Assembly (NCBI GenBank): GCA_001602455.1 | Contig: CP012157.1 | Coordinates: 739,733 to 803,732 of the forward strand | Origin: Betaproteobacteria bacterium UKL13-2 | GTDB taxonomy: Bacteria > Pseudomonadota > Gammaproteobacteria > Burkholderiales > Usitatibacteraceae | Direction of reading: 5' to 3' | Length of the DNA stretch: 64,000 nucleotides | Shown: positions 1-64,000 of the stretch, one piece after another | How the letters are laid out: each line of letters opens with the position of its first letter | Position numbering within the stretch: the stretch's first letter is position 1 | Made by a program: the position numbers and the translations under genes | Notes under the pieces: model-generated | Databases searched by the model: none | Told to the model about the DNA's origin: nothing | What the model saw: the letters and a program-made list of their open reading frames with translations, nothing else

Positions 1-500
1 GCTGCTGTCGACTCAGCGAGCAATTGCAAGATGCTTCGCTGGGCAATAGCGCGAGACGGTATTGATGGTAACGCTTCCCGGCCCGCTGCGGTGATTCGGA
101 GTACCTTCACCAAATCCGGCGCGGGTTGGTTTGCCGAACGCAGCATTGGCGGGATGGCATTTAGCGCGATTTGCCCGATTGGCGCGTGATAGTACTCGGC
201 ACAAAAGGCAAACACCGCAAGGATCTCAGGCGACAAAGGCAGCACATCTTGCTTCACCGACTCGACTGCGCGTAACTTATCCCGCGCAATGTCGGTATCC
301 ACATTTGTTTCGAGGACCACACCGACGATACGCTGACGGCCAAATGGTACGACCACGAGACTACCCACTGACACCCGTAACGAGGGGGGTAGCAGGAAAT
401 CAAATGCTCTGGCGATTGGCACGTCAAGCCCCACGCGCACGACCGGAAGTACTATGTCGGCATTTGGGGGAGGGGTTAAATCAGCGGTGAGGGACAACAT
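1..500 (-). CDS. priA: PriA, primosomal replication restart helicase (N-terminal 166 residues, cut by window edge)
   Basis: Translation inward from the ATG at 498-500 on the minus strand gives an uninterrupted frame running off the left edge. It begins MLSLTADLTPPP and continues with a segment of the form VVRVGLDVPIARAFDFLLP and LVVVPFGRQRIVGVV. This is the 3'-DNA-binding domain that opens PriA proteins; a later stretch with FCAEYYHAPIGQ also matches. PriA recognises stalled forks and D-loops and reloads DnaB; the helicase motifs would lie outside the window. The start is supported by AAGG about 8 nt upstream (AAGGTAACTAAATG). hemE lies about 300 bp upstream on the same strand, with an AT-rich gap between them. 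The identification is firm for the visible part; the rest of the gene is inferred. Confidence 0.85.
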   Translation of the reverse strand, partial: MLSLTADLTPPPNADIVLPVVRVGLDVPIARAFDFLLPPSLRVSVGSLVVVPFGRQRIVGVVLETNVDTDIARDKLRAVESVKQDVLPLSPEILAVFAFCAEYYHAPIGQIALNAIPPMLRSANQPAPDLVKVLRITAAGREALPSIPSRAIAQRSILQLLAESTA

Positions 501-800
501 TTAGTTACCTTAGCACCGTCGGCTCGTGGCGCGCTGCTGCGTTGCAGATCGGAACCATGAGGCCTGTGGATAACTTTGTGCATACTCCGTCAGACCTGAC
601 GCGATAGAACAAAATTTATTTGCTTGATTTTTTAATTTTGTGCTGCAGTATAAAAAAATAATCAATTATTTCAAATGGATAGAATCATATTTTCACAAAA
701 CACCGGAAAAACCACACGGAAATTAATGGAACCAGTGTTCTGTGCATAAGCAAGAGCCGCGAACCACAAATTTAATAAAATTTTTCTTGACTTGGCGAAG
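501..800. other. AT-rich intergenic region with DnaA-box-like sites (hemE-priA)
   Basis: No gene is seen in these 300 bp. A perfect 9-mer DnaA box on the minus strand (TTATCCACA, read as TGTGGATAA) lies at 565-573. A relaxed-consensus box (TTATGCACA) is at 741-749 and a one-mismatch copy (TGTGCATAC) at 577-585. Between them, about 605-700 is very AT-rich. It includes a 12-of-13 match to the IHF consensus (AATCAATTATTTC, 660-672). The region must also hold the priA promoter unless priA is read through from hemE. Whether DnaA acts here, as a regulator or as part of an origin, is inference. Confidence 0.45.
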
Positions 801-1868
801 TCAGGACGTTCTAGCGCTGGCAAGGTGAACCGCGTTAACGAGTGTTTCTACGTGCGCCGGATCGGTAAATTGTGAAATTCCGTGACCTAAGTTGAACACA
901 TGCCCGTCGGCGTTACCGTCGAAGGCGAATTCGCGCAAAACGCGGCGAACTTCCTGTTCAATCGTGGCTGGTGGGGCAAACAGCGCAGATGGATCCAGAT
1001 TGCCTTGTAGAGCCACTTTGCCGCCCACCCGACGCTTTGCGTCCGCAAGGTCAATCGTCCAATCGCAAGCGAGAGCATCAGCACCCGAATCAACCATTGA
1101 TTCGAGCCATAGGCCGCCGCCTTTGGTGAAGAAAATGCGCGGCACGATGCGGCCGTCAGCCGTTCGCTTCAAACCCGCCATGATTTCCTGGACGTATTTC
1201 AACGAAAACTCTTTGTAGGCGCTGTGGGACAACATGCCACCCCACGTATCGAACACCATTACCGCTTGTGCGCCGGCATCAATTTGCGCGTTTAGATAAT
1301 CAATCACGCTCTGTGTATTCTTCTTCAGAATCGTATGCAGCAGGTCAGGCCGACGGAACATCATCGTCTTCGTGAGACGAAAATCATCGGAGCCACCGCC
1401 TTCGATCATGTAACAGGCGAGGGTAAACGGGCTGCCCGAGAAGCCAATGAGTGGCACCCGCCCGTCCAGCGTCTTGCGGATTTGCGAAACCGCATCAAAC
1501 ACATACTGAAGCGACAACATGTCGGCGACGGGTAGTCGGGCGACATCGTCTTCATGCCGGATCGGACGCTCAAACTTCGGCCCCTCGCCTTCGGCGAAAT
1601 AGAGGCCGAGTCCCATTGCATCAGGAATGGTCAGGATATCTGAGAACAAAATTGCAGCATCAAGCGCATAGCGATCCAATGGCTGGATCGTCACCTCGGT
1701 GCAGTAATCCGGATTTTTCGCGAGCCCTAAAAAACTTCCCGCTTTCTTTCGCGTCGCGTTGTACTCCGGCAGATATCGGCCCGCCTGACGCATGATCCAA
1801 ATCGGTGTGTATGGGGTAGGTTCGCGCATCAAGGCGCGTAGAAAAACGTCGTTTTTTAGTGTGGACAT
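801..1868 (-). CDS. hemE: Uroporphyrinogen decarboxylase
   Basis: HemE removes the four acetate carboxyl groups of uroporphyrinogen III to give coproporphyrinogen III in cytosolic heme synthesis; it needs no cofactor. The signature [11 protein letters not shown] lies at residues 26-36, with the arginines that bind substrate carboxylates, and [17 protein letters not shown] follows in the first half. I start it at the ATG of MSTLKNDVF (1866-1868), which gives 355 aa, the usual HemE length. A longer frame reaches 1907 but adds 13 residues of unrelated character. The C-terminus has the family's [12 protein letters not shown] motif. It lies 68 bp downstream of gltD on the same strand, so co-transcription with gltBD is possible. 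Confidence 0.95.
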
Positions 1869-1936
1869 GGCGTAAGTAAAAATGGCGCGACCGACTGGCC
1901 GCGCCACCGCATTATGTCATTGGCGGGCTAAAAACT

Positions 1937-3400
1937 TTAGCGCGGTAATTCTGACGCGCCCATTAGGTATTCATCGACCGAGCGTGCGCATTGCCGACCT
2001 TCGCGAATGGCCCAAACGACTAACGACTGCCCCCTTCTCATATCGCCCGCGGCGAAGACTTTTGGATTTGTCGTCTGGTAGGCCATCGTGCCTTCTGTTA
2101 CCGCCTTTACATTCTGGCGCTGATCCTTTTCGACGCCGAGCGCGGCAAACTGTTCGAGCAGCCCATTCTGCGTTGGCGAGATAAACCCCATCGCCAGTAG
2201 CACTAAATCTGCTTTCATTTCAAACTCAGAACCGGGTACTTCTTGCATCTGCATTTGCCCCCCCTGGTCTTTCCATTCAACGCGCACCGCGACGATCTTT
2301 TCAACGGCGCCGTTGCTGCCGATGAACCGTTTGGTGGCAACCGACCAATCCCGTTCGCAACCTTCTTCATGGGACGACGATGTACGCAACTTGATGGGCC
2401 AATATGGCCAAACCGAGGGCTTATCTTCGTGCTCGGGGGGCATGGGCAGGAGTTCAAACTGTGCAATAGAGGCGGCACCATGACGATTCGATGTGCCCAC
2501 GCAGTCGCTCCCCGTATCGCCGCCGCCTATCACCACGACGTGTTTACCGGTTGCCATGGTTTGCCCTAGGATATTGTCACCCGCAACCACCTTGTTTTGT
2601 TGCGGCAAAAAGTCCATCGCGAAATGTATGCCCTTAAGATCGCGGCCTGGCACCGGAAGGTCGCGCGGTTGCTCTGCACCGCCTGCCAAGATCACCGCAT
2701 CAAAATCGGCCATCAGTGCCGAAGCGGGCGTCGCGTCCGCCAAATCCGCGCCTATATGCTGGCTGAGGCGAAACTGAACACCTTCGGCTTGCATTTGCGC
2801 GACGCGACGATCAATGTGTGATTTCTCCATTTTGAAATCAGGGATGCCGTAACGAAGCAGGCCCCCGATACGGTCATTCTTTTCAAATACGATGACATCG
2901 TGCCCGACGCGCGCTAACTGCTGCGCAGCCGCGAGTCCCGCCGGGCCGGAACCGACGATGGCGACACGCTTTCCGGTTCTGCGTTTGGGTGGCTGCGGAA
3001 CAACCCAGCCCATCTCCCAACCCTTGTCGATGATTGCGTGCTCAATCGACTTGATGCCGACCGCATCATTGTTGATGTTGAGTGTGCAGGCGGCCTCGCA
3101 CGGGGCGGGGCACACGCGGCCAGTGAACTCAGGGAAGTTATTGGTCGAGTGAAGTGTATCCAGCGCTTCTCGCCAGTTTTGGCGGAACACCAAATCGTTG
3201 AAGTCGGGGATGATGTTGTTGACCGGACAGCCGGATTGGCAGAACGGAATGCCGCAGTCCATGCAGCGAGCGCCTTGCGTTTTGGCGTCTTCGTCCGACA
3301 AATGCAGCACAAACTCTTGGTAGTTCTTGATGCGTTCTGCCGTTGGCAGCGCTGGCTCGCGAAGACGGTCGAACTCTTTAAACCCTGTGACTTTTCCCAT
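1937..3400 (-). CDS. gltD: Glutamate synthase small (beta) subunit
   Basis: GltD takes electrons from NADPH through FAD and Fe-S centres and passes them to GltB for glutamate formation. The 487-residue protein has the expected order. Cysteine clusters lie at residues 46, 49, 54, 58 and at 97, 101, 105 ([23 protein letters not shown]), binding two 4Fe-4S clusters. The FAD-binding GSGPAGLAA is at about 150-158 and the NADPH-binding GGGDTGSDC at about 290. Near the C-terminus is the [16 protein letters not shown] segment typical of this family. It sits 60 bp downstream of gltB, so the pair should be one operon. Length and motifs are normal. Confidence 0.97.
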
Positions 3401-3460
3401 TTGCTGTTTTCTCTACGAAGCGTTCGTTTTTGGTGGTGTGACGCGGAAGCCGTTAAACGA

Positions 3461-6400
3461 CTAAGCCGCTTTTTTCTTTGGCGACGACGATTTTTTTGCC
3501 GCGAGTTCCTGTAGTGCGCGGCGGTACTCTGTCGGCATCACTTTCACAAATTTAGGCAGCCAGACAGCCCAGTTGGCCAAGATGGCTTTGGCGCGTTCGC
3601 TGCCGGTATAGCGGGCGTGATGTTCGATTAGCGACATCAAGATATCGATATCGGCTCGACCTAAATGACTGTCAGGCCCCGCCTTATCTTCCAATGCCTC
3701 GAGCGCGACCATCGACAAGTTGCATCGCTGCGAAAATCGCCCGTCTTCATCGAGTACATAGGCGACGCCGCCAGACATACCGGCTGCAAAATTTCGGCCA
3801 GTCGCCCCGAGGACGACGACCGTACCACCCGTCATGTATTCGCATCCGTGGTCGCCCGTTCCCTCAACAACTGCCGATGCACCTGAATTCCGCACGCAAA
3901 AGCGCTCACCCGCCACGCCGCGGAAATACGACTCACCTGACGTGGCGCCATACATTACGGTGTTGCCTACAATGATGTTTTCGATCGGGTCACCCTTGAA
4001 TCCCGCATTTGGTTTGACGATGATCTTGCCGCCGCTCAAGCCCTTACCAACATAGTCATTAGCCTGGCCGGTGAGATCAAGCGTGACGCCATGCGCCAAG
4101 AACGCACCAAAGCTTTGTCCTGCGGTGCCGCTCAATTTCACAGTAATAGTGTCGTCTGCCAAGCCGGCATGGCCGTAGCGTTTGGCGACTTCGCCGGACA
4201 ACATGGCACCGACAGTCCGATTCAGATTTCGAACCACAGTGGTGATGGTGACTTTTTCTTTCTTATCCAGTGCGGGCGTCGCCTCGGCAATCAATTTGTT
4301 ATCGAGCGCCTCAGCGAGGCCGTGGTCTTGGGTTTCGTTGTGCAATCGTGAGACATCTTGCGGCATTGCCGGCATGTGGAAAATCTTGGCGAAGTCCAAA
4401 CCCTTTGCTTTCCAATGACGGATGCTTTTGGCGGTGTCGAGCAAGTCTGCCCGGCCGATCAACTCGTTAAATGACCGCACGCCCAAGCTTGCCATGATTT
4501 CGCGCGCCTCTTCCGCCACAAAGAAGAAGTAATTCACGACATGTTCTGGTTGGCCGGAGAATTGCTTGCGTAACGCGGGGTCCTGAGTTGCGACGCCTAC
4601 CGGGCAGGTGTTGAGATGACACTTTCGCATCATGATGCATCCTTCCACCACGAGCGGAGCGGTCGCAAAACCAAATTCATCCGCGCCGAGAAGCGCGCCA
4701 ATCACGACATCACGCCCCGTTTTGAGTTGGCCGTCAACTTGCAACGCAATGCGGCCTCGCAGCCGGTTCAGCACGAGCGTTTGTTGTGTTTCAGCCAGTC
4801 CCAATTCCCACGGGGTTCCAGCGTGTTTGATCGACGAGACTGGTGAAGCGCCGGTGCCACCATCGTGGCCGGCAATGGTCACATGATCCGCTTTCGCTTT
4901 TGCCACCCCGGCTGCGACCGTGCCGACGCCGACCTCGGAGACCAGCTTGACGGAAATCGATGCGGCAGAATTGGCGTTCTTCAAATCGTGAATCAGTTGT
5001 GCTAAGTCTTCAATGGAATAAATATCGTGGTGCGGCGGCGGCGAGATAAGCTCAACACCAGGCGTTGAGAACCTGAGCCGACCAATGTACTCGGAGACTT
5101 TGTGTCCCGGTAGTTGTCCACCTTCACCGGGCTTGGCACCTTGCGCCATCTTGATCTGGATTTGATCTGCCGACTGCAAATATTCCGCAGTGACGCCGAA
5201 GCGAGCCGATGCAACTTGCTTAATCTTGGAGCGAAGTGAATCACCTTGCTGTAGTTTGATGTCGGTCACGACGGCATCGCCAAGGGTGGATTTCAGCGTT
5301 TCGCCGTCTCGCTGAATGGGAATAAAGCGTTTCGGGTCTTCACCACCCTCGCCGGTATTCGATTTGCCGCCAATACGATTCATCGCAATCGCAAGCGTCG
5401 CATGCGCCTCAGTCGAGATCGATCCCAACGACATGGCGCCCGTTGCAAAACGCTTCACAATTTCCTTTGCAGGCTCAACGTCATCCAACGGCACTGCAGG
5501 GCCGAGCGGCTTCAACTCAAACAATCCGCGTAACGTCATGTGGCGCTTCGATTGATCGTTGATGAGCTTTGCGTATTCCTTGTAGGTCTCATAGGAATTC
5601 TTACGAGTCGAATGCTGTAGCTTCGCGATTGCGTCTGGCGTCCACATGTGTTCTTCGCCCCGCACGCGGTAGGCATATTCACCACCGGCATCGAGTTGCG
5701 TGCGTAGCACCGGATCATCGCCAAATGCCTTTTTGTGCAGACGCATGGCTTCTTCGGCAATCTCAAAAATACCAATACCCTCGACATTCGATGCGGTGCC
5801 AGAGAAGTATTGACTGATGAAGGCTGACGACAGGCCGACGGCTTCAAATATCTGTGCACCACAATAGCTTTGATAAGTCGAAATGCCCATTTTGGACATC
5901 ACCTTCAGCAAGCCCTTGGAGACGGCCTTGATGTATTTTTTCTCAGCCTCTTCTTGATTGTAGTCGCCGAGGTAGTCATGCAGATTGTGCAGTGTTTCTA
6001 ATGCAAGGTAGGGGTGGACTGCGGCTGCACCGTATCCGCCGAGCAACGCGAAGTGGTGGACTTCACGCGCAGAACCTGTCTCGACGACTAACCCGGTCGA
6101 TGTACGAAGACCTTTACGTACTAAGTGTTGGTGGATGCCAGCAACCGCTAACAGCGCGGGGATGGCGACTCGTGCCGCGTTCACTTTTCGGTCGGAAACG
6201 ATCATCAGATTGAAGCCAAGCCGGATCGCATCTTCTGCCCTTGCACAGAGGCTCGCCATGGCAGCTTCGATGCCTTCTGGCCCCCACGGTGCTGGGTAAG
6301 TAATGTCGAGCTCTTCGCTCCTCAAATATCCACCCGTGAATAATTCGATATGGCGGATTTTTTCCATGTCCGACGTGGTGAGGACAGGCTGTGGCACTTC

Positions 6401-8104
6401 TAACCAACGACCAGGATCGGCGTGGTCAATATCAAGAAGATTTGGTCTCGGGCCAATGGTGATCGCCGTTGACATGACCAACTCTTCTCGAATAGGGTCG
6501 ATGGGAGGGTTGGTCACTTGCGCGAACAGTTGTTTGAAATAGTGATACAGATTGCGCGGTTTATCTGACATCACGGCAAGCGGCGAGTCGTTACCCATGG
6601 AGCCGGTCGGCTCAATGCCGTTTTGCGCCATTGGTGCCATGATAACTTTCAGGTCTTCTTGCGAATACCCAAATGCCTGCTGCCGGTCGAGCAGGCTGAC
6701 GTCGGATGGTTCCGCTGGCGCGGGCTCCGGCAACTCATCCAAGCGAATGCGCGCTTGTTTGACCCAATCACGATATGGCTTTGCCGTAGCGAGTTCGCGC
6801 TTCAGGTCGTTGTCATCAATGATCTTGCCGCGCTCGATGTCGACCAAGAACATCTTACCTGGCTGGAGGCGCCATTTTTTAACGATTTTTTCTTCGGGAA
6901 TATCCAATACGCCGGCTTCTGAGGCAAGCACGACCGTGTCGTCGTCCGTTAGCACATAACGTGCGGGTCGCAGGCCATTGCGATCGAGTGTCGCGCCGAT
7001 TTGTCGGCCATCAGTAAACGCCATGGCAGCAGGGCCATCCCACGCCTCCATGAGCGTTGCGTGATACTCGTAGAACGCTTTGCGGTCCTCATCCATGAGT
7101 TGGTGGCCACTCCACGCCTCGGGAATCATCATCATCATGGCGTGCGCCAGTGAGTAGCCGCCCATCACCAGCATCTCGAGGCAATTGTCGAACGAGGCAG
7201 AATCAGACTGACCGTCGTAGATTAGGGGCCAGATTTTTTTAAGGTCTTCTTTCAGAATCGGCGATGCAATGGCCTGTTGGCGTGCACGAATCCAATTGAC
7301 ATTTCCGCGGAGCGTATTGATCTCGCCATTGTGAGCGACCATTCGAAATGGGTGTGCTAAGTCCCATGTGGGAAACGTGTTGGTTGAGAATCGTTGGTGT
7401 ACCAGCGCGAGCGCGGTGACCATCGTCGGGTCCTGAAGATCGGCGTAGTACTTCCCGACCTGATCCGCGAGCAACATCCCCTTATAGACAATTGTCCGTG
7501 TTGAGCACGAGGACACGTAAAACTCTTTGCCGTGTCGAAGATTTAACGCCTGAATGGCGTGACCGGAGCGCTTGCGGATGATGTAGAGCTTCCGCTCAAG
7601 GTCATCCTGCGACATTTGGCTTGAACCGCGCGCAACAAAGACTTGCTTGATGATGGGCTCGACGGCAATCGTGGCTTGGGATAGGCCGTCGTTGTTGGTG
7701 GGAACGTTACGCCAACCCAGCAAAATCTGCCCTTCAGCCTGAATCGCGCGCTCGATTTCCTGCTCGCACGCCATGCGTGATGCAGGTTCCTGCGGTAGGA
7801 ACACCATACCTACCCCGTACTGCCCAACTGCTGGCAGCGTAATCCCCTGTTTTCCGCAAACGCGGCGCAAGTGCAGATCGGGAACTTGAATCAAAATACC
7901 TGCGCCGTCGCCGAGCAGCGGGTCATAGCCGGTCGCACCACGGTGCGAAAGATTATCGAGAATTTGCAACCCTTGGGCGATGAGGGTGTGTGACTTTTTG
8001 CCCTTGATATTGGCGATGAAACCGACACCACAGGCGTCGTGTTCGTTGGCTGGGTGGTAGAGACCCTGCGGGAGTGGGGATGAGTGCGCGTGTGGGCTAG
8101 GCAT
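3461..8104 (-). CDS. gltB: Glutamate synthase large (alpha) subunit
   Basis: GltB converts glutamine plus 2-oxoglutarate to two glutamates, the second half of the ammonium-assimilating GS/GOGAT cycle. I start at the ATG at 8102-8104 (MPSPHAHSS), preceded by GGAGAA 8 nt upstream, giving 1547 aa; an upstream in-frame start at 8200 lacks support. Cys25 (in [10 protein letters not shown]) is the class II glutamine amidotransferase nucleophile, exposed after removal of a 24-residue propeptide. Further on are the FMN-binding synthase domain ([23 protein letters not shown]), the 3Fe-4S motif [17 protein letters not shown], and the C-terminal GXGXG beta-helix ([20 protein letters not shown]). gltD follows after 60 bp. 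Confidence 0.97.
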
Positions 8105-8609
8105 AAGGGAGTTTCTCCAATCATTGCAATGCAGAGCGGGGCCCGACAGCGCGTTGATATATGCAGCGCCGCGACTTGGCCACTCGAACGAAGTTCTCAC
8201 AACGCTGGCTTATGGCCGAACGCCCGTGACGCCGGGGAAGTGCGCCAAGGATGTGGGGCGCTCAAGACGTCGAGGATCAGAACAGAATCAGCATCATAGC
8301 GCCCAATTTGGTGCGTCGCAATAAAGCGTGGCTGTTTAGTTGAGCAATATTGGGTATCGGTGCGCTGGTTTCGGTTTTGTGAGCGGCGTAGGTTTGCGTC
8401 GCCAGCGGGTGGCGGTTGTGACGAAATATGGGCATAATCGCTTGCATCTCAGTGAAAGTCGCGCTTTAATAAACTGAAGTAACTTCATCATTTAGAAGAG
8501 AATTGCATGAGAATTTCAGTCGATTGTCGGTCCTTATTGAGTTCTTTGTCGGGTTGGGAGTTCGGTTGGTGCGGCATTCTTTTTCAATCGACGGTATGCG
8601 AGGGAAGCC
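8105..8609. other. Divergent intergenic region between gltB and the Ig-like lipoprotein gene
   Basis: About 500 bp between divergently transcribed genes. I see no convincing coding sequence, RNA gene or repeat. Promoters for both neighbours should lie here; only the plus-strand candidate at 8442-8472 is recognisable by eye. Confidence 0.5.
8442..8472 (+). promoter_or_regulatory. Candidate sigma-70 promoter for the 8610 gene
   Basis: TTGCAT (8442-8447) and TTAATA/TAATAA (8466-8472) are separated by 18-19 bp. This is the only pair close to consensus upstream of the lipoprotein gene. It would leave a leader of roughly 130 nt. Matches this loose occur by chance, so confidence is low. Confidence 0.25.
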
Positions 8610-11105
8610 GTGGCTAATCAAATTTATACTAGCAATGCGAATGAGGGTCTCGCCAGCGTTCGGTGGGCACAGCGCGGCCTATTGTTGTTATTCGTGCCAC
8701 TCATCTCAGCGGTATTGTCCGCCTGCGGCGGCAGTGGTGTCTCAGGCGGCACGTCGTCCGGGGGCTCGGGGGGTGGAGGCACCCCACCAGCCGCCCCACC
8801 CACACTGACACTCACCCTAACCGACCCAACGACGAACGCTGCGGTGACCACGATTGCGCCGGGCAAGCCGGCCAAAGTGAGCGCGACGTTTAAATCCGCC
8901 ACCAATGTGCCTGTGGCTGGCGCGGTGGTCACATTCACCACCGACAGAACATTAGGCGCATTTGTTCCCGCAAATGCGACGGCGGTGACTGATTCTAATG
9001 GCGTGGCCACCGTCATGCTCTACCCTTCGACCGCCGCAGGAGCGGCGACGGTCACCGGCAGCAGCCAAACGGTAGTCTCTGGGAATGCGGCTCCAGCCGC
9101 TGTCACGGGCACGGTAGCCTTCACCGCCACGCCATCGCCAGCGATCACAGTGGGTCTGTTTGACCCTGGAACGGGGGCGGCGCGAACATCCATTTCGGCG
9201 GGCAATCCAGCACGGGTGGCGGCGACATTGCAGCAGACCACCGGTGCCCCCGCGGCTGGTGTCGTCGTGACATTTACCACCGATGCCACCCTCGGCGTTT
9301 TCTCACCCACATCTGGCACCGCGCTGACCGATTCGAACGGCGTGGCCAGCATTATCTTGAATGCAGCGAGCCTGACAGCCTCTGGCGCTGGGATTGTCAC
9401 CGCGAGCGGCCAGATTGGCACCGGAGCCACCGCGTCTGCCGTGAGTGGCACCGCGAGTTTTTCAACGGGTGCAGTCAATATTTCGCTGTCAACAGTAACG
9501 GTCGCGACGCCCCAACTATCGGCATTCGGAACGACGGCAGTGAGCGTCACCGTTAACGCTGGTGGAGTCGCAACAACGACACCGTTTAACGTCAGTTTCA
9601 CCTCGCCTTGCGCCAGGAATGGCAAGGCTGCCTTAACGTCGACCGTTGCGACCATCAATGGGGTTGCGACAGCGTCGTATCGAGATATCGGCTGTGCGGG
9701 TACCGACACGATTACGGCTAGCGTGACGGGTCTTGCGCTGGTCAGCACCGGGGTCGTCACCGTGTCGCCTCCCGCTGTTGGTTCTATTCAGTATGTGGCT
9801 GCAACGCCAACGTCGATTTCACTGCGCGGTACCGGCGGGCTGGGCAGACAAGAGACATCGCAGGTATCGTTTCGCGTCGTTGACATCGGCGGCAATCCAC
9901 TCGGCGGACGAACGGTCACGTTCAATTTGAATACCACAGTAGGCGGCATTTCACTGAGCGCGGCGACCGCCACCTCGGACCCTTCCACAGGTTTGGTCGT
10001 CACCAATGTTCAAGCGGGTACGGTCAGCACACCGGTTCGTGTCACGGCATCGACCATCGCCGGCGCGCAAACCTTGACAACGCAGTCGGATCAACTCACC
10101 ATCACCACCGGGATTCCAGCGCAGGATAGTTTTTCAATCTCGCTGTCGACGTTCAACATCGAAGGCTGGAACTATGATGGCACTACCACGCAGGTCACGG
10201 TGCGTATGGCCGACCACTTCAAAAATCCGGTGCCAGACGGAACAGCCGTTACATTTACGGCCGAGGGTGCTTCCATCGTTGGCTCGTGCTTAACAGTCGG
10301 CGGTTTGTGCTCAGTAACCTTTACAAGCCAAGCGTTGCGGCCCGTTACCGGGCGTGTCACTGTACTCGCCTACGCGGTAGGCGAAGAAGGCTTTACTGAT
10401 CTGAACGGTAATGGCTGGTTCGACTTGAGCCCGACCAACGAGTTGATTGATTCGAATAAGCAATCCACCGATATCGGTGAGGCCTTCGTCGACTTCAACG
10501 AAAACGGTGTGCGTGACGCCACCGAGCCGTTCATTGACTTCAATAACAATGGCGTCTTCGACGGCCCTGACGGTAAGTACAGCGGCGTGCTTTGCGATGA
10601 AACCGTTGCAGGTAGAAGCCCAGCGGGTTCTTGTGCAGCCGCGAAGACTCTCCATGTACGCGGCAGCCACACGGTTGTTCTGTCTGGTTCTGAACCGAAA
10701 GCCGAACTCGAGGTGGCAGGCATCAATAACCCCAATCCTTCCCTGCTTAAGCTAACTTGCGGGAGCGCCCCAGTCGCGTTGAAATTTCATCTAGAAGACG
10801 CACGCGGAAACGCGTTACCAGCAGGGACCTTGGTGGAGTACACGACAACAAACGGAAAATTCGCCTCGACTACCAGTTTTGTCATTCCCAATAGTTTGGC
10901 GTGCCGTAATCCGGGTACGGGCAACTGTCCAGCTTCTGCGCAGGAACTGCGAAACACTCCTGCGGGCAGTTTTCTGACGTCGATCCAGAGTGATGCCGAA
11001 CTACCCAAGTGTGAGAATACGAACAAGTTTGGTACCCTGACCCTGAAGGTGACCACGCCAAAAAACGTCGTTACACTGTTTTCGTCCCTTACCATCGAAG
11101 ATTAG
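8610..11105 (+). CDS. Large Ig-like (Big_1/invasin-type) repeat lipoprotein
   Basis: An 831-residue predicted outer-surface lipoprotein. The GTG start at 8610 has GAGGGA just upstream. A hydrophobic segment ends in the lipobox LSAC (Cys39), followed by a Gly/Ser linker. Residues about 60-165 and 168-283 are two related Ig-like repeats of bacterial Ig-like domain 1 type (VVTFTTDxTLGxFxP, ALTDSNGVA). More beta-rich Ig-like segments follow (DIGGNPLGGRTVTF; RMADHFKNPVPDGTAVTF). At about 597-655 there are acidic DxNxNGxxD repeats, probably calcium-binding. Proteins of this kind act as surface adhesins or structural lipoproteins; the specific function is unknown. It is clearly paralogous to the gene at 14565-16670 but has one Ig-like repeat more. 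A strong terminator follows. Confidence 0.8.
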   Translation: MANQIYTSNANEGLASVRWAQRGLLLLFVPLISAVLSACGGSGVSGGTSSGGSGGGGTPPAAPPTLTLTLTDPTTNAAVTTIAPGKPAKVSATFKSATNVPVAGAVVTFTTDRTLGAFVPANATAVTDSNGVATVMLYPSTAAGAATVTGSSQTVVSGNAAPAAVTGTVAFTATPSPAITVGLFDPGTGAARTSISAGNPARVAATLQQTTGAPAAGVVVTFTTDATLGVFSPTSGTALTDSNGVASIILNAASLTASGAGIVTASGQIGTGATASAVSGTASFSTGAVNISLSTVTVATPQLSAFGTTAVSVTVNAGGVATTTPFNVSFTSPCARNGKAALTSTVATINGVATASYRDIGCAGTDTITASVTGLALVSTGVVTVSPPAVGSIQYVAATPTSISLRGTGGLGRQETSQVSFRVVDIGGNPLGGRTVTFNLNTTVGGISLSAATATSDPSTGLVVTNVQAGTVSTPVRVTASTIAGAQTLTTQSDQLTITTGIPAQDSFSISLSTFNIEGWNYDGTTTQVTVRMADHFKNPVPDGTAVTFTAEGASIVGSCLTVGGLCSVTFTSQALRPVTGRVTVLAYAVGEEGFTDLNGNGWFDLSPTNELIDSNKQSTDIGEAFVDFNENGVRDATEPFIDFNNNGVFDGPDGKYSGVLCDETVAGRSPAGSCAAAKTLHVRGSHTVVLSGSEPKAELEVAGINNPNPSLLKLTCGSAPVALKFHLEDARGNALPAGTLVEYTTTNGKFASTTSFVIPNSLACRNPGTGNCPASAQELRNTPAGSFLTSIQSDAELPKCENTNKFGTLTLKVTTPKNVVTLFSSLTIED

Positions 11106-11180
11106 CCTGAGGGCGTGACTTGCGGCGCGTCGAGAGGGTGTTTAACGAAATTCAGAGTAGTAATGAAGCGGTTCAGCGCA

Positions 11181-11213
11181 CACAACGGGCACCTCGGTGC
11201 CCGTTGTGCTTTT
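11181..11213 (+). terminator. Rho-independent terminator after the Ig-like lipoprotein
   Basis: A near-perfect 13-bp stem (CACAACGGGCACC / GGTGCCCGTTGTG) with a 2-nt spacer is followed by CTTTT. It lies 75 bp after the stop. It also occupies the region of a possible GTG start for the next gene, which argues for that gene starting at 11233. Confidence 0.8.
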
Positions 11214-11232
11214 GCAGAAAGGCGGCACAACA

Positions 11233-12309
11233 ATGACACGACAGCTCGCCAGCGCATTTGCTTTTGCGTGGCTGATATGTGCTCTTGGGTTGTTGGCACT
11301 GTTGCAAAGTCGACTGGCGCATCGCTGGCTAGACCGCACCGATAAGCACCATGCAATGCATGCGGTCGCGGTGCCGAGGCTAGGAGGGCTGGTTCTCATC
11401 ACTGCAGGGGCGCTGAGTGTCCTGCTTGTCGGTGGAATCGATCACGCGACTACGTTAATGTTGACAATCAGTTGGGTCGCGCTGTTGCTCGCTTGCGCCT
11501 CGTTCATGGACGACATACTTGGGCTTTCGCCAGCCGTTCGCTTGGTGATGCACCTAGCCGCAGCCGCAACCGTGACGAGCGCCAGCGGGCTAGGGCTGGA
11601 TCGAGCCAGCAGTGTGACGGGTGTTTGGGCGTTCACTTACGCAGGGCTCGCGATTCTGGCCATTCTGGCCATTGCATGGATGACTAACCTCTATAACTTC
11701 ATGGACGGCGCGAATGGGCTCGCCGGATTCATGGGCATCATCGGGTTTGGCACGATGTCTTGGGTCGCGGGTCAGCATTCGCAGTGGTCACTGGCGCTGA
11801 TTTGTGCAGCAGTATCTGGTGCGTGCTTCGGTTTTCTCGTGTTTAACTTTCCCAGAGCGCGCATTTTCATGGGCGATGGCGGCTCCATTCCGCTTGGGTT
11901 TCTTGCTGCGTCTCTCGGCCTCTATGGGTATCAGCACGGCGTTTGGACGTGGGCATTTCCCCTGCTCGTCTTTAGCCCGTTTGTGGTGGATGCCACCGTG
12001 ACGCTTGCCAAGCGCATCGCAGCCGGCGCACGCATTTGGGAGGCGCATCGCCAGCACTATTATCACCGCTTGATTCTAGATTGCGGTTGGTCGCATACGC
12101 GCACGGCACTGGTCTACGCGGCGCTGATGGTGGCAACATCTGGATACAGCTTAATGTTGTTGCCAACCCGCCTCGGTGATGGCGAGAATGCGCGGGAGAT
12201 CGGCGATGTGCTGCTCTATCTCGCACCGTGGGCAGTCATCTATGCGAGCCTCATTGCTGCGCTCGAGTGGCGGCTGCGGTCGGCTCGGCTGAGGAAAAAT
12301 CGTGCTTAA
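11233..12309 (+). CDS. WecA/WbpL-like undecaprenyl-phosphate sugar-phosphate transferase (glycosyltransferase 4 family)
   Basis: A 358-residue polytopic inner-membrane protein of the MraY/WecA family. It would transfer a HexNAc-1-phosphate from a UDP-sugar to undecaprenyl phosphate, starting a surface glycan. Visible motifs are SFMDDILGLSP (Asp-Asp, Mg binding), NLYNFMDGANGLAG, FMGDGGSIPLGF and the late HRQHYYHR loop characteristic of WecA-type enzymes. About ten hydrophobic segments span the chain. I start it at the ATG at 11233, because the earlier in-frame GTG at 11197 lies inside the terminator hairpin. The neighbour at 12588 is a WbpM/PglF-like dehydratase; WbpL/WbpM pairs of this type occur in O-antigen loci. 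No other glycosyltransferase is visible here. Confidence 0.88.
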   Translation: MTRQLASAFAFAWLICALGLLALLQSRLAHRWLDRTDKHHAMHAVAVPRLGGLVLITAGALSVLLVGGIDHATTLMLTISWVALLLACASFMDDILGLSPAVRLVMHLAAAATVTSASGLGLDRASSVTGVWAFTYAGLAILAILAIAWMTNLYNFMDGANGLAGFMGIIGFGTMSWVAGQHSQWSLALICAAVSGACFGFLVFNFPRARIFMGDGGSIPLGFLAASLGLYGYQHGVWTWAFPLLVFSPFVVDATVTLAKRIAAGARIWEAHRQHYYHRLILDCGWSHTRTALVYAALMVATSGYSLMLLPTRLGDGENAREIGDVLLYLAPWAVIYASLIAALEWRLRSARLRKNRA

Positions 12310-12363
12310 CCCTAACAACGGCAGTGATTTGCCGATGGTTAATGCTCGCGGCACCGTTGCACA

Positions 12364-12407
12364 CCCATGGCAAACCCATGGCACACCCATGGCACACCCA
12401 TGGCACA
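12364..12407. repeat. 11-bp tandem repeat, four copies
   Basis: The unit CCCATGGCACA occurs four times head to tail; the first copy ends CAAA. It lies in the 278-bp gap between the sugar-phosphate transferase and the dehydratase. The remainder of the gap holds no recognisable gene. The period is not a multiple of three, consistent with non-coding sequence. Copy number could vary by slippage. Confidence 0.85.
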
Positions 12408-12587
12408 ACATCACGAGGCGCAATCGACAACCCGCAGTCATCTAGGTGATGTTAGTGCCCGTGCAGCTTCCATCATGATGCCTTGGGTGTTAACATGGCA
12501 CATTCAGCTTTCAGTCGCCGAGTTGCAAATTCGGCGGCACACATTAACAAAAAAAACCATGTCAGCGAACGATGATCGAGGGACGAA

Positions 12588-14495
12588 ATGATGTCCTTTT
12601 CAGTCAATGAACGTGCAATCCTTGCGTTCATCCATGATGTTGTTATGTTGTGCCTGTCATGGGTAGCCGTACTTCTCCTATTCGGTTTTGCCGATAAATC
12701 AAACGCAGGCAGCTTGCCTGTTTCGGCGTTGCAGGTGCTGTTTGTTGCCGTGCCAGTGCAAGCGACGGTTGCCGCGATTTTCGGGATGTACCAAGGCTTA
12801 TGGCGTTACGCGAGCTTGCCGGATGTCCAACGTATTGTCGCGACTGTCGTTGCCGGGACGCTCGCCGCTGCCGCAACGCTCTGGGCGGGCGATTGGATGG
12901 GCGCTCTTGTCTTCTCGCATTTCTTCGTGCAATCACTTCTGTTAGTGGTTTTGATGGCCGGAAGTCGCATCGCCTACCGTTCATGGAAAGAGTGGGCCGT
13001 CTATGGCCGGTCGGATGACCAAGGCTCGCCGGTGCTGATTCTTGGCGCGGGTGATGCGGCAGTTGGTTTGTTAAAAGAAATTATGCGCAGTCGCGATTGG
13101 CGAGTGGTGGGCTTGCTCGATGATGACGGCAATAAGCGCAATCGACTCATCCATGGAGTGCGCGTGATCGGTGCGCTCGATGAACTGCCTCGCATTGCGC
13201 GGCTACTTAAGGTCAGACACGTCATCATCGCGATGCCATCGGTGGCCTACCAGAAGCGCCGCCAGATTATCGAAATCTGTAATCGCGCCCGTGTGACCGT
13301 CATGACGGTACCAAAATTCGGTGAGGTCTCGACGACTGCCAATATGTTGGCTGGAAAAACATCGGCAGCCAAAATTCGCCGCCTGTCATTTGAAGATCTG
13401 GTCAAGCGCGAGCCAATTACCTTGGATGATGCTGGCTTGCACGATTTGCTCACCAACAAAGTTGTGATGGTGACTGGTGCGGGTGGCTCCATTGGCTCCG
13501 AGCTTTGTCGCCAAATCGCGGCCTATCAACCGTCGATGTTGGTGTTGTTCGAGCAAAATGAATTTGCACAGTACAAGATTGAGCAATCGCTGCGTGACGA
13601 ATTTGAAAACTTGCCGATTGCCAGCGTCATCGGTGACGTGAAGAATGTACGACGGGTCAATCAAACATTGCACCAATACGCGCCTTCGATTGTCTTCCAC
13701 GCCGCCGCTTATAAACATGTACCGTTGATGGAAGAAAGCAATGCTTGGGAGGCGGTGCAAAACAACGTACTCGGCACCCTTGTGTTGGCGCAGTCGGCGA
13801 TCGAATACAACGTCAAAAAGTTTGTGCTGATCTCGACGGACAAGGCGGTTAATCCCACCAACGTGATGGGTGCGACCAAACGTCTTTCGGAAATGGTTTG
13901 TCAGGCATTACAACAGAGCGGTGGCGAAACACGTTTTGAGATGGTGCGGTTTGGCAATGTGCTGGGCAGCGCCGGCAGTGTGATCGCCCGTTTTGAGGAA
14001 CAAATCGCGCGTGGCGGGCCGGTGACCGTCACCCATCCCGAAATGGTTCGTTATTTCATGTCCATCCCTGAAGCCGCGCAGTTGGTGTTGCAGGCGGGTG
14101 CCATGGGCCTTGGTGGTGAGGTGTTCGTGCTCGATATGGGCGAGGCGATTCGTATTGTCGATCTTGCGCACGACATGATTCGTTTGTCAGAAGCGACCGA
14201 CGATGAGATCAAAGTAATCTATACGGGGCTGCGTCCCGGTGAGAAGCTGTTCGAAGAGTTGCTCATGGATGATGAGCATACCCGTGCCACACCCCATCCA
14301 AAACTGCGTGTCGCGAAAGCCCGCGAGGTCACCCAAGACTTCATTCAAACCCTCAGTGCGTGGCTGTATCAAGACAAGTTGCCGGAAGACTCTGACGTTC
14401 GTCGTGACCTGAAACGTTGGGTGCCCGAGTATGTGGCGCAAGTACGGCCAAAGCTGAAATCCGTAGCGGGTGGCGCAGGACGGAAGTCGGCGTAG
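12588..14495 (+). CDS. Nucleotide-sugar 4,6-dehydratase, PglF/WbpM/CapD family
   Basis: A 635-residue membrane-anchored short-chain dehydrogenase family enzyme. Four hydrophobic segments occupy roughly residues 10-130. A CoA-binding-like Rossmann region follows (VLILGAGDAAVGLL). The catalytic NAD-binding domain begins at TGAGGSIGSELCRQI (about 297). The active-site segment is STDKAVNPTNVMGATKR, with Met in place of the usual catalytic Tyr, as in WbpM/PglF-type enzymes. The family converts UDP-GlcNAc to UDP-4-keto-6-deoxy-GlcNAc for QuiNAc, FucNAc or bacillosamine synthesis; the exact product cannot be read from sequence. The start is ATG-ATG after GGGACGAA. It most likely works with the transferase at 11233. 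Confidence 0.88.
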   Translation: MMSFSVNERAILAFIHDVVMLCLSWVAVLLLFGFADKSNAGSLPVSALQVLFVAVPVQATVAAIFGMYQGLWRYASLPDVQRIVATVVAGTLAAAATLWAGDWMGALVFSHFFVQSLLLVVLMAGSRIAYRSWKEWAVYGRSDDQGSPVLILGAGDAAVGLLKEIMRSRDWRVVGLLDDDGNKRNRLIHGVRVIGALDELPRIARLLKVRHVIIAMPSVAYQKRRQIIEICNRARVTVMTVPKFGEVSTTANMLAGKTSAAKIRRLSFEDLVKREPITLDDAGLHDLLTNKVVMVTGAGGSIGSELCRQIAAYQPSMLVLFEQNEFAQYKIEQSLRDEFENLPIASVIGDVKNVRRVNQTLHQYAPSIVFHAAAYKHVPLMEESNAWEAVQNNVLGTLVLAQSAIEYNVKKFVLISTDKAVNPTNVMGATKRLSEMVCQALQQSGGETRFEMVRFGNVLGSAGSVIARFEEQIARGGPVTVTHPEMVRYFMSIPEAAQLVLQAGAMGLGGEVFVLDMGEAIRIVDLAHDMIRLSEATDDEIKVIYTGLRPGEKLFEELLMDDEHTRATPHPKLRVAKAREVTQDFIQTLSAWLYQDKLPEDSDVRRDLKRWVPEYVAQVRPKLKSVAGGAGRKSA

Positions 14496-14516
14496 TTTGT
14501 TGCTTGGGTGCCCAAT

Positions 14517-14546
14517 AAAAAAGCCGCACGGTGTGCGGCTTTTTCT
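14517..14546. terminator. Bidirectional rho-independent terminator
   Basis: AAAAAAGCCGCAC / GTGCGGCTTTTT forms a 9-bp GC-rich stem flanked by A and T runs. It therefore serves both the dehydratase (plus) and the convergent lipoprotein gene (minus). Confidence 0.9.
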
Positions 14547-14564
14547 TTCTGAGTTCACCACAGC

Positions 14565-16670
14565 CTAATCGTCGATCCTCACCGTAGCAGTTGTCTCAAG
14601 CCCGCTCGGCGCCTTCACCGTTATGCGCAGGTCACCTGATGTGCGGGTATTGGTACAAACATAGGGCAAGTCAGCTGTTCCCGATCCGAATTGCCTCGCG
14701 TCGCTCTCGACAGATACGGCGAATGTGATCACACCGCTTGCATTGCTTGAAGGACCGACGTTTGAATTGGGCACCGTGAAACTTGTTGGAAGCGAGGTAA
14801 TTGTTCCGTTGGTTGTTGTAAATGATACCGTCGTCCCCGCAGGCATTACGTTGTCATTCTGATCTCGAACAGTGAACACCACTTGTTGTGGCGCTGGTTT
14901 TGTAAATTGGCCCGTTCCGCAAGTGGCGAAGGAGACGCGATCACTTGGTGCGTTCGAGGATATCTTGGCAGATGAACTTGAGAAAACCACCGTAGCCCTG
15001 CCGCGAACATGGATACTTTTCTGCGCGCTGCATGAACCCGCCGCACTGCCGCCAGTAATGGCTTCGTTACAACTTACGCCATTAAATTTGCCGTCGCCAC
15101 CGTCGTATGCGGCGTTGTTATTGAAGTCGACGAATGGCTCAGTTGCATCCCGTACACGATTTTCATTCACATCGAGCCAAGCTTCGGGTAGGTCGGTCGA
15201 ATTTCCATTGAGATCCACGAGTTCGGTCACCGGCGATATATCAAACCAGCCATTACCGTTTTTATCCGTGAACGATTCTTCACCAATTGCATAGGCTAAG
15301 ATCGCGACCCGTCCGTTGGTCGGCCGGAAATTTTGACTTGTTAGCGTCGTACTGCACACACCGCCTACTGTTGTGCAAGTACTGCCGATCGAGCCACCGG
15401 CCGAGGTGAAGTTCACCACCGTGCCGTTTGGAACCGGGTTGCTGAAGCGGTCTGCAAGTCGGGCAGTGATTTGTGTCGCAGTGCCGTCGATATCCCCGCC
15501 TTCAATGTTCGGGGTGGATACAGACAGCGAGAAACCGCCTTGCGACGGCACGCCGGTCGAGACGCTTAGTTGGTCCGATTGTGTTGATAGCGTCTGCCCT
15601 GCGGAAGTGGTGCTCGCAGTGACGCGCACCGGCGTGCTAACGGTACCTGCGCTAACGGTCGTCACCGCAAGTCCGGTGGCGTCTGATGTGGCGCTGCTCG
15701 GCGTGAGGCTAAGTCCACCAACGCTAGTGTTGAGTGCGAATTGAACGACTCGACCACCGATCGGATTGCCTCCCACGTCAACGACTTTGAATGTGACCAA
15801 TGACGTTTCTTGTCGGCCCACGCCGCCCGTGCCACGCAGCGCGATGGAAGTCGGCTGTGCAGAGACAAACTGAATCGAGCCTACCGCCGGCGCTGCTACG
15901 GTGACCACACCAGTGGAGGACAGTGTCGTGCCGGTAATTGTCGCGGTGATCGTATCGGCCGCGGCGCAACCAATGTCTCGATAGGTGGCGCTGGCGACAC
16001 CATTGACCGTCGTTGCACTGGATGTCAACGCCGCTTTTCCGCTGAGCGCACAGGGCGACGTAAATTTGACTTCCAACGGCACGGCCGACGGTTGCCCACC
16101 CGAAGAAACAGTGACACTCAAGCCCGTGGTGCCAAATGCAGATAGTGTCGACGATTGAATCGATACTGGGCTGATCGTCACATTCGCGGCGCCAACGGAG
16201 TACCCAATCGACTGACTTAACGCAACTGGTGTCGCGGTGCTGGCAACGGATGCCGCCGCGCTGACAGTGCCTGCGCCGGCGACGGAGAAGCTCGCCGCGC
16301 TCAGGTTAATGCTTGCGACACCATTGGCATCAGTCAGGGCGGTGCCTGTGGCTGGTGTAAATGTGGCAAGACTCGTGTCCGTTGTGAATGTGACCACAAC
16401 GCCGACCAAAGGTGTGGTGCCATTCTTGATGGTGGCGTTGACCTTGGCGGGGTTGCCAAACGCAATCGAGGTGCGGGCAGTCGTCGTGGTCAGGTCCGTT
16501 AGCGTGATCGTCATGGTCGGCGTGCTAGAAGATATCACGCCGTCGCTGGAAACGGCACCGCTGCCACAGCCTGCCAGCCCAGCGCTAACGGCAATCATTA
16601 CGGTAAGCGCACGCAACACAGAGGTGAAGCGCTTAAAACCACCAGACATTTTGTGCATTGACGAGACCAT
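14565..16670 (-). CDS. Large Ig-like (Big_1/invasin-type) repeat lipoprotein, paralogue of the 8610 gene
   Basis: A predicted lipoprotein with lipobox LAGC after a hydrophobic segment. The start is uncertain: the frame is open to 16760, but the Met at 16670 (MVSSMHKM) gives a compact signal of 35 residues. Mets at 16658 and 16649 are alternatives, and none has a clear ribosome site. The order copies the 8610 protein. It has one Ig-like repeat (VVTFTTDTSLATFTP, ALTDANGVASI), then shared segments SFGTTGLSVTVSS-like, SIALRGTGGVGRQETS and DVGGNPIGG, then acidic DxNxNGxxD repeats (DKNGNGWFD, DVNENRVRD, DFNNNAAYD). A C-terminal Ig-like segment with PAGTTVSFTTTNG follows. It lacks one of the two N-terminal repeats of its paralogue, which accounts for most of the 100-residue length difference. 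Function is unknown; a surface role is inferred. Confidence 0.78.
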   Translation of the reverse strand: MVSSMHKMSGGFKRFTSVLRALTVMIAVSAGLAGCGSGAVSSDGVISSSTPTMTITLTDLTTTTARTSIAFGNPAKVNATIKNGTTPLVGVVVTFTTDTSLATFTPATGTALTDANGVASINLSAASFSVAGAGTVSAAASVASTATPVALSQSIGYSVGAANVTISPVSIQSSTLSAFGTTGLSVTVSSGGQPSAVPLEVKFTSPCALSGKAALTSSATTVNGVASATYRDIGCAAADTITATITGTTLSSTGVVTVAAPAVGSIQFVSAQPTSIALRGTGGVGRQETSLVTFKVVDVGGNPIGGRVVQFALNTSVGGLSLTPSSATSDATGLAVTTVSAGTVSTPVRVTASTTSAGQTLSTQSDQLSVSTGVPSQGGFSLSVSTPNIEGGDIDGTATQITARLADRFSNPVPNGTVVNFTSAGGSIGSTCTTVGGVCSTTLTSQNFRPTNGRVAILAYAIGEESFTDKNGNGWFDISPVTELVDLNGNSTDLPEAWLDVNENRVRDATEPFVDFNNNAAYDGGDGKFNGVSCNEAITGGSAAGSCSAQKSIHVRGRATVVFSSSSAKISSNAPSDRVSFATCGTGQFTKPAPQQVVFTVRDQNDNVMPAGTTVSFTTTNGTITSLPTSFTVPNSNVGPSSNASGVITFAVSVESDARQFGSGTADLPYVCTNTRTSGDLRITVKAPSGLETTATVRIDD

Positions 16671-16821
16671 TTGTTTTTGTTTGCGACACACGAAAGGCTT
16701 ACGCATTTCACGAAGGATGATTTCCGCTGATCTGGGCGTCGTCTTGGTTGCACGCGCCACCGTGCTGCGGATTCAACCGTTAACGTACACCACCACTGCC
16801 TAACCCGGATTACATGAAATA

Positions 16822-16982
16822 GGGTACTTCTCATCACCTACTGCGCGGGCGAATTTATCCGTTCCCGAGTTTGTCAAATTCGTCGCCGTACAATGGGTAC
16901 GTGTCCCGCGTTCGCCAACCCCGTCACCGCCAACCCCGTCACCGCCAACGTCCCCCGCTTGCGACGGTTTTTAGAGGTTCCC
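16822..16982 (-). repeat. Dispersed repeat family B, copy 1 (minus orientation)
   Basis: Read on the minus strand it starts GGGAACCTCTAAAAACCGTC and ends GAGAAGTACCC. It matches the copies at 23067-23200 and 45459-45592, sharing the core GGGACACGTACCC, TGTACGGCGA and TTCGCCCGCGCAGTAGGT. It is longer than the others because of a 15-bp internal duplication (CGCCAACCCCGTCAC twice). It sits about 90 bp beyond the 3' end of the tRNA-Arg gene. Confidence 0.8.
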
Positions 16983-17072
16983 AATACAAGAGCAAAAACA
17001 AAAACACTATTATCCACGGCGCTTTCCAGACGATTTTGCTTCAAGCTGCCCGTGGATGCTAGACCTTTAATA

Positions 17073-17149
17073 TGGCGCGCCCGACACGATTCGAACGTGC
17101 GACTTCCACCTTCGGAGGGTGGCACTCTATCCATCTGAGCTACGGGCGC
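17073..17149 (-). tRNA. tRNA-Arg, anticodon CCG
   Basis: A 77-nt cloverleaf on the minus strand. Acceptor GCGCCCG pairs with CGGGCGC. The D-stem is GCTC/GAGT. Anticodon arm CCACC-CTCCGAA-GGTGG carries anticodon CCG, which reads CGG codons. The T-arm is GCACG-TTCGAAT-CGTGT. Discriminator G and CCA are encoded. No paired upstream promoter was identified with confidence. Confidence 0.95.
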
Positions 17150-17405
17150 TTGACGAAAGTTTACCATTTTGAATAGGTCAAAATGACCGCGTGGGTGCTG
17201 GGGTGTTTGGGTGCCCTTGCGCTCTTGTGTCCTTGCGCCCTTGTGTCCTTGTGCCCTTGTGCACCAGACCTTACGCCCCAGACCTTACGCATCGAGTGGT
17301 ACATCAACGTCGCATCGCGGTTCACCGCTCTTTTTACAGCGCGGTGAAGTATTGCTACAGTTGTTTTGACACAGTTTCTGCCACGCAGACGCCCAGCCTC
17401 CCCAT

Positions 17406-17448
17406 GTCATTCCGACAGAGCCCATCGGGCGACGAGGAATCTCATCCG
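17406..17448 (+). repeat. Half-copy of hairpin repeat family C
   Basis: GTCATTCCGA followed by CGAGGAATCTCATCC matches the left arm of the units in the 54023-54702 array. The right arm (GGGATGAGATCCC...CGGGATGAC) is missing, so this is a truncated or decayed copy. Confidence 0.65.
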
Positions 17449-17464
17449 TCTGTACCTGCCCCGC

Positions 17465-17572
17465 GTTTGTATCCGCGTTTGTATCTGCGTTTGTATCTGC
17501 GTTTGTATCTGCGTTTGTATCCGCGTTTGTATCTGCGTTTGTATCTGCGTTTGTATCTGCGTTTGTAGCTCG
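17465..17572. repeat. 12-bp tandem repeat, nine units
   Basis: The unit GTTTGTATCYGC occurs eight times plus a diverged ninth. The Y position runs C,T,T,T,C,T,T,T, giving a higher-order period of 48 bp. Both strands are open in several frames because 12 is a multiple of three, but there is no start with a ribosome site and no domain. I treat it as non-coding. Confidence 0.9.
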
Positions 17573-17701
17573 CCGTCGTCCCAGCTTATCCTGCGCGGCA
17601 AATGAGGGCCTTGCCCACAAACCGGAAAAACATACACTCACGCCCATTCAACTGCCGTTTCTAGGATAATGTCAAAAATTCGCATTGACTGAGGCAAAAA
17701 A

Positions 17702-18235
17702 ATGAGTGAGCAACATTCCCACAACACCGATGAAAAGAGTGGAAATCCTGTTGGGGCGGCGATTGCTGTTTTTGTAGGTACGATCGGATTGGTCATCGGC
17801 ATCATGCTGTTGGCGCAATTTGCCATCGGCACCCGCACGTTGGGCGCGGGCTTAGATAAAGACAAGGCTGAAGCCGCTGTCAAGGCCAATATTGCGCCCG
17901 TCGTCATGATTGCGACGTCCAATCCCGTTGACGCGGCACCGGCAACGCCAGCGGCGGCTCCGGTGGCCGCTCCGGTCAAGGTTGCCAGTGGCGACAGCGT
18001 CTACAAGGCGGCGTGCGCGGCGTGTCACACGGCGGGTGTCGCGGGCGCCCCCAAGACCGGCGACAAGAGTCAATGGGCTCCGCGCATGGCGCAAGGTAAG
18101 GACACGCTTTATAAACACGCCATTGTGGGATTCCAAGGCAAAGTTGGCGTGATGCCCGCCAAGGGGGGCAATACGGCACTTTCCGACGCAGACGTGAAGG
18201 CGGCCGTGGACTTCATGTTGGTATCGGCGAAGTGA
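17702..18235 (+). CDS. Membrane-anchored c-type cytochrome (cytochrome c5-like)
   Basis: A 177-residue protein with one N-terminal membrane anchor (about 18-42), an Ala/Pro-rich linker (80-92) and a single-heme domain. The heme site is CAACH at 105-109, and Met151 in GVMPAKGG is the likely axial ligand. The fold and spacing resemble cytochrome c5/CycB-type electron carriers. It would shuttle electrons in the periplasm, tethered to the inner membrane; partners cannot be identified here. The ATG at 17702 follows GAGG about 7 nt upstream. A terminator comes right after the gene, so it is probably monocistronic. Confidence 0.88.
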   Translation: MSEQHSHNTDEKSGNPVGAAIAVFVGTIGLVIGIMLLAQFAIGTRTLGAGLDKDKAEAAVKANIAPVVMIATSNPVDAAPATPAAAPVAAPVKVASGDSVYKAACAACHTAGVAGAPKTGDKSQWAPRMAQGKDTLYKHAIVGFQGKVGVMPAKGGNTALSDADVKAAVDFMLVSAK

Positions 18236-18260
18236 ACAACGCGGGCATTGGGCAAACCAA

Positions 18261-18286
18261 AAGGGCGGATTTTCCGCCCTTTTTTG
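18261..18286 (+). terminator. Rho-independent terminator after cytochrome c
   Basis: The stem AAGGGCGGA / TCCGCCCTT with a TTT loop is followed by a T run. It lies 25 bp after the cytochrome stop and directly before apaH. Confidence 0.9.
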
Positions 18287-18302
18287 TGGGCGCAGCGGTG
18301 GC

Positions 18303-19145
18303 ATGAGCACCTACGTCATCGGCGACTTGCAGGGGTGTTTTGAGACGCTCCAAGCGTTGCTCAAACGCATTCGCTTCAATCGCCAACAGGATACGCTTTG
18401 GTTTGTCGGCGATCTTGTCAACCGTGGTGCGGGTTCACTGGCTTGCCTAAGATTCGTGAGATCACTTGGCCCAAGCGCAAAAGTGGTGCTTGGCAATCAT
18501 GACCTACATCTGCTCGCCGTGGCCGAAGGCTTCGCCACACAAAGTCAGCTCGATACACTTGACCCCATTCTCACCGCTGCCGACCGCCACACATTGCTCG
18601 ACTGGTTAAGGCGGCGGCCGCTGTTGCACGTTGAGGGTGGTTTCGCGATGGTGCATGCGGGGTTAATGCCTGAGTGGAGTTGGGCGACAGCACAAAAGTT
18701 AGCGCATGAAGTTGAAGCCCAATTGCGTGGCCCCAACTTTCGTCGCGTGCTGTCAGCCATGTATGGCGACCAGCCAATCCAGTGGCGCGACGATTTGCCC
18801 GGGCAAGCGCGGCGGCGCTTCATCATCAACACCATGACGCGAATGCGCGCACTGGATCAGCAAGGCCGACATCAGCTTAAATTCAAGTCTGGCTTGGCGC
18901 AGATGCCGGTTGGACTCCAACCGTGGTTCGACTATCCATCCGTTCGTCGGGCCAAACGTCTGCTCTACACTGGGCACTGGTCCGCGATTGGTTATCTGAG
19001 GCAGGGGCAGATCGTTGCGCTTGATACCGGCTGCATCTGGGGCGGGTCATTGACGGCAGTCAGACTCGACGATCAAAAGCGATTCACGCAACCATCCGCA
19101 GAACCGGGAAAACCCCGCGCCTTGCTCAAGACCCAGGGTGATTGA
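18303..19145 (+). CDS. apaH: Bis(5'-nucleosyl)-tetraphosphatase, symmetrical
   Basis: ApaH hydrolyses Ap4A to two ADP and also removes Np4 caps from RNA. The 280-residue protein shows the metallophosphoesterase signature: GDLQGC (7-12), GDLVNRG (about 38-44) and GNHD (about 66-69). VHAG follows mid-chain and TGHWSAIGY near the C-terminus. Length and motif order are typical of the family. The ATG at 18303 has only a weak GGTGG upstream. The preceding terminator suggests it has its own promoter in the short gap or is read at a low level. Confidence 0.95.
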   Translation: MSTYVIGDLQGCFETLQALLKRIRFNRQQDTLWFVGDLVNRGAGSLACLRFVRSLGPSAKVVLGNHDLHLLAVAEGFATQSQLDTLDPILTAADRHTLLDWLRRRPLLHVEGGFAMVHAGLMPEWSWATAQKLAHEVEAQLRGPNFRRVLSAMYGDQPIQWRDDLPGQARRRFIINTMTRMRALDQQGRHQLKFKSGLAQMPVGLQPWFDYPSVRRAKRLLYTGHWSAIGYLRQGQIVALDTGCIWGGSLTAVRLDDQKRFTQPSAEPGKPRALLKTQGD

Positions 19146-19166
19146 CCCCTCGGCGGTTGCGGTTAG

Positions 19167-19235
19167 GCAGGCAGGCAGGCAAAAAAGTGCTTGCCCACTC
19201 CTCCGCCTTCGAACGCACCCCATGCAATGCTCAGG
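19167..19235 (-). repeat. Dispersed repeat family A, copy 1
   Basis: Read on the minus strand it starts CCTGAGCATTGCATGGGGTG, continues with GTTCGAAGGCGGAGGAG and ends GGGCAAGCACTTTTTTGCCTG followed by GCCT iterations. It matches copies at 23386, 55401, 56486 and 59940. Its first TGA is the stop codon of the acyltransferase gene. Confidence 0.75.
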
Positions 19236-20064
19236 CGAGCGGCGTCGCACCATCACCAAAGTGCTGGTGTGCGTGTGGCTTGGGAACATCGAGTATCGCA
19301 GCAATTGCATTCTCGGCATCAACGGCGGCATCCCGGCGCGTGCGCGCTGTCGTCTCGATGAGAGGCGCAAATGTGATGTCCGCGATCATTTTTTTCGTGG
19401 CGATGATGGCGCCGATGGACTGCGTGAGGGTGGTGTCGCCAATGAACAGCGCAGCCCTGCATGGCTCGCCGTTGGTGGCGCGATAACGAATGGCGGCAGG
19501 GGCGAGCCTGGCGGTGTTGACCACGGCGGGCTCAAACAGCGAGGTGTGGAATTTCAGCAGCCGATCACCGGCAGTGGTGGTGCCCTCCGGAAAAATCGCG
19601 ACCGTGTCTCCTTGCTCAAGGGCATCATGAATCTCTGTATTGATTCGGGCGGTATCACTACGTTTTGCGCGACGAACAAAGATGGTGCCCGCCGCATCAC
19701 ACACCACACCGGCAATCGGCCAGTCGCGAATCTCCGATTTGGCGACAAAACGGCTCGGCACGGTGGCGTTAATCACAAAGATATCGAGCCACGACACATG
19801 ATTGGCCACCACGAATAGCTTTGGCGTATGCGCCTCTGGCCGTGCGCCATGAACAGCCAGCGTGATGTTGAGAATACGCAGCATTTTTTTCGCCCAAGCC
19901 TCAGTAAGCGCCGCACGCACCGGCGGCTTCACACGCGGATAGACCAAGATCGTCATCAACAGTGCATGCGTAATGTGCAGCAGCATTCGTGTCCAGCGAA
20001 AAGCGCGAACGAGCGAATTGGAAGTGGGCGTGGCGGTCTCCGCCGTCGTGTTGGCGTGTTTCAT
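19231..20064 (-). CDS. 1-acyl-sn-glycerol-3-phosphate acyltransferase family protein (PlsC-like)
   Basis: A 277-residue membrane acyltransferase. It carries the catalytic HX4D motif (HVSWLD, His89/Asp94) and the phosphate-binding block FPEGT (about 158-162). A hydrophobic N-terminal region spans about 25-45. The family acylates lysophosphatidic acid or related lipids at the cytosolic face; the substrate is not certain. The ATG lies 9 nt downstream of the stop of the prepilin gene at 20074-20883, so it appears co-transcribed with the pilin-like genes. The last bases, including the stop, are part of a family A repeat, so insertion may have set the C-terminus. Confidence 0.85.
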   Translation of the reverse strand: MKHANTTAETATPTSNSLVRAFRWTRMLLHITHALLMTILVYPRVKPPVRAALTEAWAKKMLRILNITLAVHGARPEAHTPKLFVVANHVSWLDIFVINATVPSRFVAKSEIRDWPIAGVVCDAAGTIFVRRAKRSDTARINTEIHDALEQGDTVAIFPEGTTTAGDRLLKFHTSLFEPAVVNTARLAPAAIRYRATNGEPCRAALFIGDTTLTQSIGAIIATKKMIADITFAPLIETTARTRRDAAVDAENAIAAILDVPKPHAHQHFGDGATPLA

Positions 20065-20073
20065 GCGCGGTGG

Positions 20074-20883
20074 TTACGGAAGCTTGCCCGCTTGCACCAT
20101 TCGCGCAAACAGGGTATTGAGTGATCCCCAGGTGACGATGTCGTCGAATTCGCCTGCGCAATTTCCAGACGGGGTTGGGGTGTGTGAAACAAACGTGGTC
20201 GCGTCTTTTGCCACGTTTTGCGCTTCATCCGCCCCCGTACCACCCGTGGTGCCATTTTTGCCTAACGAGAAGATAACGAACGGGGCTTTAGTTGTGAGGT
20301 TCGATGGCGTGCAACCAGCGGGCACGTTGTTGATCGTTGTTGTCACAACGGTTAGCAAGTTAACCGCTGCGTCTGACAAGCAGCCCATAGTCGCGCCCTT
20401 GATGCCGTTGGTTTTGGTCAGGGGGTAGGTAAGGGTTGCCGGGCATCCAGTCGGAGCGGGAGCGCCCGGCTCGTATTTGACTTTGCTGACGGCGTAGCGA
20501 AGACGCCTCGCAGTGGTTCCGTCGGCCCATCCATCTTGCATGAACCCGTTGCTATCAACTGGCGTTAAACCAAGCGTTGCGGCAGGAACCCAACCCGAAG
20601 TCGAGCTGCAGTCGCCATCTGCGGCGCTACCACTTCCGGCAAACGCTTCTGCGCCGTATGAGGTTGCCGAAGCCGGGCACGGCAGGCGTCCATTTGCCAT
20701 TGCAAATCCATAGATGGCCTCCTTTACGGCCTCAAGCTGTTTTTCCGTGTCTTTGGTCTTTTGCTGATCAAGTTGGCTTGCAAGCGGAACGCCGATTGCG
20801 GTGGCCAAGATTGCAATGATGACGAGCACTACAGCGATCTCGACCAATGAGAACCCTGAATATCTAGCTGCTCCCAATCTCAT
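20074..20883 (-). CDS. Prepilin-like protein (type IV pilin/pseudopilin, 269 aa)
   Basis: A type III signal is cleaved after Gly10 (RYSG|FSLVE) with Glu5 of the mature chain and a hydrophobic helix to about residue 32. It should be processed by prepilin peptidase and assembled into a filament. Beyond the helix is a segment of the type EAIYGFAMANGRLPCP. Cysteines are spaced through the head domain, and the C-terminus has FDDIVTWGSLNTLFARM. The 664-aa neighbour shows the same order of motifs (LPVPDS; FNDIVVYITIDDL), so the two look paralogous. The genes overlap by 4 bp. It is larger than a typical major pilin and is best called a minor pilin of the MSHA-like system; no close named family is recognised. 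Confidence 0.82.
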   Translation of the reverse strand: MRLGAARYSGFSLVEIAVVLVIIAILATAIGVPLASQLDQQKTKDTEKQLEAVKEAIYGFAMANGRLPCPASATSYGAEAFAGSGSAADGDCSSTSGWVPAATLGLTPVDSNGFMQDGWADGTTARRLRYAVSKVKYEPGAPAPTGCPATLTYPLTKTNGIKGATMGCLSDAAVNLLTVVTTTINNVPAGCTPSNLTTKAPFVIFSLGKNGTTGGTGADEAQNVAKDATTFVSHTPTPSGNCAGEFDDIVTWGSLNTLFARMVQAGKLP

Positions 20884-22874
20884 GGTGCCACCACAACAGT
20901 CTGGTCGTTATATGTCGATGCGAGAGCGCGATTTTTGTCTTCAAAGAGACAATCTGTCGAGCTAGTGCTGTTTTTTAACTCTAAATAATCTCCCGCCGGA
21001 AGTGATGGGCGCACCGAATTGGTCAGGCTCTTGCCTGATAGCATCACCAGCGCTTGCACCCCAGTCGTCGAACCCACCGTCAGTGTGGAAGCGGACGCGC
21101 AGTTCGTCGTTGTCGCAGGCGCGCTCGAATTCGCGACGGCATAGAAAGACTGCTTGTACCACTCGTTGTCGTAAAACCAACTTGCCATCAGGGGTTGATA
21201 GCGCATGTTGTTCAGTGTCACGCTAGCGGAGTTTCCTGGGTAAACGTTGTAGGACGCGCTCACCGGACTAAGCGGCGCATTGGTGATGGTGTCATTGATT
21301 GTGATCGGAAAATCTACTGTCGGTGTTGTTAGTATCGGGCACGTCCAATTGATTCGGTGTGGCAGAGTGGACGTGCCGTTTGCGTAAGTCGCTTTTGGCG
21401 ACGCACATGTCGGCTGGCTGAGATTGAGAGTAACAGTACGACTCACTGTGTAAGTTGGCGGCGAAGCGATGGGGTCAACGTCATCTGTGCAATCCGCAGA
21501 TGTGCTATACCAAGAAGCAAACGTTTTAGTGATGATAGTGGGTGTTGTGCTCGTGCCATTAAGCTCGACCGCTGTTGCTCCGCGCCATCTAGCGGTGGCA
21601 GCTGGGATCGAACCGGAGAGAGCCGAAGGCTCAGTTGTGACGCCTTGTGCAACGTTAACCCATCTTGCCGGACCGGTTTGTACTCGCCGGCAAACTGTCA
21701 AGTTAGATGGCGCTGTCCGAACGGTGCTCGAAGACCAATCCACCGCAGTCGCATACCCCGTCGGCGTAGTCGACGGCGAGACCGGGAAGAACGGAAACAT
21801 ACCGACTATGGTTCCAGCGTTCGAAATAAACGCACCGTCGTTGGCTGGCAAAGCGTAGGACGCTGCCCAAGGCCAACCGAGGGTTACAGATGGGGCTACG
21901 GGCGTATTTGCAAAACTCGTCAGTGACGCCTTCATTTCAGCCAGAACGCGCTTCTCAATTACTGGCATCAAATCATCGATCGTAATGTAGACAACGATGT
22001 CGTTGAAGGGAACGTTGCCGGTCTTCGAGGTATCTTCCGGATTTGCAGGATATGTTGAATTCGCTGGAAATTGAATGAAAGTGTTGTCGAGGCCGGCATT
22101 GTTATACGTCGCGGTACAAGATGCCGAGCAGCCCAGCGGAAGCGAAATTCTGTCCAAATAGTCTTTTGGTTTCCCGGGCGCGGCGTTGGAAGCTCGCGTC
22201 TGGACATAACCGTTATCCAGTTTTTGTGGAGGACCGGGAATGATGATGACCACGGCCGCGCGATTGGTGAGAACTTCGCCGTTTGAGCCAACTACGGTTA
22301 ACCATGGGTGAGGTAGTGCGGCTGCACACGAAAATGAAGTGTAGGTGAGATTCAATACATCTGAATTGAGTTTCGTCAGACAAGTATCTTGGAGAGAAAG
22401 ATTGGCGGAGATTGCGATCCAGGGAATGTTGCCATTGGGGTCGTTTGACATCAAAGCTCCAGCTCCATCCCTCGCTGCACCGGATAGGTCAATTGGAATG
22501 ACTTGCCAAGGCCAACGGCCCAAACACCGTTGCGCTGCCGTATTGTTGTTTGCCGCTGGAAGCCCATCACCGCCGGCATTGTTTCCTAGGCATTTAGTTT
22601 CTGATAGGCCGTCGTAGGTGGGCGTGGTCAATGAATCAGGTACCGGAAGCGACCCAGGACGCAAGTACGATCCTCCTATCGGTGCCGAAAGCAAGTAGCC
22701 AAATATCGCTTGGCGCAGATCAGCGGCAGCGTTCAACTTTGCGATTGCATCAGCTGTGCCCCTTTGGCTTCGCTGCGAATCAGCGATCGAAGCAAGAAAT
22801 ATCGTCCCACCAATCGCCAAGAGCGATAGCAAGATGAGCACCAAAATAACACCGGATTGATTTTTCGACTTCAT
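20880..22874 (-). CDS. Very large prepilin-like protein (664 aa), MSHA-like locus
   Basis: I start at the ATG at 22872-22874 (MKSKNQSG). The cleavage site is Gly8|Val9, followed by a strong hydrophobic helix. There is no Glu5, as in PilX and GspK-type pilins that cap or prime a filament. The frame is open to 23222, but that part only translates a family B repeat. Residues about 50-350 parallel the 269-aa neighbour (LPVPDS, FNDIVVYITIDDLMPVIEKRV). A C-terminal extension of about 270 residues is rich in Ser/Thr with scattered Cys. It could be a tip-located adhesin-like minor pilin; that is inference from size and missing Glu5. No ribosome site is obvious. Confidence 0.72.
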   Translation of the reverse strand: MKSKNQSGVILVLILLSLLAIGGTIFLASIADSQRSQRGTADAIAKLNAAADLRQAIFGYLLSAPIGGSYLRPGSLPVPDSLTTPTYDGLSETKCLGNNAGGDGLPAANNNTAAQRCLGRWPWQVIPIDLSGAARDGAGALMSNDPNGNIPWIAISANLSLQDTCLTKLNSDVLNLTYTSFSCAAALPHPWLTVVGSNGEVLTNRAAVVIIIPGPPQKLDNGYVQTRASNAAPGKPKDYLDRISLPLGCSASCTATYNNAGLDNTFIQFPANSTYPANPEDTSKTGNVPFNDIVVYITIDDLMPVIEKRVLAEMKASLTSFANTPVAPSVTLGWPWAASYALPANDGAFISNAGTIVGMFPFFPVSPSTTPTGYATAVDWSSSTVRTAPSNLTVCRRVQTGPARWVNVAQGVTTEPSALSGSIPAATARWRGATAVELNGTSTTPTIITKTFASWYSTSADCTDDVDPIASPPTYTVSRTVTLNLSQPTCASPKATYANGTSTLPHRINWTCPILTTPTVDFPITINDTITNAPLSPVSASYNVYPGNSASVTLNNMRYQPLMASWFYDNEWYKQSFYAVANSSAPATTTNCASASTLTVGSTTGVQALVMLSGKSLTNSVRPSLPAGDYLELKNSTSSTDCLFEDKNRALASTYNDQTVVVAP

Positions 22875-23066
22875 AGAAGGTAATAGTAGGCGATTTTGCG
22901 GCTGTTTGCGGCATGATGCATGGTGAAATGAGCTCATGTGGCGCGATGCGACGTGATGCGACGTGTGTGGCCTGATACGGCTTCCCCATTTGAAAAGTCT
23001 AATAACCACGGGCAGTTTCAGAACTTTTTGCCTGAAAGCGCCCGTCAATCGGCGACTTTCCCATCG

Positions 23067-23200
23067 GGGAACTTCTCGAAACCGTCGCGAGCGGGCGAAG
23101 TTCGTGCCGACGGGTTTGGCAAACACGGGACACGTACCCAGTGTACGGCGAGCACCGGAACTGACAGATTCGCCCGCGCAGTAGGTTTTTAGAAGCTCCC
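23067..23200 (+). repeat. Dispersed repeat family B, copy 2
   Basis: 134 bp with imperfect inverted ends (GGGAACTTCT / AGAAGCTCCC). It is about 90% identical by eye to the copy upstream of hisD. A 10-bp direct repeat, CCCATCGGGG, overlaps both ends (23060-23069 and 23198-23207), which may be a target duplication or part of the element. Confidence 0.88.
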
Positions 23201-23385
23201 ATCGGGGCGCTTGAAACCTCATCGTCCCACATCGTGGTCATGTGGCCATCGTGGTGGGAGACTTCCCGCTTTGGTAGAGGGGCATCGAGGGGGATCGAGG
23301 GCATCGAGGGCGCTGTCGTCGCGGGTTAGTCTGTCAAAATCGTGCTTAGTTTCTCGTGAGCAAGGCGCTAAGTGCGTTGCCTTAG

Positions 23386-23603
23386 CCTGAACATTTCATG
23401 GGTCGCCCGTTGCTTTGAGGCACGTTGCCGCTGGGCGATTGGACGGCACCGTGTTTGCCATCGGGGTTGATAAAAACGCGCCTTCCTCCCGCACGTATTT
23501 GGCAAACACGGCTCGCGATGCTGTGGTCGGTCAGGCAAAAAATCGCTCGCCCGTTCACCTACTGACCCGCTTTCCAACGCGCCCCCATGCAATGTTCATC
23601 AGG
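23386..23603. repeat. Dispersed repeat family A, copy 2 (inverted ends)
   Basis: It opens with CCTGAACATTTCATGGG and closes with CCATGCAATGTTCATCAGG, the inverted counterpart. Next to the right end lies the body of the element in minus orientation (AAAAAATCGCTCGCCCGTTC, CGCTTTCCAACGCGCCCCC). The middle is unrelated to other copies. Confidence 0.75.
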
Positions 23604-23651
23604 TTAGCGCGGCAAATTTGGGGTTTCTGGACGTTTCCATCGGGCTATTTG

Positions 23652-24143
23652 TCATTTCTGCACCGCGCTTGGCGTTGACGCTGGCCGCGCCGATTTTATG
23701 GCGGCTGTATTTGGCGATGGGCTGTCTTTGGTCGTTGCCTGCGTCTCGCGGAAGGTGATGGTTGGCTCCGCGCCGGTCATGGCTGCGCCAGCAGATATAT
23801 CTTTAGTGGGGTCTGCTGCGATACGTTGTCTTCCGTCCACCCAGTATGTGGTGCGGCCACCGCTGCTGCGGACAAACCCATCAATGCGGGGCGAACGTGG
23901 GACGATTTCGCTATCGACGATTTGAACGCCGTCTCGTCTTGCCTTATCGAGGCGCTCACGCTCCGCATCGGTAAAAAATAGCTTTCCGGCCAGCGGACGG
24001 TAAGTTGTGGCAACGGGCGGCGGTGTGTAGCCCGCCGCAGGCGCTGGCTGCGGTGTGGGCTGCGGTGCCATCTGGGGCGGCGTTTGCGCGACGACAAGTG
24101 TGGCGAACGTACAGGTCATGAAAAGGAGGGCGCGTCGCATCAT
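23652..24143 (-). CDS. Secreted small protein of the pilus locus (MshK/PilP-like position)
   Basis: 163 residues with an N-terminal signal peptide (cleavage near VVAQ, about residue 20). A Pro/Gln-rich segment follows, then a small conserved core LFFTDAERERLDKAR...IDGFVRSSGGRTTYWVDGR and a disordered Ser/Thr/Pro tail. The core resembles the periplasmic beta-domain that links the inner-membrane pilus proteins to the secretin in PilP/MshK-type proteins; this rests mainly on position and size. The gene overlaps the PilO-like gene by 4 bp (ATGA), which implies translational coupling. No enzymatic motif is seen. Confidence 0.65.
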   Translation of the reverse strand: MMRRALLFMTCTFATLVVAQTPPQMAPQPTPQPAPAAGYTPPPVATTYRPLAGKLFFTDAERERLDKARRDGVQIVDSEIVPRSPRIDGFVRSSGGRTTYWVDGRQRIAADPTKDISAGAAMTGAEPTITFRETQATTKDSPSPNTAAIKSARPASTPSAVQK

Positions 24144-24847
24144 TTGGCTTTCGTCGGGGTGGCGCTCGGAGTCGCGGGGGTCGATGCTCGCTTATCAAGC
24201 AATGTAATCCACTCAAGCGCGCATTCGGCTTGAATGGCCGAGGTCAGTGCGGTCGGGCGCACACTGACTTGGCTATCGTCGCCCACAGCCGATGTCGGCG
24301 GAGCCACCACGGCTACCCCTGCTTTGTCATTGCGACCAAGTGCGCAACGCTCGATTGGGAAGAGTCCTCGCTGCATGCGTGAAAATTCATCTAGAAACGC
24401 GAGCATATCGCCATCATGGAGTGCTGTTGCCTTAAACACAATGCGACTTCCGAGTACGTCCACCGCAGAAATGCTGGTGTCCCCCGCGAGCTTGAGTGGG
24501 CGTTGTGCGCCAACTTGATATTCGAGCGAGGTGATGCCGTGGCGCTGCCGAAGTGCTTCCATCGCATCGAGTAGATCGAGCCTGTTTTCAGGGATGAACA
24601 CGCCCCGCTTGGTGATCGCGGCGTATGTATCTTCTGTGTTGCGAAGATCGTTGCGCTCTTGCTCCGCTTTTGCCAAGCGCAATTTCGCCTCGCCGAGGCG
24701 ACGTTGTGATTGCACATTGCTCGCCTTGTCAGACTGCCAGAACAAATAGCTAATCGCCACCAAAAAAGCGGCGAGACCCAAGCCAGCCACCAAGACGAGA
24801 AGCGGGAACTTGAGTGCACTAAAGCCCTCCTTCGTCATCACGCTCAT
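24140..24847 (-). CDS. PilO/MshJ-like inner-membrane pilus assembly protein
   Basis: 235 residues with one transmembrane helix (about 16-36), a coiled coil (about 38-72, rich in Glu/Lys/Leu) and a periplasmic ferredoxin-like fold expected for PilO. In type IV pilus systems PilO pairs with PilN to form the inner-membrane alignment complex. The upstream gene encodes a PilM/PilN-like fusion and overlaps by 4 bp, and the downstream gene also overlaps by 4 bp, so the three are tightly coupled. Identification rests on topology and context rather than a sharp motif. Confidence 0.7.
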   Translation of the reverse strand: MSVMTKEGFSALKFPLLVLVAGLGLAAFLVAISYLFWQSDKASNVQSQRRLGEAKLRLAKAEQERNDLRNTEDTYAAITKRGVFIPENRLDLLDAMEALRQRHGITSLEYQVGAQRPLKLAGDTSISAVDVLGSRIVFKATALHDGDMLAFLDEFSRMQRGLFPIERCALGRNDKAGVAVVAPPTSAVGDDSQVSVRPTALTSAIQAECALEWITLLDKRASTPATPSATPTKAK

Positions 24848-26496
24848 GTGCCTCGAACCTTTCGCGCAATATGAAGTGTGAATGGCGCCTGTGTTGATAT
24901 CGCGTTTGATTTGTCGATGACCTTCAGGCTGGCGAGTGGCGTAGTATCGACTGGTCGCTTGATCACTTTTACGGTGAATTCTGGGTTGGCTTTCAACGCT
25001 TCAACGAGTCGCTCAGTAGTGGCGAGCGCGCTACGCAGGTCGCCATCAAACGGCTGGACGGCAGCCTCCACCACGGCGATGTGGAATTTATTCCCGGTCA
25101 GCGGGGCGTTCGTCATGGAATCGGTCGCAGCGCCGGTCGATGCGACTGTAGCTTGCGCCGTTTTGCTTTCTGATGTGGATGTGACTTGGGGTGTACCGCC
25201 GAGCGCTACATTCGCTGCGCTGAATCCTTGCGGTGTGGTTGGGACAAAACCTGGGTCGTTGTTGGTGGCCCACAAAATCTGGTTCAGGCGAATGGCGGGG
25301 AAGCCCGCCAACACCTGCGCGATTTCATTAAATAGTGGCCCAGGTGCCGCCGGTGCAGGTCGAATTTGCGAATTGAAGAATGTGCTCGTTTCACGGACGA
25401 TGTCGGTCGCACTCTGTTGCCCATTCATTGTGGCCATCACGGCCTGATACTGCGAATGCAGTGCGTTTTCTTGCCGACCACGCGAATCAATCTCTTGGCT
25501 GACTTGCGCCGCATGGTAGAGGTTAAATGCCGCACCTGCGGTGCCCATCGCCAAGACGGCCGCGGTTGCGCCAAAGATGGTGATACGAGCCCGGCGAAAC
25601 GACGCAAATCTCGTCTCGTTGGGGGCGGCGAAATGATTCGTCAGCGCAACACGGGAATAAAGTAGGCAAAGAAGTTCCTCTGCGTGGGACGACGTAGGTG
25701 CAGTCGCAACCTTTAACTTGGTGGCGACCTCATTGATATCGAGGAAGCGATAACGCAGCAGGGGATAGCGACGGATGGCCTCTTGTATCGCCTCATGATC
25801 GCGTTCGTGCGCGAGCATACAGACGTCGAGAGCGTCGGCTTCGGTAAAGTAGCGCAAGCTGTCAAGATACTGCCAAGTGCGGCTGGTTTCGGCTGCGATA
25901 AGCTGGCCCACCGACCGTGATTCGTCAGTAGTGATGGGCGTGAGGCGACTGAACTTGATCTGTTTATCTTTGAAATATGTTTGGCGCAGCCCAAAATCAG
26001 GAATGATCGTCACTAGCATGGTGTGCGGAAAGACAATCGCTAAATCTTTCAACAAAAGGCCGGATAGCACGGCCGACGAATAGATGCCTTGGAGTGGCGT
26101 GCGCAGTCGCTCCAGTATCGAAAGGAGAGGCTTCAATAGATCCGGGTTGGTGACAGCGTGCAGAAGCGCCTTGTCGTCGCGTCTACCGTCTTCCTCGCGC
26201 CCTTGTACGATGGCATGGCGAAATGGCGAGGCGCGGTAGATTTGCCCGAGCTTCCGCTCAAGTACCGCCGCTCGATCGCTACCACGCAGGTGCGGGATCG
26301 TGTCGAGTCGGAAGTCCTCTTCGACCAAATCAGTCACGAGGTAAGTGCGCAAGGTCGCGTAAATCTGAAGGTGTGCTTCGACTACAGGCGTTTGCAGGCC
26401 GCCGATTGCAAAGCTCTTGCGGCTGACCAGCTTACGGCCTTTGATCACAAGGCAGACGAGCTTATCGTTAGTTAGATAGAGAAAGTGTTTTGACAC
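24844..26496 (-). CDS. PilM/PilN (MshI/GspL-like) fusion protein of the pilus assembly complex
   Basis: 550 residues in two parts. Residues 1-300 form a cytoplasmic domain starting MSKHFLYLTNDKLVCLVIKG, resembling the actin-like fold of PilM/MshI. A transmembrane helix follows at about 308-332, then a coiled coil and a PilN-like periplasmic domain. In most type IVa systems PilM and PilN are separate; GspL of type II secretion is the natural fused counterpart. The protein would connect the ATPase/platform to the PilO- and PilP-like proteins. It starts 11 bp after the mshG-like gene ends. ATP-binding residues cannot be assigned by eye. Confidence 0.72.
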   Translation of the reverse strand: MSKHFLYLTNDKLVCLVIKGRKLVSRKSFAIGGLQTPVVEAHLQIYATLRTYLVTDLVEEDFRLDTIPHLRGSDRAAVLERKLGQIYRASPFRHAIVQGREEDGRRDDKALLHAVTNPDLLKPLLSILERLRTPLQGIYSSAVLSGLLLKDLAIVFPHTMLVTIIPDFGLRQTYFKDKQIKFSRLTPITTDESRSVGQLIAAETSRTWQYLDSLRYFTEADALDVCMLAHERDHEAIQEAIRRYPLLRYRFLDINEVATKLKVATAPTSSHAEELLCLLYSRVALTNHFAAPNETRFASFRRARITIFGATAAVLAMGTAGAAFNLYHAAQVSQEIDSRGRQENALHSQYQAVMATMNGQQSATDIVRETSTFFNSQIRPAPAAPGPLFNEIAQVLAGFPAIRLNQILWATNNDPGFVPTTPQGFSAANVALGGTPQVTSTSESKTAQATVASTGAATDSMTNAPLTGNKFHIAVVEAAVQPFDGDLRSALATTERLVEALKANPEFTVKVIKRPVDTTPLASLKVIDKSNAISTQAPFTLHIARKVRGT

Positions 26497-26507
26497 GCGT
26501 TGCGTTC

Positions 26508-27713
26508 CTAGCGGATTGCTGTTTTAGCGATGACGTCGTACATCGGCATAAAGATGGTCATCAAAATTCCAATCAATAGGCCGCCGAGGATGACGGTCAA
26601 CGCAGGCTGAATCATCTCTTGCAGCCTCGACATTGTCTCTTGTACTTCGCGGTTATAAAAATAGCTGACGTTAAGTAGTGCCGTGTCAAGGCCACCGGTC
26701 GATTCGCCGACCTTTAGCATTCGCAGCACCAGTGGCGGAAACATTCGTGCGTTCTGAAATGCTTGCGTGATGGCAGTGCCGTCATTGATGTCACGACCAA
26801 CCTGCTTGAGTCCGTCTTCAAGCACTCTGTTGCCGACGATTTTTTCTGAGATATGGATGCAGTCGAGTACGCCCAGCCCAGATTTGTACATCAAAGCGAA
26901 GTAAGTCGAGAATCGGGCGAGGATGATTTTTTCCGTGAGCGGACCCATCACCGGCAGCTTTAAGCTGAGTGCATCTATCTTGTAACGCACTTCCTCGTTT
27001 GTTTTGGCGAGCACGAACAAAATGCCGACGCTGATGATCGGAAGCCCGAGACACAGGTACCAAAACTGCTTCATAAACGCGGAGATAGCGATCAACGCGA
27101 GTGTGGCTTGAGGCGGGTTGGGCGTAAGAGCTTTCATGGCGGTGGCGAGCTGCGGCACCAAAAAAATCATAAGCGCAAACAAAACGCCGATGATGACTGT
27201 TCCGGCGAAGATCGGATACGTCATTGCCTTCTTGACCTGCGCGGCGAGTTCGTCTTGCCACTTCAAGTTCTCGGTTAACTGCGTGAGAACCTCGGGCAAC
27301 TGCCCCGCACGCTCGCCAGTCTGGATCAAGGCAATGAATACCTTGTCGAACGCTTGCGGATGATTGCCCATGGCTTCGGATAAGCGCAAGCCGCCTTCGA
27401 TGTCTTCGAGCAGACTCGCAACGACTTGTTTGAATGCGGGGTTTTCAACCGAGTCGCGTAAATCGGATAGCGCCTCGATAATGGGCACGCCGGCGCGAAG
27501 CAGTTGCTCCATATGAAAGCAAAAGGTGATCAGCTCTTTGCGTGTGATGCGCCGAGCGGTGAATAGCGAAGATTTTTTGATGGACTCAAACTTGATGAGA
27601 TCGAGCTCCATCCGCTTGAGGCGAAGCTCAAGGTCAATGGCATTTGCCGCATCGAGACTGCCAGTTTGGATTTGACCTTCGAGATCGATCGCGCGATAGC
27701 TAAAAGTTGCCAT
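26508..27713 (-). CDS. mshG: MshG/PilC/GspF-family inner-membrane platform protein
   Basis: 401 residues with two GspF domains and three membrane segments (about 165-190, 215-237, 370-395). Typical motifs are FCFHMEQLLRAGVPIIEAL in the first domain and FALMYKSGLGVLDCIHISEKIVGN in the second. The C-terminus GILMTIFMPMYDVI is characteristic. The platform protein couples ATPase rotation to pilin extraction from the inner membrane. It follows the C-terminal end of the interrupted mshE by 11 bp, so its expression may be lowered by polarity from the IS element. Length is normal. Confidence 0.92.
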   Translation of the reverse strand: MATFSYRAIDLEGQIQTGSLDAANAIDLELRLKRMELDLIKFESIKKSSLFTARRITRKELITFCFHMEQLLRAGVPIIEALSDLRDSVENPAFKQVVASLLEDIEGGLRLSEAMGNHPQAFDKVFIALIQTGERAGQLPEVLTQLTENLKWQDELAAQVKKAMTYPIFAGTVIIGVLFALMIFLVPQLATAMKALTPNPPQATLALIAISAFMKQFWYLCLGLPIISVGILFVLAKTNEEVRYKIDALSLKLPVMGPLTEKIILARFSTYFALMYKSGLGVLDCIHISEKIVGNRVLEDGLKQVGRDINDGTAITQAFQNARMFPPLVLRMLKVGESTGGLDTALLNVSYFYNREVQETMSRLQEMIQPALTVILGGLLIGILMTIFMPMYDVIAKTAIR

Positions 27714-27724
27714 GTCCGATTCCG

Positions 27725-28139
27725 CTAGTCGATGCGATCCGTCAAATCGACGATACGTGAAATTTCTTCGAGATCGGTATCTCCTTGTAGCACGCGGTTC
27801 ACGGCGTCTTCAGCCAGCGTTCGAAAGCCGCGCTTACGAGCGGACTCACGAATTTCGCGCCCCGTGGCGCGGCGGGCAATCAGTTCGTCGATCTCACCAT
27901 CCATCCGGAACAGCTCCATGATCGCGAGGCGCCCTTTGTAACCGGTGTGGTCGCAGCTCCCGCATCCGACATGGCGATAGACGGTTCCTTGCCAGCCCGC
28001 AGCCACGCCTAAGATACGGCGCGTGCCGTCGTCATCTGGGGTAAATGGCTGTTTGCACTTTGTACATAGGCGGCGCACCAGCCGTTGCGCAACGACGCCG
28101 ATGATATTGCCCGACATGATGTCGGGAAGAACCCCTAAG
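27725..28139 (-). pseudogene. mshE: MshE/PilB-family assembly ATPase, 3' fragment (cut off by IS5-family element)
   Basis: This fragment holds the last 130-138 codons. It continues the reading frame of the 29369-30727 fragment exactly: after removal of the IS and one CTAA copy the junction reads LQDLG-VLPDIMSGN. It includes the Cys4 metal-binding module of GspE/PilB ATPases (CTKCKQ and CGSC) and the closing GYKGRLAIMELF and FRTLAEDAVNRV blocks. The first in-frame ATG is at 28117, so a short product might be made, but without Walker motifs it could not work alone. Confidence 0.88.
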
Positions 28140-29409
28140 GAAACGCCGATTTATTCACAACCTCTGCCAACGGCAAGCATAGTAGAAACGTTTTTGCTGC
28201 AAGCCCACACAACCTGACAGCGCCATGGACAACAAATCTACGAAGCCACAGCAAATGAGTTTGCCCAAGTCGAATACAGCGCCAAGAAGAAGCTCACGCG
28301 GCGCGATATCTTTTTGGCCAAGATGGAACAGGTTGTGCCGTGGGAGAGACTCATTGCCGTGGTGGAGCCGCACTACCCGAAGAGCGGCAGACGTGGCCGC
28401 CCGCCGATTGGCGTTGAACGCATGCTGCGCATGTATTTTATTCAACAGTGGTACGGGTTAGCCGATGTTGCGGTAGAAGACGCGATTTACGACAGCCAAG
28501 CGCTACGCAACTTCTGCGCCATTGATCTTGCCGTATCCAGTGTGCCTGACAGCACCACACTCATGGACTTTCGTCACCTGCTCGAAAAGAACGCATTGCC
28601 GCAAGCCATGCTCAAGGAGGTCAATGCACTACTCAAAGAGCGCGGGTTGCTCATGAGTCAAGGCACACTCATTGACGCCACCCTGATCGCCGCGCCCAGT
28701 TCCACCAAGAACAAGTCACGCAAGCGCGACCCAGAAATGCATCAAGCCAAGAAAGGCAACCAATGGCACTTTGGAATGAAAGCACACATAGGCGCGGATG
28801 AGCAGTCAGGCTTGGTGCACACGGTGGTGAGTACAGCCGCGCATGAGAGTGACGTCAGTCAGACGGCCAATCTGATGCATGGTGAAGAGGCGTGCATGGG
28901 TGCAGATGCGGGCTACGTTGGCGCGGCAAAACGCGAGGAAGTCGTCGCCAAGCTACAAGGACGTGCGGTTGAGATGAAGTGGCGCATTGCCAAACGCCGC
29001 AAGCCGCTCAAGGAGATGGCGGCGTGCTGGCAAAAGGATCTGGCGCTGGCCTACGAGAAGCTGAAGGCCAGCATTCGCGCCAAGGTAGAGCATCCGTTCC
29101 ATGTGGTCAAGAATATCTTCAAGCACAAGAAGACACGCTACCAAGGCATTGCCAAGAACGATGCACAGCTTAACGTGCTGTTTGCCTTGAGTAATTTGTA
29201 TATGGTGAGGGGGAAGTTGTGTCCGTAGTGGGGCAAGGCGGCGAACTGCCGCAAAAAGGCAGCCAAATGGCAACTAAACACGAGCGGTGCGCAGTAAAAG
29301 AGGCATCAATACGCTGCGTAAGAAAAAACTGAGCAACAAAACAGCGGCGCAGAGGTGCGTTTGGCGCTTTATACAGTGACGCTCAAAAATTCATTAAATC
29401 GGCGCTTCC
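28140..29409 (+). mobile_element. IS5-family insertion sequence, 1,270 bp, inserted in mshE
   Basis: The ends are imperfect inverted repeats: left GGAAACGCCGATTTATTCA, right (reverse complement) GGAAGCGCCGATTTAATGA. A 4-bp direct repeat CTAA flanks it (28136-28139 and 29410-29413), matching the YTAR targets of IS5-group elements. Excision with one CTAA restores the mshE frame, which fixes both ends to the base. The single transposase gene faces opposite to mshE. The intact ends and exact target duplication suggest a recent insertion. Confidence 0.93.
28314..29228 (+). CDS. IS5-family transposase
   Basis: A DDE transposase of the IS5 group. The catalytic residues are visible as GTLIDATLIAAPSSTKN (first Asp), GADAGYVGA (second Asp) and KASIRAKVEHPFHVVK (Glu), with the DPEMHQAKKGNQWHFGMKAHIG block between. 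The first start in this frame is a TTG at 28314, giving 304 aa. The frame stays open upstream to 28218 and encodes residues that look like family N-terminus (EFAQVEYSAKKKLTRRDIFL), but with no ATG or GTG. The original start may have been lost by a one-base deletion near 28256-28263, or a non-standard start is used. Activity is therefore uncertain. Confidence 0.9.
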   Translation: MAKMEQVVPWERLIAVVEPHYPKSGRRGRPPIGVERMLRMYFIQQWYGLADVAVEDAIYDSQALRNFCAIDLAVSSVPDSTTLMDFRHLLEKNALPQAMLKEVNALLKERGLLMSQGTLIDATLIAAPSSTKNKSRKRDPEMHQAKKGNQWHFGMKAHIGADEQSGLVHTVVSTAAHESDVSQTANLMHGEEACMGADAGYVGAAKREEVVAKLQGRAVEMKWRIAKRRKPLKEMAACWQKDLALAYEKLKASIRAKVEHPFHVVKNIFKHKKTRYQGIAKNDAQLNVLFALSNLYMVRGKLCP

Positions 29410-30727
29410 CTAAGTCTTGCAGACGAGGGATCGCGCCGAGCGCTGAGTTAGTGTGCAGTGTGGAATACACTTGGTGCCCCGTCATCGCCGCGCGGAAGGC
29501 CATCTCGGCAGTATCTTGGTCACGGATCTCACCGACCAAAATGACATCCGGGTCTTGCCGCATCATGGACCGGATACCACTCGCAAAATCGAGCTTCGCG
29601 ACTTCGTTGACTGATGTTTGCCGGATCATCGCCATCGGATACTCGACCGGATCTTCGAGCGTCATGATGTTGATGCCTTCTGTGTTTATGTGATTCAGAA
29701 TCGAATAGAGTGTTGTCGTCTTGCCTGAACCGGTTGGGCCGGTCACGAGGATGATGCCTTCCGGGCGCGCCATCATTAAGCGTAGCATCTTGAGTTCGTC
29801 TTCTTGTAGGCCGAGGTCCTCAAGCGGGACGATGCCTTTCTGGCGATCCAAAATACGCAGCACTAAATTCTCGCCGTGCGTGGTCGGTTGTGCGGCAACG
29901 CGGAAGTCAACCGAACGACCCGACAGTGTCAATGAGATACGACCATCTTGCGGTGCCCGTGTCTCCGCGATGTTCATGCCGGAGATCACTTTCAGACGAA
30001 CCACCATCGCGCTCCAGTAGTTTTTGTGCAGCGAACGAATCTGGCGGAGCACACCGTCGATGCGATACCGAATGCGCAAGAATCCTTGCTCGGGCTCGAA
30101 GTGAATATCTGACGCGCGCCGCTTTACGGCGTCGGCTAACAAGGCGTCAACTAAGCGTACCACTGGCTGGCTGTATTCGTCGAAATCCGTTGCCAGACTT
30201 TGGTAGTCGATTTCACCGGTTTCAATTTCGTTTAGGATGCCGTCAATGGAAAGCTCAAATCCATAGTGCTGCTCGATTGCGATCGCAATGTCTGACTCTC
30301 GTGCCAGCACTTGTTCAATACGAATGTCTTCGCGTATCAACACGCGGATTTGGTCGATCGCGACAACGTTTGTCGGGTCGGCAACCGCCAGCAGGAGCTT
30401 TCGGATGGTGCGATCAAAGTCGACTGGCAACACTTGGAAGCGTTTCGCAATATCCTTCGGCACCATCGATAACGCTTCGTGATCGATGATCGTGTTGGAC
30501 AAATCGACGGCAACTTGGCCGAGGCTTTCCGAAAGCGTGTCGCGGATCGTCGCTTCAGTGACAAATCCTAGCGTGACGAGCGTCTTACCGAGTGGTGCCT
30601 TGGTCTTGCGCTGCTCGGTCAGTGCAATATTGAGCTGGTCTTGCGAAATGACGCCACGCGCAAGCAGCGTTTGCCCGAGCGGAAGCTGGGAAATTGGCAC
30701 ACTCATTGGCGCATTCATTTGGTTCAT
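29369..30727 (-). pseudogene. mshE: MshE/PilB-family assembly ATPase, 5' fragment (interrupted by IS5-family element)
   Basis: The first 440 codons of a pilus extension ATPase; the last 12 codons before the stop at 29369 come from the IS. It starts with an MshEN-type region of two LGxxL...G repeats (residues about 13-75) that binds c-di-GMP in MshE. The core follows with Walker A GPTGSGKTT and the Walker B/His-box run DPDVILVGEIRDQDTAEMAFRAA and STLHTNSA. The reconstructed full protein would be about 575 aa, normal for the family. Without the C-terminal Cys4 and C2 parts the hexamer should not function, so filament assembly by this locus is probably off unless another ATPase substitutes. Confidence 0.92.
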
Positions 30728-30857
30728 TTCGCACGTAAGTTGCTAAGTAAACACAAGGTATGGGCCCACTTCTTTCTTGCGCTGCCATTGATATTCGTGT
30801 TCGACATTGATTTTACCAAGCAAGCCCAAGTCGTTAAGTCCGGTGACCGGACTTGCG

Positions 30858-32495
30858 TCAGCGGCTAACTGCGTTGTCTTTTGCGGGTTCGGTGAGCTGC
30901 GAAATACGGCGTTGAACTGCCGCGGTGTCGAATTGTCCTTTGGTCGTGGCGCTTAATGCGCGACGATAAAAATTTGCCGCCGATACCGCTTGGTTCAGAT
31001 TATCGAGGCTCACCGCAAGGTTGTAGCTATAGTCTGCGATTTGCGGGGCAAGGCGAGTCGCCTCAAAGAAGGACTGTTGTGCGTCGCGCCAACGGCGCTG
31101 CTCTGCATATAAGTTTCCCAGCAAGTAATGTGCATTCGCTGAAGTTGGATCGTGGGCGATGAGAAGCTTGAGTTCAGATTCTTTCTCTGCGAGTGGGTTA
31201 GACGCGCCGCCTGCCGTTGTGCGCCCCGTCGCGGGCCCCGCTGAAAAAACGATCAGCGCGGCGGAGGCCGTTGAGTTGCGGGGGTCTAGTTCGAGCACAC
31301 GTTGATAGTGAGTGATGGCCAGTGCGAGGTCGCTTGCGTCCCCACTTCTTGCCGCGGCTGTGGCAAAGCCCAGATGGGCATCCACGTTATTGTTGTTCGC
31401 CGATATTGCTTCGGCGTAGCGGCGTTTAGCTGTGGCGTAGTCGCCGCCAATCAGCGCCGCATATCCAGCAGATAACGCCGTGCTGACGGTTTGCACATTC
31501 GCCGAAGAGGGTTTGAGCAGTATTCGGTTCGCGCCATTTTCAGCACCACCAAGCGGGGGCAGGGCATCAATTTTTCGTGCAACTGCCTCCCGCGGAGTCG
31601 CTGGCGCGGGCGTTTGTGGTGCGGTCTTGCGCTCATCTTTAATCTGCGTGGCAGGCGGCGGCAGCAGTGGCGGCAGGGCGGCGGGAGCGTCGTTTGCGCG
31701 AACCGTTGTGGGTTTGCCATCAGCCGTCGGACTCGCTGCATTTTCGGTGGTGATGGCGGCGACGGCTGGCGGTGGCGTGGCTGTTGCCGACGCTGGCCGC
31801 GGAACCAATGCCACCCCCGGTTTGTTGAGGCGATTCACCTCGTTCCAAACGTACCAACTGCCGACACCGGCGGCCCCGATGAGAACGCTGACCACCGGGA
31901 GAATCCACTTGGCCTTCGCGGGATTTGTTGCAGTCTGCTTGACGGCAAACGCATTCTTAATCGCTTGCCGGTTGGACTCTAAGTCTGGCGCAGGCGTCGG
32001 CGTCGGTGTGGGCGCCGGTGCCGCGACCGACGCGATGTCAGCCTGCGTCGGTGTGTTTTCCAGTTCGATCAGTGACTGCGGTGAGTTGAGCGATTTGGAA
32101 TGGGTCGGCGTAACCGCCAGAGTGAGTGGCGGCTGCTCAGATTTTTTTCCGTCGGTGTATCCCAACTCGCTGTCGAGCATGGCTTCAAGGGTCAACGCCG
32201 GGGCGCTTGGCGTTGGCTCAGAAGTACTCACTTCCGCCGCCGATATCGCCAATCTCGCTGACAAAACTGGCTTGCCCGCATGATGATCGTCTGCCTCAAG
32301 CGAAAGCAGTGGAACATCTACTGCATCGGTTGCGTTTTCGAGGTGGCGCGAATCCTCAAGCGCAAGCGCGCCCGAGGTCTTGGTGGACGCGTTTTCGGCT
32401 GGGTTGGATTGTTCAGATTGCGAACCGGTTGCTGCCTCGGCTTTCGCGCGCTTGGCATCTTCTGCACGTTTTAGCGCATCGAGTAGCAGACTCAC
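30858..32495 (-). CDS. MshN-like TPR protein of the pilus locus
   Basis: 545 residues. The N-terminus MSLLLDALKRAEDAKRAKAE is a cytoplasmic start common in MshN/GspB-like proteins. A disordered acidic/Pro-rich stretch follows, with a transmembrane helix at about 199-220, a Pro/Ala-rich periplasmic linker and tetratricopeptide repeats at about 340-520 (GYAALIGGDYATAKRRYAEAI; ANAHYLLGNLYAEQRRWRDAQQSFFEA). TPR proteins of this kind are thought to help secretin assembly or protein-protein contacts. It lies 8 bp downstream of the mshL gene and about 130 bp before mshE, in the same order as mshL/mshN/mshE in MSHA loci. Confidence 0.78.
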   Translation of the reverse strand: MSLLLDALKRAEDAKRAKAEAATGSQSEQSNPAENASTKTSGALALEDSRHLENATDAVDVPLLSLEADDHHAGKPVLSARLAISAAEVSTSEPTPSAPALTLEAMLDSELGYTDGKKSEQPPLTLAVTPTHSKSLNSPQSLIELENTPTQADIASVAAPAPTPTPTPAPDLESNRQAIKNAFAVKQTATNPAKAKWILPVVSVLIGAAGVGSWYVWNEVNRLNKPGVALVPRPASATATPPPAVAAITTENAASPTADGKPTTVRANDAPAALPPLLPPPATQIKDERKTAPQTPAPATPREAVARKIDALPPLGGAENGANRILLKPSSANVQTVSTALSAGYAALIGGDYATAKRRYAEAISANNNNVDAHLGFATAAARSGDASDLALAITHYQRVLELDPRNSTASAALIVFSAGPATGRTTAGGASNPLAEKESELKLLIAHDPTSANAHYLLGNLYAEQRRWRDAQQSFFEATRLAPQIADYSYNLAVSLDNLNQAVSAANFYRRALSATTKGQFDTAAVQRRISQLTEPAKDNAVSR

Positions 32496-32503
32496 GTACT
32501 ACC

Positions 32504-34468
32504 TCACGGCTTAAGCTGCACCGGAGCAGGGATTCCGGGGATGGGGACGTTTACCACCGGCTCTGCCTCTTTGAAGAAGCGGCCATCCGGCAGATAGCGT
32601 TTGTATTCACTCAGATCGGTCTCGACATTTGCATCGCGCAGCACGATCGGGCGGATGAAAACGACGAGCTCAGACTTTTTGCCCGCGTCGTTGCGATAAC
32701 TGACGGCGTCGCCAAAAATGGGAATCTTGGAAAGCACCGGCAAACCGTCTCGGGTGGCCTTGAAGCTATCTTGCATGAGACCGCCCAAAACGGCGGTTTG
32801 CCCAGAAGCAACGCGCAAGACCGTCTCGAATTCGCGTGTCTGGAGCTGCGGAATCAGATTTGGGACAGCCGCTTTCAGATCAGGATTCGGATCTTGAGCA
32901 AAGCTCGCAATGGCAGTGATGCTGGGCCGAATGTTCAACGTCACGACGTCGCTCTCCCCAATTTGCGGCGTCACGCTCATGACGAAACCGACAGGGACTA
33001 CGTTCGGCGTGGTTGTATAGGTTGCGGGGCTTGTCACGGCGCCAGTCTGCTCGTTTCTCGTTGCTGGGGTTGTCGCGATTGTGAAGTAAACGCGATTTTC
33101 CACGACCTTCATCACCGCCGTCTGGTTGTTGAGCGTCGTTGTCCTGGGGCTTGATAGCACTTTGGTGGTGCCAAACGACGAGAGCAACGTGATTGTGCTC
33201 TTGATGCTTCCGCCCACTGCCGCATTGGGATTGGCGTAGCCTACGGAAAAAAAGTTGCGCCCTAACTCGGTGCCGGTTGGCGTGGGATTACTGCGCGTCA
33301 GTGCCTGTTGAAATGTGTAGCCGAGACCTTGCAGGGCAGTAGACGACCAATCAACGCCGGACTGATAACCATCGTTTAGCTCCACCTCAACCACGGTTGC
33401 TTCAATCAACACTTGACGTTTTGCGGCACCTGCAACGAGTTCGATGAACTGGCCGACCTTCTCATGTTGCCGCGACGTGCCCCGAACGGAGATGGTTCCA
33501 GTCTCTGGATTCACGATGACCGATGCTGCTTCACGGAACGTGAGCGTCTGCGTGACTTGCTCGTTCTGCGCTTGAATTTCGCCAGGTGATAGGGTGGTGG
33601 TCTGGCCCCGGTTAGCGGTGCCGGATCGATTGGATTGGGTGCGGGCGCTCGCGGTGCTGGAGCCTTGTGTCTGCCCACGAACAATCGTCTCTGAGCTACC
33701 TTCGGGCAGTAACTTATCAGTCTCGCGCAGAAGGTCCTTGATGTTCTTTTCGAGGTTTTCCCAAAAACGATTCTTAGACGTGTTTGTCACTTTTACCTGA
33801 GATGAATTCTGACCTGCACCGGTCGAACCGCCTCCGCCGCTTTGGTTACCGCCACCGGAGCCGCCGGAAGTTGCCGGGCCGACGACTTGGGTTTGAACAC
33901 CAAAGGTGCCGTCCATATCGCGAGTGACGTTGACGTAGTCAACGCGGTACAGCTTCAGGTAGGGTGAATCGGGCATGACCGCAATATTCGGGCCGTCCGC
34001 TTCCCAGCGGATATCGATTTGTTTTGACATCCGCGTTAGGATTTGGCGAATGGTCTGGTCGAGCGCGTTTAACGTCACCCGCCCTTCAATACCCGGGAAA
34101 ATATCGATATTGATTCCCGTGTCTCGGCTCATGGCGAGCAGTATTTCCCGCGCCGGCACATCGATGACGGTAAGCGTGTAGCGTTTTTCGTCGACGACAG
34201 GCTTCGGCGGTGGCGGGATTGGTACTTGTCGAACGGGCGCGGGTGCGGCGGACGCGGATGTAGCACGCTCATCTGCGGTATTGCGCAAATGGCTGTCGAT
34301 TTTGGCGACGGGTGTGGTGCCACAGCCGACCAGTGCGACGGCCATGCTGGCGGCGAGCAGCGCAAATTTCGGCGCACGATGTGTGGCCGACACGCCCTCT
34401 GTGTGACGAGCAATGTGACGTAATGGCAGATCGCAATCGGAGTAGAGCTGGCGCAAAGAGAGCCTCAT
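32504..34468 (-). CDS. mshL: MshL-like outer-membrane secretin (lipoprotein)
   Basis: An outer-membrane ring protein through which the filament leaves. From the ATG at 34466-34468 it is 654 aa; frames upstream to 34585 are possible and no start has a clear ribosome site. The lipobox VALVGC is followed by a periplasmic linker and a STN/N0 domain (YTLTVIDVPAREILLAMSRD). A Gly/Ser-rich loop and N1-type repeats come next, then the secretin core with VLSSPRTTTLNNQTAVMKV, LNIRPSITAIA and GQTAVLGGLMQ. The C-terminus has the ELVVFIRPIVL typical of MshL. mshN-like and mshM-like genes flank it, as in MSHA clusters. Confidence 0.9.
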   Translation of the reverse strand: MRLSLRQLYSDCDLPLRHIARHTEGVSATHRAPKFALLAASMAVALVGCGTTPVAKIDSHLRNTADERATSASAAPAPVRQVPIPPPPKPVVDEKRYTLTVIDVPAREILLAMSRDTGINIDIFPGIEGRVTLNALDQTIRQILTRMSKQIDIRWEADGPNIAVMPDSPYLKLYRVDYVNVTRDMDGTFGVQTQVVGPATSGGSGGGNQSGGGGSTGAGQNSSQVKVTNTSKNRFWENLEKNIKDLLRETDKLLPEGSSETIVRGQTQGSSTASARTQSNRSGTANRGQTTTLSPGEIQAQNEQVTQTLTFREAASVIVNPETGTISVRGTSRQHEKVGQFIELVAGAAKRQVLIEATVVEVELNDGYQSGVDWSSTALQGLGYTFQQALTRSNPTPTGTELGRNFFSVGYANPNAAVGGSIKSTITLLSSFGTTKVLSSPRTTTLNNQTAVMKVVENRVYFTIATTPATRNEQTGAVTSPATYTTTPNVVPVGFVMSVTPQIGESDVVTLNIRPSITAIASFAQDPNPDLKAAVPNLIPQLQTREFETVLRVASGQTAVLGGLMQDSFKATRDGLPVLSKIPIFGDAVSYRNDAGKKSELVVFIRPIVLRDANVETDLSEYKRYLPDGRFFKEAEPVVNVPIPGIPAPVQLKP

Positions 34469-34685
34469 GGCAGTGTCGTTTGAACCGCATGAAGCGAGGG
34501 TGCGGGGCAAAAAATACACCCCTGCCGCCACATTGTGCCCATCGGTCGAGTCCATTATGTCGTGTTTTGGCTGATTGTTTCCCACTTTATAAGCGGATTT
34601 TGTAATAAAAGCAATGACTTGTGTCGGTAATTAAAAAAAAGTCTCAAGATTGGGTGCCGGGTAACGCCTTGCCTAAATCTGGAGC
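34469..34685. other. Intergenic region upstream of mshL-like gene
   Basis: About 220 bp between the mshM-like stop and the chosen mshL start. It includes an AT-rich stretch around 34600-34635 that could carry a promoter for mshL on the minus strand. No clear -24/-12 or -35/-10 pair was found by eye. Confidence 0.4.
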
Positions 34686-36236
34686 TTATTGCGCGGTGCG
34701 GCGCATCTTGTCGCGAACGGTTTTGAATGACCGTGCAAAGGGGCGGAATTTTTTGAGTCTTGGTGGTAATAAGGCAGCTTCAGTATTGGCCTCGGCATAG
34801 TTGGCGTAACTGCCGTAGAGAACGTTCACTTTGGGGTTTTCAGAGGTGCCAGAAAGGTAAACCATGATCTGATCGGGATTCACTTCAAGGCTTGCTGCTC
34901 GGAGGAATGCGTCAATGGCGGGGCGCTCGCGTCCGTCTGCCGTCAGTAACTGGATCGAGAAACGTGTTCCTGGCTGTTTTTCAATTCGGGCTAAGTCTGC
35001 GCGGAGCCTAGACCCCATCCACTCGTTGGACGCCATGGCGGTATCGGCGGCCGACGTCGTCGACGGTTCTTTTGGGGCAGGCGCGACTATCGCCGGTGCT
35101 GGCTTAGGAACGACAGCCGCGGCACTCGCATAATTTGCCGCGGCAGCAGCAGGGGTGGCAGCGGGCGTGGCAGCGGGGGTGGCAGCGGGGGGGGCAGCAG
35201 GGGTTGCAGCGGGGGGGGCAGCAGGGGCGGGTGTGGATGCGGGCGCGGCGGTATCCGCTGCGCGCTCGACGGGTTTGACCGGCGCCGTCGAACTTGTATC
35301 AATTGGTGCGCCAGTGGCGCTAGGGCGTGTCGCCCGACCGGCGAGAAAACCAATGACTAAGCCTGCGATCAGCGAGCCCAGCGTCGCGAGCCAAATTGCG
35401 CCGCGGCGTTTGCCAGCGCCTTGATATACGATCTGAGTATCGGAAATGGCTGCCTGAACGAGACCCGCGGTGATGGTATGTGTGCCAGCGGCGAACGCCG
35501 CAAGGAGCGTTTTGTCGCAATAGATGTTGATTCGGCGCGTCAGCCCCTCGGACGCTTCCGCGATCAGTTTTAGTGGCTCAGGCCCGAATAATTCTGGCCC
35601 CTTGTAGCCTGCTGCGCGAAGTCGAAAGTCAACATAATCTTTGATGTCCCCAGGCGGCAACGGCAATAGCGTGAAGCTATGAGTAATACGCTCGCGTAAT
35701 TGGCGCATATTTTGTAGCGACAAGTGTTGATCCAGTTCTGGCTGACCGAACAAGACAATCTGCATTAACTTGAAGTGGCTCGTCTCAAGATTGGAGAGAA
35801 GACGAATCTCTTCGAGTGTCTCCAAGGGCATCGCATGGGCTTCATCAATGAGGGCGACGACCTGACGACCTTCAGCGTGAATTTCAATCAGACGCTCTTG
35901 CAATGCGCGAACGAGTTTGGAGGTGGAAAGGCCGTGGGTCTCTAAATTTAGGTCGCCCGCGATGGTGGTCAGCATTTCGTCCCGAGACAACGATGGGACG
36001 GCGAGATAGATCGTTTCAACCGAGGGCGGTAGGCGCTCCATGAGAACGCGGCAAAGCATGGTCTTTCCGGCACCAACTTCGCCGGTGACTTTGACAATGC
36101 CTTCGCCGCTTGTAATCGAATACAGCAGCGCTTCAAGCGTCTCACCACGGCTCGCACCGGAAAAGAAAAATTCAGTATGCGGTGTGATCTTAAAGGGTGC
36201 TTCGGTCAAGCCGAAGTGTTCCAGGTACATCGTCAT
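34686..36236 (-). CDS. mshM: MshM/ExeA-like AAA ATPase with C-terminal SPOR-like domain
   Basis: 516 residues. The AAA+ domain (1-270) has MYLEHFGLTEAPF at the start, Walker A GEVGAGKTMLC (about 52-62) and Walker B VVALIDEAHAM (about 126-136). A transmembrane helix at about 282-302 is followed by a long Ala/Pro linker (repeats of AAPPAATP) and a C-terminal domain (about 415-516) with FSIQLLTADGRERPAIDAFL and VLYGSYANYAEANTEA, resembling peptidoglycan-binding SPOR domains. ExeA/MshM proteins help insert the secretin through the cell wall. The first ATG (36236) and the second (36230, MYLEHFG) are both possible starts. The linker DNA is a repetitive GGCAGC tract (35145-35235) that may vary in length. 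Confidence 0.87.
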   Translation of the reverse strand: MTMYLEHFGLTEAPFKITPHTEFFFSGASRGETLEALLYSITSGEGIVKVTGEVGAGKTMLCRVLMERLPPSVETIYLAVPSLSRDEMLTTIAGDLNLETHGLSTSKLVRALQERLIEIHAEGRQVVALIDEAHAMPLETLEEIRLLSNLETSHFKLMQIVLFGQPELDQHLSLQNMRQLRERITHSFTLLPLPPGDIKDYVDFRLRAAGYKGPELFGPEPLKLIAEASEGLTRRINIYCDKTLLAAFAAGTHTITAGLVQAAISDTQIVYQGAGKRRGAIWLATLGSLIAGLVIGFLAGRATRPSATGAPIDTSSTAPVKPVERAADTAAPASTPAPAAPPAATPAAPPAATPAATPAATPAAAAANYASAAAVVPKPAPAIVAPAPKEPSTTSAADTAMASNEWMGSRLRADLARIEKQPGTRFSIQLLTADGRERPAIDAFLRAASLEVNPDQIMVYLSGTSENPKVNVLYGSYANYAEANTEAALLPPRLKKFRPFARSFKTVRDKMRRTAQ

Positions 36237-36352
36237 AGCGAAGTTCGGTTAGCCGTAGTTGTGATTTTGCGGAGCATTTGCACGGGCGGCGATGGCCCAC
36301 ATTAGGGAGCAACTGGACGATGAGTTTATCACTCGGATGGGGGCCGAATGAC

Positions 36353-37834
36353 TCAACTTTCGCCCTCGTCGGCGGCAAGGTCCTTTGGCACCGCCGCAGA
36401 CCGCAATACCTCAAGTCGACTGTAGAGCGTCGAACGAGAAACGCCGAGGATCTTGGAGGCTTGTGTCATGTTTCCGTTGGCAATCTCAATGGCGGCATCG
36501 ATATACTTGAGTTCGACTTCGGCGAGTTTGCTGTCAAGTCTAAAGAGCGCACTCGCGGTAATTTCTGCTTTTGGACTGAGGGTTTCTGGCGACATTGCGC
36601 TTTCTTCCGCTTTGGGTATTTCAAACTCTTGCGACAGCGCCTCAGCGTTCACGCGATAACCCGCATATTTGGCGATGAGGCGAATGACGATGTTCTTGAG
36701 TTCGCGCACGTTTCCCGGAAAATCATAGGCGAGCCAAGCGGTGCGAGCCGCGTCATCAAGCGTAAAGACCTGCGAGTGCTGATGCTTCGCGTACATTTGT
36801 GAGAAGTGCTCCAGGAGTTTCAATTTGTCTTCGCCAAGTTCCTTGAGCGGCGGCAATGCAATCGAGAACACGGAGAGCCGGTGATACAGATCGGCGCGGA
36901 ACCGCCCCGCCTTGACCTCGGCGCGCAGATCCCGATTGGTCGCGGTGACGATTCGTGCCTTTGATTTTCGCGTTTGGGTCTCGCCGACGCGCTGAAATTC
37001 ACCGTTTTCGAGGACGCGCAGTAGCTTCGGCTGAAGCTCAAGCGGTAACTCGCCAATTTCGTCGAGAAACAACGTACCTTCGCCAGCGTCTTCGAAATAG
37101 CCCGACTTGGCATTTGTCGCGCCGGTAAACGCCCCTTTGGCATGGCCAAAAAGCGTCGCCTCGACCAAATTTGCCGAGATCGCGGCGCAGTTCAAGGCAA
37201 GAAAGGGTAGATCACCTCTTGGGCTAAGGTAGTGGAGCGCTTCGGCGACCCGCTCTTTGCCTGTTCCCGAAGGGCCTTCAATCAGTGCCGGAAACGTGGA
37301 CGAGGCGTAGATATCAATTTGCCCTTTTAGCTTGCGCATTGGCGGACTTTCACCGACCAACCCCTCGGCCAGTGGGTCGCTGTCTCGTGTTTCGGCTGAG
37401 GCGCCTTTTAACTGCGCCTCAAGTAGCGCCTTTAGCCTTGCAGGCTCGCACGGTTTAGGAACCAGATCAGCGGCGCCGAGTGCGCGTGCACGGCGAGCAT
37501 TGGACACTTCATTTTGTCCCGTCAGAACCAAAATTCTGATGCCTGGTACCCGCGCAAGCAAATCACCTACCAGCTTAAACCCCTCTGTCGGCTGATTCGT
37601 CGAAGGCGGCAGGCCGAGATCAATTAGAGCCAGTTTGGGTACGAAATCGCCAGCATCCAAAAGTTGCATCGCGGCGACACGGGAATCGCAGAAGCGAACG
37701 TTGAAGTCGTCCGACAACGTGAATGCGATCGTTTCGGCGATCAGTGGGTCGTCATCGACGACGAGTAACGTGGCTTTGGCACCACGTCCTCGACTGCTGT
37801 TGCTGGTGCTGGTGCTGGTGCTAATAGATACCAA
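36353..37834 (-). CDS. Sigma-54-dependent response regulator, NtrC class
   Basis: 493 residues. The receiver domain has VVDDDP (25-30), phosphoacceptor Asp72 in LALIDLGLP and Lys in LVPKPCEP. The AAA+ domain has Walker A GPSGTGKER and an intact GAFTGA loop for sigma-54 contact, plus LFLDEIGELP. The C-terminal Fis-type helix-turn-helix reads NMTQASKILGVSRSTLYSRLE. The only start I can find is TTG at 37834, with CAGG 5 nt and AAGG about 14 nt upstream, followed by an odd Ser/Thr repeat. It is the first gene of the minus-strand pilus block, 116 bp before mshM, and so a likely regulator of it. No partner histidine kinase is in the window. Confidence 0.88.
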   Translation of the reverse strand: MVSISTSTSTSNSSRGRGAKATLLVVDDDPLIAETIAFTLSDDFNVRFCDSRVAAMQLLDAGDFVPKLALIDLGLPPSTNQPTEGFKLVGDLLARVPGIRILVLTGQNEVSNARRARALGAADLVPKPCEPARLKALLEAQLKGASAETRDSDPLAEGLVGESPPMRKLKGQIDIYASSTFPALIEGPSGTGKERVAEALHYLSPRGDLPFLALNCAAISANLVEATLFGHAKGAFTGATNAKSGYFEDAGEGTLFLDEIGELPLELQPKLLRVLENGEFQRVGETQTRKSKARIVTATNRDLRAEVKAGRFRADLYHRLSVFSIALPPLKELGEDKLKLLEHFSQMYAKHQHSQVFTLDDAARTAWLAYDFPGNVRELKNIVIRLIAKYAGYRVNAEALSQEFEIPKAEESAMSPETLSPKAEITASALFRLDSKLAEVELKYIDAAIEIANGNMTQASKILGVSRSTLYSRLEVLRSAAVPKDLAADEGES

Positions 37835-38193
37835 TTGCCTGCTACCTTTTAAGAAGTCACGCCCTGATTTGGGGTAAGCACAAGAGAATAACCGAGACGC
37901 GTTGAATTCGGGCGATTACACACATGCTTAAGTCCGGATAAATGTGGTTTCGTGCTTCCAAGCAGCGGGCGGCCGGTGAAATACGCAAGAGAGCAATGTT
38001 AAAATAAGTTACTCGCTCGTCATTTGCGATGATTGCAACGACGTATGCGCCATTCACCCTGTTTCCACCATTCACCAGCGTTGCTATTGCAGTTCTACGC
38101 TCTAGAACGACGTTGCACATTGGCGCATTGAGTTCGGCACAGTAAGTTACCCAATTATTGCCTGCGCTTGTTAGGCGAATTAGATATCGGACA
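37835..38193. other. Divergent intergenic region, response regulator / mlaF
   Basis: About 360 bp without a supportable gene. It contains a short direct repeat (CACCATTCACC-like, around 38057-38080) and an AT-rich patch near 38000. Promoters for the regulator and the mla operon should lie here, but no consensus pair stands out. Confidence 0.45.
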
Positions 38194-39054
38194 ATGCGTT
38201 CCATTACCAATCCTGCTGAAAGACCATTGACGAGCGAGAATTTCGTTGAGATCAACAATGTTGATTTCAGCTATGGCAAGCGTGCAATCCTGAAAGGGAT
38301 TTCGATGACTATTCCAAAAGGAAAGCTCGTGGCAATCATGGGGGGCTCTGGCTGTGGCAAAACGACTCTCTTACGCTTGATTGGCGGACAGCTCAAACCT
38401 TCATCTGGACAGGTAAAGGTTGCGGGGCAAGTGGTGGGCGACCTCGACCGCGAGGCGCTTTATGCGCTGCGACGGAAGATGAGCATGCTGTTTCAATTTG
38501 GTGCGCTGTTTACGGATATGTCTGTATTCGACAACATCGCGTTTCAGTTGCGTGAGCATACTGAACTGCCGGAAGACATGATCCGCGACTTGGTGCTGAT
38601 GAAGCTGAACGCCGTCGGCCTTCGCGGCACGGCCAAGCTGTATCCAGCAGAGCTGTCTGGTGGCATGGCGCGTCGTGTGGCGTTGGCGCGTGCGGTCGCG
38701 CTAGACCCCGAATTGATCATGTATGACGAACCGTTCGCCGGGCTCGACCCAATTTCGCTGGCAGCGGTGGGCAATACCATTCGTCGCTTGAATGACACGC
38801 TAGGTGCAACGTCAATTGTGGTGACGCATGACGTGATCGAATCGCTACAAATCGTCGACTATCTATATTTTGTGGCCGACGGCAAGATTGTTGGCCACGG
38901 AACGCCAGACGACATTCGCGCGTCGACGGAGCCGTTCGTGAAGCAGTTTGTCCATGCCGAAATGGACGGCCCAGTACCGTTCCACTATCCGGCCGCACAG
39001 TATGCCGACGATCTGGGCTTGCCATTGGAAAAAAAATCGCGAGGCGCAGCATGA
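38194..39054 (+). CDS. mlaF: MlaF, ATPase of the phospholipid ABC transporter
   Basis: A 286-residue ABC ATPase with Walker A GGSGCGKTT, signature LSGGMARR, Walker B LIMYDEPFAGLDP and the H-loop VVTHDV. The FQFGALFTDMSVFDN segment is typical of MlaF. It powers the MlaFEDB complex, which moves phospholipids between the inner membrane and MlaC to maintain outer-membrane asymmetry. I start at ATG 38194 rather than the upstream TTG at 38158, because MRSITNPAE leads directly into the family N-terminus. It overlaps mlaE by 4 bp. Confidence 0.95.
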   Translation: MRSITNPAERPLTSENFVEINNVDFSYGKRAILKGISMTIPKGKLVAIMGGSGCGKTTLLRLIGGQLKPSSGQVKVAGQVVGDLDREALYALRRKMSMLFQFGALFTDMSVFDNIAFQLREHTELPEDMIRDLVLMKLNAVGLRGTAKLYPAELSGGMARRVALARAVALDPELIMYDEPFAGLDPISLAAVGNTIRRLNDTLGATSIVVTHDVIESLQIVDYLYFVADGKIVGHGTPDDIRASTEPFVKQFVHAEMDGPVPFHYPAAQYADDLGLPLEKKSRGAA

Positions 39055-39833
39055 TAGAACCGATTCGCGGTCTCGGTGCGCGCGGCATCGAAACCATCTG
39101 GCGTGGTGGTGCGATGGCACGCTTTTTTTGGCTCGTGCTGGTGCAGTCGGGTATGAGCTTTCGTCGCCTTTCATTGACGGTGCGTGAGATTTATTTTGCC
39201 GGTGTGATGTCGCTCGTCATCATCATGGTGTCGGGGTTGTTTGTCGGGATGGTGCTCGGATTGCAAGGCTTTGAAACGCTGCAAAAATATGGCGCGGAAG
39301 AAACGATGGGGGTCTTGGTCGCGCTCTCGCTGGTGCGCGAACTCGGCCCGGTCGTCACCGCCTTGCTATTTGCAAGTCGTGCCGGGTCAGCAATCACCGC
39401 TGAGATCGGCCTGATGAAGGCGACTGAGCAACTGAAGGCAATGGACATGATGGCGATCGACCCGGTCGCTCGCGTAGTGGCACCGCGCTTTTGGGCCGGC
39501 GTGATTTCGATGCCGATTCTGGCTGCTCTCTTCTCGGCGATGGGTATATTTGGCGGCTACATTGTTGCAGTCGCGTTAGTGGGGATCGATCCCGGTGTGT
39601 TCTGGGCGAATATGCAGTCGGCGGTTGATTTTCGATATGACATTTTGAATGGCATCATCAAATCAATTGCCTTCGGTATCGCTGTTTCAATTATTGCGAC
39701 GTTTGAGGGTTTTGATGCGGACCCGACAGCAGAAGGTGTTTCGCGCGCGACCACTCGTACCGTCGTGACATCGGCGCTGACGGTGTTGGCGATTGATCTG
39801 ATCTTAACGGCGTTTATGATTCGCGGACTTTGA
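39051..39833 (+). CDS. mlaE: MlaE, permease of the phospholipid ABC transporter
   Basis: A 260-residue inner-membrane permease of the MlaE/YrbE family with about five transmembrane helices. Conserved blocks are GLFVGMVLGLQGFETL, LVRELGPVVTALLFASRAGSAITAEIG and EQLKAMDMMAIDPV. Two copies bind MlaF, MlaD and MlaB. Its ATG lies inside the mlaF stop (ATGATAG), implying translational coupling. Length and motifs are normal. Confidence 0.96.
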   Translation: MIEPIRGLGARGIETIWRGGAMARFFWLVLVQSGMSFRRLSLTVREIYFAGVMSLVIIMVSGLFVGMVLGLQGFETLQKYGAEETMGVLVALSLVRELGPVVTALLFASRAGSAITAEIGLMKATEQLKAMDMMAIDPVARVVAPRFWAGVISMPILAALFSAMGIFGGYIVAVALVGIDPGVFWANMQSAVDFRYDILNGIIKSIAFGIAVSIIATFEGFDADPTAEGVSRATTRTVVTSALTVLAIDLILTAFMIRGL

Positions 39834-39902
39834 ATTGATCACCTGCTTGACAGGCTGCGTAGGTTGACGTGGCGAAGGTGACTTGCAGGTATAGAGGAAA
39901 AA

Positions 39903-40373
39903 ATGGATCGAAAAACAATTGACCTTTGGGTTGGCATTTTTTTGTTGTTGGGCTTTGGCGCTTTGCTATTTCTAGCGCTCAAGGTTGGCAACTTGGGCAG
40001 CGAGCGGACGGGTGCGCTCTACACCGTTGAAGCTCGATTTGAAAACATCGGCGGCTTGAAGTTGAAGGCGCCTGTCAAGAGTTCCGGTGTACTTGTCGGG
40101 CGGGTCACGGATATTCGGCTGGATCCTGAAAAATTTCAGGCTGTCGCGACGCTTTCAATCGACAAACGATTTGAGTTCCCAAAAGATACCGGCGCGTCGA
40201 TATTGACATCGGGCTTGTTGGGCGAGGTCTATATTGGCCTTGACGCTGGGGGAGACGACAAAAAATTAGCGCAAGGTGATCGCATCAAGATCACCCAATC
40301 TGCGGTCGTCCTGGAGCGATTGATCGGCCAGTTTATGTTTAACAGAGCGGCAGAAGGCCCTGACAAGAAATAG
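39903..40373 (+). CDS. mlaD: MlaD, MCE-domain substrate-binding subunit
   Basis: 156 residues with one N-terminal membrane helix (about 8-28) and a single MCE domain (about 38-118). Key blocks are ARFENIGGLKLKAPVKSSGVLVGRV and ILTSGLLGEVYIGLDAGG. MlaD forms a hexameric ring in the periplasm, giving a hydrophobic path for phospholipids between MlaE and MlaC. The ATG at 39903 follows GAGGAAAAA. The short C-terminus is within the family's range. Confidence 0.95.
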   Translation: MDRKTIDLWVGIFLLLGFGALLFLALKVGNLGSERTGALYTVEARFENIGGLKLKAPVKSSGVLVGRVTDIRLDPEKFQAVATLSIDKRFEFPKDTGASILTSGLLGEVYIGLDAGGDDKKLAQGDRIKITQSAVVLERLIGQFMFNRAAEGPDKK

Positions 40374-40445
40374 TCTTGGTTAGAGTGGTTAGAGCGTAAA
40401 CGTTGCAGCGTTGGCGGCGTTACATCACAACATGTCAAGCAAGGA

Positions 40446-41081
40446 ATGGTTCAAAAAATGTTTAAGAAATTGCTTAAGAAATTGTTAATTGTCGTTTCGA
40501 TGTGGGCCTTAGGCGGTGTTGCCTTCGCGCAGGATGCAACGCCCGATGAGCTTGTTCGCAAGAGCACCACAGAGGTTCTCGGCATGCTGAAGGCGGACAA
40601 AGAGCTTGCAGCGGGTGATCCCGCCAAGGTCGAAAAACTTGCGAATGAGAAGATTCTTCCTTACTTCAATTTTCAGCGGATGACGCAGTTGGCGGTAGGT
40701 CGCTCGTGGCGCGAGGCAACAGACTCGCAGAAAACGGCGTTGATCGATGAGTTTCGCCGCTTGTTGGTGCGTACCTATTCCGCTTCGCTATCGCAGTTCA
40801 AGAATCAAAATATTGATGTCAAGCCGCTGAAACTGACGCCGAGCGATACCGAAGTTGTCGTGAAAACGCTCATCGCACAGCCAGGGGCGCAGAGTATTCC
40901 GATCGACTATTCAATGGAAAAAACGAAAGACGGCTGGAAAGTTTTTGATGTGCTTATTGACGGCGTATCGCTGGTCACCAACTACCGTTCATCATTCTCA
41001 ACCGAGATCAAAAATAGTGGGATTGACGGGTTGGTCAAGTCGCTCGCTGATCGAAATGCGAAAAATGCCGCAAAAAAATAG
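40446..41081 (+). CDS. mlaC: MlaC, periplasmic phospholipid carrier
   Basis: 211 residues with a Sec signal peptide (Lys-rich start, hydrophobic core, cleavage near AFA|QD). The lipid-carrying fold is recognisable from NEKILPYFNFQRMTQLAVGRSWREA and FRRLLVRTYSASL. It ferries phospholipids across the periplasm. The start is ambiguous: AAGGA is only 1 nt from the ATG at 40446 but 13 nt from the ATG at 40458, which may be the true start. No mlaA/vacJ gene lies between mlaD and mlaC, unlike some betaproteobacterial versions. Confidence 0.92.
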   Translation: MVQKMFKKLLKKLLIVVSMWALGGVAFAQDATPDELVRKSTTEVLGMLKADKELAAGDPAKVEKLANEKILPYFNFQRMTQLAVGRSWREATDSQKTALIDEFRRLLVRTYSASLSQFKNQNIDVKPLKLTPSDTEVVVKTLIAQPGAQSIPIDYSMEKTKDGWKVFDVLIDGVSLVTNYRSSFSTEIKNSGIDGLVKSLADRNAKNAAKK

Positions 41082-41433
41082 CACCGCTGCGAGTTCTGTC
41101 AACTGCCACGAGCCGTCCTCATTTACATCAACGGTCGTTGGGGAAGTGTTGGTATTGGATGGTGCGCTGAATTTGGCATCCATGCCAACACGGCTCGCTG
41201 AAACGCAAGCCTATGCGTCACAAGCCAACTTGCCCGATTGTTTGACAATCGATTTTCAGAAAGTCGATGAAATCGATTCGTCTGGTGTCGCGTTGTTGTT
41301 GCATTGGCGTCGAGAGGCGGCAAAGCTGAACAAATCGTTGCGCTATGTGCATCTGCCAGCGAACCTCGTTGAGCTCGCCGCGCTTTATGGCGTGGACGGC
41401 ATGATTCAGTGCCCTTCGCAGAGCTGCGCGTAG
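41056..41433 (+). CDS. mlaB: MlaB, STAS-domain subunit
   Basis: About 125 residues with a STAS fold: an initial beta-strand GEVLVLDGALN, then CLTIDFQKVDEIDSSGVALLLHWRREA, the conserved helix-start Ser-Ser motif of STAS proteins. MlaB binds MlaF and stabilises the transporter. The frame overlaps the end of mlaC; ATGs at 41056 and 41065 are both possible starts, the second giving 122 aa. A longer frame back to 40945 lies inside mlaC and is not used. A terminator follows, closing the operon. Confidence 0.85.
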   Translation: MRKMPQKNSTAASSVNCHEPSSFTSTVVGEVLVLDGALNLASMPTRLAETQAYASQANLPDCLTIDFQKVDEIDSSGVALLLHWRREAAKLNKSLRYVHLPANLVELAALYGVDGMIQCPSQSCA

Positions 41434-41457
41434 GGTGTTGAGATAACGGTACATCTG

Positions 41458-41484
41458 GCGCCCTCCTGTGAGGGCGCTTCTTTT
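41458..41484 (+). terminator. Rho-independent terminator after mlaB
   Basis: GCGCCCTC / GAGGGCGC with a CTGT loop is followed by TTCTTTT, 24 bp after the mlaB stop. It separates the mla operon from the following ABC pair. Confidence 0.88.
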
Positions 41485-41498
41485 GGGCGGGTAGCCTG

Positions 41499-42398
41499 AT
41501 GGTCGCAATTGAAACAAGAGATGTTCGTAAGCGTTATGGCACGCTAGATGCGCTCGCGGGGGTTTCGCTCGATGTTCGGGAGGGCGAGTTCTTTGCGCTT
41601 CTTGGGCCCAACGGCGCGGGAAAAACCACGCTGATTTCGACCTTGGCCGGCTTGACCTCAGCCGACAGTGGTGGCTTGTCGGTGATGGGTTTCGATGTGG
41701 TTAAGGACTATCGGCAAGCGCGTCGATCACTTGGGATCGTGCCACAAGAAATTGTGTTTGATCCGTTTTTTTCGGTGCGCGAAACGTTGCGGTTTCAGGC
41801 AGGTTACTTCGGCATTTCTCGTAGTGCGGCGCTGGACGCTTGGATCGACGAATTGCTCGACAATCTTTCGCTTTTGGATAAAGCGGATAAGAATATGCGT
41901 CAGTTGTCCGGCGGCATGAAGCGCCGCGTATTGGTCGCGCAGGCGCTCGTCCACAGGCCCCCGGTGATTGTGCTTGATGAGCCCACGGCAGGTGTTGACG
42001 TTGAGCTTCGGCAGACGCTTTGGGCCTTTATTCGGCGGCTAAACCAAGCGGGGCATACGATTTTGTTGACGACCCATTACCTTGAGGAAGCGCAACAACT
42101 ATGTTCACGGATCGCCATGATGAAGCGAGGTGCCATTGTGGCGATGGACACCACAGATCATCTGCTGAACGCTTTTTCCGAGCGCGTGTTGAGAGTCATC
42201 ATTTCTGGAGAGCTGCCCCCGCCACTGGTCGCACAGCGTACGAAGCAGTCTGGCGCATGGCACTGTTTTTCGATAAATGACTACGCGGAAGTCGAGCCGC
42301 TGCTCGCCCAGATGCGCATGCAGCGTGTGGCGATCCAGAAGATGGAAGTCACTGAGCCAGACCTAGAAGAAGTGTTCTTGAAAGTGATGAGTAGATGA
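41499..42398 (+). CDS. ABC-2 type exporter ATP-binding protein (YadG-like)
   Basis: 299 residues. Walker A is GPNGAGKTT, signature LSGGMKRR, Walker B VIVLDEPTAGVD and the switch His is in LLTTHYLEEA. The C-terminal 70 residues form the regulatory extension seen in YadG/NodI-like ATPases. It must work with the permease that overlaps it by 4 bp. The exported substrate is unknown; in betaproteobacteria this pair commonly lies between mla and murA. The ATG at 41499 follows GGCGGGTAGCCTG, a weak ribosome site. Confidence 0.92.
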   Translation: MVAIETRDVRKRYGTLDALAGVSLDVREGEFFALLGPNGAGKTTLISTLAGLTSADSGGLSVMGFDVVKDYRQARRSLGIVPQEIVFDPFFSVRETLRFQAGYFGISRSAALDAWIDELLDNLSLLDKADKNMRQLSGGMKRRVLVAQALVHRPPVIVLDEPTAGVDVELRQTLWAFIRRLNQAGHTILLTTHYLEEAQQLCSRIAMMKRGAIVAMDTTDHLLNAFSERVLRVIISGELPPPLVAQRTKQSGAWHCFSINDYAEVEPLLAQMRMQRVAIQKMEVTEPDLEEVFLKVMSR

Positions 42399-43150
42399 TT
42401 GGTTTTCAAACGCTGCTCCTCAAAGAAATCCTTCGCTTCTGGAAGGTAGGCTTTCAGACGGTCGCTGCCCCGGTGCTGACGGCTATTCTGTATTTGCTGA
42501 TTTTTTCCCACGTCATGTCGGGTACCAACGCCGCATTTCCTGGCGTGAGCTACGAGCAGTTCCTGATCCCAGGGCTTGCGATGATGTCGATGTTGCAAAA
42601 CGCGTTTGCCAACACCTCATCGTCGCTGATTCAATCAAAGATTACCGGCAACATCTTGTTCATTCTGCTTCCGCCGTTGTCGCATTGGAATTTCTACTTC
42701 GCCTATGTGCTGGCCGCCATCGTTCGAGCGCTGGTGGTTGGTGCGGGAGTGTTCTTGGTCGGCTTGGTGATGGCGCACATTCCCGTGCATAACGGTGCGT
42801 GGATTCTGATTTTTGCGCTGTTGGGGAGTGCCATGTTGGGGGCGATGGGCATGATCGCGGGTCTATGGGCGGACAAGTTTGACCAACTTGCCGCATTCCA
42901 GAATTTCATCATCATGCCGCTGACATTTTTGTCTGGGGTGTTTTACTCCATCCACTCCCTGCCAAGCTCTTGGCAGTTGTTATCGCATTTCAATCCATTC
43001 TTCTATCTGATTGACGGCTTCCGCTTCGGGTTTTTCGGCAAATCGGATGTTTCGGTGTGGCTTTCGTTTGGCGTCACAACATTTGCATTTTTATGCCTCT
43101 CGGCAGTGACGCTTGCCCTGCTAAAATCCGGTTACAAACTAAGGCAATAA
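42395..43150 (+). CDS. ABC-2 type exporter permease (YadH-like)
   Basis: A 251-residue polytopic membrane protein with about six helices. The ABC-2 motif appears around GLWADKFDQLAAFQNFIIMPLTFLSGVFYSIHSLP, typical of YadH/NodJ-like permeases. It forms the channel with the preceding ATPase (4-bp overlap, ATGA). The substrate is unknown. No periplasmic adaptor gene is nearby. Confidence 0.92.
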   Translation: MIGFQTLLLKEILRFWKVGFQTVAAPVLTAILYLLIFSHVMSGTNAAFPGVSYEQFLIPGLAMMSMLQNAFANTSSSLIQSKITGNILFILLPPLSHWNFYFAYVLAAIVRALVVGAGVFLVGLVMAHIPVHNGAWILIFALLGSAMLGAMGMIAGLWADKFDQLAAFQNFIIMPLTFLSGVFYSIHSLPSSWQLLSHFNPFFYLIDGFRFGFFGKSDVSVWLSFGVTTFAFLCLSAVTLALLKSGYKLRQ

Positions 43151-43152
43151 CG

Positions 43153-43407
43153 ATGGTCACCCCTACCCAAATTGAAGGCTACCTGCAACAAAAACTCGAC
43201 TGTGAGTACCTCACGGTGGAGGGCGACGGCGCACACTTTCAGGCTGTTATCGTTTCATCAGCATTCGACGGCAAGTCGCGTGTCGCCCGACATCAAGTCG
43301 TCTATGGCGCGTTGGGAGATCGTATGCGTGAAGAAATTCACGCGCTGTCGATGAAAACCCTGACGCCCGCCGAATGGCACGCGCAGTCTCCCGCTTCCAG
43401 TCTTTAG
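43153..43407 (+). CDS. BolA/IbaG-family protein
   Basis: An 84-residue protein of the short BolA class with HFQAVIVSSAFDGKSRVARHQVVYGAL, including the conserved His used with monothiol glutaredoxins for [2Fe-2S] binding. The family helps iron-sulfur trafficking and stress responses. I start at ATG 43153, 2 bp after the permease stop, with AAGG upstream; the longer frame from 43057 runs inside the permease gene. It lies 18 bp before murA, a conserved neighbour of ibaG genes. Confidence 0.9.
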   Translation: MVTPTQIEGYLQQKLDCEYLTVEGDGAHFQAVIVSSAFDGKSRVARHQVVYGALGDRMREEIHALSMKTLTPAEWHAQSPASSL

Positions 43408-44676
<1,269 letters not shown>

Positions 44677-44730
44677 ACATATTGCGATAACCGGTTTGTA
44701 GAAAAACGTATGTAACCAGCGAGACTTGAT

Positions 44731-45378
44731 GTGATTACGATTGCCCTCTCGAAGGGTCGAATTTTTGAAGACACATTGCCGCTACTGGCCGCGGCGGGAT
44801 TGACGCCGTCGGAGGCTCCAGAAAACTCACGCAAGCTGATCATCGGTACCAACCGGGCCGATGTAAGGGTTGTGATCGTGCGTGCGTCAGATGTGCCAAC
44901 CTATGTGCAATACGGTGCGGCTGACCTTGGCGTTGCCGGCAAAGATGTGTTGCTCGAATCAAACACGCAGGGCATCTATCAGCCGCTGGATTTGAATATT
45001 GGCAAGTGCCGCATGATGGTCGCAGTCCAAAATGGGTTCGACTATGCTGCCGCGGTAAAGCGCGGCGCCCGTCTGAATGTCGCCACCAAATACGTCGAGA
45101 CGGCGCGTGAGCATTTTTCGAAGAAGGGGATGCACGTCAATCTCATCAAGCTATATGGCTCGATGGAGTTGGCACCGTTGACCGGGCTGGCCGAGGCGAT
45201 TGTGGATGTGGTCTCAACCGGCAGCACGTTGAAAGCGAACAATCTCATCGCCGTCGAGGACATCATGCCAATATCGTCGCGGCTGATTGTCAATCGTGCG
45301 GCGCTGAAGTTAAAGCATGACGCACTTCAGCCCCTGATGGATGCGTTCGCACAAGCGGTGCTGGCCGCGCAGCATTGA
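44731..45378 (+). CDS. hisG: ATP phosphoribosyltransferase, short form
   Basis: HisG joins ATP and PRPP, the first step of histidine synthesis. The 215-residue chain lacks the C-terminal regulatory ACT-like domain, so this is the short form, which in other bacteria needs HisZ for activity and histidine feedback. No hisZ is in this window. Motifs are [29 protein letters not shown] and the PRPP-binding [18 protein letters not shown]. The start is GTG (44731) with GAGAC upstream. A repeat-containing gap of 243 bp separates it from hisD. Confidence 0.96.
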
Positions 45379-45621
45379 ATTGCAAAAGTCGTTTATTGAC
45401 GGTCGTTTTCAAATGAAAACGTCTGGGTTTGCCCGTCTTTACTAGGGTTTGTAGTTTGGAGAACTTCTCGAAACCGTCGCGAGCGGGCGAAGTTTGTGCC
45501 GACGGGTTTGGCAAACACGGGACACGTACCCAGTGTACGGCGAGCACCGCGGGCGCGAAATTCGCCCACGCAGCAGGTTTATAGAAGTGCCCTTTTCTGG
45601 TATGTTGGTTCTTGGTTGAAT
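45379..45621. other. hisG-hisD gap with hairpin and repeat
   Basis: Besides the family B copy this gap holds a perfect 8-bp hairpin, CGTTTTCA-AA-TGAAAACG (45404-45421), without a T run. No gene is seen. Confidence 0.5.
45459..45592 (+). repeat. Dispersed repeat family B, copy 3, between hisG and hisD
   Basis: 134 bp with ends GAGAACTTCT / AGAAGTGCCC. It is nearly identical to the 23067-23200 copy through its first 90 bp, including GCGAGCGGGCGAAGTT and ACGGGACACGTACCCAGTGT. It lies 30 bp before the hisD start, so it must be in the hisGD transcript if the genes are one operon. Confidence 0.9.
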
Positions 45622-46923
45622 ATGTTGAAAATCCGCGCACTCCAATCGACTGCCCCTACTTTCGAGGCTGAGTTATCCGCCTTGCTGGCGTTCGAGTCAG
45701 CGCAAGACCCGCAGCTTGAGGCGCGAGTACGAGACATCCTCGCCGATGTGAAGGCACGGGGTGACGTTGCACTACTTGAGGCGACCGCGACGTTCGATCG
45801 CTGGACGCCGGGCTCGGCGGCGGCACTAGAAATTGACCAGTCAACGTTACAGCAAGCGCTTGAGGCGATTGATTCCAATGTACGCGCAGCACTTGAGGTC
45901 GCAGCCGACCGCATTCGCCGCTACCACGAGCGCCAACTGCAGCCGTCGTGGCGCTACACCGAGCCCGACGGCACCGTGCTCGGCCAGCAAATCACGCCGC
46001 TCGATCGCGCCGGCCTTTATGTGCCCGGCGGTAAGGCCGCTTACCCCTCGTCGGTTCTGATGAACGCCGTCGCGGCCAAAGTCGCCGGTGTGCGCGAGCT
46101 CGTCATGGTGACCCCAACGCCTGATGGCGTGCTCAATGAAACCGTGCTGGCGGCTGCGGCGCTGGCGGGGGTTGACCGCGTGTTTCGTGTTGGCGGCGCG
46201 CAGGCGGTTGGTGCGCTGGCGTATGGCACCGAAACAATGCCCGGCGTCGACAAAATTGTCGGACCCGGCAACGCATACGTCGCCGCCGCAAAGCGGTTTG
46301 TATTCGGCGTGGTCGGCATCGATATGGTGGCGGGGCCGTCTGAAATTCTGGTGATTACCGACGGCACCACCGACCCCGGCTGGGTGGCGATGGATCTGTT
46401 CTCGCAGGCAGAGCACGATGAGATTGCACAGGCGATTCTGCTCTGCCCGGATGCGGCCTACATGAAGCGCGTTCGGGAGGCGATGGAATCACTGTTGGTC
46501 AGCATGCCGCGTGCCGAAATCATCCGTGCATCGCTCAGCAATCGTGGTGCGTTGATCACTGTGCGGGATTTGGATGAGGCTTGCGAGTTATCAAACCGAA
46601 TTGCGCCTGAACATCTGGAATTGTCGGTAGCGGAGCCGGATTTGCTGCTGTCAAAACTGCGCCACGCGGGCGCCATTTTTGTGGGACCTTTTTCGTCGGA
46701 ATCGATCGGCGACTACTGCGCGGGCCCCAACCATGTGTTGCCCACGTCGCGCACCGCACGTTTCTCCTCCCCTCTTGGTGTTTACGATTTTCAGAAACGC
46801 TCGTCGATTATTCAAGTGTCCGCAGCCGGCGCGGTTTCACTTGGTAAGGTCGCTGCAACCCTCGCGCGGAGCGAGGGTCTGGAAGCGCACGCGCAGTCAG
46901 CAGAATTCCGGGTAAAGAAATGA
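45622..46923 (+). CDS. hisD: Histidinol dehydrogenase
   Basis: HisD oxidises L-histidinol to histidine in two NAD-dependent steps, the end of the pathway. I start at ATG 45622 (MLKIRALQS), giving 433 aa; the upstream frame from 45496 only translates the family B repeat. Conserved blocks are [41 protein letters not shown] and [12 protein letters not shown]. The Zn-site region is [10 protein letters not shown], and the late [21 protein letters not shown] is also present. It overlaps hisC by 4 bp. Confidence 0.96.
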
Positions 46924-48014
46924 GTGCCGTCGGTAGCGTCATTCGCACTGAAATCGCTGCTCTCGCGGCCTACCATGTGCAGGATGCGACGGGTTACATC
47001 AAGCTCGATGCGATGGAGAATCCCTTTGCGCTCCCCGAGACGCTGCGTGATGGGCTGGCAAAACAATTGGCCAAGGCCGCCATTAACCGCTACCCTGATC
47101 CTGCCGGTGCGGCGCTAACCACGGCGCTGCGCGACGCCATGGGTGTCCCGAAAGAGTTGGACATTCTGCTTGGAAACGGGTCTGACGAAATCATTCAGAT
47201 GCTTGCCATGGCATGTGCAAAACCGGGTGCGAAGGTGCTGTCGGTTGAGCCTGCGTTCGTCATGTTCAACATGATCGCCACCTTCTGCGGACTGCAGTAC
47301 ATCGGCGTACCACTTAAGGCGGACGACTTTAGCCTCGACGCTGAGGCGATGCTGGCGGCAGTGGCCGAACATCAACCCGCGCTGACCTTTATCGCTTATC
47401 CGAATAACCCCACGGGCAATCTGTTTGATCGCGACGATATTCGAAAGATTATTCGCGCATCGCCAGGGCTGGTGGTCATTGACGAAGCTTACTTCGCATT
47501 TTCATCGCAGTCTTTCCTCGATGAAATCAGCCAGTTCCCGAATGCGGTCTTGATGCGCACGGTGTCAAAGCTCGGTCTTGCGGGCGTGCGACTCGGCGTG
47601 TTGATCGGGCAGCGCGCATGGCTTGCCGAGGTCGATAAGGTCAGGCTGCCTTACAACATCAATAGCTTCACGCAAGCCGCGGCGACCTTTCTGCTTGAGA
47701 ATGTTAGTGAATTTATCGCGCAAACGAAAGTCCTTGTTGCCGAACGTACAGCGATGGCGGCGAATCTGGCTCGACTGTTTGCTCGCTTCCCCGGAGCGTT
47801 GTGTTTCCCTTCGGAGGCGAACTTTGTCCTCATCCGTGTGCCCAACGCCGCGGCTGTCTTTGCTGCGCTAAAGGTGAGAAAAATCTTAGTGAAGAATACC
47901 AGCCAGAGCCATACCCTGATGCAAGACACGCTACGTATTACGATTGGATCGCCCGCTGAAAATGCCGCCTTTTTGACTGCACTGACTTCCATACTGGAAT
48001 CCCAATATGCGTAA
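46920..48014 (+). CDS. hisC: Histidinol-phosphate aminotransferase
   Basis: A PLP-dependent fold-type I aminotransferase of 364 residues, making histidinol phosphate from imidazole-acetol phosphate and glutamate. The N-terminal substrate region is [24 protein letters not shown] is the PLP ring region, VIDEAYFAF holds the cofactor Asp, and Lys in [14 protein letters not shown] is the Schiff-base residue. The ATG overlaps the hisD stop. The 3' end overlaps hisB by 8 bp. Confidence 0.96.
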
Positions 48015-48594
48015 TGCCACCGTCACCCGCAATACCAAAGAAACCCAAATCACCGCATCGGTCAATCTCGATGGCACCGGCCAAGCCAATCTGCATTCGG
48101 GCGTGCCGTTTCTAGACCATATGCTTGATCAAATCGCCCGCCATGGCCTGATCGATATCGAACTTAGGGCGACCGGAGATACGCATATTGATGACCACCA
48201 TACGGTAGAGGACGTCGGCATTACGCTCGGGCAAGCATTCACCAAGGCCTTGGGCGACAAGATGGGGATTGTTCGTTACGGGCACGCCTATGTTCCGTTA
48301 GACGAAGCGCTGTCGCGTGTGGTAATTGATTTGTCTGGTCGTCCCGGCCTCACCATGAAAGTGGATTTCACCCGGTCACGCATTGCTGAATTCGATGTCG
48401 ATTTGTTCTACGAGTTTTTTCAGGGCTTTGTCAATCATGCCTTGTGTACGTTACATATCGACAACATTCGTGGTGCCAATGCGCATCACCAAGCAGAAAC
48501 GATATTCAAAGCCTTCGGTCGCGCGCTGAGGATGGCGTGTGAAGCGGATTCTCGTTCGGTCGGTATTCTTCCCTCGACCAAAGGCGCACTCTGA
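48007..48594 (+). CDS. hisB: Imidazoleglycerol-phosphate dehydratase
   Basis: A 195-residue monofunctional dehydratase (no phosphatase domain), making imidazole-acetol phosphate. The two metal-binding His clusters are visible in [16 protein letters not shown] and in [20 protein letters not shown], and the early [17 protein letters not shown] is typical. It is the last his gene here. hisH/A/F/I/E, which often follow, are not in the next position, where murJ begins after 43 bp. Confidence 0.97.
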
Positions 48595-48637
48595 GCCTGT
48601 CGGTCGATGAGTCAAGTTTGCGAATGATGTCGGCGCG

Positions 48638-50194
48638 ATGAATCTGCTGAAGGCTGCCATCTCGATCTCCGCGATGACGTTGTTGTCGCGAATTTCCGGG
48701 TTGATCAATTTGGTCATCGGGGCCAACCTGTTTGGGGCAGGCGCGGCGATGGACGCCTTCCAAGTCGCTTGGCGGATTCCTAACTTTCTGCGCCGCTTGT
48801 TTGCTGAAGGAGCCTTCAGTCAAGCGTTCGTCCCAATCTTTGCTGAGTACCGCAATAAACGCGGTATCGTCGAAACCAAAATACTCGCAGACCACGTCGC
48901 GAGTATGTTGGGTTTGATCCTGTTTGTTGTGACGCTGATCGGCGTTGTTGCAGCACCATTCTTGGTCTATGCAACTGCCTCCGGTTTTCGCGCCGATCCG
49001 GAGAAATTTAATCTGACGGTACAGATGACGCGGATTGTGTTTCCGTACATCTTTTTCATCTCGCTGGTGGCACTCTCTGCGGGCATTCTTAATACTTTCT
49101 CGAATTTCAAAACGCCCGCATTCACGCCGGTGTTGTTGAATTTGTGTGCTATCGCCGCCTCACTGTTTTTGGCACCACATGTGAACCCGCCAATCCTGGC
49201 GTTGGCGTGGGGTGCGCTCGCCGGCGGACTGGTGCAGTTGGGCTTTCAGATCCCCGCATTACGTCGCATCGGCATGTTGCCGCGACCCTCATGGCGTTGG
49301 TCGACGATCAAGGAGGTACGGGCCGATGAGGGAGTCGGGCGCATCCTGAAGTTGATGGTGCCTGCCACGCTTGGCGTTTCGGTGGCACAAATTTCGATCC
49401 TGCTGAATACACAAATCGCTTCGCATTTGGGAGACGGCGCCGTATCGTGGATTTCCTATGCGGATCGATTGATGGAATTTCCCTCGGCATTGCTTGGGAT
49501 CGCCATTGGCACGGTGCTGCTGCCATCGCTTGTCAAACATCACACCAATGCAGACCCCACCGAGTATTCCAACTTGCTCGATTGGGGGCTGCGATTGACG
49601 CTTATCCTCACCCTACCCGCAGCAGTGGGGATCGGTATCTTGGCCACGCCACTGATCGCCACCATCTTCCAACACGGCAAATTCCTCGCCGCCGACGTCT
49701 TGATGACCCGCGCGGCGCTGGTGGCGTATTCGTTTGGACTGACCGGCATCGTGCTGATCAAGATATTGGCCCCCGGCTTTTATGCTCGACAGAACATCAA
49801 AACGCCGGTGAAGATTGCGATCTTTACCCTGTGTGTCACCCAGCTAATGAATCTCGCCTTTGTGCCGTTTCTACAGCACGCCGGATTGGCGCTTGCGACT
49901 GGTTTGGGGGCGTGTGTGAACGCAGGCTTGCTGTTTTACTTCATCCGTAAACACAAGTTTTACCAGCCGAAGCCGGAGTGGTTGGTGTTTTTCCTCAAGG
50001 TATGTGTCGCCCTGTATTTCATGGGCGGGGCGTTGTGGTGGCTGATGGGCACCGAGATGTCGTGGCTGACCATGAGCCCGTGGCTGCGCGGCGTAAAGTT
50101 GGCGGGGCTCGTCGTTGCCGGGGGGATTGTTTACTTTGCGAGTTTGTGGATGATGGGTTTTCGCTTGCGTGACTATTCCAAACGAGCGGCGTGA
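48638..50194 (+). CDS. murJ: MurJ, lipid II flippase
   Basis: A 518-residue inner-membrane protein of the MVF family with about 14 transmembrane helices. It flips lipid II to the periplasmic face for peptidoglycan assembly. The family N-terminus MNLLKAAISISAMTLLSRISGLINLV is clear, with FGAGAAMDAFQVAWRIPNFLRRLFAEGAFSQAFVP containing the essential Arg cluster. The last bases overlap the ribF start (GTGATG), so the two are coupled. Confidence 0.96.
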   Translation: MNLLKAAISISAMTLLSRISGLINLVIGANLFGAGAAMDAFQVAWRIPNFLRRLFAEGAFSQAFVPIFAEYRNKRGIVETKILADHVASMLGLILFVVTLIGVVAAPFLVYATASGFRADPEKFNLTVQMTRIVFPYIFFISLVALSAGILNTFSNFKTPAFTPVLLNLCAIAASLFLAPHVNPPILALAWGALAGGLVQLGFQIPALRRIGMLPRPSWRWSTIKEVRADEGVGRILKLMVPATLGVSVAQISILLNTQIASHLGDGAVSWISYADRLMEFPSALLGIAIGTVLLPSLVKHHTNADPTEYSNLLDWGLRLTLILTLPAAVGIGILATPLIATIFQHGKFLAADVLMTRAALVAYSFGLTGIVLIKILAPGFYARQNIKTPVKIAIFTLCVTQLMNLAFVPFLQHAGLALATGLGACVNAGLLFYFIRKHKFYQPKPEWLVFFLKVCVALYFMGGALWWLMGTEMSWLTMSPWLRGVKLAGLVVAGGIVYFASLWMMGFRLRDYSKRAA

Positions 50195-51216
50195 TGCGGC
50201 TATCGCGCAAGATAATGGCAACCGGTAGCCCCCTCGCGCTTGCGGTGGGCAATTTTGACGGCGTGCATCTCGGACACCAAGCCATCCTGCGTGCGACGAT
50301 GCGGGCGGCTGAACGGTTTGGTCTATCCGCCGCCGCGCTGACCTTCGCGCCGCTGCCCCGCGAGTTTTTTGCGTCCCGACAAAACAATCCTGCATTAGCG
50401 CCACCACGGCTGATGAGTGTGAGTGAGAAGTTGATCGCCTTTGCCCAGACAGGACTTGAACATGTATTTGTGCCACGATTCGATGAACGTTTTTCCAGCC
50501 AGTCGCCAGCCGACTTTCTGCAATCGTTGAGAGCGGCTGACGTGCGTTGGATGATGGTCGGCGACGACTTTCGGTTTGGCGCAAAACGTAGTGGCGATGT
50601 CGGCTTGATGCGCCAGTTCGGCGCCGCTCATGGGATCGAAGTGGCAACAATGGCGGATGTTGTCACTGCGGGTAGCGGTGTGCGGGTTTCATCATCGGCC
50701 ATTCGAGAGGCATTGGCGGCGGGCAGACTCAGCGCCGCAGCGGAAATGCTCGGCAAGCCCTACGCCATCACAGGACGCGTTACACACGGTAAAAAACTTG
50801 GTCGCACCCTTGGCTTCCCAACGGCGAATGTTGCCCTATCGGGACGAAAACCTGCCTTGGCGGGCGTGTTTGCAGTAAAATGCAGACTTGTAACTCGCGG
50901 GCTCGAGGGAGTGGCCGAGTTAGGAAAATTCGATGTTGGCGAAGTCTTGAATGGGGTCGCCAACCTCGGCACGAATCCGGTGGTTTCTTCAGAAAACCGC
51001 CCGCATTTGGAAGTCTTCCTCTTCGATTATTCGAGTGATCTGTACGGCAAACGCGTTCAGGTGAGCTTCATCGAGAAAATCCGCGACGAACAAAATTTTG
51101 CGAGCTTGGATGGGCTCGTCACGCAGATGCATGACGACACGGCACGCGCCAAAAAAATCTTGTCACGGATGAATCCAGATGGAAGCGCCAAAGAAGGACT
51201 ACAAGACCACCCTTAA
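50194..51216 (+). CDS. ribF: Bifunctional riboflavin kinase/FAD synthetase
   Basis: RibF makes FMN and then FAD from riboflavin. The FAD synthetase domain starts at [19 protein letters not shown] (nucleotidyltransferase HLGH motif) and includes [12 protein letters not shown]. The kinase domain starts at [20 protein letters not shown] (about 190) and ends with [12 protein letters not shown] start at ATG 50194, overlapping the murJ stop by 1 bp; GTG 50191 is an alternative. The last 38 bp overlap the ileS start. Confidence 0.96.
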
Positions 51217-54004
51217 CCTGACCGACACGCCGTTTCCCATGCGCGGGGACTTGGCGAAGCGCGAGCCAGGTTGGGTTGCTGCCTGGCAACAAAACAAGCG
51301 ATACGAAAAAATTCGCGAGGCAAAAAAAGGCAAGCCAACGTTCATCTTGCATGACGGCCCGCCGTACGCCAACGCGGCCATCCACATCGGCCACGCAGTT
51401 AACAAGATTCTGAAAGACATCGTCGTCAAATCCAAATTGCTGGCGGGCTTTGATGCGCCATATGTGCCGGGCTGGGATTGCCATGGCATGCCGATCGAAA
51501 TCTTCGTTGAAAAACAGCATGGCAAAAATTTGCCAATCGAAAAACTCATGGGATTTGCGCGCGCACACGCCGAATCTCAGATCGATTTGCAACGTACCGA
51601 CTTTATGCGCCTCGGCGTATTGGGCGATTGGTTCAATCCGTACAAGACGATGAACTTTGCCACCGAGGCCGCAGAGATTCGCACTCTTGGCAGACTGTTT
51701 GAACGCGGTTACGTCTATCGCGGCTTGAAGCCGGTGAACTGGTGTTTTGACTGCCAGTCGGCGTTGGCGGAAGCGGAAGTCGAATACGAAGATAAGACCT
51801 CCACCGCCATTGATGTTGGGTTCAGATTGGCCGATGGCGAGCAGGCAAAACTCGCTTCCGCGTTTGGATTAGCTAAGCTACCGGACGGGGAAATCTTTGC
51901 GGTAATTTGGACCACCACACCGTGGACGATTCCCGCTAATCAGGCGCTCAATATCCATCCTGACTTTGAATATGCGTTGGTCGCCACGCCACGCGGCGTC
52001 ATCATCATTGCTGCGGCACGCGTGGAAGCGTGCTTGCAAACCTACGGCCTTGAAGGAAATATCGTTGCGACGGCCGTCGGTACAAAGCTGGACAAGATCG
52101 TTTTCAGGCACCCCTTCTATGACCGTGCATCACCCATGCACCTGGCTGAATACGTGACGCTCGATACTGGCACGGGCATCGTGCACTCGTCCCCCGCCTA
52201 TGGTGTTGACGACTTTGCGACCTGCAAGAAATACGGCATGACCAACGAAGAAATCCTCAACCCGGTAATGGGCAATGGTCAATACGCTTCGACCTTGCCA
52301 CTGTTCGGCGGCTTGAACATCTGGAAAGCGCAGCCAGAGATTGTAAAAACCATTGAAGGCGCGGGCGCACTGTTTCATACGACGCAGTTCAAACACTCAT
52401 ATCCACATTGTTGGCGTCATAAAACACCGACGGTGTTTCGTGCAACTTCGCAGTGGTTTGTAGGGATGGATCGTATCGGCACCGGCGACACGAAGTCACT
52501 TCGCGAATTGGCGTTGGATGCGATCAGCGCGACGAATTTCTACCCTGACTGGGGGCAGGCGCGTCTGCACGGCATGATTGCCAACCGGCCTGATTGGTGT
52601 ATCTCGCGTCAGCGAAAGTGGGGAACGCCTATCCCGTTTCTGTTACATCGCGAAACGGGCGAACTTCATCCGAAAACGCTGGAAATTCTTGGGAAAGTTG
52701 CGGCGCGCGTGGAGCAAGAGGGGATCGAAGTCTGGCAACGCATCACCGCCGAAGAATTGCTCGGCACAGAGGCAGCCGACTACGAAAAATCCGGCGACAC
52801 GCTGGATGTTTGGCTCGATTCTGGCGCGACATTCAACACGGTGCTGGCCACCACCGAATCGCTATCGCGGCCGGACGATCACGGCAAACCTGCGCAGGCC
52901 GAACTCTACCTCGAGGGTTCGGACCAACATCGCGGATGGTTCCACTCCTCTTTGCTGGTGAGTTGTGCGCTCAACGGACGTGCGCCTTATAAGAGTTTGC
53001 TGACCCATGGATTCGCGGTCGATGGACAGGGCAAGAAGATGTCGAAGTCACTTGGCAATGTAGTGCTGCCGCAGAAAGTGTCTGATACGTTGGGCGCGGA
53101 GATCTTGCGCCTGTGGGTGGGCTCAACCGACTACTCCGGCGAGTTATCGATTTCAGACGAAATCTTAAAGCGCGTGGTGGAAAGTTATCGACGCATTCGA
53201 AATACCCTGCGCTTCCTGCTCGCCAATACGTCGGATTTTGACTTCGCTAAGGATGCTGTTTCCGTTGACACTATGCTCGAATTAGACCGCTACGCAATTG
53301 CGATGATGGCCGAATTGCAAACAAAGGTGCTGGCAAATTACGACAAGTATGCGTTTCAGCCGGCGCTGCAAGATATTCAGTCGTTCTGCTCCGCAGACCT
53401 CGGCGGCTTCTACTTGGATGTAATTAAGGATCGGTTGTACACCACCAAGGTTGATGGCGTACCGCGACGTTCCGCGCAAACTGCGCTACATCATATTTTG
53501 CAAACCCTGAATAAGTTGACCGCGCCGGTCCTGTCGTTTACCGCCGAAGAAATTTGGGAAACGCTACATGCAGGCAAAGACGATAGCGTTTTTTCTCACC
53601 AGTACCACGAGTTGCCAGAGGTGTCCGGGTCTTTGTCGCTGTTGGCGCGGTGGGCAGTGTTGCGGCAATTACGAGCGGACGTGTTAAAGAAAATCGAATC
53701 AGAGCGTGAAGCTGGTCGTGTCGGATCTTCCCTCCAGGCAGAAGTCACGCTAACGGCGACACCGGCACAGTATGAACTGCTTGCAACGCTGGGGGATGAG
53801 TTACGCTTCGTGCTGATCACGTCTTCGGCCACGTTCACGGCGGGCGCTGGGGCGCGAATTGACATCACGCCAAGTACGCACAAGAAATGTGATCGTTGCT
53901 GGCACTATCGGGAAGATGTTGGGTCACATGCAGAACACCCGACGATCTGCGGTCGATGCATATCCAATCTCGACGGCTCCGGCGAAACAAGGCTATATGC
54001 ATAG
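51179..54004 (+). CDS. ileS: Isoleucyl-tRNA synthetase
   Basis: A 941-residue class I synthetase. The HIGH motif is [14 protein letters not shown] (about 56-69). The editing domain is recognisable by [15 protein letters not shown] and [18 protein letters not shown]. The KMSKS motif lies in [14 protein letters not shown]. The C-terminus carries the zinc-binding Cys set CDRCWHY...CGRC. The start ATG (51179) is 38 bp inside ribF, so translation is coupled. It is normally followed closely by lspA, but here a 666-bp gap filled by a repeat array intervenes. Confidence 0.97.
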
Positions 54005-54022
54005 TCCAACGCATTCACTATT

Positions 54023-54702
54023 TGCGATTCCGCGCCGCACTTGCGAGGAATCTCATCCAAGGCAATCACTGCCAATGTGTGCAGGGATGAGATCCCTCGA
54101 CCTTGCTCGGGATGACGACACTTTTGGGTTTGCCGGCATGACGCACAGCAAAAATCAATCTGGCAGCCGCTCAATAGTTGTCATTCCGAGCCGCACTGGC
54201 GAGGAATCTCATCCAAGGCAATTGCTGCCAATGTTTGCAGGGATGAGATCCCTCGACCTTGCTCGGGATGAAAACACTGTTGGGTTTGCCGGCATGACGC
54301 ACAGCAAAAATCAATCTGGCGGCCGCTCAATATTTGTCATTCCGAGCCGCACTGGCGAGGAATCTCATCCAAGGCAATTGCTGCCAATGTTTGCAGGGAT
54401 GAGATCCCTCGACCTTGCTCGGGATGACAACACTTCAGGGATGAGATCCCTCGACCTTGCTCGGGATGACAACACTTCAGGGATGAGATCCCTCGACCTT
54501 GCTCGGGATGACGACACTTTTGGGTTTGTCGGTATGACCCACAGCAACAATCAATCTGGCAGCCGCTCAGTAGTTGTCATTCCGAGCCGCACTTGCGAGG
54601 AATCTCATCCAAGGCAATTGCTGCCAATGTTTGCAGGGATGAGATCCCTCGGCGTGGCGCGTCTGCCGGTATGACGCACAGCAAAAATCAATCTGGCGGC
54701 CG
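54023..54702 (+). repeat. Family C tandem array between ileS and lspA (156-bp units, 42-bp subunits)
   Basis: Four tandem units with a 156-bp period: the shared GAGGAATCTC starts at 54045, 54201, 54357 and 54597. The third unit is longer by two extra 42-bp copies of AGGGATGAGATCCCTCGACC... (starts 54395, 54437, 54479), so 240 = 156 + 2x42. Each unit contains a large imperfect hairpin: GTCATTCCGAG...GAGGAATCTCATCC pairs with GGGATGAGATCCC...CTCGGGATGAC. Each unit also ends with ATGACGCACAGCAAAAATCA or a close variant, the same sequence that opens lspA. A long frame reads across it from inside ileS but is only translated repeat. Confidence 0.93.
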
Positions 54703-55192
54703 TTTGACGTGGCTACGTTGGCTCTGGATCAGCGTGGTTGTTGTCGCCTTGGATTTGTCGACGAAGTATTACTTTGACACCACGTTTACCTACGGTGAGA
54801 CGCGATACGTGACGCCGTTCTTCAACTGGGTATTGGTCTACAACCCGGGTGCCGCATTTAGCTTTCTTGCCAATGCGGGCGGATGGCAGCGAGAGTTCTT
54901 CATCGTTGTCACGCTCGTGATTACGAGTGGATTGCTGTGGCTACTTAAGAGCAATGAATACAACCGGCTGCTGGGTGGGGCGATTTCACTCATCATCGGC
55001 GGTGCGCTTGGCAATCTTTTTGACCGTGTTGTTCACGGACACGTCATCGACTTCATCCAACTTCATGTTGCCGGCTACTACTGGCCGGCGTTTAATGTCG
55101 CGGATTCGGCGATTTGTATCGGTGCCGGTCTGCTCGTCTGGGATGCGATTCGGCAGCCGAATGGCAAGCAGAAAGAAGGCCAAGCCTCGTGA
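54671..55192 (+). CDS. lspA: Lipoprotein signal peptidase (signal peptidase II)
   Basis: A 173-residue inner-membrane aspartyl protease with four helices that cleaves prolipoproteins before the modified Cys. The catalytic Asp residues are in GNLFDRVVHGHVIDFI and FNVADSAI; NPGAAFSFLA is the family's substrate-facing loop. The likely start is ATG 54671 (MTHSKNQSGGRLTWLRWLW), which lies inside the last repeat unit, so the first ten residues are repeat-derived. Another in-frame start exists at 54593, also in repeat. The two large Ig-like lipoproteins here are expected substrates. Confidence 0.93.
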   Translation: MTHSKNQSGGRLTWLRWLWISVVVVALDLSTKYYFDTTFTYGETRYVTPFFNWVLVYNPGAAFSFLANAGGWQREFFIVVTLVITSGLLWLLKSNEYNRLLGGAISLIIGGALGNLFDRVVHGHVIDFIQLHVAGYYWPAFNVADSAICIGAGLLVWDAIRQPNGKQKEGQAS

Positions 55193-55534
55193 TCGATTGG
55201 GCACAGGTGATCGGCGCGAATGGTCGTCCCCGCGCAGTATCGATGGAAAGGTGCAAAATGGATTTCGGCGATTGAGTTTGTCAAAAAATCGGCCAAGATT
55301 CTGGGAGGTGGCGACCACAACGATGCCGACATTTGGCAAGAAGCGCGTTTTGGTTTGCCTCCCCAAGATACTGAACAAGCATAGGAAAGAAAAACCCTCG
55401 CCTGAACATTTCATGGGGATGCGTTCGAAAGCGGGTCAGTAGGTGAACGGGCGACCCATGAAATATTCAGACTAGGTGTGGCCGCCATTTTGGGCGGAAA
55501 ATGCCTGAAAACGCGCTTCAATACGAGAGTTTTA
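55193..55534. other. lspA-ispH intergenic region
   Basis: About 340 bp. No gene is supported. It contains a compact family A element (55401-55470). The ispH promoter may lie here or transcription may run on from lspA. Confidence 0.5.
55401..55470. repeat. Dispersed repeat family A, copy 3 (compact, inverted ends)
   Basis: It begins CCTGAACATTTCATGGGG and ends CCCATGAAATATTCAG, an inverted repeat of about 16 bp, enclosing GCGTTCGAAAGCGGGTCAGT. It is the shortest two-ended copy and could fold as a single hairpin. Confidence 0.85.
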
Positions 55535-56485
55535 ATGATGAAAGACTCAGAAATTTTGCTATCGAACCCACGGGGATTTTGTGCCGGGGTTGATCGTGCC
55601 ATCGATATTGTTGAGCGCGCACTTCAACGCCATGGTGCGCCGATCTATGTGCGTCATGAGATTGTTCATAACAAGTACGTCGTCGATGATCTGCGTGCAA
55701 AAGGCGCTGTGTTTATTGAAGACCTCGCCGATGTTCCCCCCGGCGCGACGCTTGTGTTTAGCGCCCATGGCGTCTCGAAAGCCGTTCGGCGTGAAGCGCA
55801 ACAGCGCGGCTTTCAGGTGTTTGATGCCACCTGCCCGCTGGTCAAGAAAGTACATATCGAAGTCCTCAAGCGGCGTAACGAAGGCTATGAAGTGGTCATG
55901 ATTGGCCATGAGGGGCACCCGGAGGTGGAGGGAACACTTGGCCAATCAGATACCGGAATGTATTTGGTTGAGTCGGTTGAAGATGTGGCCAACTTAAACA
56001 TCGCCCACTCGGAGAAGTTGACCTATGTGAGCCAAACCACGCTCTCGGTCGATGACACACAAAAGGTAATCGACGCCTTGAAGGCCCGATTCCCGCATAT
56101 TGTGGGGCCGAAGCAGGACGATATCTGTTATGCGACGCAAAACCGCCAAGATGCGGTGAAGTTTATGGCACCGCTCGTCGAGGTTGTCATCGTTGTTGGG
56201 TCTCGCACGAGTTCGAATACAAACCGATTACGCGAACTGGCAGATTTGCTTGGATGTGAAACTCATCAAGTGGATAGTGCGGACGAATTGAAGCCGGAAT
56301 GGGTTGCAGGAAAAAAACGAATCGGCGTTACCTCGGGCGCGTCGGCACCAGAAATTTTGGTTCAGGATGTTGTCGCTAAACTAAAGTCACAAGGCGTGGT
56401 GAGCGTGCGTGAACTTGACGGAATTATTGAGACCATTACCTTTCCATTACCCAAGGGGTTAAACCGGGCGCAGCCAGCGGCCTAG
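55535..56485 (+). CDS. ispH: 4-hydroxy-3-methylbut-2-enyl diphosphate reductase
   Basis: The last enzyme of the MEP isoprenoid pathway, a 4Fe-4S reductase giving IPP and DMAPP. From ATG 55535 (MMKDSEILL) it is 316 aa, normal length; the frame from 55478 adds an unrelated N-terminus. The three cluster Cys are in [25 protein letters not shown] and [25 protein letters not shown] and [13 protein letters not shown] are conserved substrate-binding blocks. A family A repeat begins immediately after the stop codon. Confidence 0.96.
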
Positions 56486-56560
56486 GCTGAATATTTCATG
56501 GGCGCGCGTTTGAAAACGGGTGAGTGAGTGGACGGGCGAGCGATTTTTCGCCTGCCCGGC
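56486..56560 (+). repeat. Dispersed repeat family A, copy 4
   Basis: GGCTGAATATTTCATGGGCG, then CGTTTGAAAACGGGTGAGTG and ACGGGCGAGCGATTTTTCGC. It starts at the base after the ispH TAG. The remaining 250 bp up to the pilE-like gene contain no gene; AGGA precedes the pilin start. Confidence 0.82.
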
Positions 56561-56810
56561 GGTCGAGCAGCACCCTGTGTGTGGACGTGATTGCGGCGCT
56601 TACGTCGCCTGCGCCGCCTATGGGGACATCTAAACCATTTATCGGCTTCCCCTAGCATTGCATAGGTGAGCCGGTTAGTATTAATCTGCGAAAGTGACCT
56701 CCTGCCCAGTGTCTTTGGCACAGCCGTCTTTGGTACAGTCATCTGCGGCGTGCGGGGCAGGCCAGAGCAGGGCAGGGCATTTTGATCAATCGCTTTCCCA
56801 GGACCATCAT

Positions 56811-57218
56811 ATGTATCCAAGAAATCGTGCCAAGGGTTTTACCTTAATTGAGTTGCTGATTGTCGTCGCCATTATTGGGATATTGTCGGCCATCGCCGTT
56901 CCCAAATATCAAGACTATGTTCTCAAGGGGCGACGCGCTGCGGCTCAGGCGTTCCTATTACAGGCGGCACAACGCCAACAGCAGTACTTTCTGGACAACC
57001 GAGCGTACGCACCAAGTTTTTCTACTTTGGGCTTAAACATGACGTCCGATGTGTCGCCGTATTACGAGTTGGTCGACATCATAACGGGCGCCGCACCACC
57101 AACTTTTTCGATTGAAGTCAAGCCAATCGGCTCGCAGGCTCGCAACAACGAGCCGAATCTAAAGATTGACAGTGCTGGTAATCGGACGCCATCCGGTAGT
57201 TCGTACGGCGCTTGGTGA
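56811..57218 (+). CDS. pilE: PilE-like type IV (minor) pilin
   Basis: A 135-residue prepilin. The leader MYPRNRAKG is cleaved after Gly9 to give [33 protein letters not shown], the classic type IV pilin helix with Glu5. The head domain starts with [25 protein letters not shown], seen in PilE minor pilins of Pseudomonas-type clusters. It heads a cluster of minor-pilin genes ending in pilY1. I start at ATG 56811 with AGGA 9 nt upstream; the longer frame to 56694 lacks a leader. It might be a major pilin, but its position with fimT/pilVWXY1 favours the minor one. Confidence 0.9.
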
Positions 57219-57227
57219 TCTACGTCA

Positions 57228-57704
57228 ATGAAGACTGCCTCTTCAACAACAGTGGATCAGTACGGGGTGACCTTGGTCGAGGTTGTTGTCGTGATCGTGA
57301 TCATCGGCATTCTTGCTGGAATGGCAGCCCCTTCTTTTCTCGAATTCACAAGGAATCAGCGTATCCGTGCCGCCGCCTCAGATATGCATATCAGTTTGAT
57401 GAAGGCGCGTAGCGAAGCGCTCAAGCGCAACACGAATGTCACGATTCAACCAGTCTCAACGTCCAACTGGGGGTTAGGGTGGTCAATTGCCGATCCCGAC
57501 GGTGGTACCACAGCATTGGACTCATTCACGGGCTACCAAGGCGTGAGTGGAACCGGTCCGACAAGTGTCACGTACCTATCTTCTGGGCGCCTCAGCGGGG
57601 TGACTGCGCCGTCATTAGAATTTTCCTCTTCAGGTTCCGCGGTCAAGCGGTGTGTCAGTGTCGATCTGAGTGGTCGACCCACAACGAAAGCGACCGCATG
57701 CTAA
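57228..57704 (+). CDS. fimT: FimT/GspH-family minor pilin
   Basis: 158 residues. The prepilin site is Gly13|Val14 (DQYG|VTLVEVVVVIVIIGILAGMAAPSF), with Glu5 present. It is followed by the FimT/GspH pattern RAAASDMHISLMKARSEALKRNTNVTIQP. FimT-type minor pilins are linked to filament priming and DNA uptake in other bacteria. It begins 9 bp after the pilE-like stop and overlaps pilV by 7 bp. Confidence 0.88.
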   Translation: MKTASSTTVDQYGVTLVEVVVVIVIIGILAGMAAPSFLEFTRNQRIRAAASDMHISLMKARSEALKRNTNVTIQPVSTSNWGLGWSIADPDGGTTALDSFTGYQGVSGTGPTSVTYLSSGRLSGVTAPSLEFSSSGSAVKRCVSVDLSGRPTTKATAC

Positions 57705-58306
57705 ACCGCACCTCAAGAACAATGTACCAAATCTCGCGCGCTGCCGGAACAACGCTGTTGGAAGTGCTTGTGACGATAGTTATCTTAGCATCTGGATTGC
57801 TTGGATTGGCCGCTCTTCAAGTCGTGTTGATGACGTCCGAGGCGGAAGCGTATCAGCGGGCGCAAGCAATATTGCTCGTCAACGATATGGTTGAACGCAT
57901 CACCACTAACCGTATTGCCGCCGCAAGCTATGTGTCGACCACTGTTCGCGGGACTGGTGATACCACGCTGCCTGCTCAATGCGCAGTTTCACCAGCAACG
58001 CAACTCAGCACGGATTTGTGTGACTGGGGGCGGGCTCTACAAGGAGCGGCGGAAAAAAAGACCGTGGGGGGTGTCACCACGCAAGTGGGAGGACTCGGCA
58101 GCGGGCGCGGTTGTATCGAGCTGGTGCAGGCCGAGGATGCCACTGCTGGCGTATGCAAGCCTGCAATTTATCGGGTGACGGTGGCGTGGCAGGGCTCTAA
58201 CAGGACTACTGAGCCCACCGTGACTTGCGGTGCTGGCCTCTATGGCGGTACTGGATTCCGCCGCGCCATATCAACGCAGGTTTCTATTGGGTTGCCGTCA
58301 TGTTAA
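57698..58306 (+). CDS. pilV: PilV minor pilin
   Basis: 202 residues from ATG 57698 (or 194 from ATG 57722, which has AAGAA upstream). The prepilin site is Gly17|Thr18 (RAAG|TTLLEVLVTIVILASGLLGLAALQ), with the GLLGLA motif typical of PilV. The head domain contains Cys residues spaced for disulfides. PilV is part of the PilVWX/PilY1 priming complex at the filament tip. It overlaps fimT upstream and pilW downstream. Confidence 0.9.
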   Translation: MLNRTSRTMYQISRAAGTTLLEVLVTIVILASGLLGLAALQVVLMTSEAEAYQRAQAILLVNDMVERITTNRIAAASYVSTTVRGTGDTTLPAQCAVSPATQLSTDLCDWGRALQGAAEKKTVGGVTTQVGGLGSGRGCIELVQAEDATAGVCKPAIYRVTVAWQGSNRTTEPTVTCGAGLYGGTGFRRAISTQVSIGLPSC

Positions 58307-59424
58307 GCAGATTGAGTGCGCGGGCATTGTGGAGACGCCAAGGTTTTTCTCTCATCGAGCTCATGATTGGTATCACGCTTGGCATGATCGTGATCGCGGG
58401 CGTGACTGCGGTCTTTATTAGTAGTAACCAGACGCGCAACGAAATTGAGCGCTCGAATAGGCAGATTGAAAACGGTAGATATGCGAGCGCCATACTCGCG
58501 GAAGATTTACGTATGGCAGGCTTTCTCTCGTCGTTTGACCCGTATCAGAACATCATCATGCCGTTGAATCCGCCGCTTTCCGGCGCATCTGTGCTCACGG
58601 CTATTCCTAATCCGTGCGAAACATCGGTGACTGGTGCAACGAGTAGTCTAATGAATACGTTCTTCATTCATGTACAAGGTGTTGATGACATCACGCCATC
58701 AACTACGCCGAGCTGTTTGAGCGACGTTAAGGCCGGCACTGATATTTTGGTGATACGGCGTCTTAGCTCTTGTGTGGCAGGCCCGACCGCGGGCGCGGGT
58801 TGCGATGCCGTGATCGCTGGCGTACCTTACTTCCAAGCCTCAAATTGCAATGCGGCCGGTGAGCTTGCAACTAAGACGGGTTCTAACACTGACTACCTGT
58901 CCTATTTTGTACTGAGCAAAAACTCGAGCGCGTTTGTTAAGCGAAACCTAGATTGTTTAACCACCGCTGATTACCGACGCCTCTTTGTACGTATCTACTT
59001 CGTTTCTAATAACAACGTGGGTACGGACGGAGTGCCCACGCTCAAGCGTGCTGAATTGGGCCCATCTGGATTCACAACCGTGTCATTGGTAGATGGGATC
59101 GAAAACATACAGTTTGAGTACGGTATCGATACGGGTACTGATGGCCTCGTGGATGTGTTCAATTCAAACCCGAGTAGCTACGGCGGGTGTGCTGGCACCG
59201 CTTGCCTCCTGAATTGGCTGCGCGCCTACTCCGCAAAAGTCTATGTGCTGGCACGTAGCACCACCACGACAACGGGGCATGTCGATTCAAAAACATACGC
59301 GCTTGGTAAAAAGGCAGATGGTGTGACAGAAAACTCGTTCGGCCCATACTCAGATGCATACAAACGCATTGCATTTACGTCCACCGTGAGGTTGGAAAAC
59401 CCAGCAGGCAGGAGGCTTCCATGA
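58300..59424 (+). CDS. pilW: PilW minor pilin
   Basis: A 374-residue minor pilin with site Gly15|Phe16 (RRQG|FSLIELMIGITLGMIVIAGVTAVF), followed by NGRYASAILAEDLRMAGF, the usual PilW continuation. The head is large with several Cys. A late segment, IQFEYGIDTGTDGLVDVFN, is typical of the family. I start at ATG 58300, overlapping the pilV end by 7 bp. It overlaps pilX by 4 bp. Confidence 0.92.
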   Translation: MLSRLSARALWRRQGFSLIELMIGITLGMIVIAGVTAVFISSNQTRNEIERSNRQIENGRYASAILAEDLRMAGFLSSFDPYQNIIMPLNPPLSGASVLTAIPNPCETSVTGATSSLMNTFFIHVQGVDDITPSTTPSCLSDVKAGTDILVIRRLSSCVAGPTAGAGCDAVIAGVPYFQASNCNAAGELATKTGSNTDYLSYFVLSKNSSAFVKRNLDCLTTADYRRLFVRIYFVSNNNVGTDGVPTLKRAELGPSGFTTVSLVDGIENIQFEYGIDTGTDGLVDVFNSNPSSYGGCAGTACLLNWLRAYSAKVYVLARSTTTTTGHVDSKTYALGKKADGVTENSFGPYSDAYKRIAFTSTVRLENPAGRRLP

Positions 59425-59939
59425 AGATGAATAGTTTGCGAAAGCAGGAGGGGGCGACGCTGATCATCGGCCTGTTTATGCTGATTTTGATGACGGTGAT
59501 GGCCATTGCCACCTACAACATGGGCAAGGGCAACTTGCAGGCGGTTGGGAATATGCAGTTCCGCACAGAAACCCAGCGTGTTGCCGAACGCACCCTCGAA
59601 ACAGTGATCAGTACAGCAGACGCGGTCACAACAACGGTGGTGTATCCAGAAACATCAGATGGCTACAAAGTAAAGGTGGAGCCTTCTCTTGTCCAAGGTT
59701 TCGTGAAGAAGAACAACACGCTCGACCTTTCAAACCCCGGCGAAGTAGGCTGCTCGCTTGGTGCCGCGCAAACATTTGGGATCGTGGGCTCGTCGACTGG
59801 TAACTCGTTGTGCGCACTGACGCTCTACAACGTAAAGGTAACAGCGGAAGATACGCGCACGAAGGCTAAGGTGGTGCTTGATCAAGGCGTTGCGATCCAG
59901 GTTCCTGCGGATACGATTTGCAGCAAAGTGGCTTGCTAG
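59421..59939 (+). CDS. pilX: PilX minor pilin
   Basis: A 172-residue prepilin with site Gly11|Ala12 (KQEG|ATLIIGLFMLILMTVMAIATYNMG). It lacks Glu5, as PilX proteins do, and continues with LQAVGNMQFRTETQRVAERTLE, the family pattern. It acts with PilV, PilW and PilY1 to initiate pilus assembly. The gene's TAG stop is directly followed by a family A repeat, then 70 bp to pilY1. Confidence 0.9.
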   Translation: MKMNSLRKQEGATLIIGLFMLILMTVMAIATYNMGKGNLQAVGNMQFRTETQRVAERTLETVISTADAVTTTVVYPETSDGYKVKVEPSLVQGFVKKNNTLDLSNPGEVGCSLGAAQTFGIVGSSTGNSLCALTLYNVKVTAEDTRTKAKVVLDQGVAIQVPADTICSKVAC

Positions 59940-60092
59940 CCTGAGCATTTTATGGGGGCGCGTTTGAAAGCGGGTGAGGGAGTGAACGTGTAGCCCGCAT
60001 CCACGGCAAAAGAGGAACGCTCCAAATTGGTTTGTCAATCACTCAGCGGCAACCTCCTACGACACATCGGGCGACCCATGAAGTATTCAGGC
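59940..60092. repeat. Dispersed repeat family A, copy 5 (pilX-pilY1 gap)
   Basis: It starts CCTGAGCATTTTATGGGGGC next to the pilX stop and ends CCCATGAAGTATTCAGGC, the inverted counterpart, about 153 bp in all. The inner part includes GCGTTTGAAAGCGGGTGAGG. Confidence 0.83.
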
Positions 60093-60160
60093 GAGAACAC
60101 GATCGAACCAAAGCATGAATCAGCGTATTTGAAGTCCGCATTTTTCCAAAGGAGTTCGAA

Positions 60161-63100
60161 ATGAAATCCAACATCTATCTCCGCGCATTTGTTTACCTCC
60201 TCTCTACCTACATTTGGCTGGCGCCGCTCAAGGCGAAAGCGGAAGATATCGATATTTATGTTGGAGCGAGTACAGGGTCGAAGGCAAACCCTAAAATTTT
60301 GATTGTCCTAGATAACTCGGCCAACTGGTCTCGTGCGTCGCAGAAGTGGCCGGACGGTCTGGTACAAGGGCAGTCGGAGGTGCGAGCGATCAACACCTTG
60401 GTGGCAGGTCTCGGTGCCGATGTGAATATGGGGTTGATGGAGTATGCGACGGCGTCGGGCGGCAATGCTGGCGGTTTTATTCGCAAAGCGGTGACGCCGA
60501 TGGATTCGGCGAATAAGTTTGCTTTTTCCACATCGCTGAATACAATTTTCAATAATATCAATGGAGCGAACGAGAAGGTGAGTTCGAGCTTTGGTTACGG
60601 CGATTTGATGTATTCCGCCTTGAACTATTTCAAAGGCACGTCGACCGTCGCGCCATCTTCAAGCGTGGTATCGAGCCTCGCCGACTCGATGGGTTACACC
60701 GCAAATTACACAACATTCAAATCACCCCTGAGCGACAGCAATGCATGCGGCCGTAATTTCGTTATCGTCATTGCGAATAACGTGAATGGTGCGGTTGATG
60801 GTGATAGCACTGCCAACGGAAGCGCGCTCACCGCGCTCGGCGGCAGCATTAGCCCGCAACTGCAATACCAAAATTACACGGCATCGACTTCCGTTGCATC
60901 GACCGTCTTGGGCTACACCTCGGCTTGCTTTTCCGGTCTCGCTTCTTGTAATACGGCCGACTACGCGGCGCAGTGCGGGTCGGGCGGTGCTTATGATAGT
61001 TGCACATGCACTAACAATGCGACGACATCACTCTCAACCTGCGCGGCAGGTACGCAGCGGTACTCCGTTTCGGGCGTAAAGTTTACCGGCGGCACCACGT
61101 CGACGACCGGACCTACCGTCGGTACGCCCACCGTGTCCGGCACCACGGGGGTATCGTCGTGTTATGCCAGTTCGGGCGCGGCGAGTACGGCGGTGACCTC
61201 AGGCACGGATAAAGGCGGGTTGACCTGTCCGACAGCCACATCTGTGACCAGCGGTGCCACCACTACCACCACCACTTATAGTTGCTCGTATTCGCTGGTC
61301 AGTACGACCCCGAATGTAGCGGCATCGCTAAGTTGTCCGCTTGGTACGCCTTCTACGTGGTCTGCCGTACTGCCGACGACTGCGGGGGATACGGCTAATA
61401 CGACAGCGTGTTTTGGTTCTAATACCGACATCAAGGCTAACCCGTCGCCCTGGAGTGTGGGCGCTGCTGGCGCTATTCCCGCGTCTATTGCGTCATGTCC
61501 CGCGAGCACAACGACTGTGTCTGGAAGCACCACCACGACAAAAAGTTATACCTGCGCGTACGACGCTGTGATCGGTGCGGCCTGTGGAGGTGGCCCCGGG
61601 AAGAATACCGCAAAGGTGACCAGAGCGATCACCGAGCAGACGACGGCGGCCTCGGCAACGAGTAAATACAATGTACAAATGACGGTCACACCGACGGTTA
61701 CTACGGTGACCACCACCGGCTCAACGTCAACCAATACGTTGTTAGGCGATACGGTGCTGTGTTACGCCTCTGGGGCCGCTGCCGCTACGTCGGCTGAGTA
61801 CAGTGCGCAATGTACGAGTAGCACTTACAACGGGGGATGTATTTCCGGAACGGCGTCCGCGCAAGCCAATAATTGTGCGAGTGGCGCCCGCTACCAAGTA
61901 ACGGGTAATGTTTCGACCACGGTCTACACCCCAACGGGTACCTCGTACACACCTTCGGATGGCGCCTATGCTGACGAATGGGCAAGATACATGCAACAAC
62001 CGGTCGCAAAAAATATGGCGAGCACGACCGATACGGTCAAGCAGTCAATCATTACCTACACAATTGACGTTTTCAATGCGCAACAATCAACTGCCCGCAC
62101 GGCACTGCTGCAAAGCATGGCAAAAAACGGGGGTGGAAAGTACTTTGCAGCAAAGTCTGAGGCGGAAATTCTTGATGCCTTAAAGCGCATCATGGCCGAA
62201 ATTCAGTCCGTAGATTCGACGTTCGCATCTGCGAGCTTACCGGTGAGCGCCACCAACCGCACCCAAAACGCGAACCAAGTTTTTATTGGAATGTTCCGAC
62301 CAGATCCTGATACGTTACCGCGATGGTTCGGTAACCTGAAACGGTATGCTATTGGGCGCGTGAATGGCGTGCTGGATCTTGTGGACTCAGTGGGCAAATC
62401 GGCAACCAACTTGCAAACGGGATTTATCGACGATTGCGCGATGAGCTTTTGGACGACCGATTCGGGAAGTTACTGGAATAACCTCGGAACCCCAATTAAC
62501 CCGAGCCCAATCAGCAATTGTTTCACGCTGACGCCCTCTCAACGGTATTCAGACTCCCCAGATGGACCGACCGTGGAAAAGGGCGGCGCGGCTCAGGTGC
62601 TTCGCAAGGGCAACAACCCCTTGGGCGCAGCAACGTACACGGTTAACCGCATCATGCTGACCGGGACAACACCCTCACTGACGGCTTTTTCGACAACTTC
62701 AAGTGGATTGTCTGCTGATCTTGTCGACTTTACATTGGGGAAAGACGTAAACAACGACTCTGGCTCGGGCGGATCTGGGACAACCACGTCCAGACCATCT
62801 ATTCACGGTGACATTGTTCATGCGCGACCATTACCAATTAACTATGGCGGGACGACGGGTGTGATTGTTTACTATGGTGCAAATGACGGCGCCTATCGTG
62901 CGGTAGATGCAAACACGGGTAAAGAGCGGTGGTCATATGTTGCGCCCGAGCACTACGCGAAATTAAAGCGTCTGAAAGACAATAACTTCCCGATTTCATA
63001 CGCTAGCGTTACCGCATTAGGTATCCCAAGCGGGCCAAAGGACTACTTCTTTGATGGCTCAACTGGCGTGTTTCAAACTCCGACCGGGGACAAGGTGTGG

Positions 63101-64000
63101 ATATTCCCGACGCAACGTCGTGGTGGGCGCATGTTGTATGCGTTCGATGTGAGCACCCCGACGAGCAACCCGACGCTCAAATGGCGGCATGGCTGTCCTA
63201 ATTTGACCGACGATATAGGGTGTACCAGCGGTGGTTCTAGCTACTCGTCAATCGGGCAAACATGGTCGACCCCTAACGTCGCCTTCGTCAAAGGCTTCTC
63301 CACGACAATCCCGGTGCTGGTTGTTGGTGGCGGTTACGATAGCTGTGAAGACGCAGATTCCGTTACTAAATCTTGCGGCTCCGCGAAGGGAAGAGTCATC
63401 TATGTCATCAATGCCGACACGGGCGCTATTCTTCGATCGTTCACCACGACGAGTAGCGTTGCGGCTGACGTCGCAATGGTCGATGTCGACAACGATGGTT
63501 TTGTTGATTTCGGCTACGCACTAGATACAGGCGGAAATGTTTACCGCTTTGATTTCGTTGATGGCCCGGGAACATTAGTCCCGCTTGCTGCGGGGGACTG
63601 GAAATTTCGCAGAGTCGCCTACACAAACGGGGGTTATCGTAAGTTCTTGTTCCAACCAAGCTTGTTCCCCACAGCCAATAGCGTGTACGTTGCGATGGTG
63701 TCAGGTGATCGCGAACGGCCACTGATTGGGAACTATCCATACACAACCCCAGTCGTCAATCGTGCCTACGTTTACAAAGATGACTTGACGGCGAGCTCCG
63801 GGGCGATCGATATGGACGGTTCTACTTTCATTAACTCCACCGATTCATCAACGACCACCTGCACATCGACATCGCTGCTGGCAGATAGTGCGAAGCGAGG
63901 TTGGTTCTTTAGCCTAAATGAAAATGGCCCCGGTGAGCAGGGTGTTACTTCTGCGCTAATCGCGGCAGGGCGAGTGACGTTTAGCACGAACCGTCCCGTA
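60161..64000 (+). CDS. pilY1: PilY1, pilus tip adhesin/assembly factor (1,280 residues visible, 3' end outside window)
   Basis: The frame is open from ATG 60161 to the window edge, with a strong ribosome site (AAAGGAG, 7 nt upstream). A signal peptide is cleaved near residue 27 (AKA|ED). The N-terminal von Willebrand A-like domain has the MIDAS-type DNSANWS at 51-57. Residues about 250-620 form an unusual Thr/Ser/Cys-rich insertion. The C-terminal seven-bladed propeller starts around residue 885 (DIVHARPLPINYG, YGANDGAYRAVDANTGKE). A calcium site DVDNDGFVD at 1108-1116 (Asp1108, 1110, 1112, 1116) matches the regulatory EF-hand-like loop of PilY1. PilY1 caps the tip with PilVWX and mediates adhesion and surface sensing. 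Confidence 0.95.
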   Translation, partial: MKSNIYLRAFVYLLSTYIWLAPLKAKAEDIDIYVGASTGSKANPKILIVLDNSANWSRASQKWPDGLVQGQSEVRAINTLVAGLGADVNMGLMEYATASGGNAGGFIRKAVTPMDSANKFAFSTSLNTIFNNINGANEKVSSSFGYGDLMYSALNYFKGTSTVAPSSSVVSSLADSMGYTANYTTFKSPLSDSNACGRNFVIVIANNVNGAVDGDSTANGSALTALGGSISPQLQYQNYTASTSVASTVLGYTSACFSGLASCNTADYAAQCGSGGAYDSCTCTNNATTSLSTCAAGTQRYSVSGVKFTGGTTSTTGPTVGTPTVSGTTGVSSCYASSGAASTAVTSGTDKGGLTCPTATSVTSGATTTTTTYSCSYSLVSTTPNVAASLSCPLGTPSTWSAVLPTTAGDTANTTACFGSNTDIKANPSPWSVGAAGAIPASIASCPASTTTVSGSTTTTKSYTCAYDAVIGAACGGGPGKNTAKVTRAITEQTTAASATSKYNVQMTVTPTVTTVTTTGSTSTNTLLGDTVLCYASGAAAATSAEYSAQCTSSTYNGGCISGTASAQANNCASGARYQVTGNVSTTVYTPTGTSYTPSDGAYADEWARYMQQPVAKNMASTTDTVKQSIITYTIDVFNAQQSTARTALLQSMAKNGGGKYFAAKSEAEILDALKRIMAEIQSVDSTFASASLPVSATNRTQNANQVFIGMFRPDPDTLPRWFGNLKRYAIGRVNGVLDLVDSVGKSATNLQTGFIDDCAMSFWTTDSGSYWNNLGTPINPSPISNCFTLTPSQRYSDSPDGPTVEKGGAAQVLRKGNNPLGAATYTVNRIMLTGTTPSLTAFSTTSSGLSADLVDFTLGKDVNNDSGSGGSGTTTSRPSIHGDIVHARPLPINYGGTTGVIVYYGANDGAYRAVDANTGKERWSYVAPEHYAKLKRLKDNNFPISYASVTALGIPSGPKDYFFDGSTGVFQTPTGDKVWIFPTQRRGGRMLYAFDVSTPTSNPTLKWRHGCPNLTDDIGCTSGGSSYSSIGQTWSTPNVAFVKGFSTTIPVLVVGGGYDSCEDADSVTKSCGSAKGRVIYVINADTGAILRSFTTTSSVAADVAMVDVDNDGFVDFGYALDTGGNVYRFDFVDGPGTLVPLAAGDWKFRRVAYTNGGYRKFLFQPSLFPTANSVYVAMVSGDRERPLIGNYPYTTPVVNRAYVYKDDLTASSGAIDMDGSTFINSTDSSTTTCTSTSLLADSAKRGWFFSLNENGPGEQGVTSALIAAGRVTFSTNRPV

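Follow-up and report, generated by a model that had tools for sequence, protein, structure and literature searches.

The interval between ileS and lspA in Betaproteobacteria bacterium UKL13-2 is filled by a tandem array of four units, each of which includes approximately 11 first codons of the present lspA. We consider it probable, though some way from certain, that a dispersed palindromic element inserted in the 5' codons of lspA and was amplified in tandem there, and that ileS, an open reading frame (ORF) through the array and lspA are now joined in a chain of termination-reinitiation. Positions refer to the window, i.e., the entire stretch of 64,000 nucleotides that was analyzed, unless stated otherwise.

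A tandem array with four copies of the lspA start

The features of the region are as follows:

51179..54004, + strand: ileS, the upstream gene, 941 aa (ORF; Pfam PF00133, E 8.4e-130, and zf-FPG_IleRS; stop TAG at 54002-54004)
53997..54674, + strand: array ORF in the ancestral lspA frame, 225 codons; its ATG overlaps the ileS stop (TATGCATAG) and its stop TGA overlaps the lspA ATG
54016..54171, + strand: unit 1, 156 bp, left edge diverged
54138..54169, + strand: lspA-start copy 1 (MTHSKNQSG..)
54172..54327, + strand: unit 2, 156 bp
54294..54325, + strand: lspA-start copy 2, identical to the present lspA start across 32 nt
54328..54567, + strand: unit 3, 240 bp, with a 42-bp half-element three times (54394-54519)
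54534..54565, + strand: lspA-start copy 3, diverged (MTHSNNQSG)
54568..54703, + strand: unit 4, the last, 19 bp short, continuing into lspA
54638..54675, + strand: right arm of the element in the last unit; its end, GGTATGAC, includes the present lspA ATG (G000:C1:794370-794407)
54671..55192, + strand: lspA, 173 aa from the present ATG (PF01252, E 3.5e-41)

Between the end of ileS at 54004 and the present lspA ATG at 54671 lie 666 bp. The anchor GAGGAATCTCATCCAAGGCAAT recurs in this interval at 54045, 54201, 54357, and 54597, giving unit spacings of 156, 156, and 240 bp, and the lspA-start pattern GCCGGYATGACGCACAGCAA (up to 3 mismatches) has four sites in the 64-kb window compared to a mean of 0.01 in 100 shuffles. 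The ATGs of these four copies are found at 54138, 54294, 54534, and 54671, with spacings of 156, 240, and 137 bp. An earlier, sequence-only reading of this DNA held that every unit carries a copy of the lspA start, which is indeed the case, and that all units measure 156 bp, which applies to units 1 and 2 but not to the others: the 240 bp of unit 3 are made up of 156 bp and two extra copies of the 42-bp half-element, and unit 4 lacks 19 bp relative to the other units just ahead of the lspA start. TRF reports the same periods, with 2.6 copies of a 156-bp repeat at 54027-54434 and 3 copies of a 42-bp repeat at 54394-54519. Downstream of the start segment, lspA continues with TTTGACG and the array copies with CTCAATA or a close variant.

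The Peptidase_A8 domain occupies residues 20-160 of the present LspA, and a search of this genome for lspA (E up to 0.001) gave this one match only. We also considered whether the array might be a known RNA family, and rejected this because a search of 53000-56000 against Rfam gave no match at the gathering score. No promoter-like and no terminator-like sites were found in 53900-54800, which carries little information since shuffled sequences yield just 0.6 and 0.7, respectively. The predicted fold of the last unit together with the start has an energy of -54.8 kcal/mol (z -1.69), and 14 of 200 shuffles were equally good.

In most relatives, lspA begins inside the end of ileS

The sequence-only reading took the ATG at 54671 to be the true lspA start and proposed to align the ileS–lspA junction in related genomes. 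This alignment points to a different ancestral form, namely one with an 8-base overlap (-8) between the lspA ATG and the ileS stop, as observed in all seven genus relatives with a readable junction (7 of the 12 had an LspA match, while G004, G006, G008, G010, and G012 gave none). In a first, larger set of relatives (34 matching genomes out of 41, one of them this genome; of the 33 relatives, 29 provided loci), ileS adjoins lspA in 28 of 29 loci, and 23 of these 28 have an in-frame ATG at -8 relative to the end of the ileS stop, the other five showing other arrangements. A second set of 49 loci contains the ATG at -8 in 23, another short overlap in 21 (ATG at -1 or -4, or GTG at -4, -8, or -14), and none in five. 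In this scoring the ATG at -8 was taken first if several starts were possible, and the two sets share several genomes, so their counts are not additive.

Judged from these relatives, the ancestral lspA start is 53997, overlapping the ileS stop, rather than 54671. An ATG is still present at 53997 in this genome, but its persistence is partly forced by the Tyr-Ala-stop ending of ileS (TATGC...), and thus its survival alone is no proof of its use. With the ancestral ATG retained, the array lies inside the ancestral 5' end of lspA and not in a spacer. The 666 bp reported to separate two normally adjacent genes are present, but the genes usually overlap in relatives and the array falls among the 5' codons of lspA. 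The N-termini of LspA from relatives are too diverged to prove that THSKNQSGGR represents ancestral lspA sequence.

The ileS–lspA junction has been broken independently in Dechloromonas sp. SSD3 (locus L103), where approximately 700 bp (about 3290-3990) separate the two genes and contain two small ORFs that appear toxin-antitoxin-like, by eye only.

A dispersed palindromic element

The element is a MITE-like palindrome with the layout GTCATTCCGAG...GAGGAATCTCATC...GGGATGAGATCCCTCG...CGGNATGAC, has a size of approximately 95 bp, ends in GTCATTCC/GGNATGAC, and has terminal inverted repeats (GTCATTCCGAG on the left, CTCGGGATGAC/CGGAATGAC on the right). Its exact core is found at 148 sites in this genome, at 10 in the relative G009, and at none in 11 other genomes of the genus, several of which are incomplete assemblies; from these counts, the expansion of the element looks recent and lineage-specific. 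By eye, no clear target-site duplication is apparent at lspA, and the echA junction described below was read to less than single-base precision. At 17405-17567 of the window, a lone left half of a related palindromic element lies close ahead of a 12-bp tandem repeat (GCGTTTGTATCT x 8.8).

Captured gene ends in other arrays

Two further arrays of this genome contain clear copies of a gene end:

L127, array at about 1566-3280 of the locus (G000:C1:2148500-2153500): between an mmsB-like and an echA-like gene
L128 (G000:C1:1708000-1713500): eight 291-bp units (TRF, 99% matches) at a POR/DUF6537 gene

The genes flanking the first array, which we take to be mmsB-like and echA-like, encode the domains NAD_binding_2 plus NAD_binding_11 and ECH_1, respectively. 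The array consists of eight units spaced 211-217 bp, and besides the gene itself it holds seven copies of the ~31 codons with which echA begins. Here, empty as well as filled orthologous sites are seen, which is not the case at lspA. G008 (92% EchA identity) has no element and a single base between the stop and the echA ATG; G007 (94%) has a different insert, likewise ending in GGAATGAC; and G009 (97%) has one element, albeit in a fragmented assembly in which near-identical repeats may collapse to one copy, a caveat that leaves the empty G008 site unaffected. The array segment next to the element is gene sequence and is found in the relative without the element. No frame is open throughout the echA array, and echA itself is still open, showing that arrays are tolerated without an arrangement of the lspA type.

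The last 87 nt of the POR-like gene recur in seven additional copies in the second array (six copies are listed, at 96.6% identity), and G009 has a single copy of the 287-bp POR segment in the same setting (L159). Similarly, a single matching pair of element arms is present in G009 at the place syntenic to L126; the caveat about collapsed repeats in the G009 assembly applies to both of these single copies as well. The proposal that a segment spanning an element and the 5' end of lspA was amplified in tandem is supported, with much the same process seen step by step at the mmsB-like/echA-like junction of this genome and its relatives. A single element between ileS and lspA was found in no relative, and we argue for the insertion step inside lspA by analogy with the echA site. 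The duplication junctions at lspA and echA, inspected by eye, share few bases at most; duplication by template switching, whether through microhomology or stimulated by a hairpin, and unequal exchange thereafter would fit this picture.

The check for captured gene ends covered 11 arrays (L122-L129, L141-L143) and was clear in the two described above. In the other nine, self-hits were absent, lay inside the array, or linked flanking ORFs that resemble each other; L125 has a 39-nt gene end (84.6%) that may be element sequence. L122-L126, L129, and L141-L142 are more large compound arrays of the same element group. Unit lengths in the further arrays include 81, 142, 194, 235, 244, and 275 bp as well as others, and some arrays extend over several kb of the 3.4-Mb genome.

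The array is open in the ancestral lspA frame

The frame of ATG 53997 is open for all 225 codons and ends at TGA 54672-54674, as ATGA with the ATG at 54671. It is the sole open frame of the array, the other five containing 11, 6, 8, 7, and 3 stops, and none of eight other arrays of the genome (665-3670 bp, seven of them longer than 1.5 kb) has a fully open frame. When the array was shuffled as non-repetitive sequence, 0.08% of 5000 shuffles were open. For one shuffled 156-bp unit, however, a given frame is open in 24-27%, and the repeat lengths of 156 and 42 bp are both divisible by three (52 and 14 codons), so that the open frame is suggestive but not decisive. Among the four lspA units, which differ at few positions, pN is approximately equal to pS without an excess of silent changes. 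Purifying selection on the repeat peptide was thus not seen, and it is probable that the encoded peptide as such is not selected. A marginal Pfam match of the array ORF to Transposase_20 (E 0.00032, 21.4 bits at a cut-off of 21.3) was taken as chance in repetitive sequence; no single stretch passes alone.

In the history that we favor, a palindromic MITE-like element would have inserted in the first lspA codons at a time when lspA began inside the ileS stop. Tandem duplication of a segment reaching from the left side of the element to about codon 11 of the present lspA would have followed, with growth to four units, and units of 52 and 14 codons would have preserved the openness of the ancestral frame. 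Ribosomes finishing ileS would reinitiate at 53997, the former lspA ATG, and make the 225-codon repeat peptide; upon termination at TGA 54672-54674 they would reinitiate once more, at the overlapping ATG 54671, yielding near-normal LspA. Given the -8 overlap, it is plausible that ancestral lspA was translated by termination-reinitiation after ileS, and we infer the same mode for lspA at present. By its stop/start overlaps, ATGCATAG at 53997-54004 and ATGA at 54671-54674, the array ORF begins in a -8 junction and finishes in a -4 junction, neither of which is disturbed if 52 or 14 codons are added. Both starts pair weakly with the anti-SD sequence (-2.8 and -3.7 kcal/mol), compared to -6.0 to -10.6 kcal/mol in eight relatives (11 were supplied, three of them without a junction match). 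Most other window genes scored (nine positions, one without a start codon) show similarly weak pairing, and these values therefore do not decide between coupling and independent initiation.

A serious rival, to which we would give somewhat less than an even chance, shares the same origin but holds that the array is only tolerated: ribosomes would start at ATG 54671 without coupling, and the openness of the frame through the array would be accidental. A repeat unit need be stop-free only once, and about one-quarter of shuffled units are open per frame. The apparent lack of selection on the peptide, the still open echA behind an array without a continuous open frame, and the weak anti-SD pairing of many window genes, by which a start at 54671 is possible, all point in the same direction. 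What speaks for coupling instead is that both repeat lengths are divisible by three and that the frame kept open is the ancestral one, ending exactly at ATGA. A more far-reaching version of the coupled arrangement is tentative and, on the whole, doubtful: the array might be a copy-number-tunable leader cistron with an element-donated start, and more generally an instance of recent element-driven array building from gene ends. With repeat lengths that are multiples of three and ATGA at the end of the last element, such a chain of coupling would remain intact as units are gained or lost.

The present lspA start codon lies in the element end

The present lspA ATG sits in GGTATGAC, which matches the right end of the dispersed element, GGNATGAC, suggesting that the element probably donated the present start codon and that the ancestral start was replaced. 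The right arm (GATGAGATNCCTC, 4-34 bases, GGNATGAC) occurs at 166 sites in the genome, many of which are array units and not independent insertions, and at none in the reversed control; among the sites listed, the lspA site alone reads GGT, the others GGA or GGG. Of the start segment, ATGAC is probably element sequence and the remaining ~27 bp probably lspA sequence. Within the searches described next, these ~27 bp turned up solely at lspA in this genome and nowhere in the 12 other genomes of the genus. With the 156-bp unit as query, this genome gave 143 matches at E up to 1 (of 60 candidate stretches, 40 were scored), and outside the lspA array none extended past position 96 of the unit; in the 12 other genomes, searched to E 0.001, none extended past position 103. 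The lspA segment is located beyond both positions. With up to 2 mismatches allowed, nine sites of the 15-mer GGCATGACGCACAGC lie outside the array, and the reversed control likewise gives nine. The first LspA residues of this organism are probably not homologous to those of relatives.

It has to be considered whether the entire MTHSKNQSG segment could be part of the dispersed element and was acquired by lspA upon insertion, an outcome that the sequence-only reading had named as contrary to its own explanation. Copies of the segment on elements at other sites were not found, although its ATGAC does fit the element end present at 166 places. With the remaining ~27 bp confined to lspA, and the equivalent echA segment being gene sequence, we regard this origin as improbable.

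Even less probable is a single long LspA initiated at 53997 and bearing a repeat-encoded N-terminal extension. The ancestral frame does lead into MTHSKNQSG or MTHSNNQSG in each of units 1 to 3, and with such a right end the array would at an earlier stage have been fused to LspA in frame, but the last unit, being 19 bp short, shifts the frame such that the ORF stops at TGA 54672-54674, ahead of LspA, and a fusion would now require frameshifting. Lastly, tandem arrays are error-prone and the genome is a single contig of unstated read type, but the array units differ mutually by substitutions and by defined length changes of 42 and 19 bp, making a simple assembly duplicate unlikely, and with comparable arrays at many other loci we find an assembly or sequencing artefact the hardest explanation to credit.

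Relation to known systems and significance

Rickettsia palindromic elements (RPEs) are described as in-frame MITE insertions in protein genes (PMC10969869). Like these, the lspA element is a small dispersed palindrome in frame within a host coding region, and the frame is kept open for 225 codons, yet it stops ahead of LspA. In further contrast to the RPEs described, the lspA element is tandemly amplified together with host coding sequence and is located at the extreme 5' end; its array closes with a stop codon that overlaps a new start codon, and conservation of the peptide among units was not seen. BrickBuilt, a MITE-associated minisatellite of Porphyromonas gingivalis, likewise combines a MITE-like element with a tandem array, but as described there it repeats a 23-nt internal unit that is flanked by a leader and a tail (PMC4596501), whereas the unit here is the element plus a flanking gene end and differs at the three loci that were read closely. 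PARCELs also are palindromic coding DNA in tandem repeats and are thought to be derived from the mobilome; in the account given, they encode a recognizable 25-residue domain, in contrast to the array peptide at lspA, which appears unconstrained and ends before the host protein (PMC2996958). REP and GTAG-tagged palindromes share with our elements their shortness and high copy number in one genome, but the elements here measure ~95 bp and end in GTCATTCC/GGNATGAC (PMC3733652).

Among overlapping gene pairs, the -4 (NTGA) overlap is reported as by far the most common and the -8 overlap as enriched (PMC12548453). The ancestral ileS–lspA junction (-8) and the junction of the array ORF with lspA (-4, ATGA) resemble such coupled pairs; what differs from the pairs in that report is the repeat-built ORF between the genes, by which one -8 junction has become a -8 plus a -4 junction. 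Relative to all of these analogues, what sets the array apart is a unit composed of an element and the adjoining gene end, and a new lspA start codon inside the element end.

For annotation, caution is advisable before the 225-codon ORF is called a gene. The stepwise picture of an empty site, a single element, and an array suggests how palindromic elements may turn gene junctions into arrays that bear coding sequence, and at lspA the start region seems to have been rebuilt from repeat DNA with the overlapping-gene arrangement kept.
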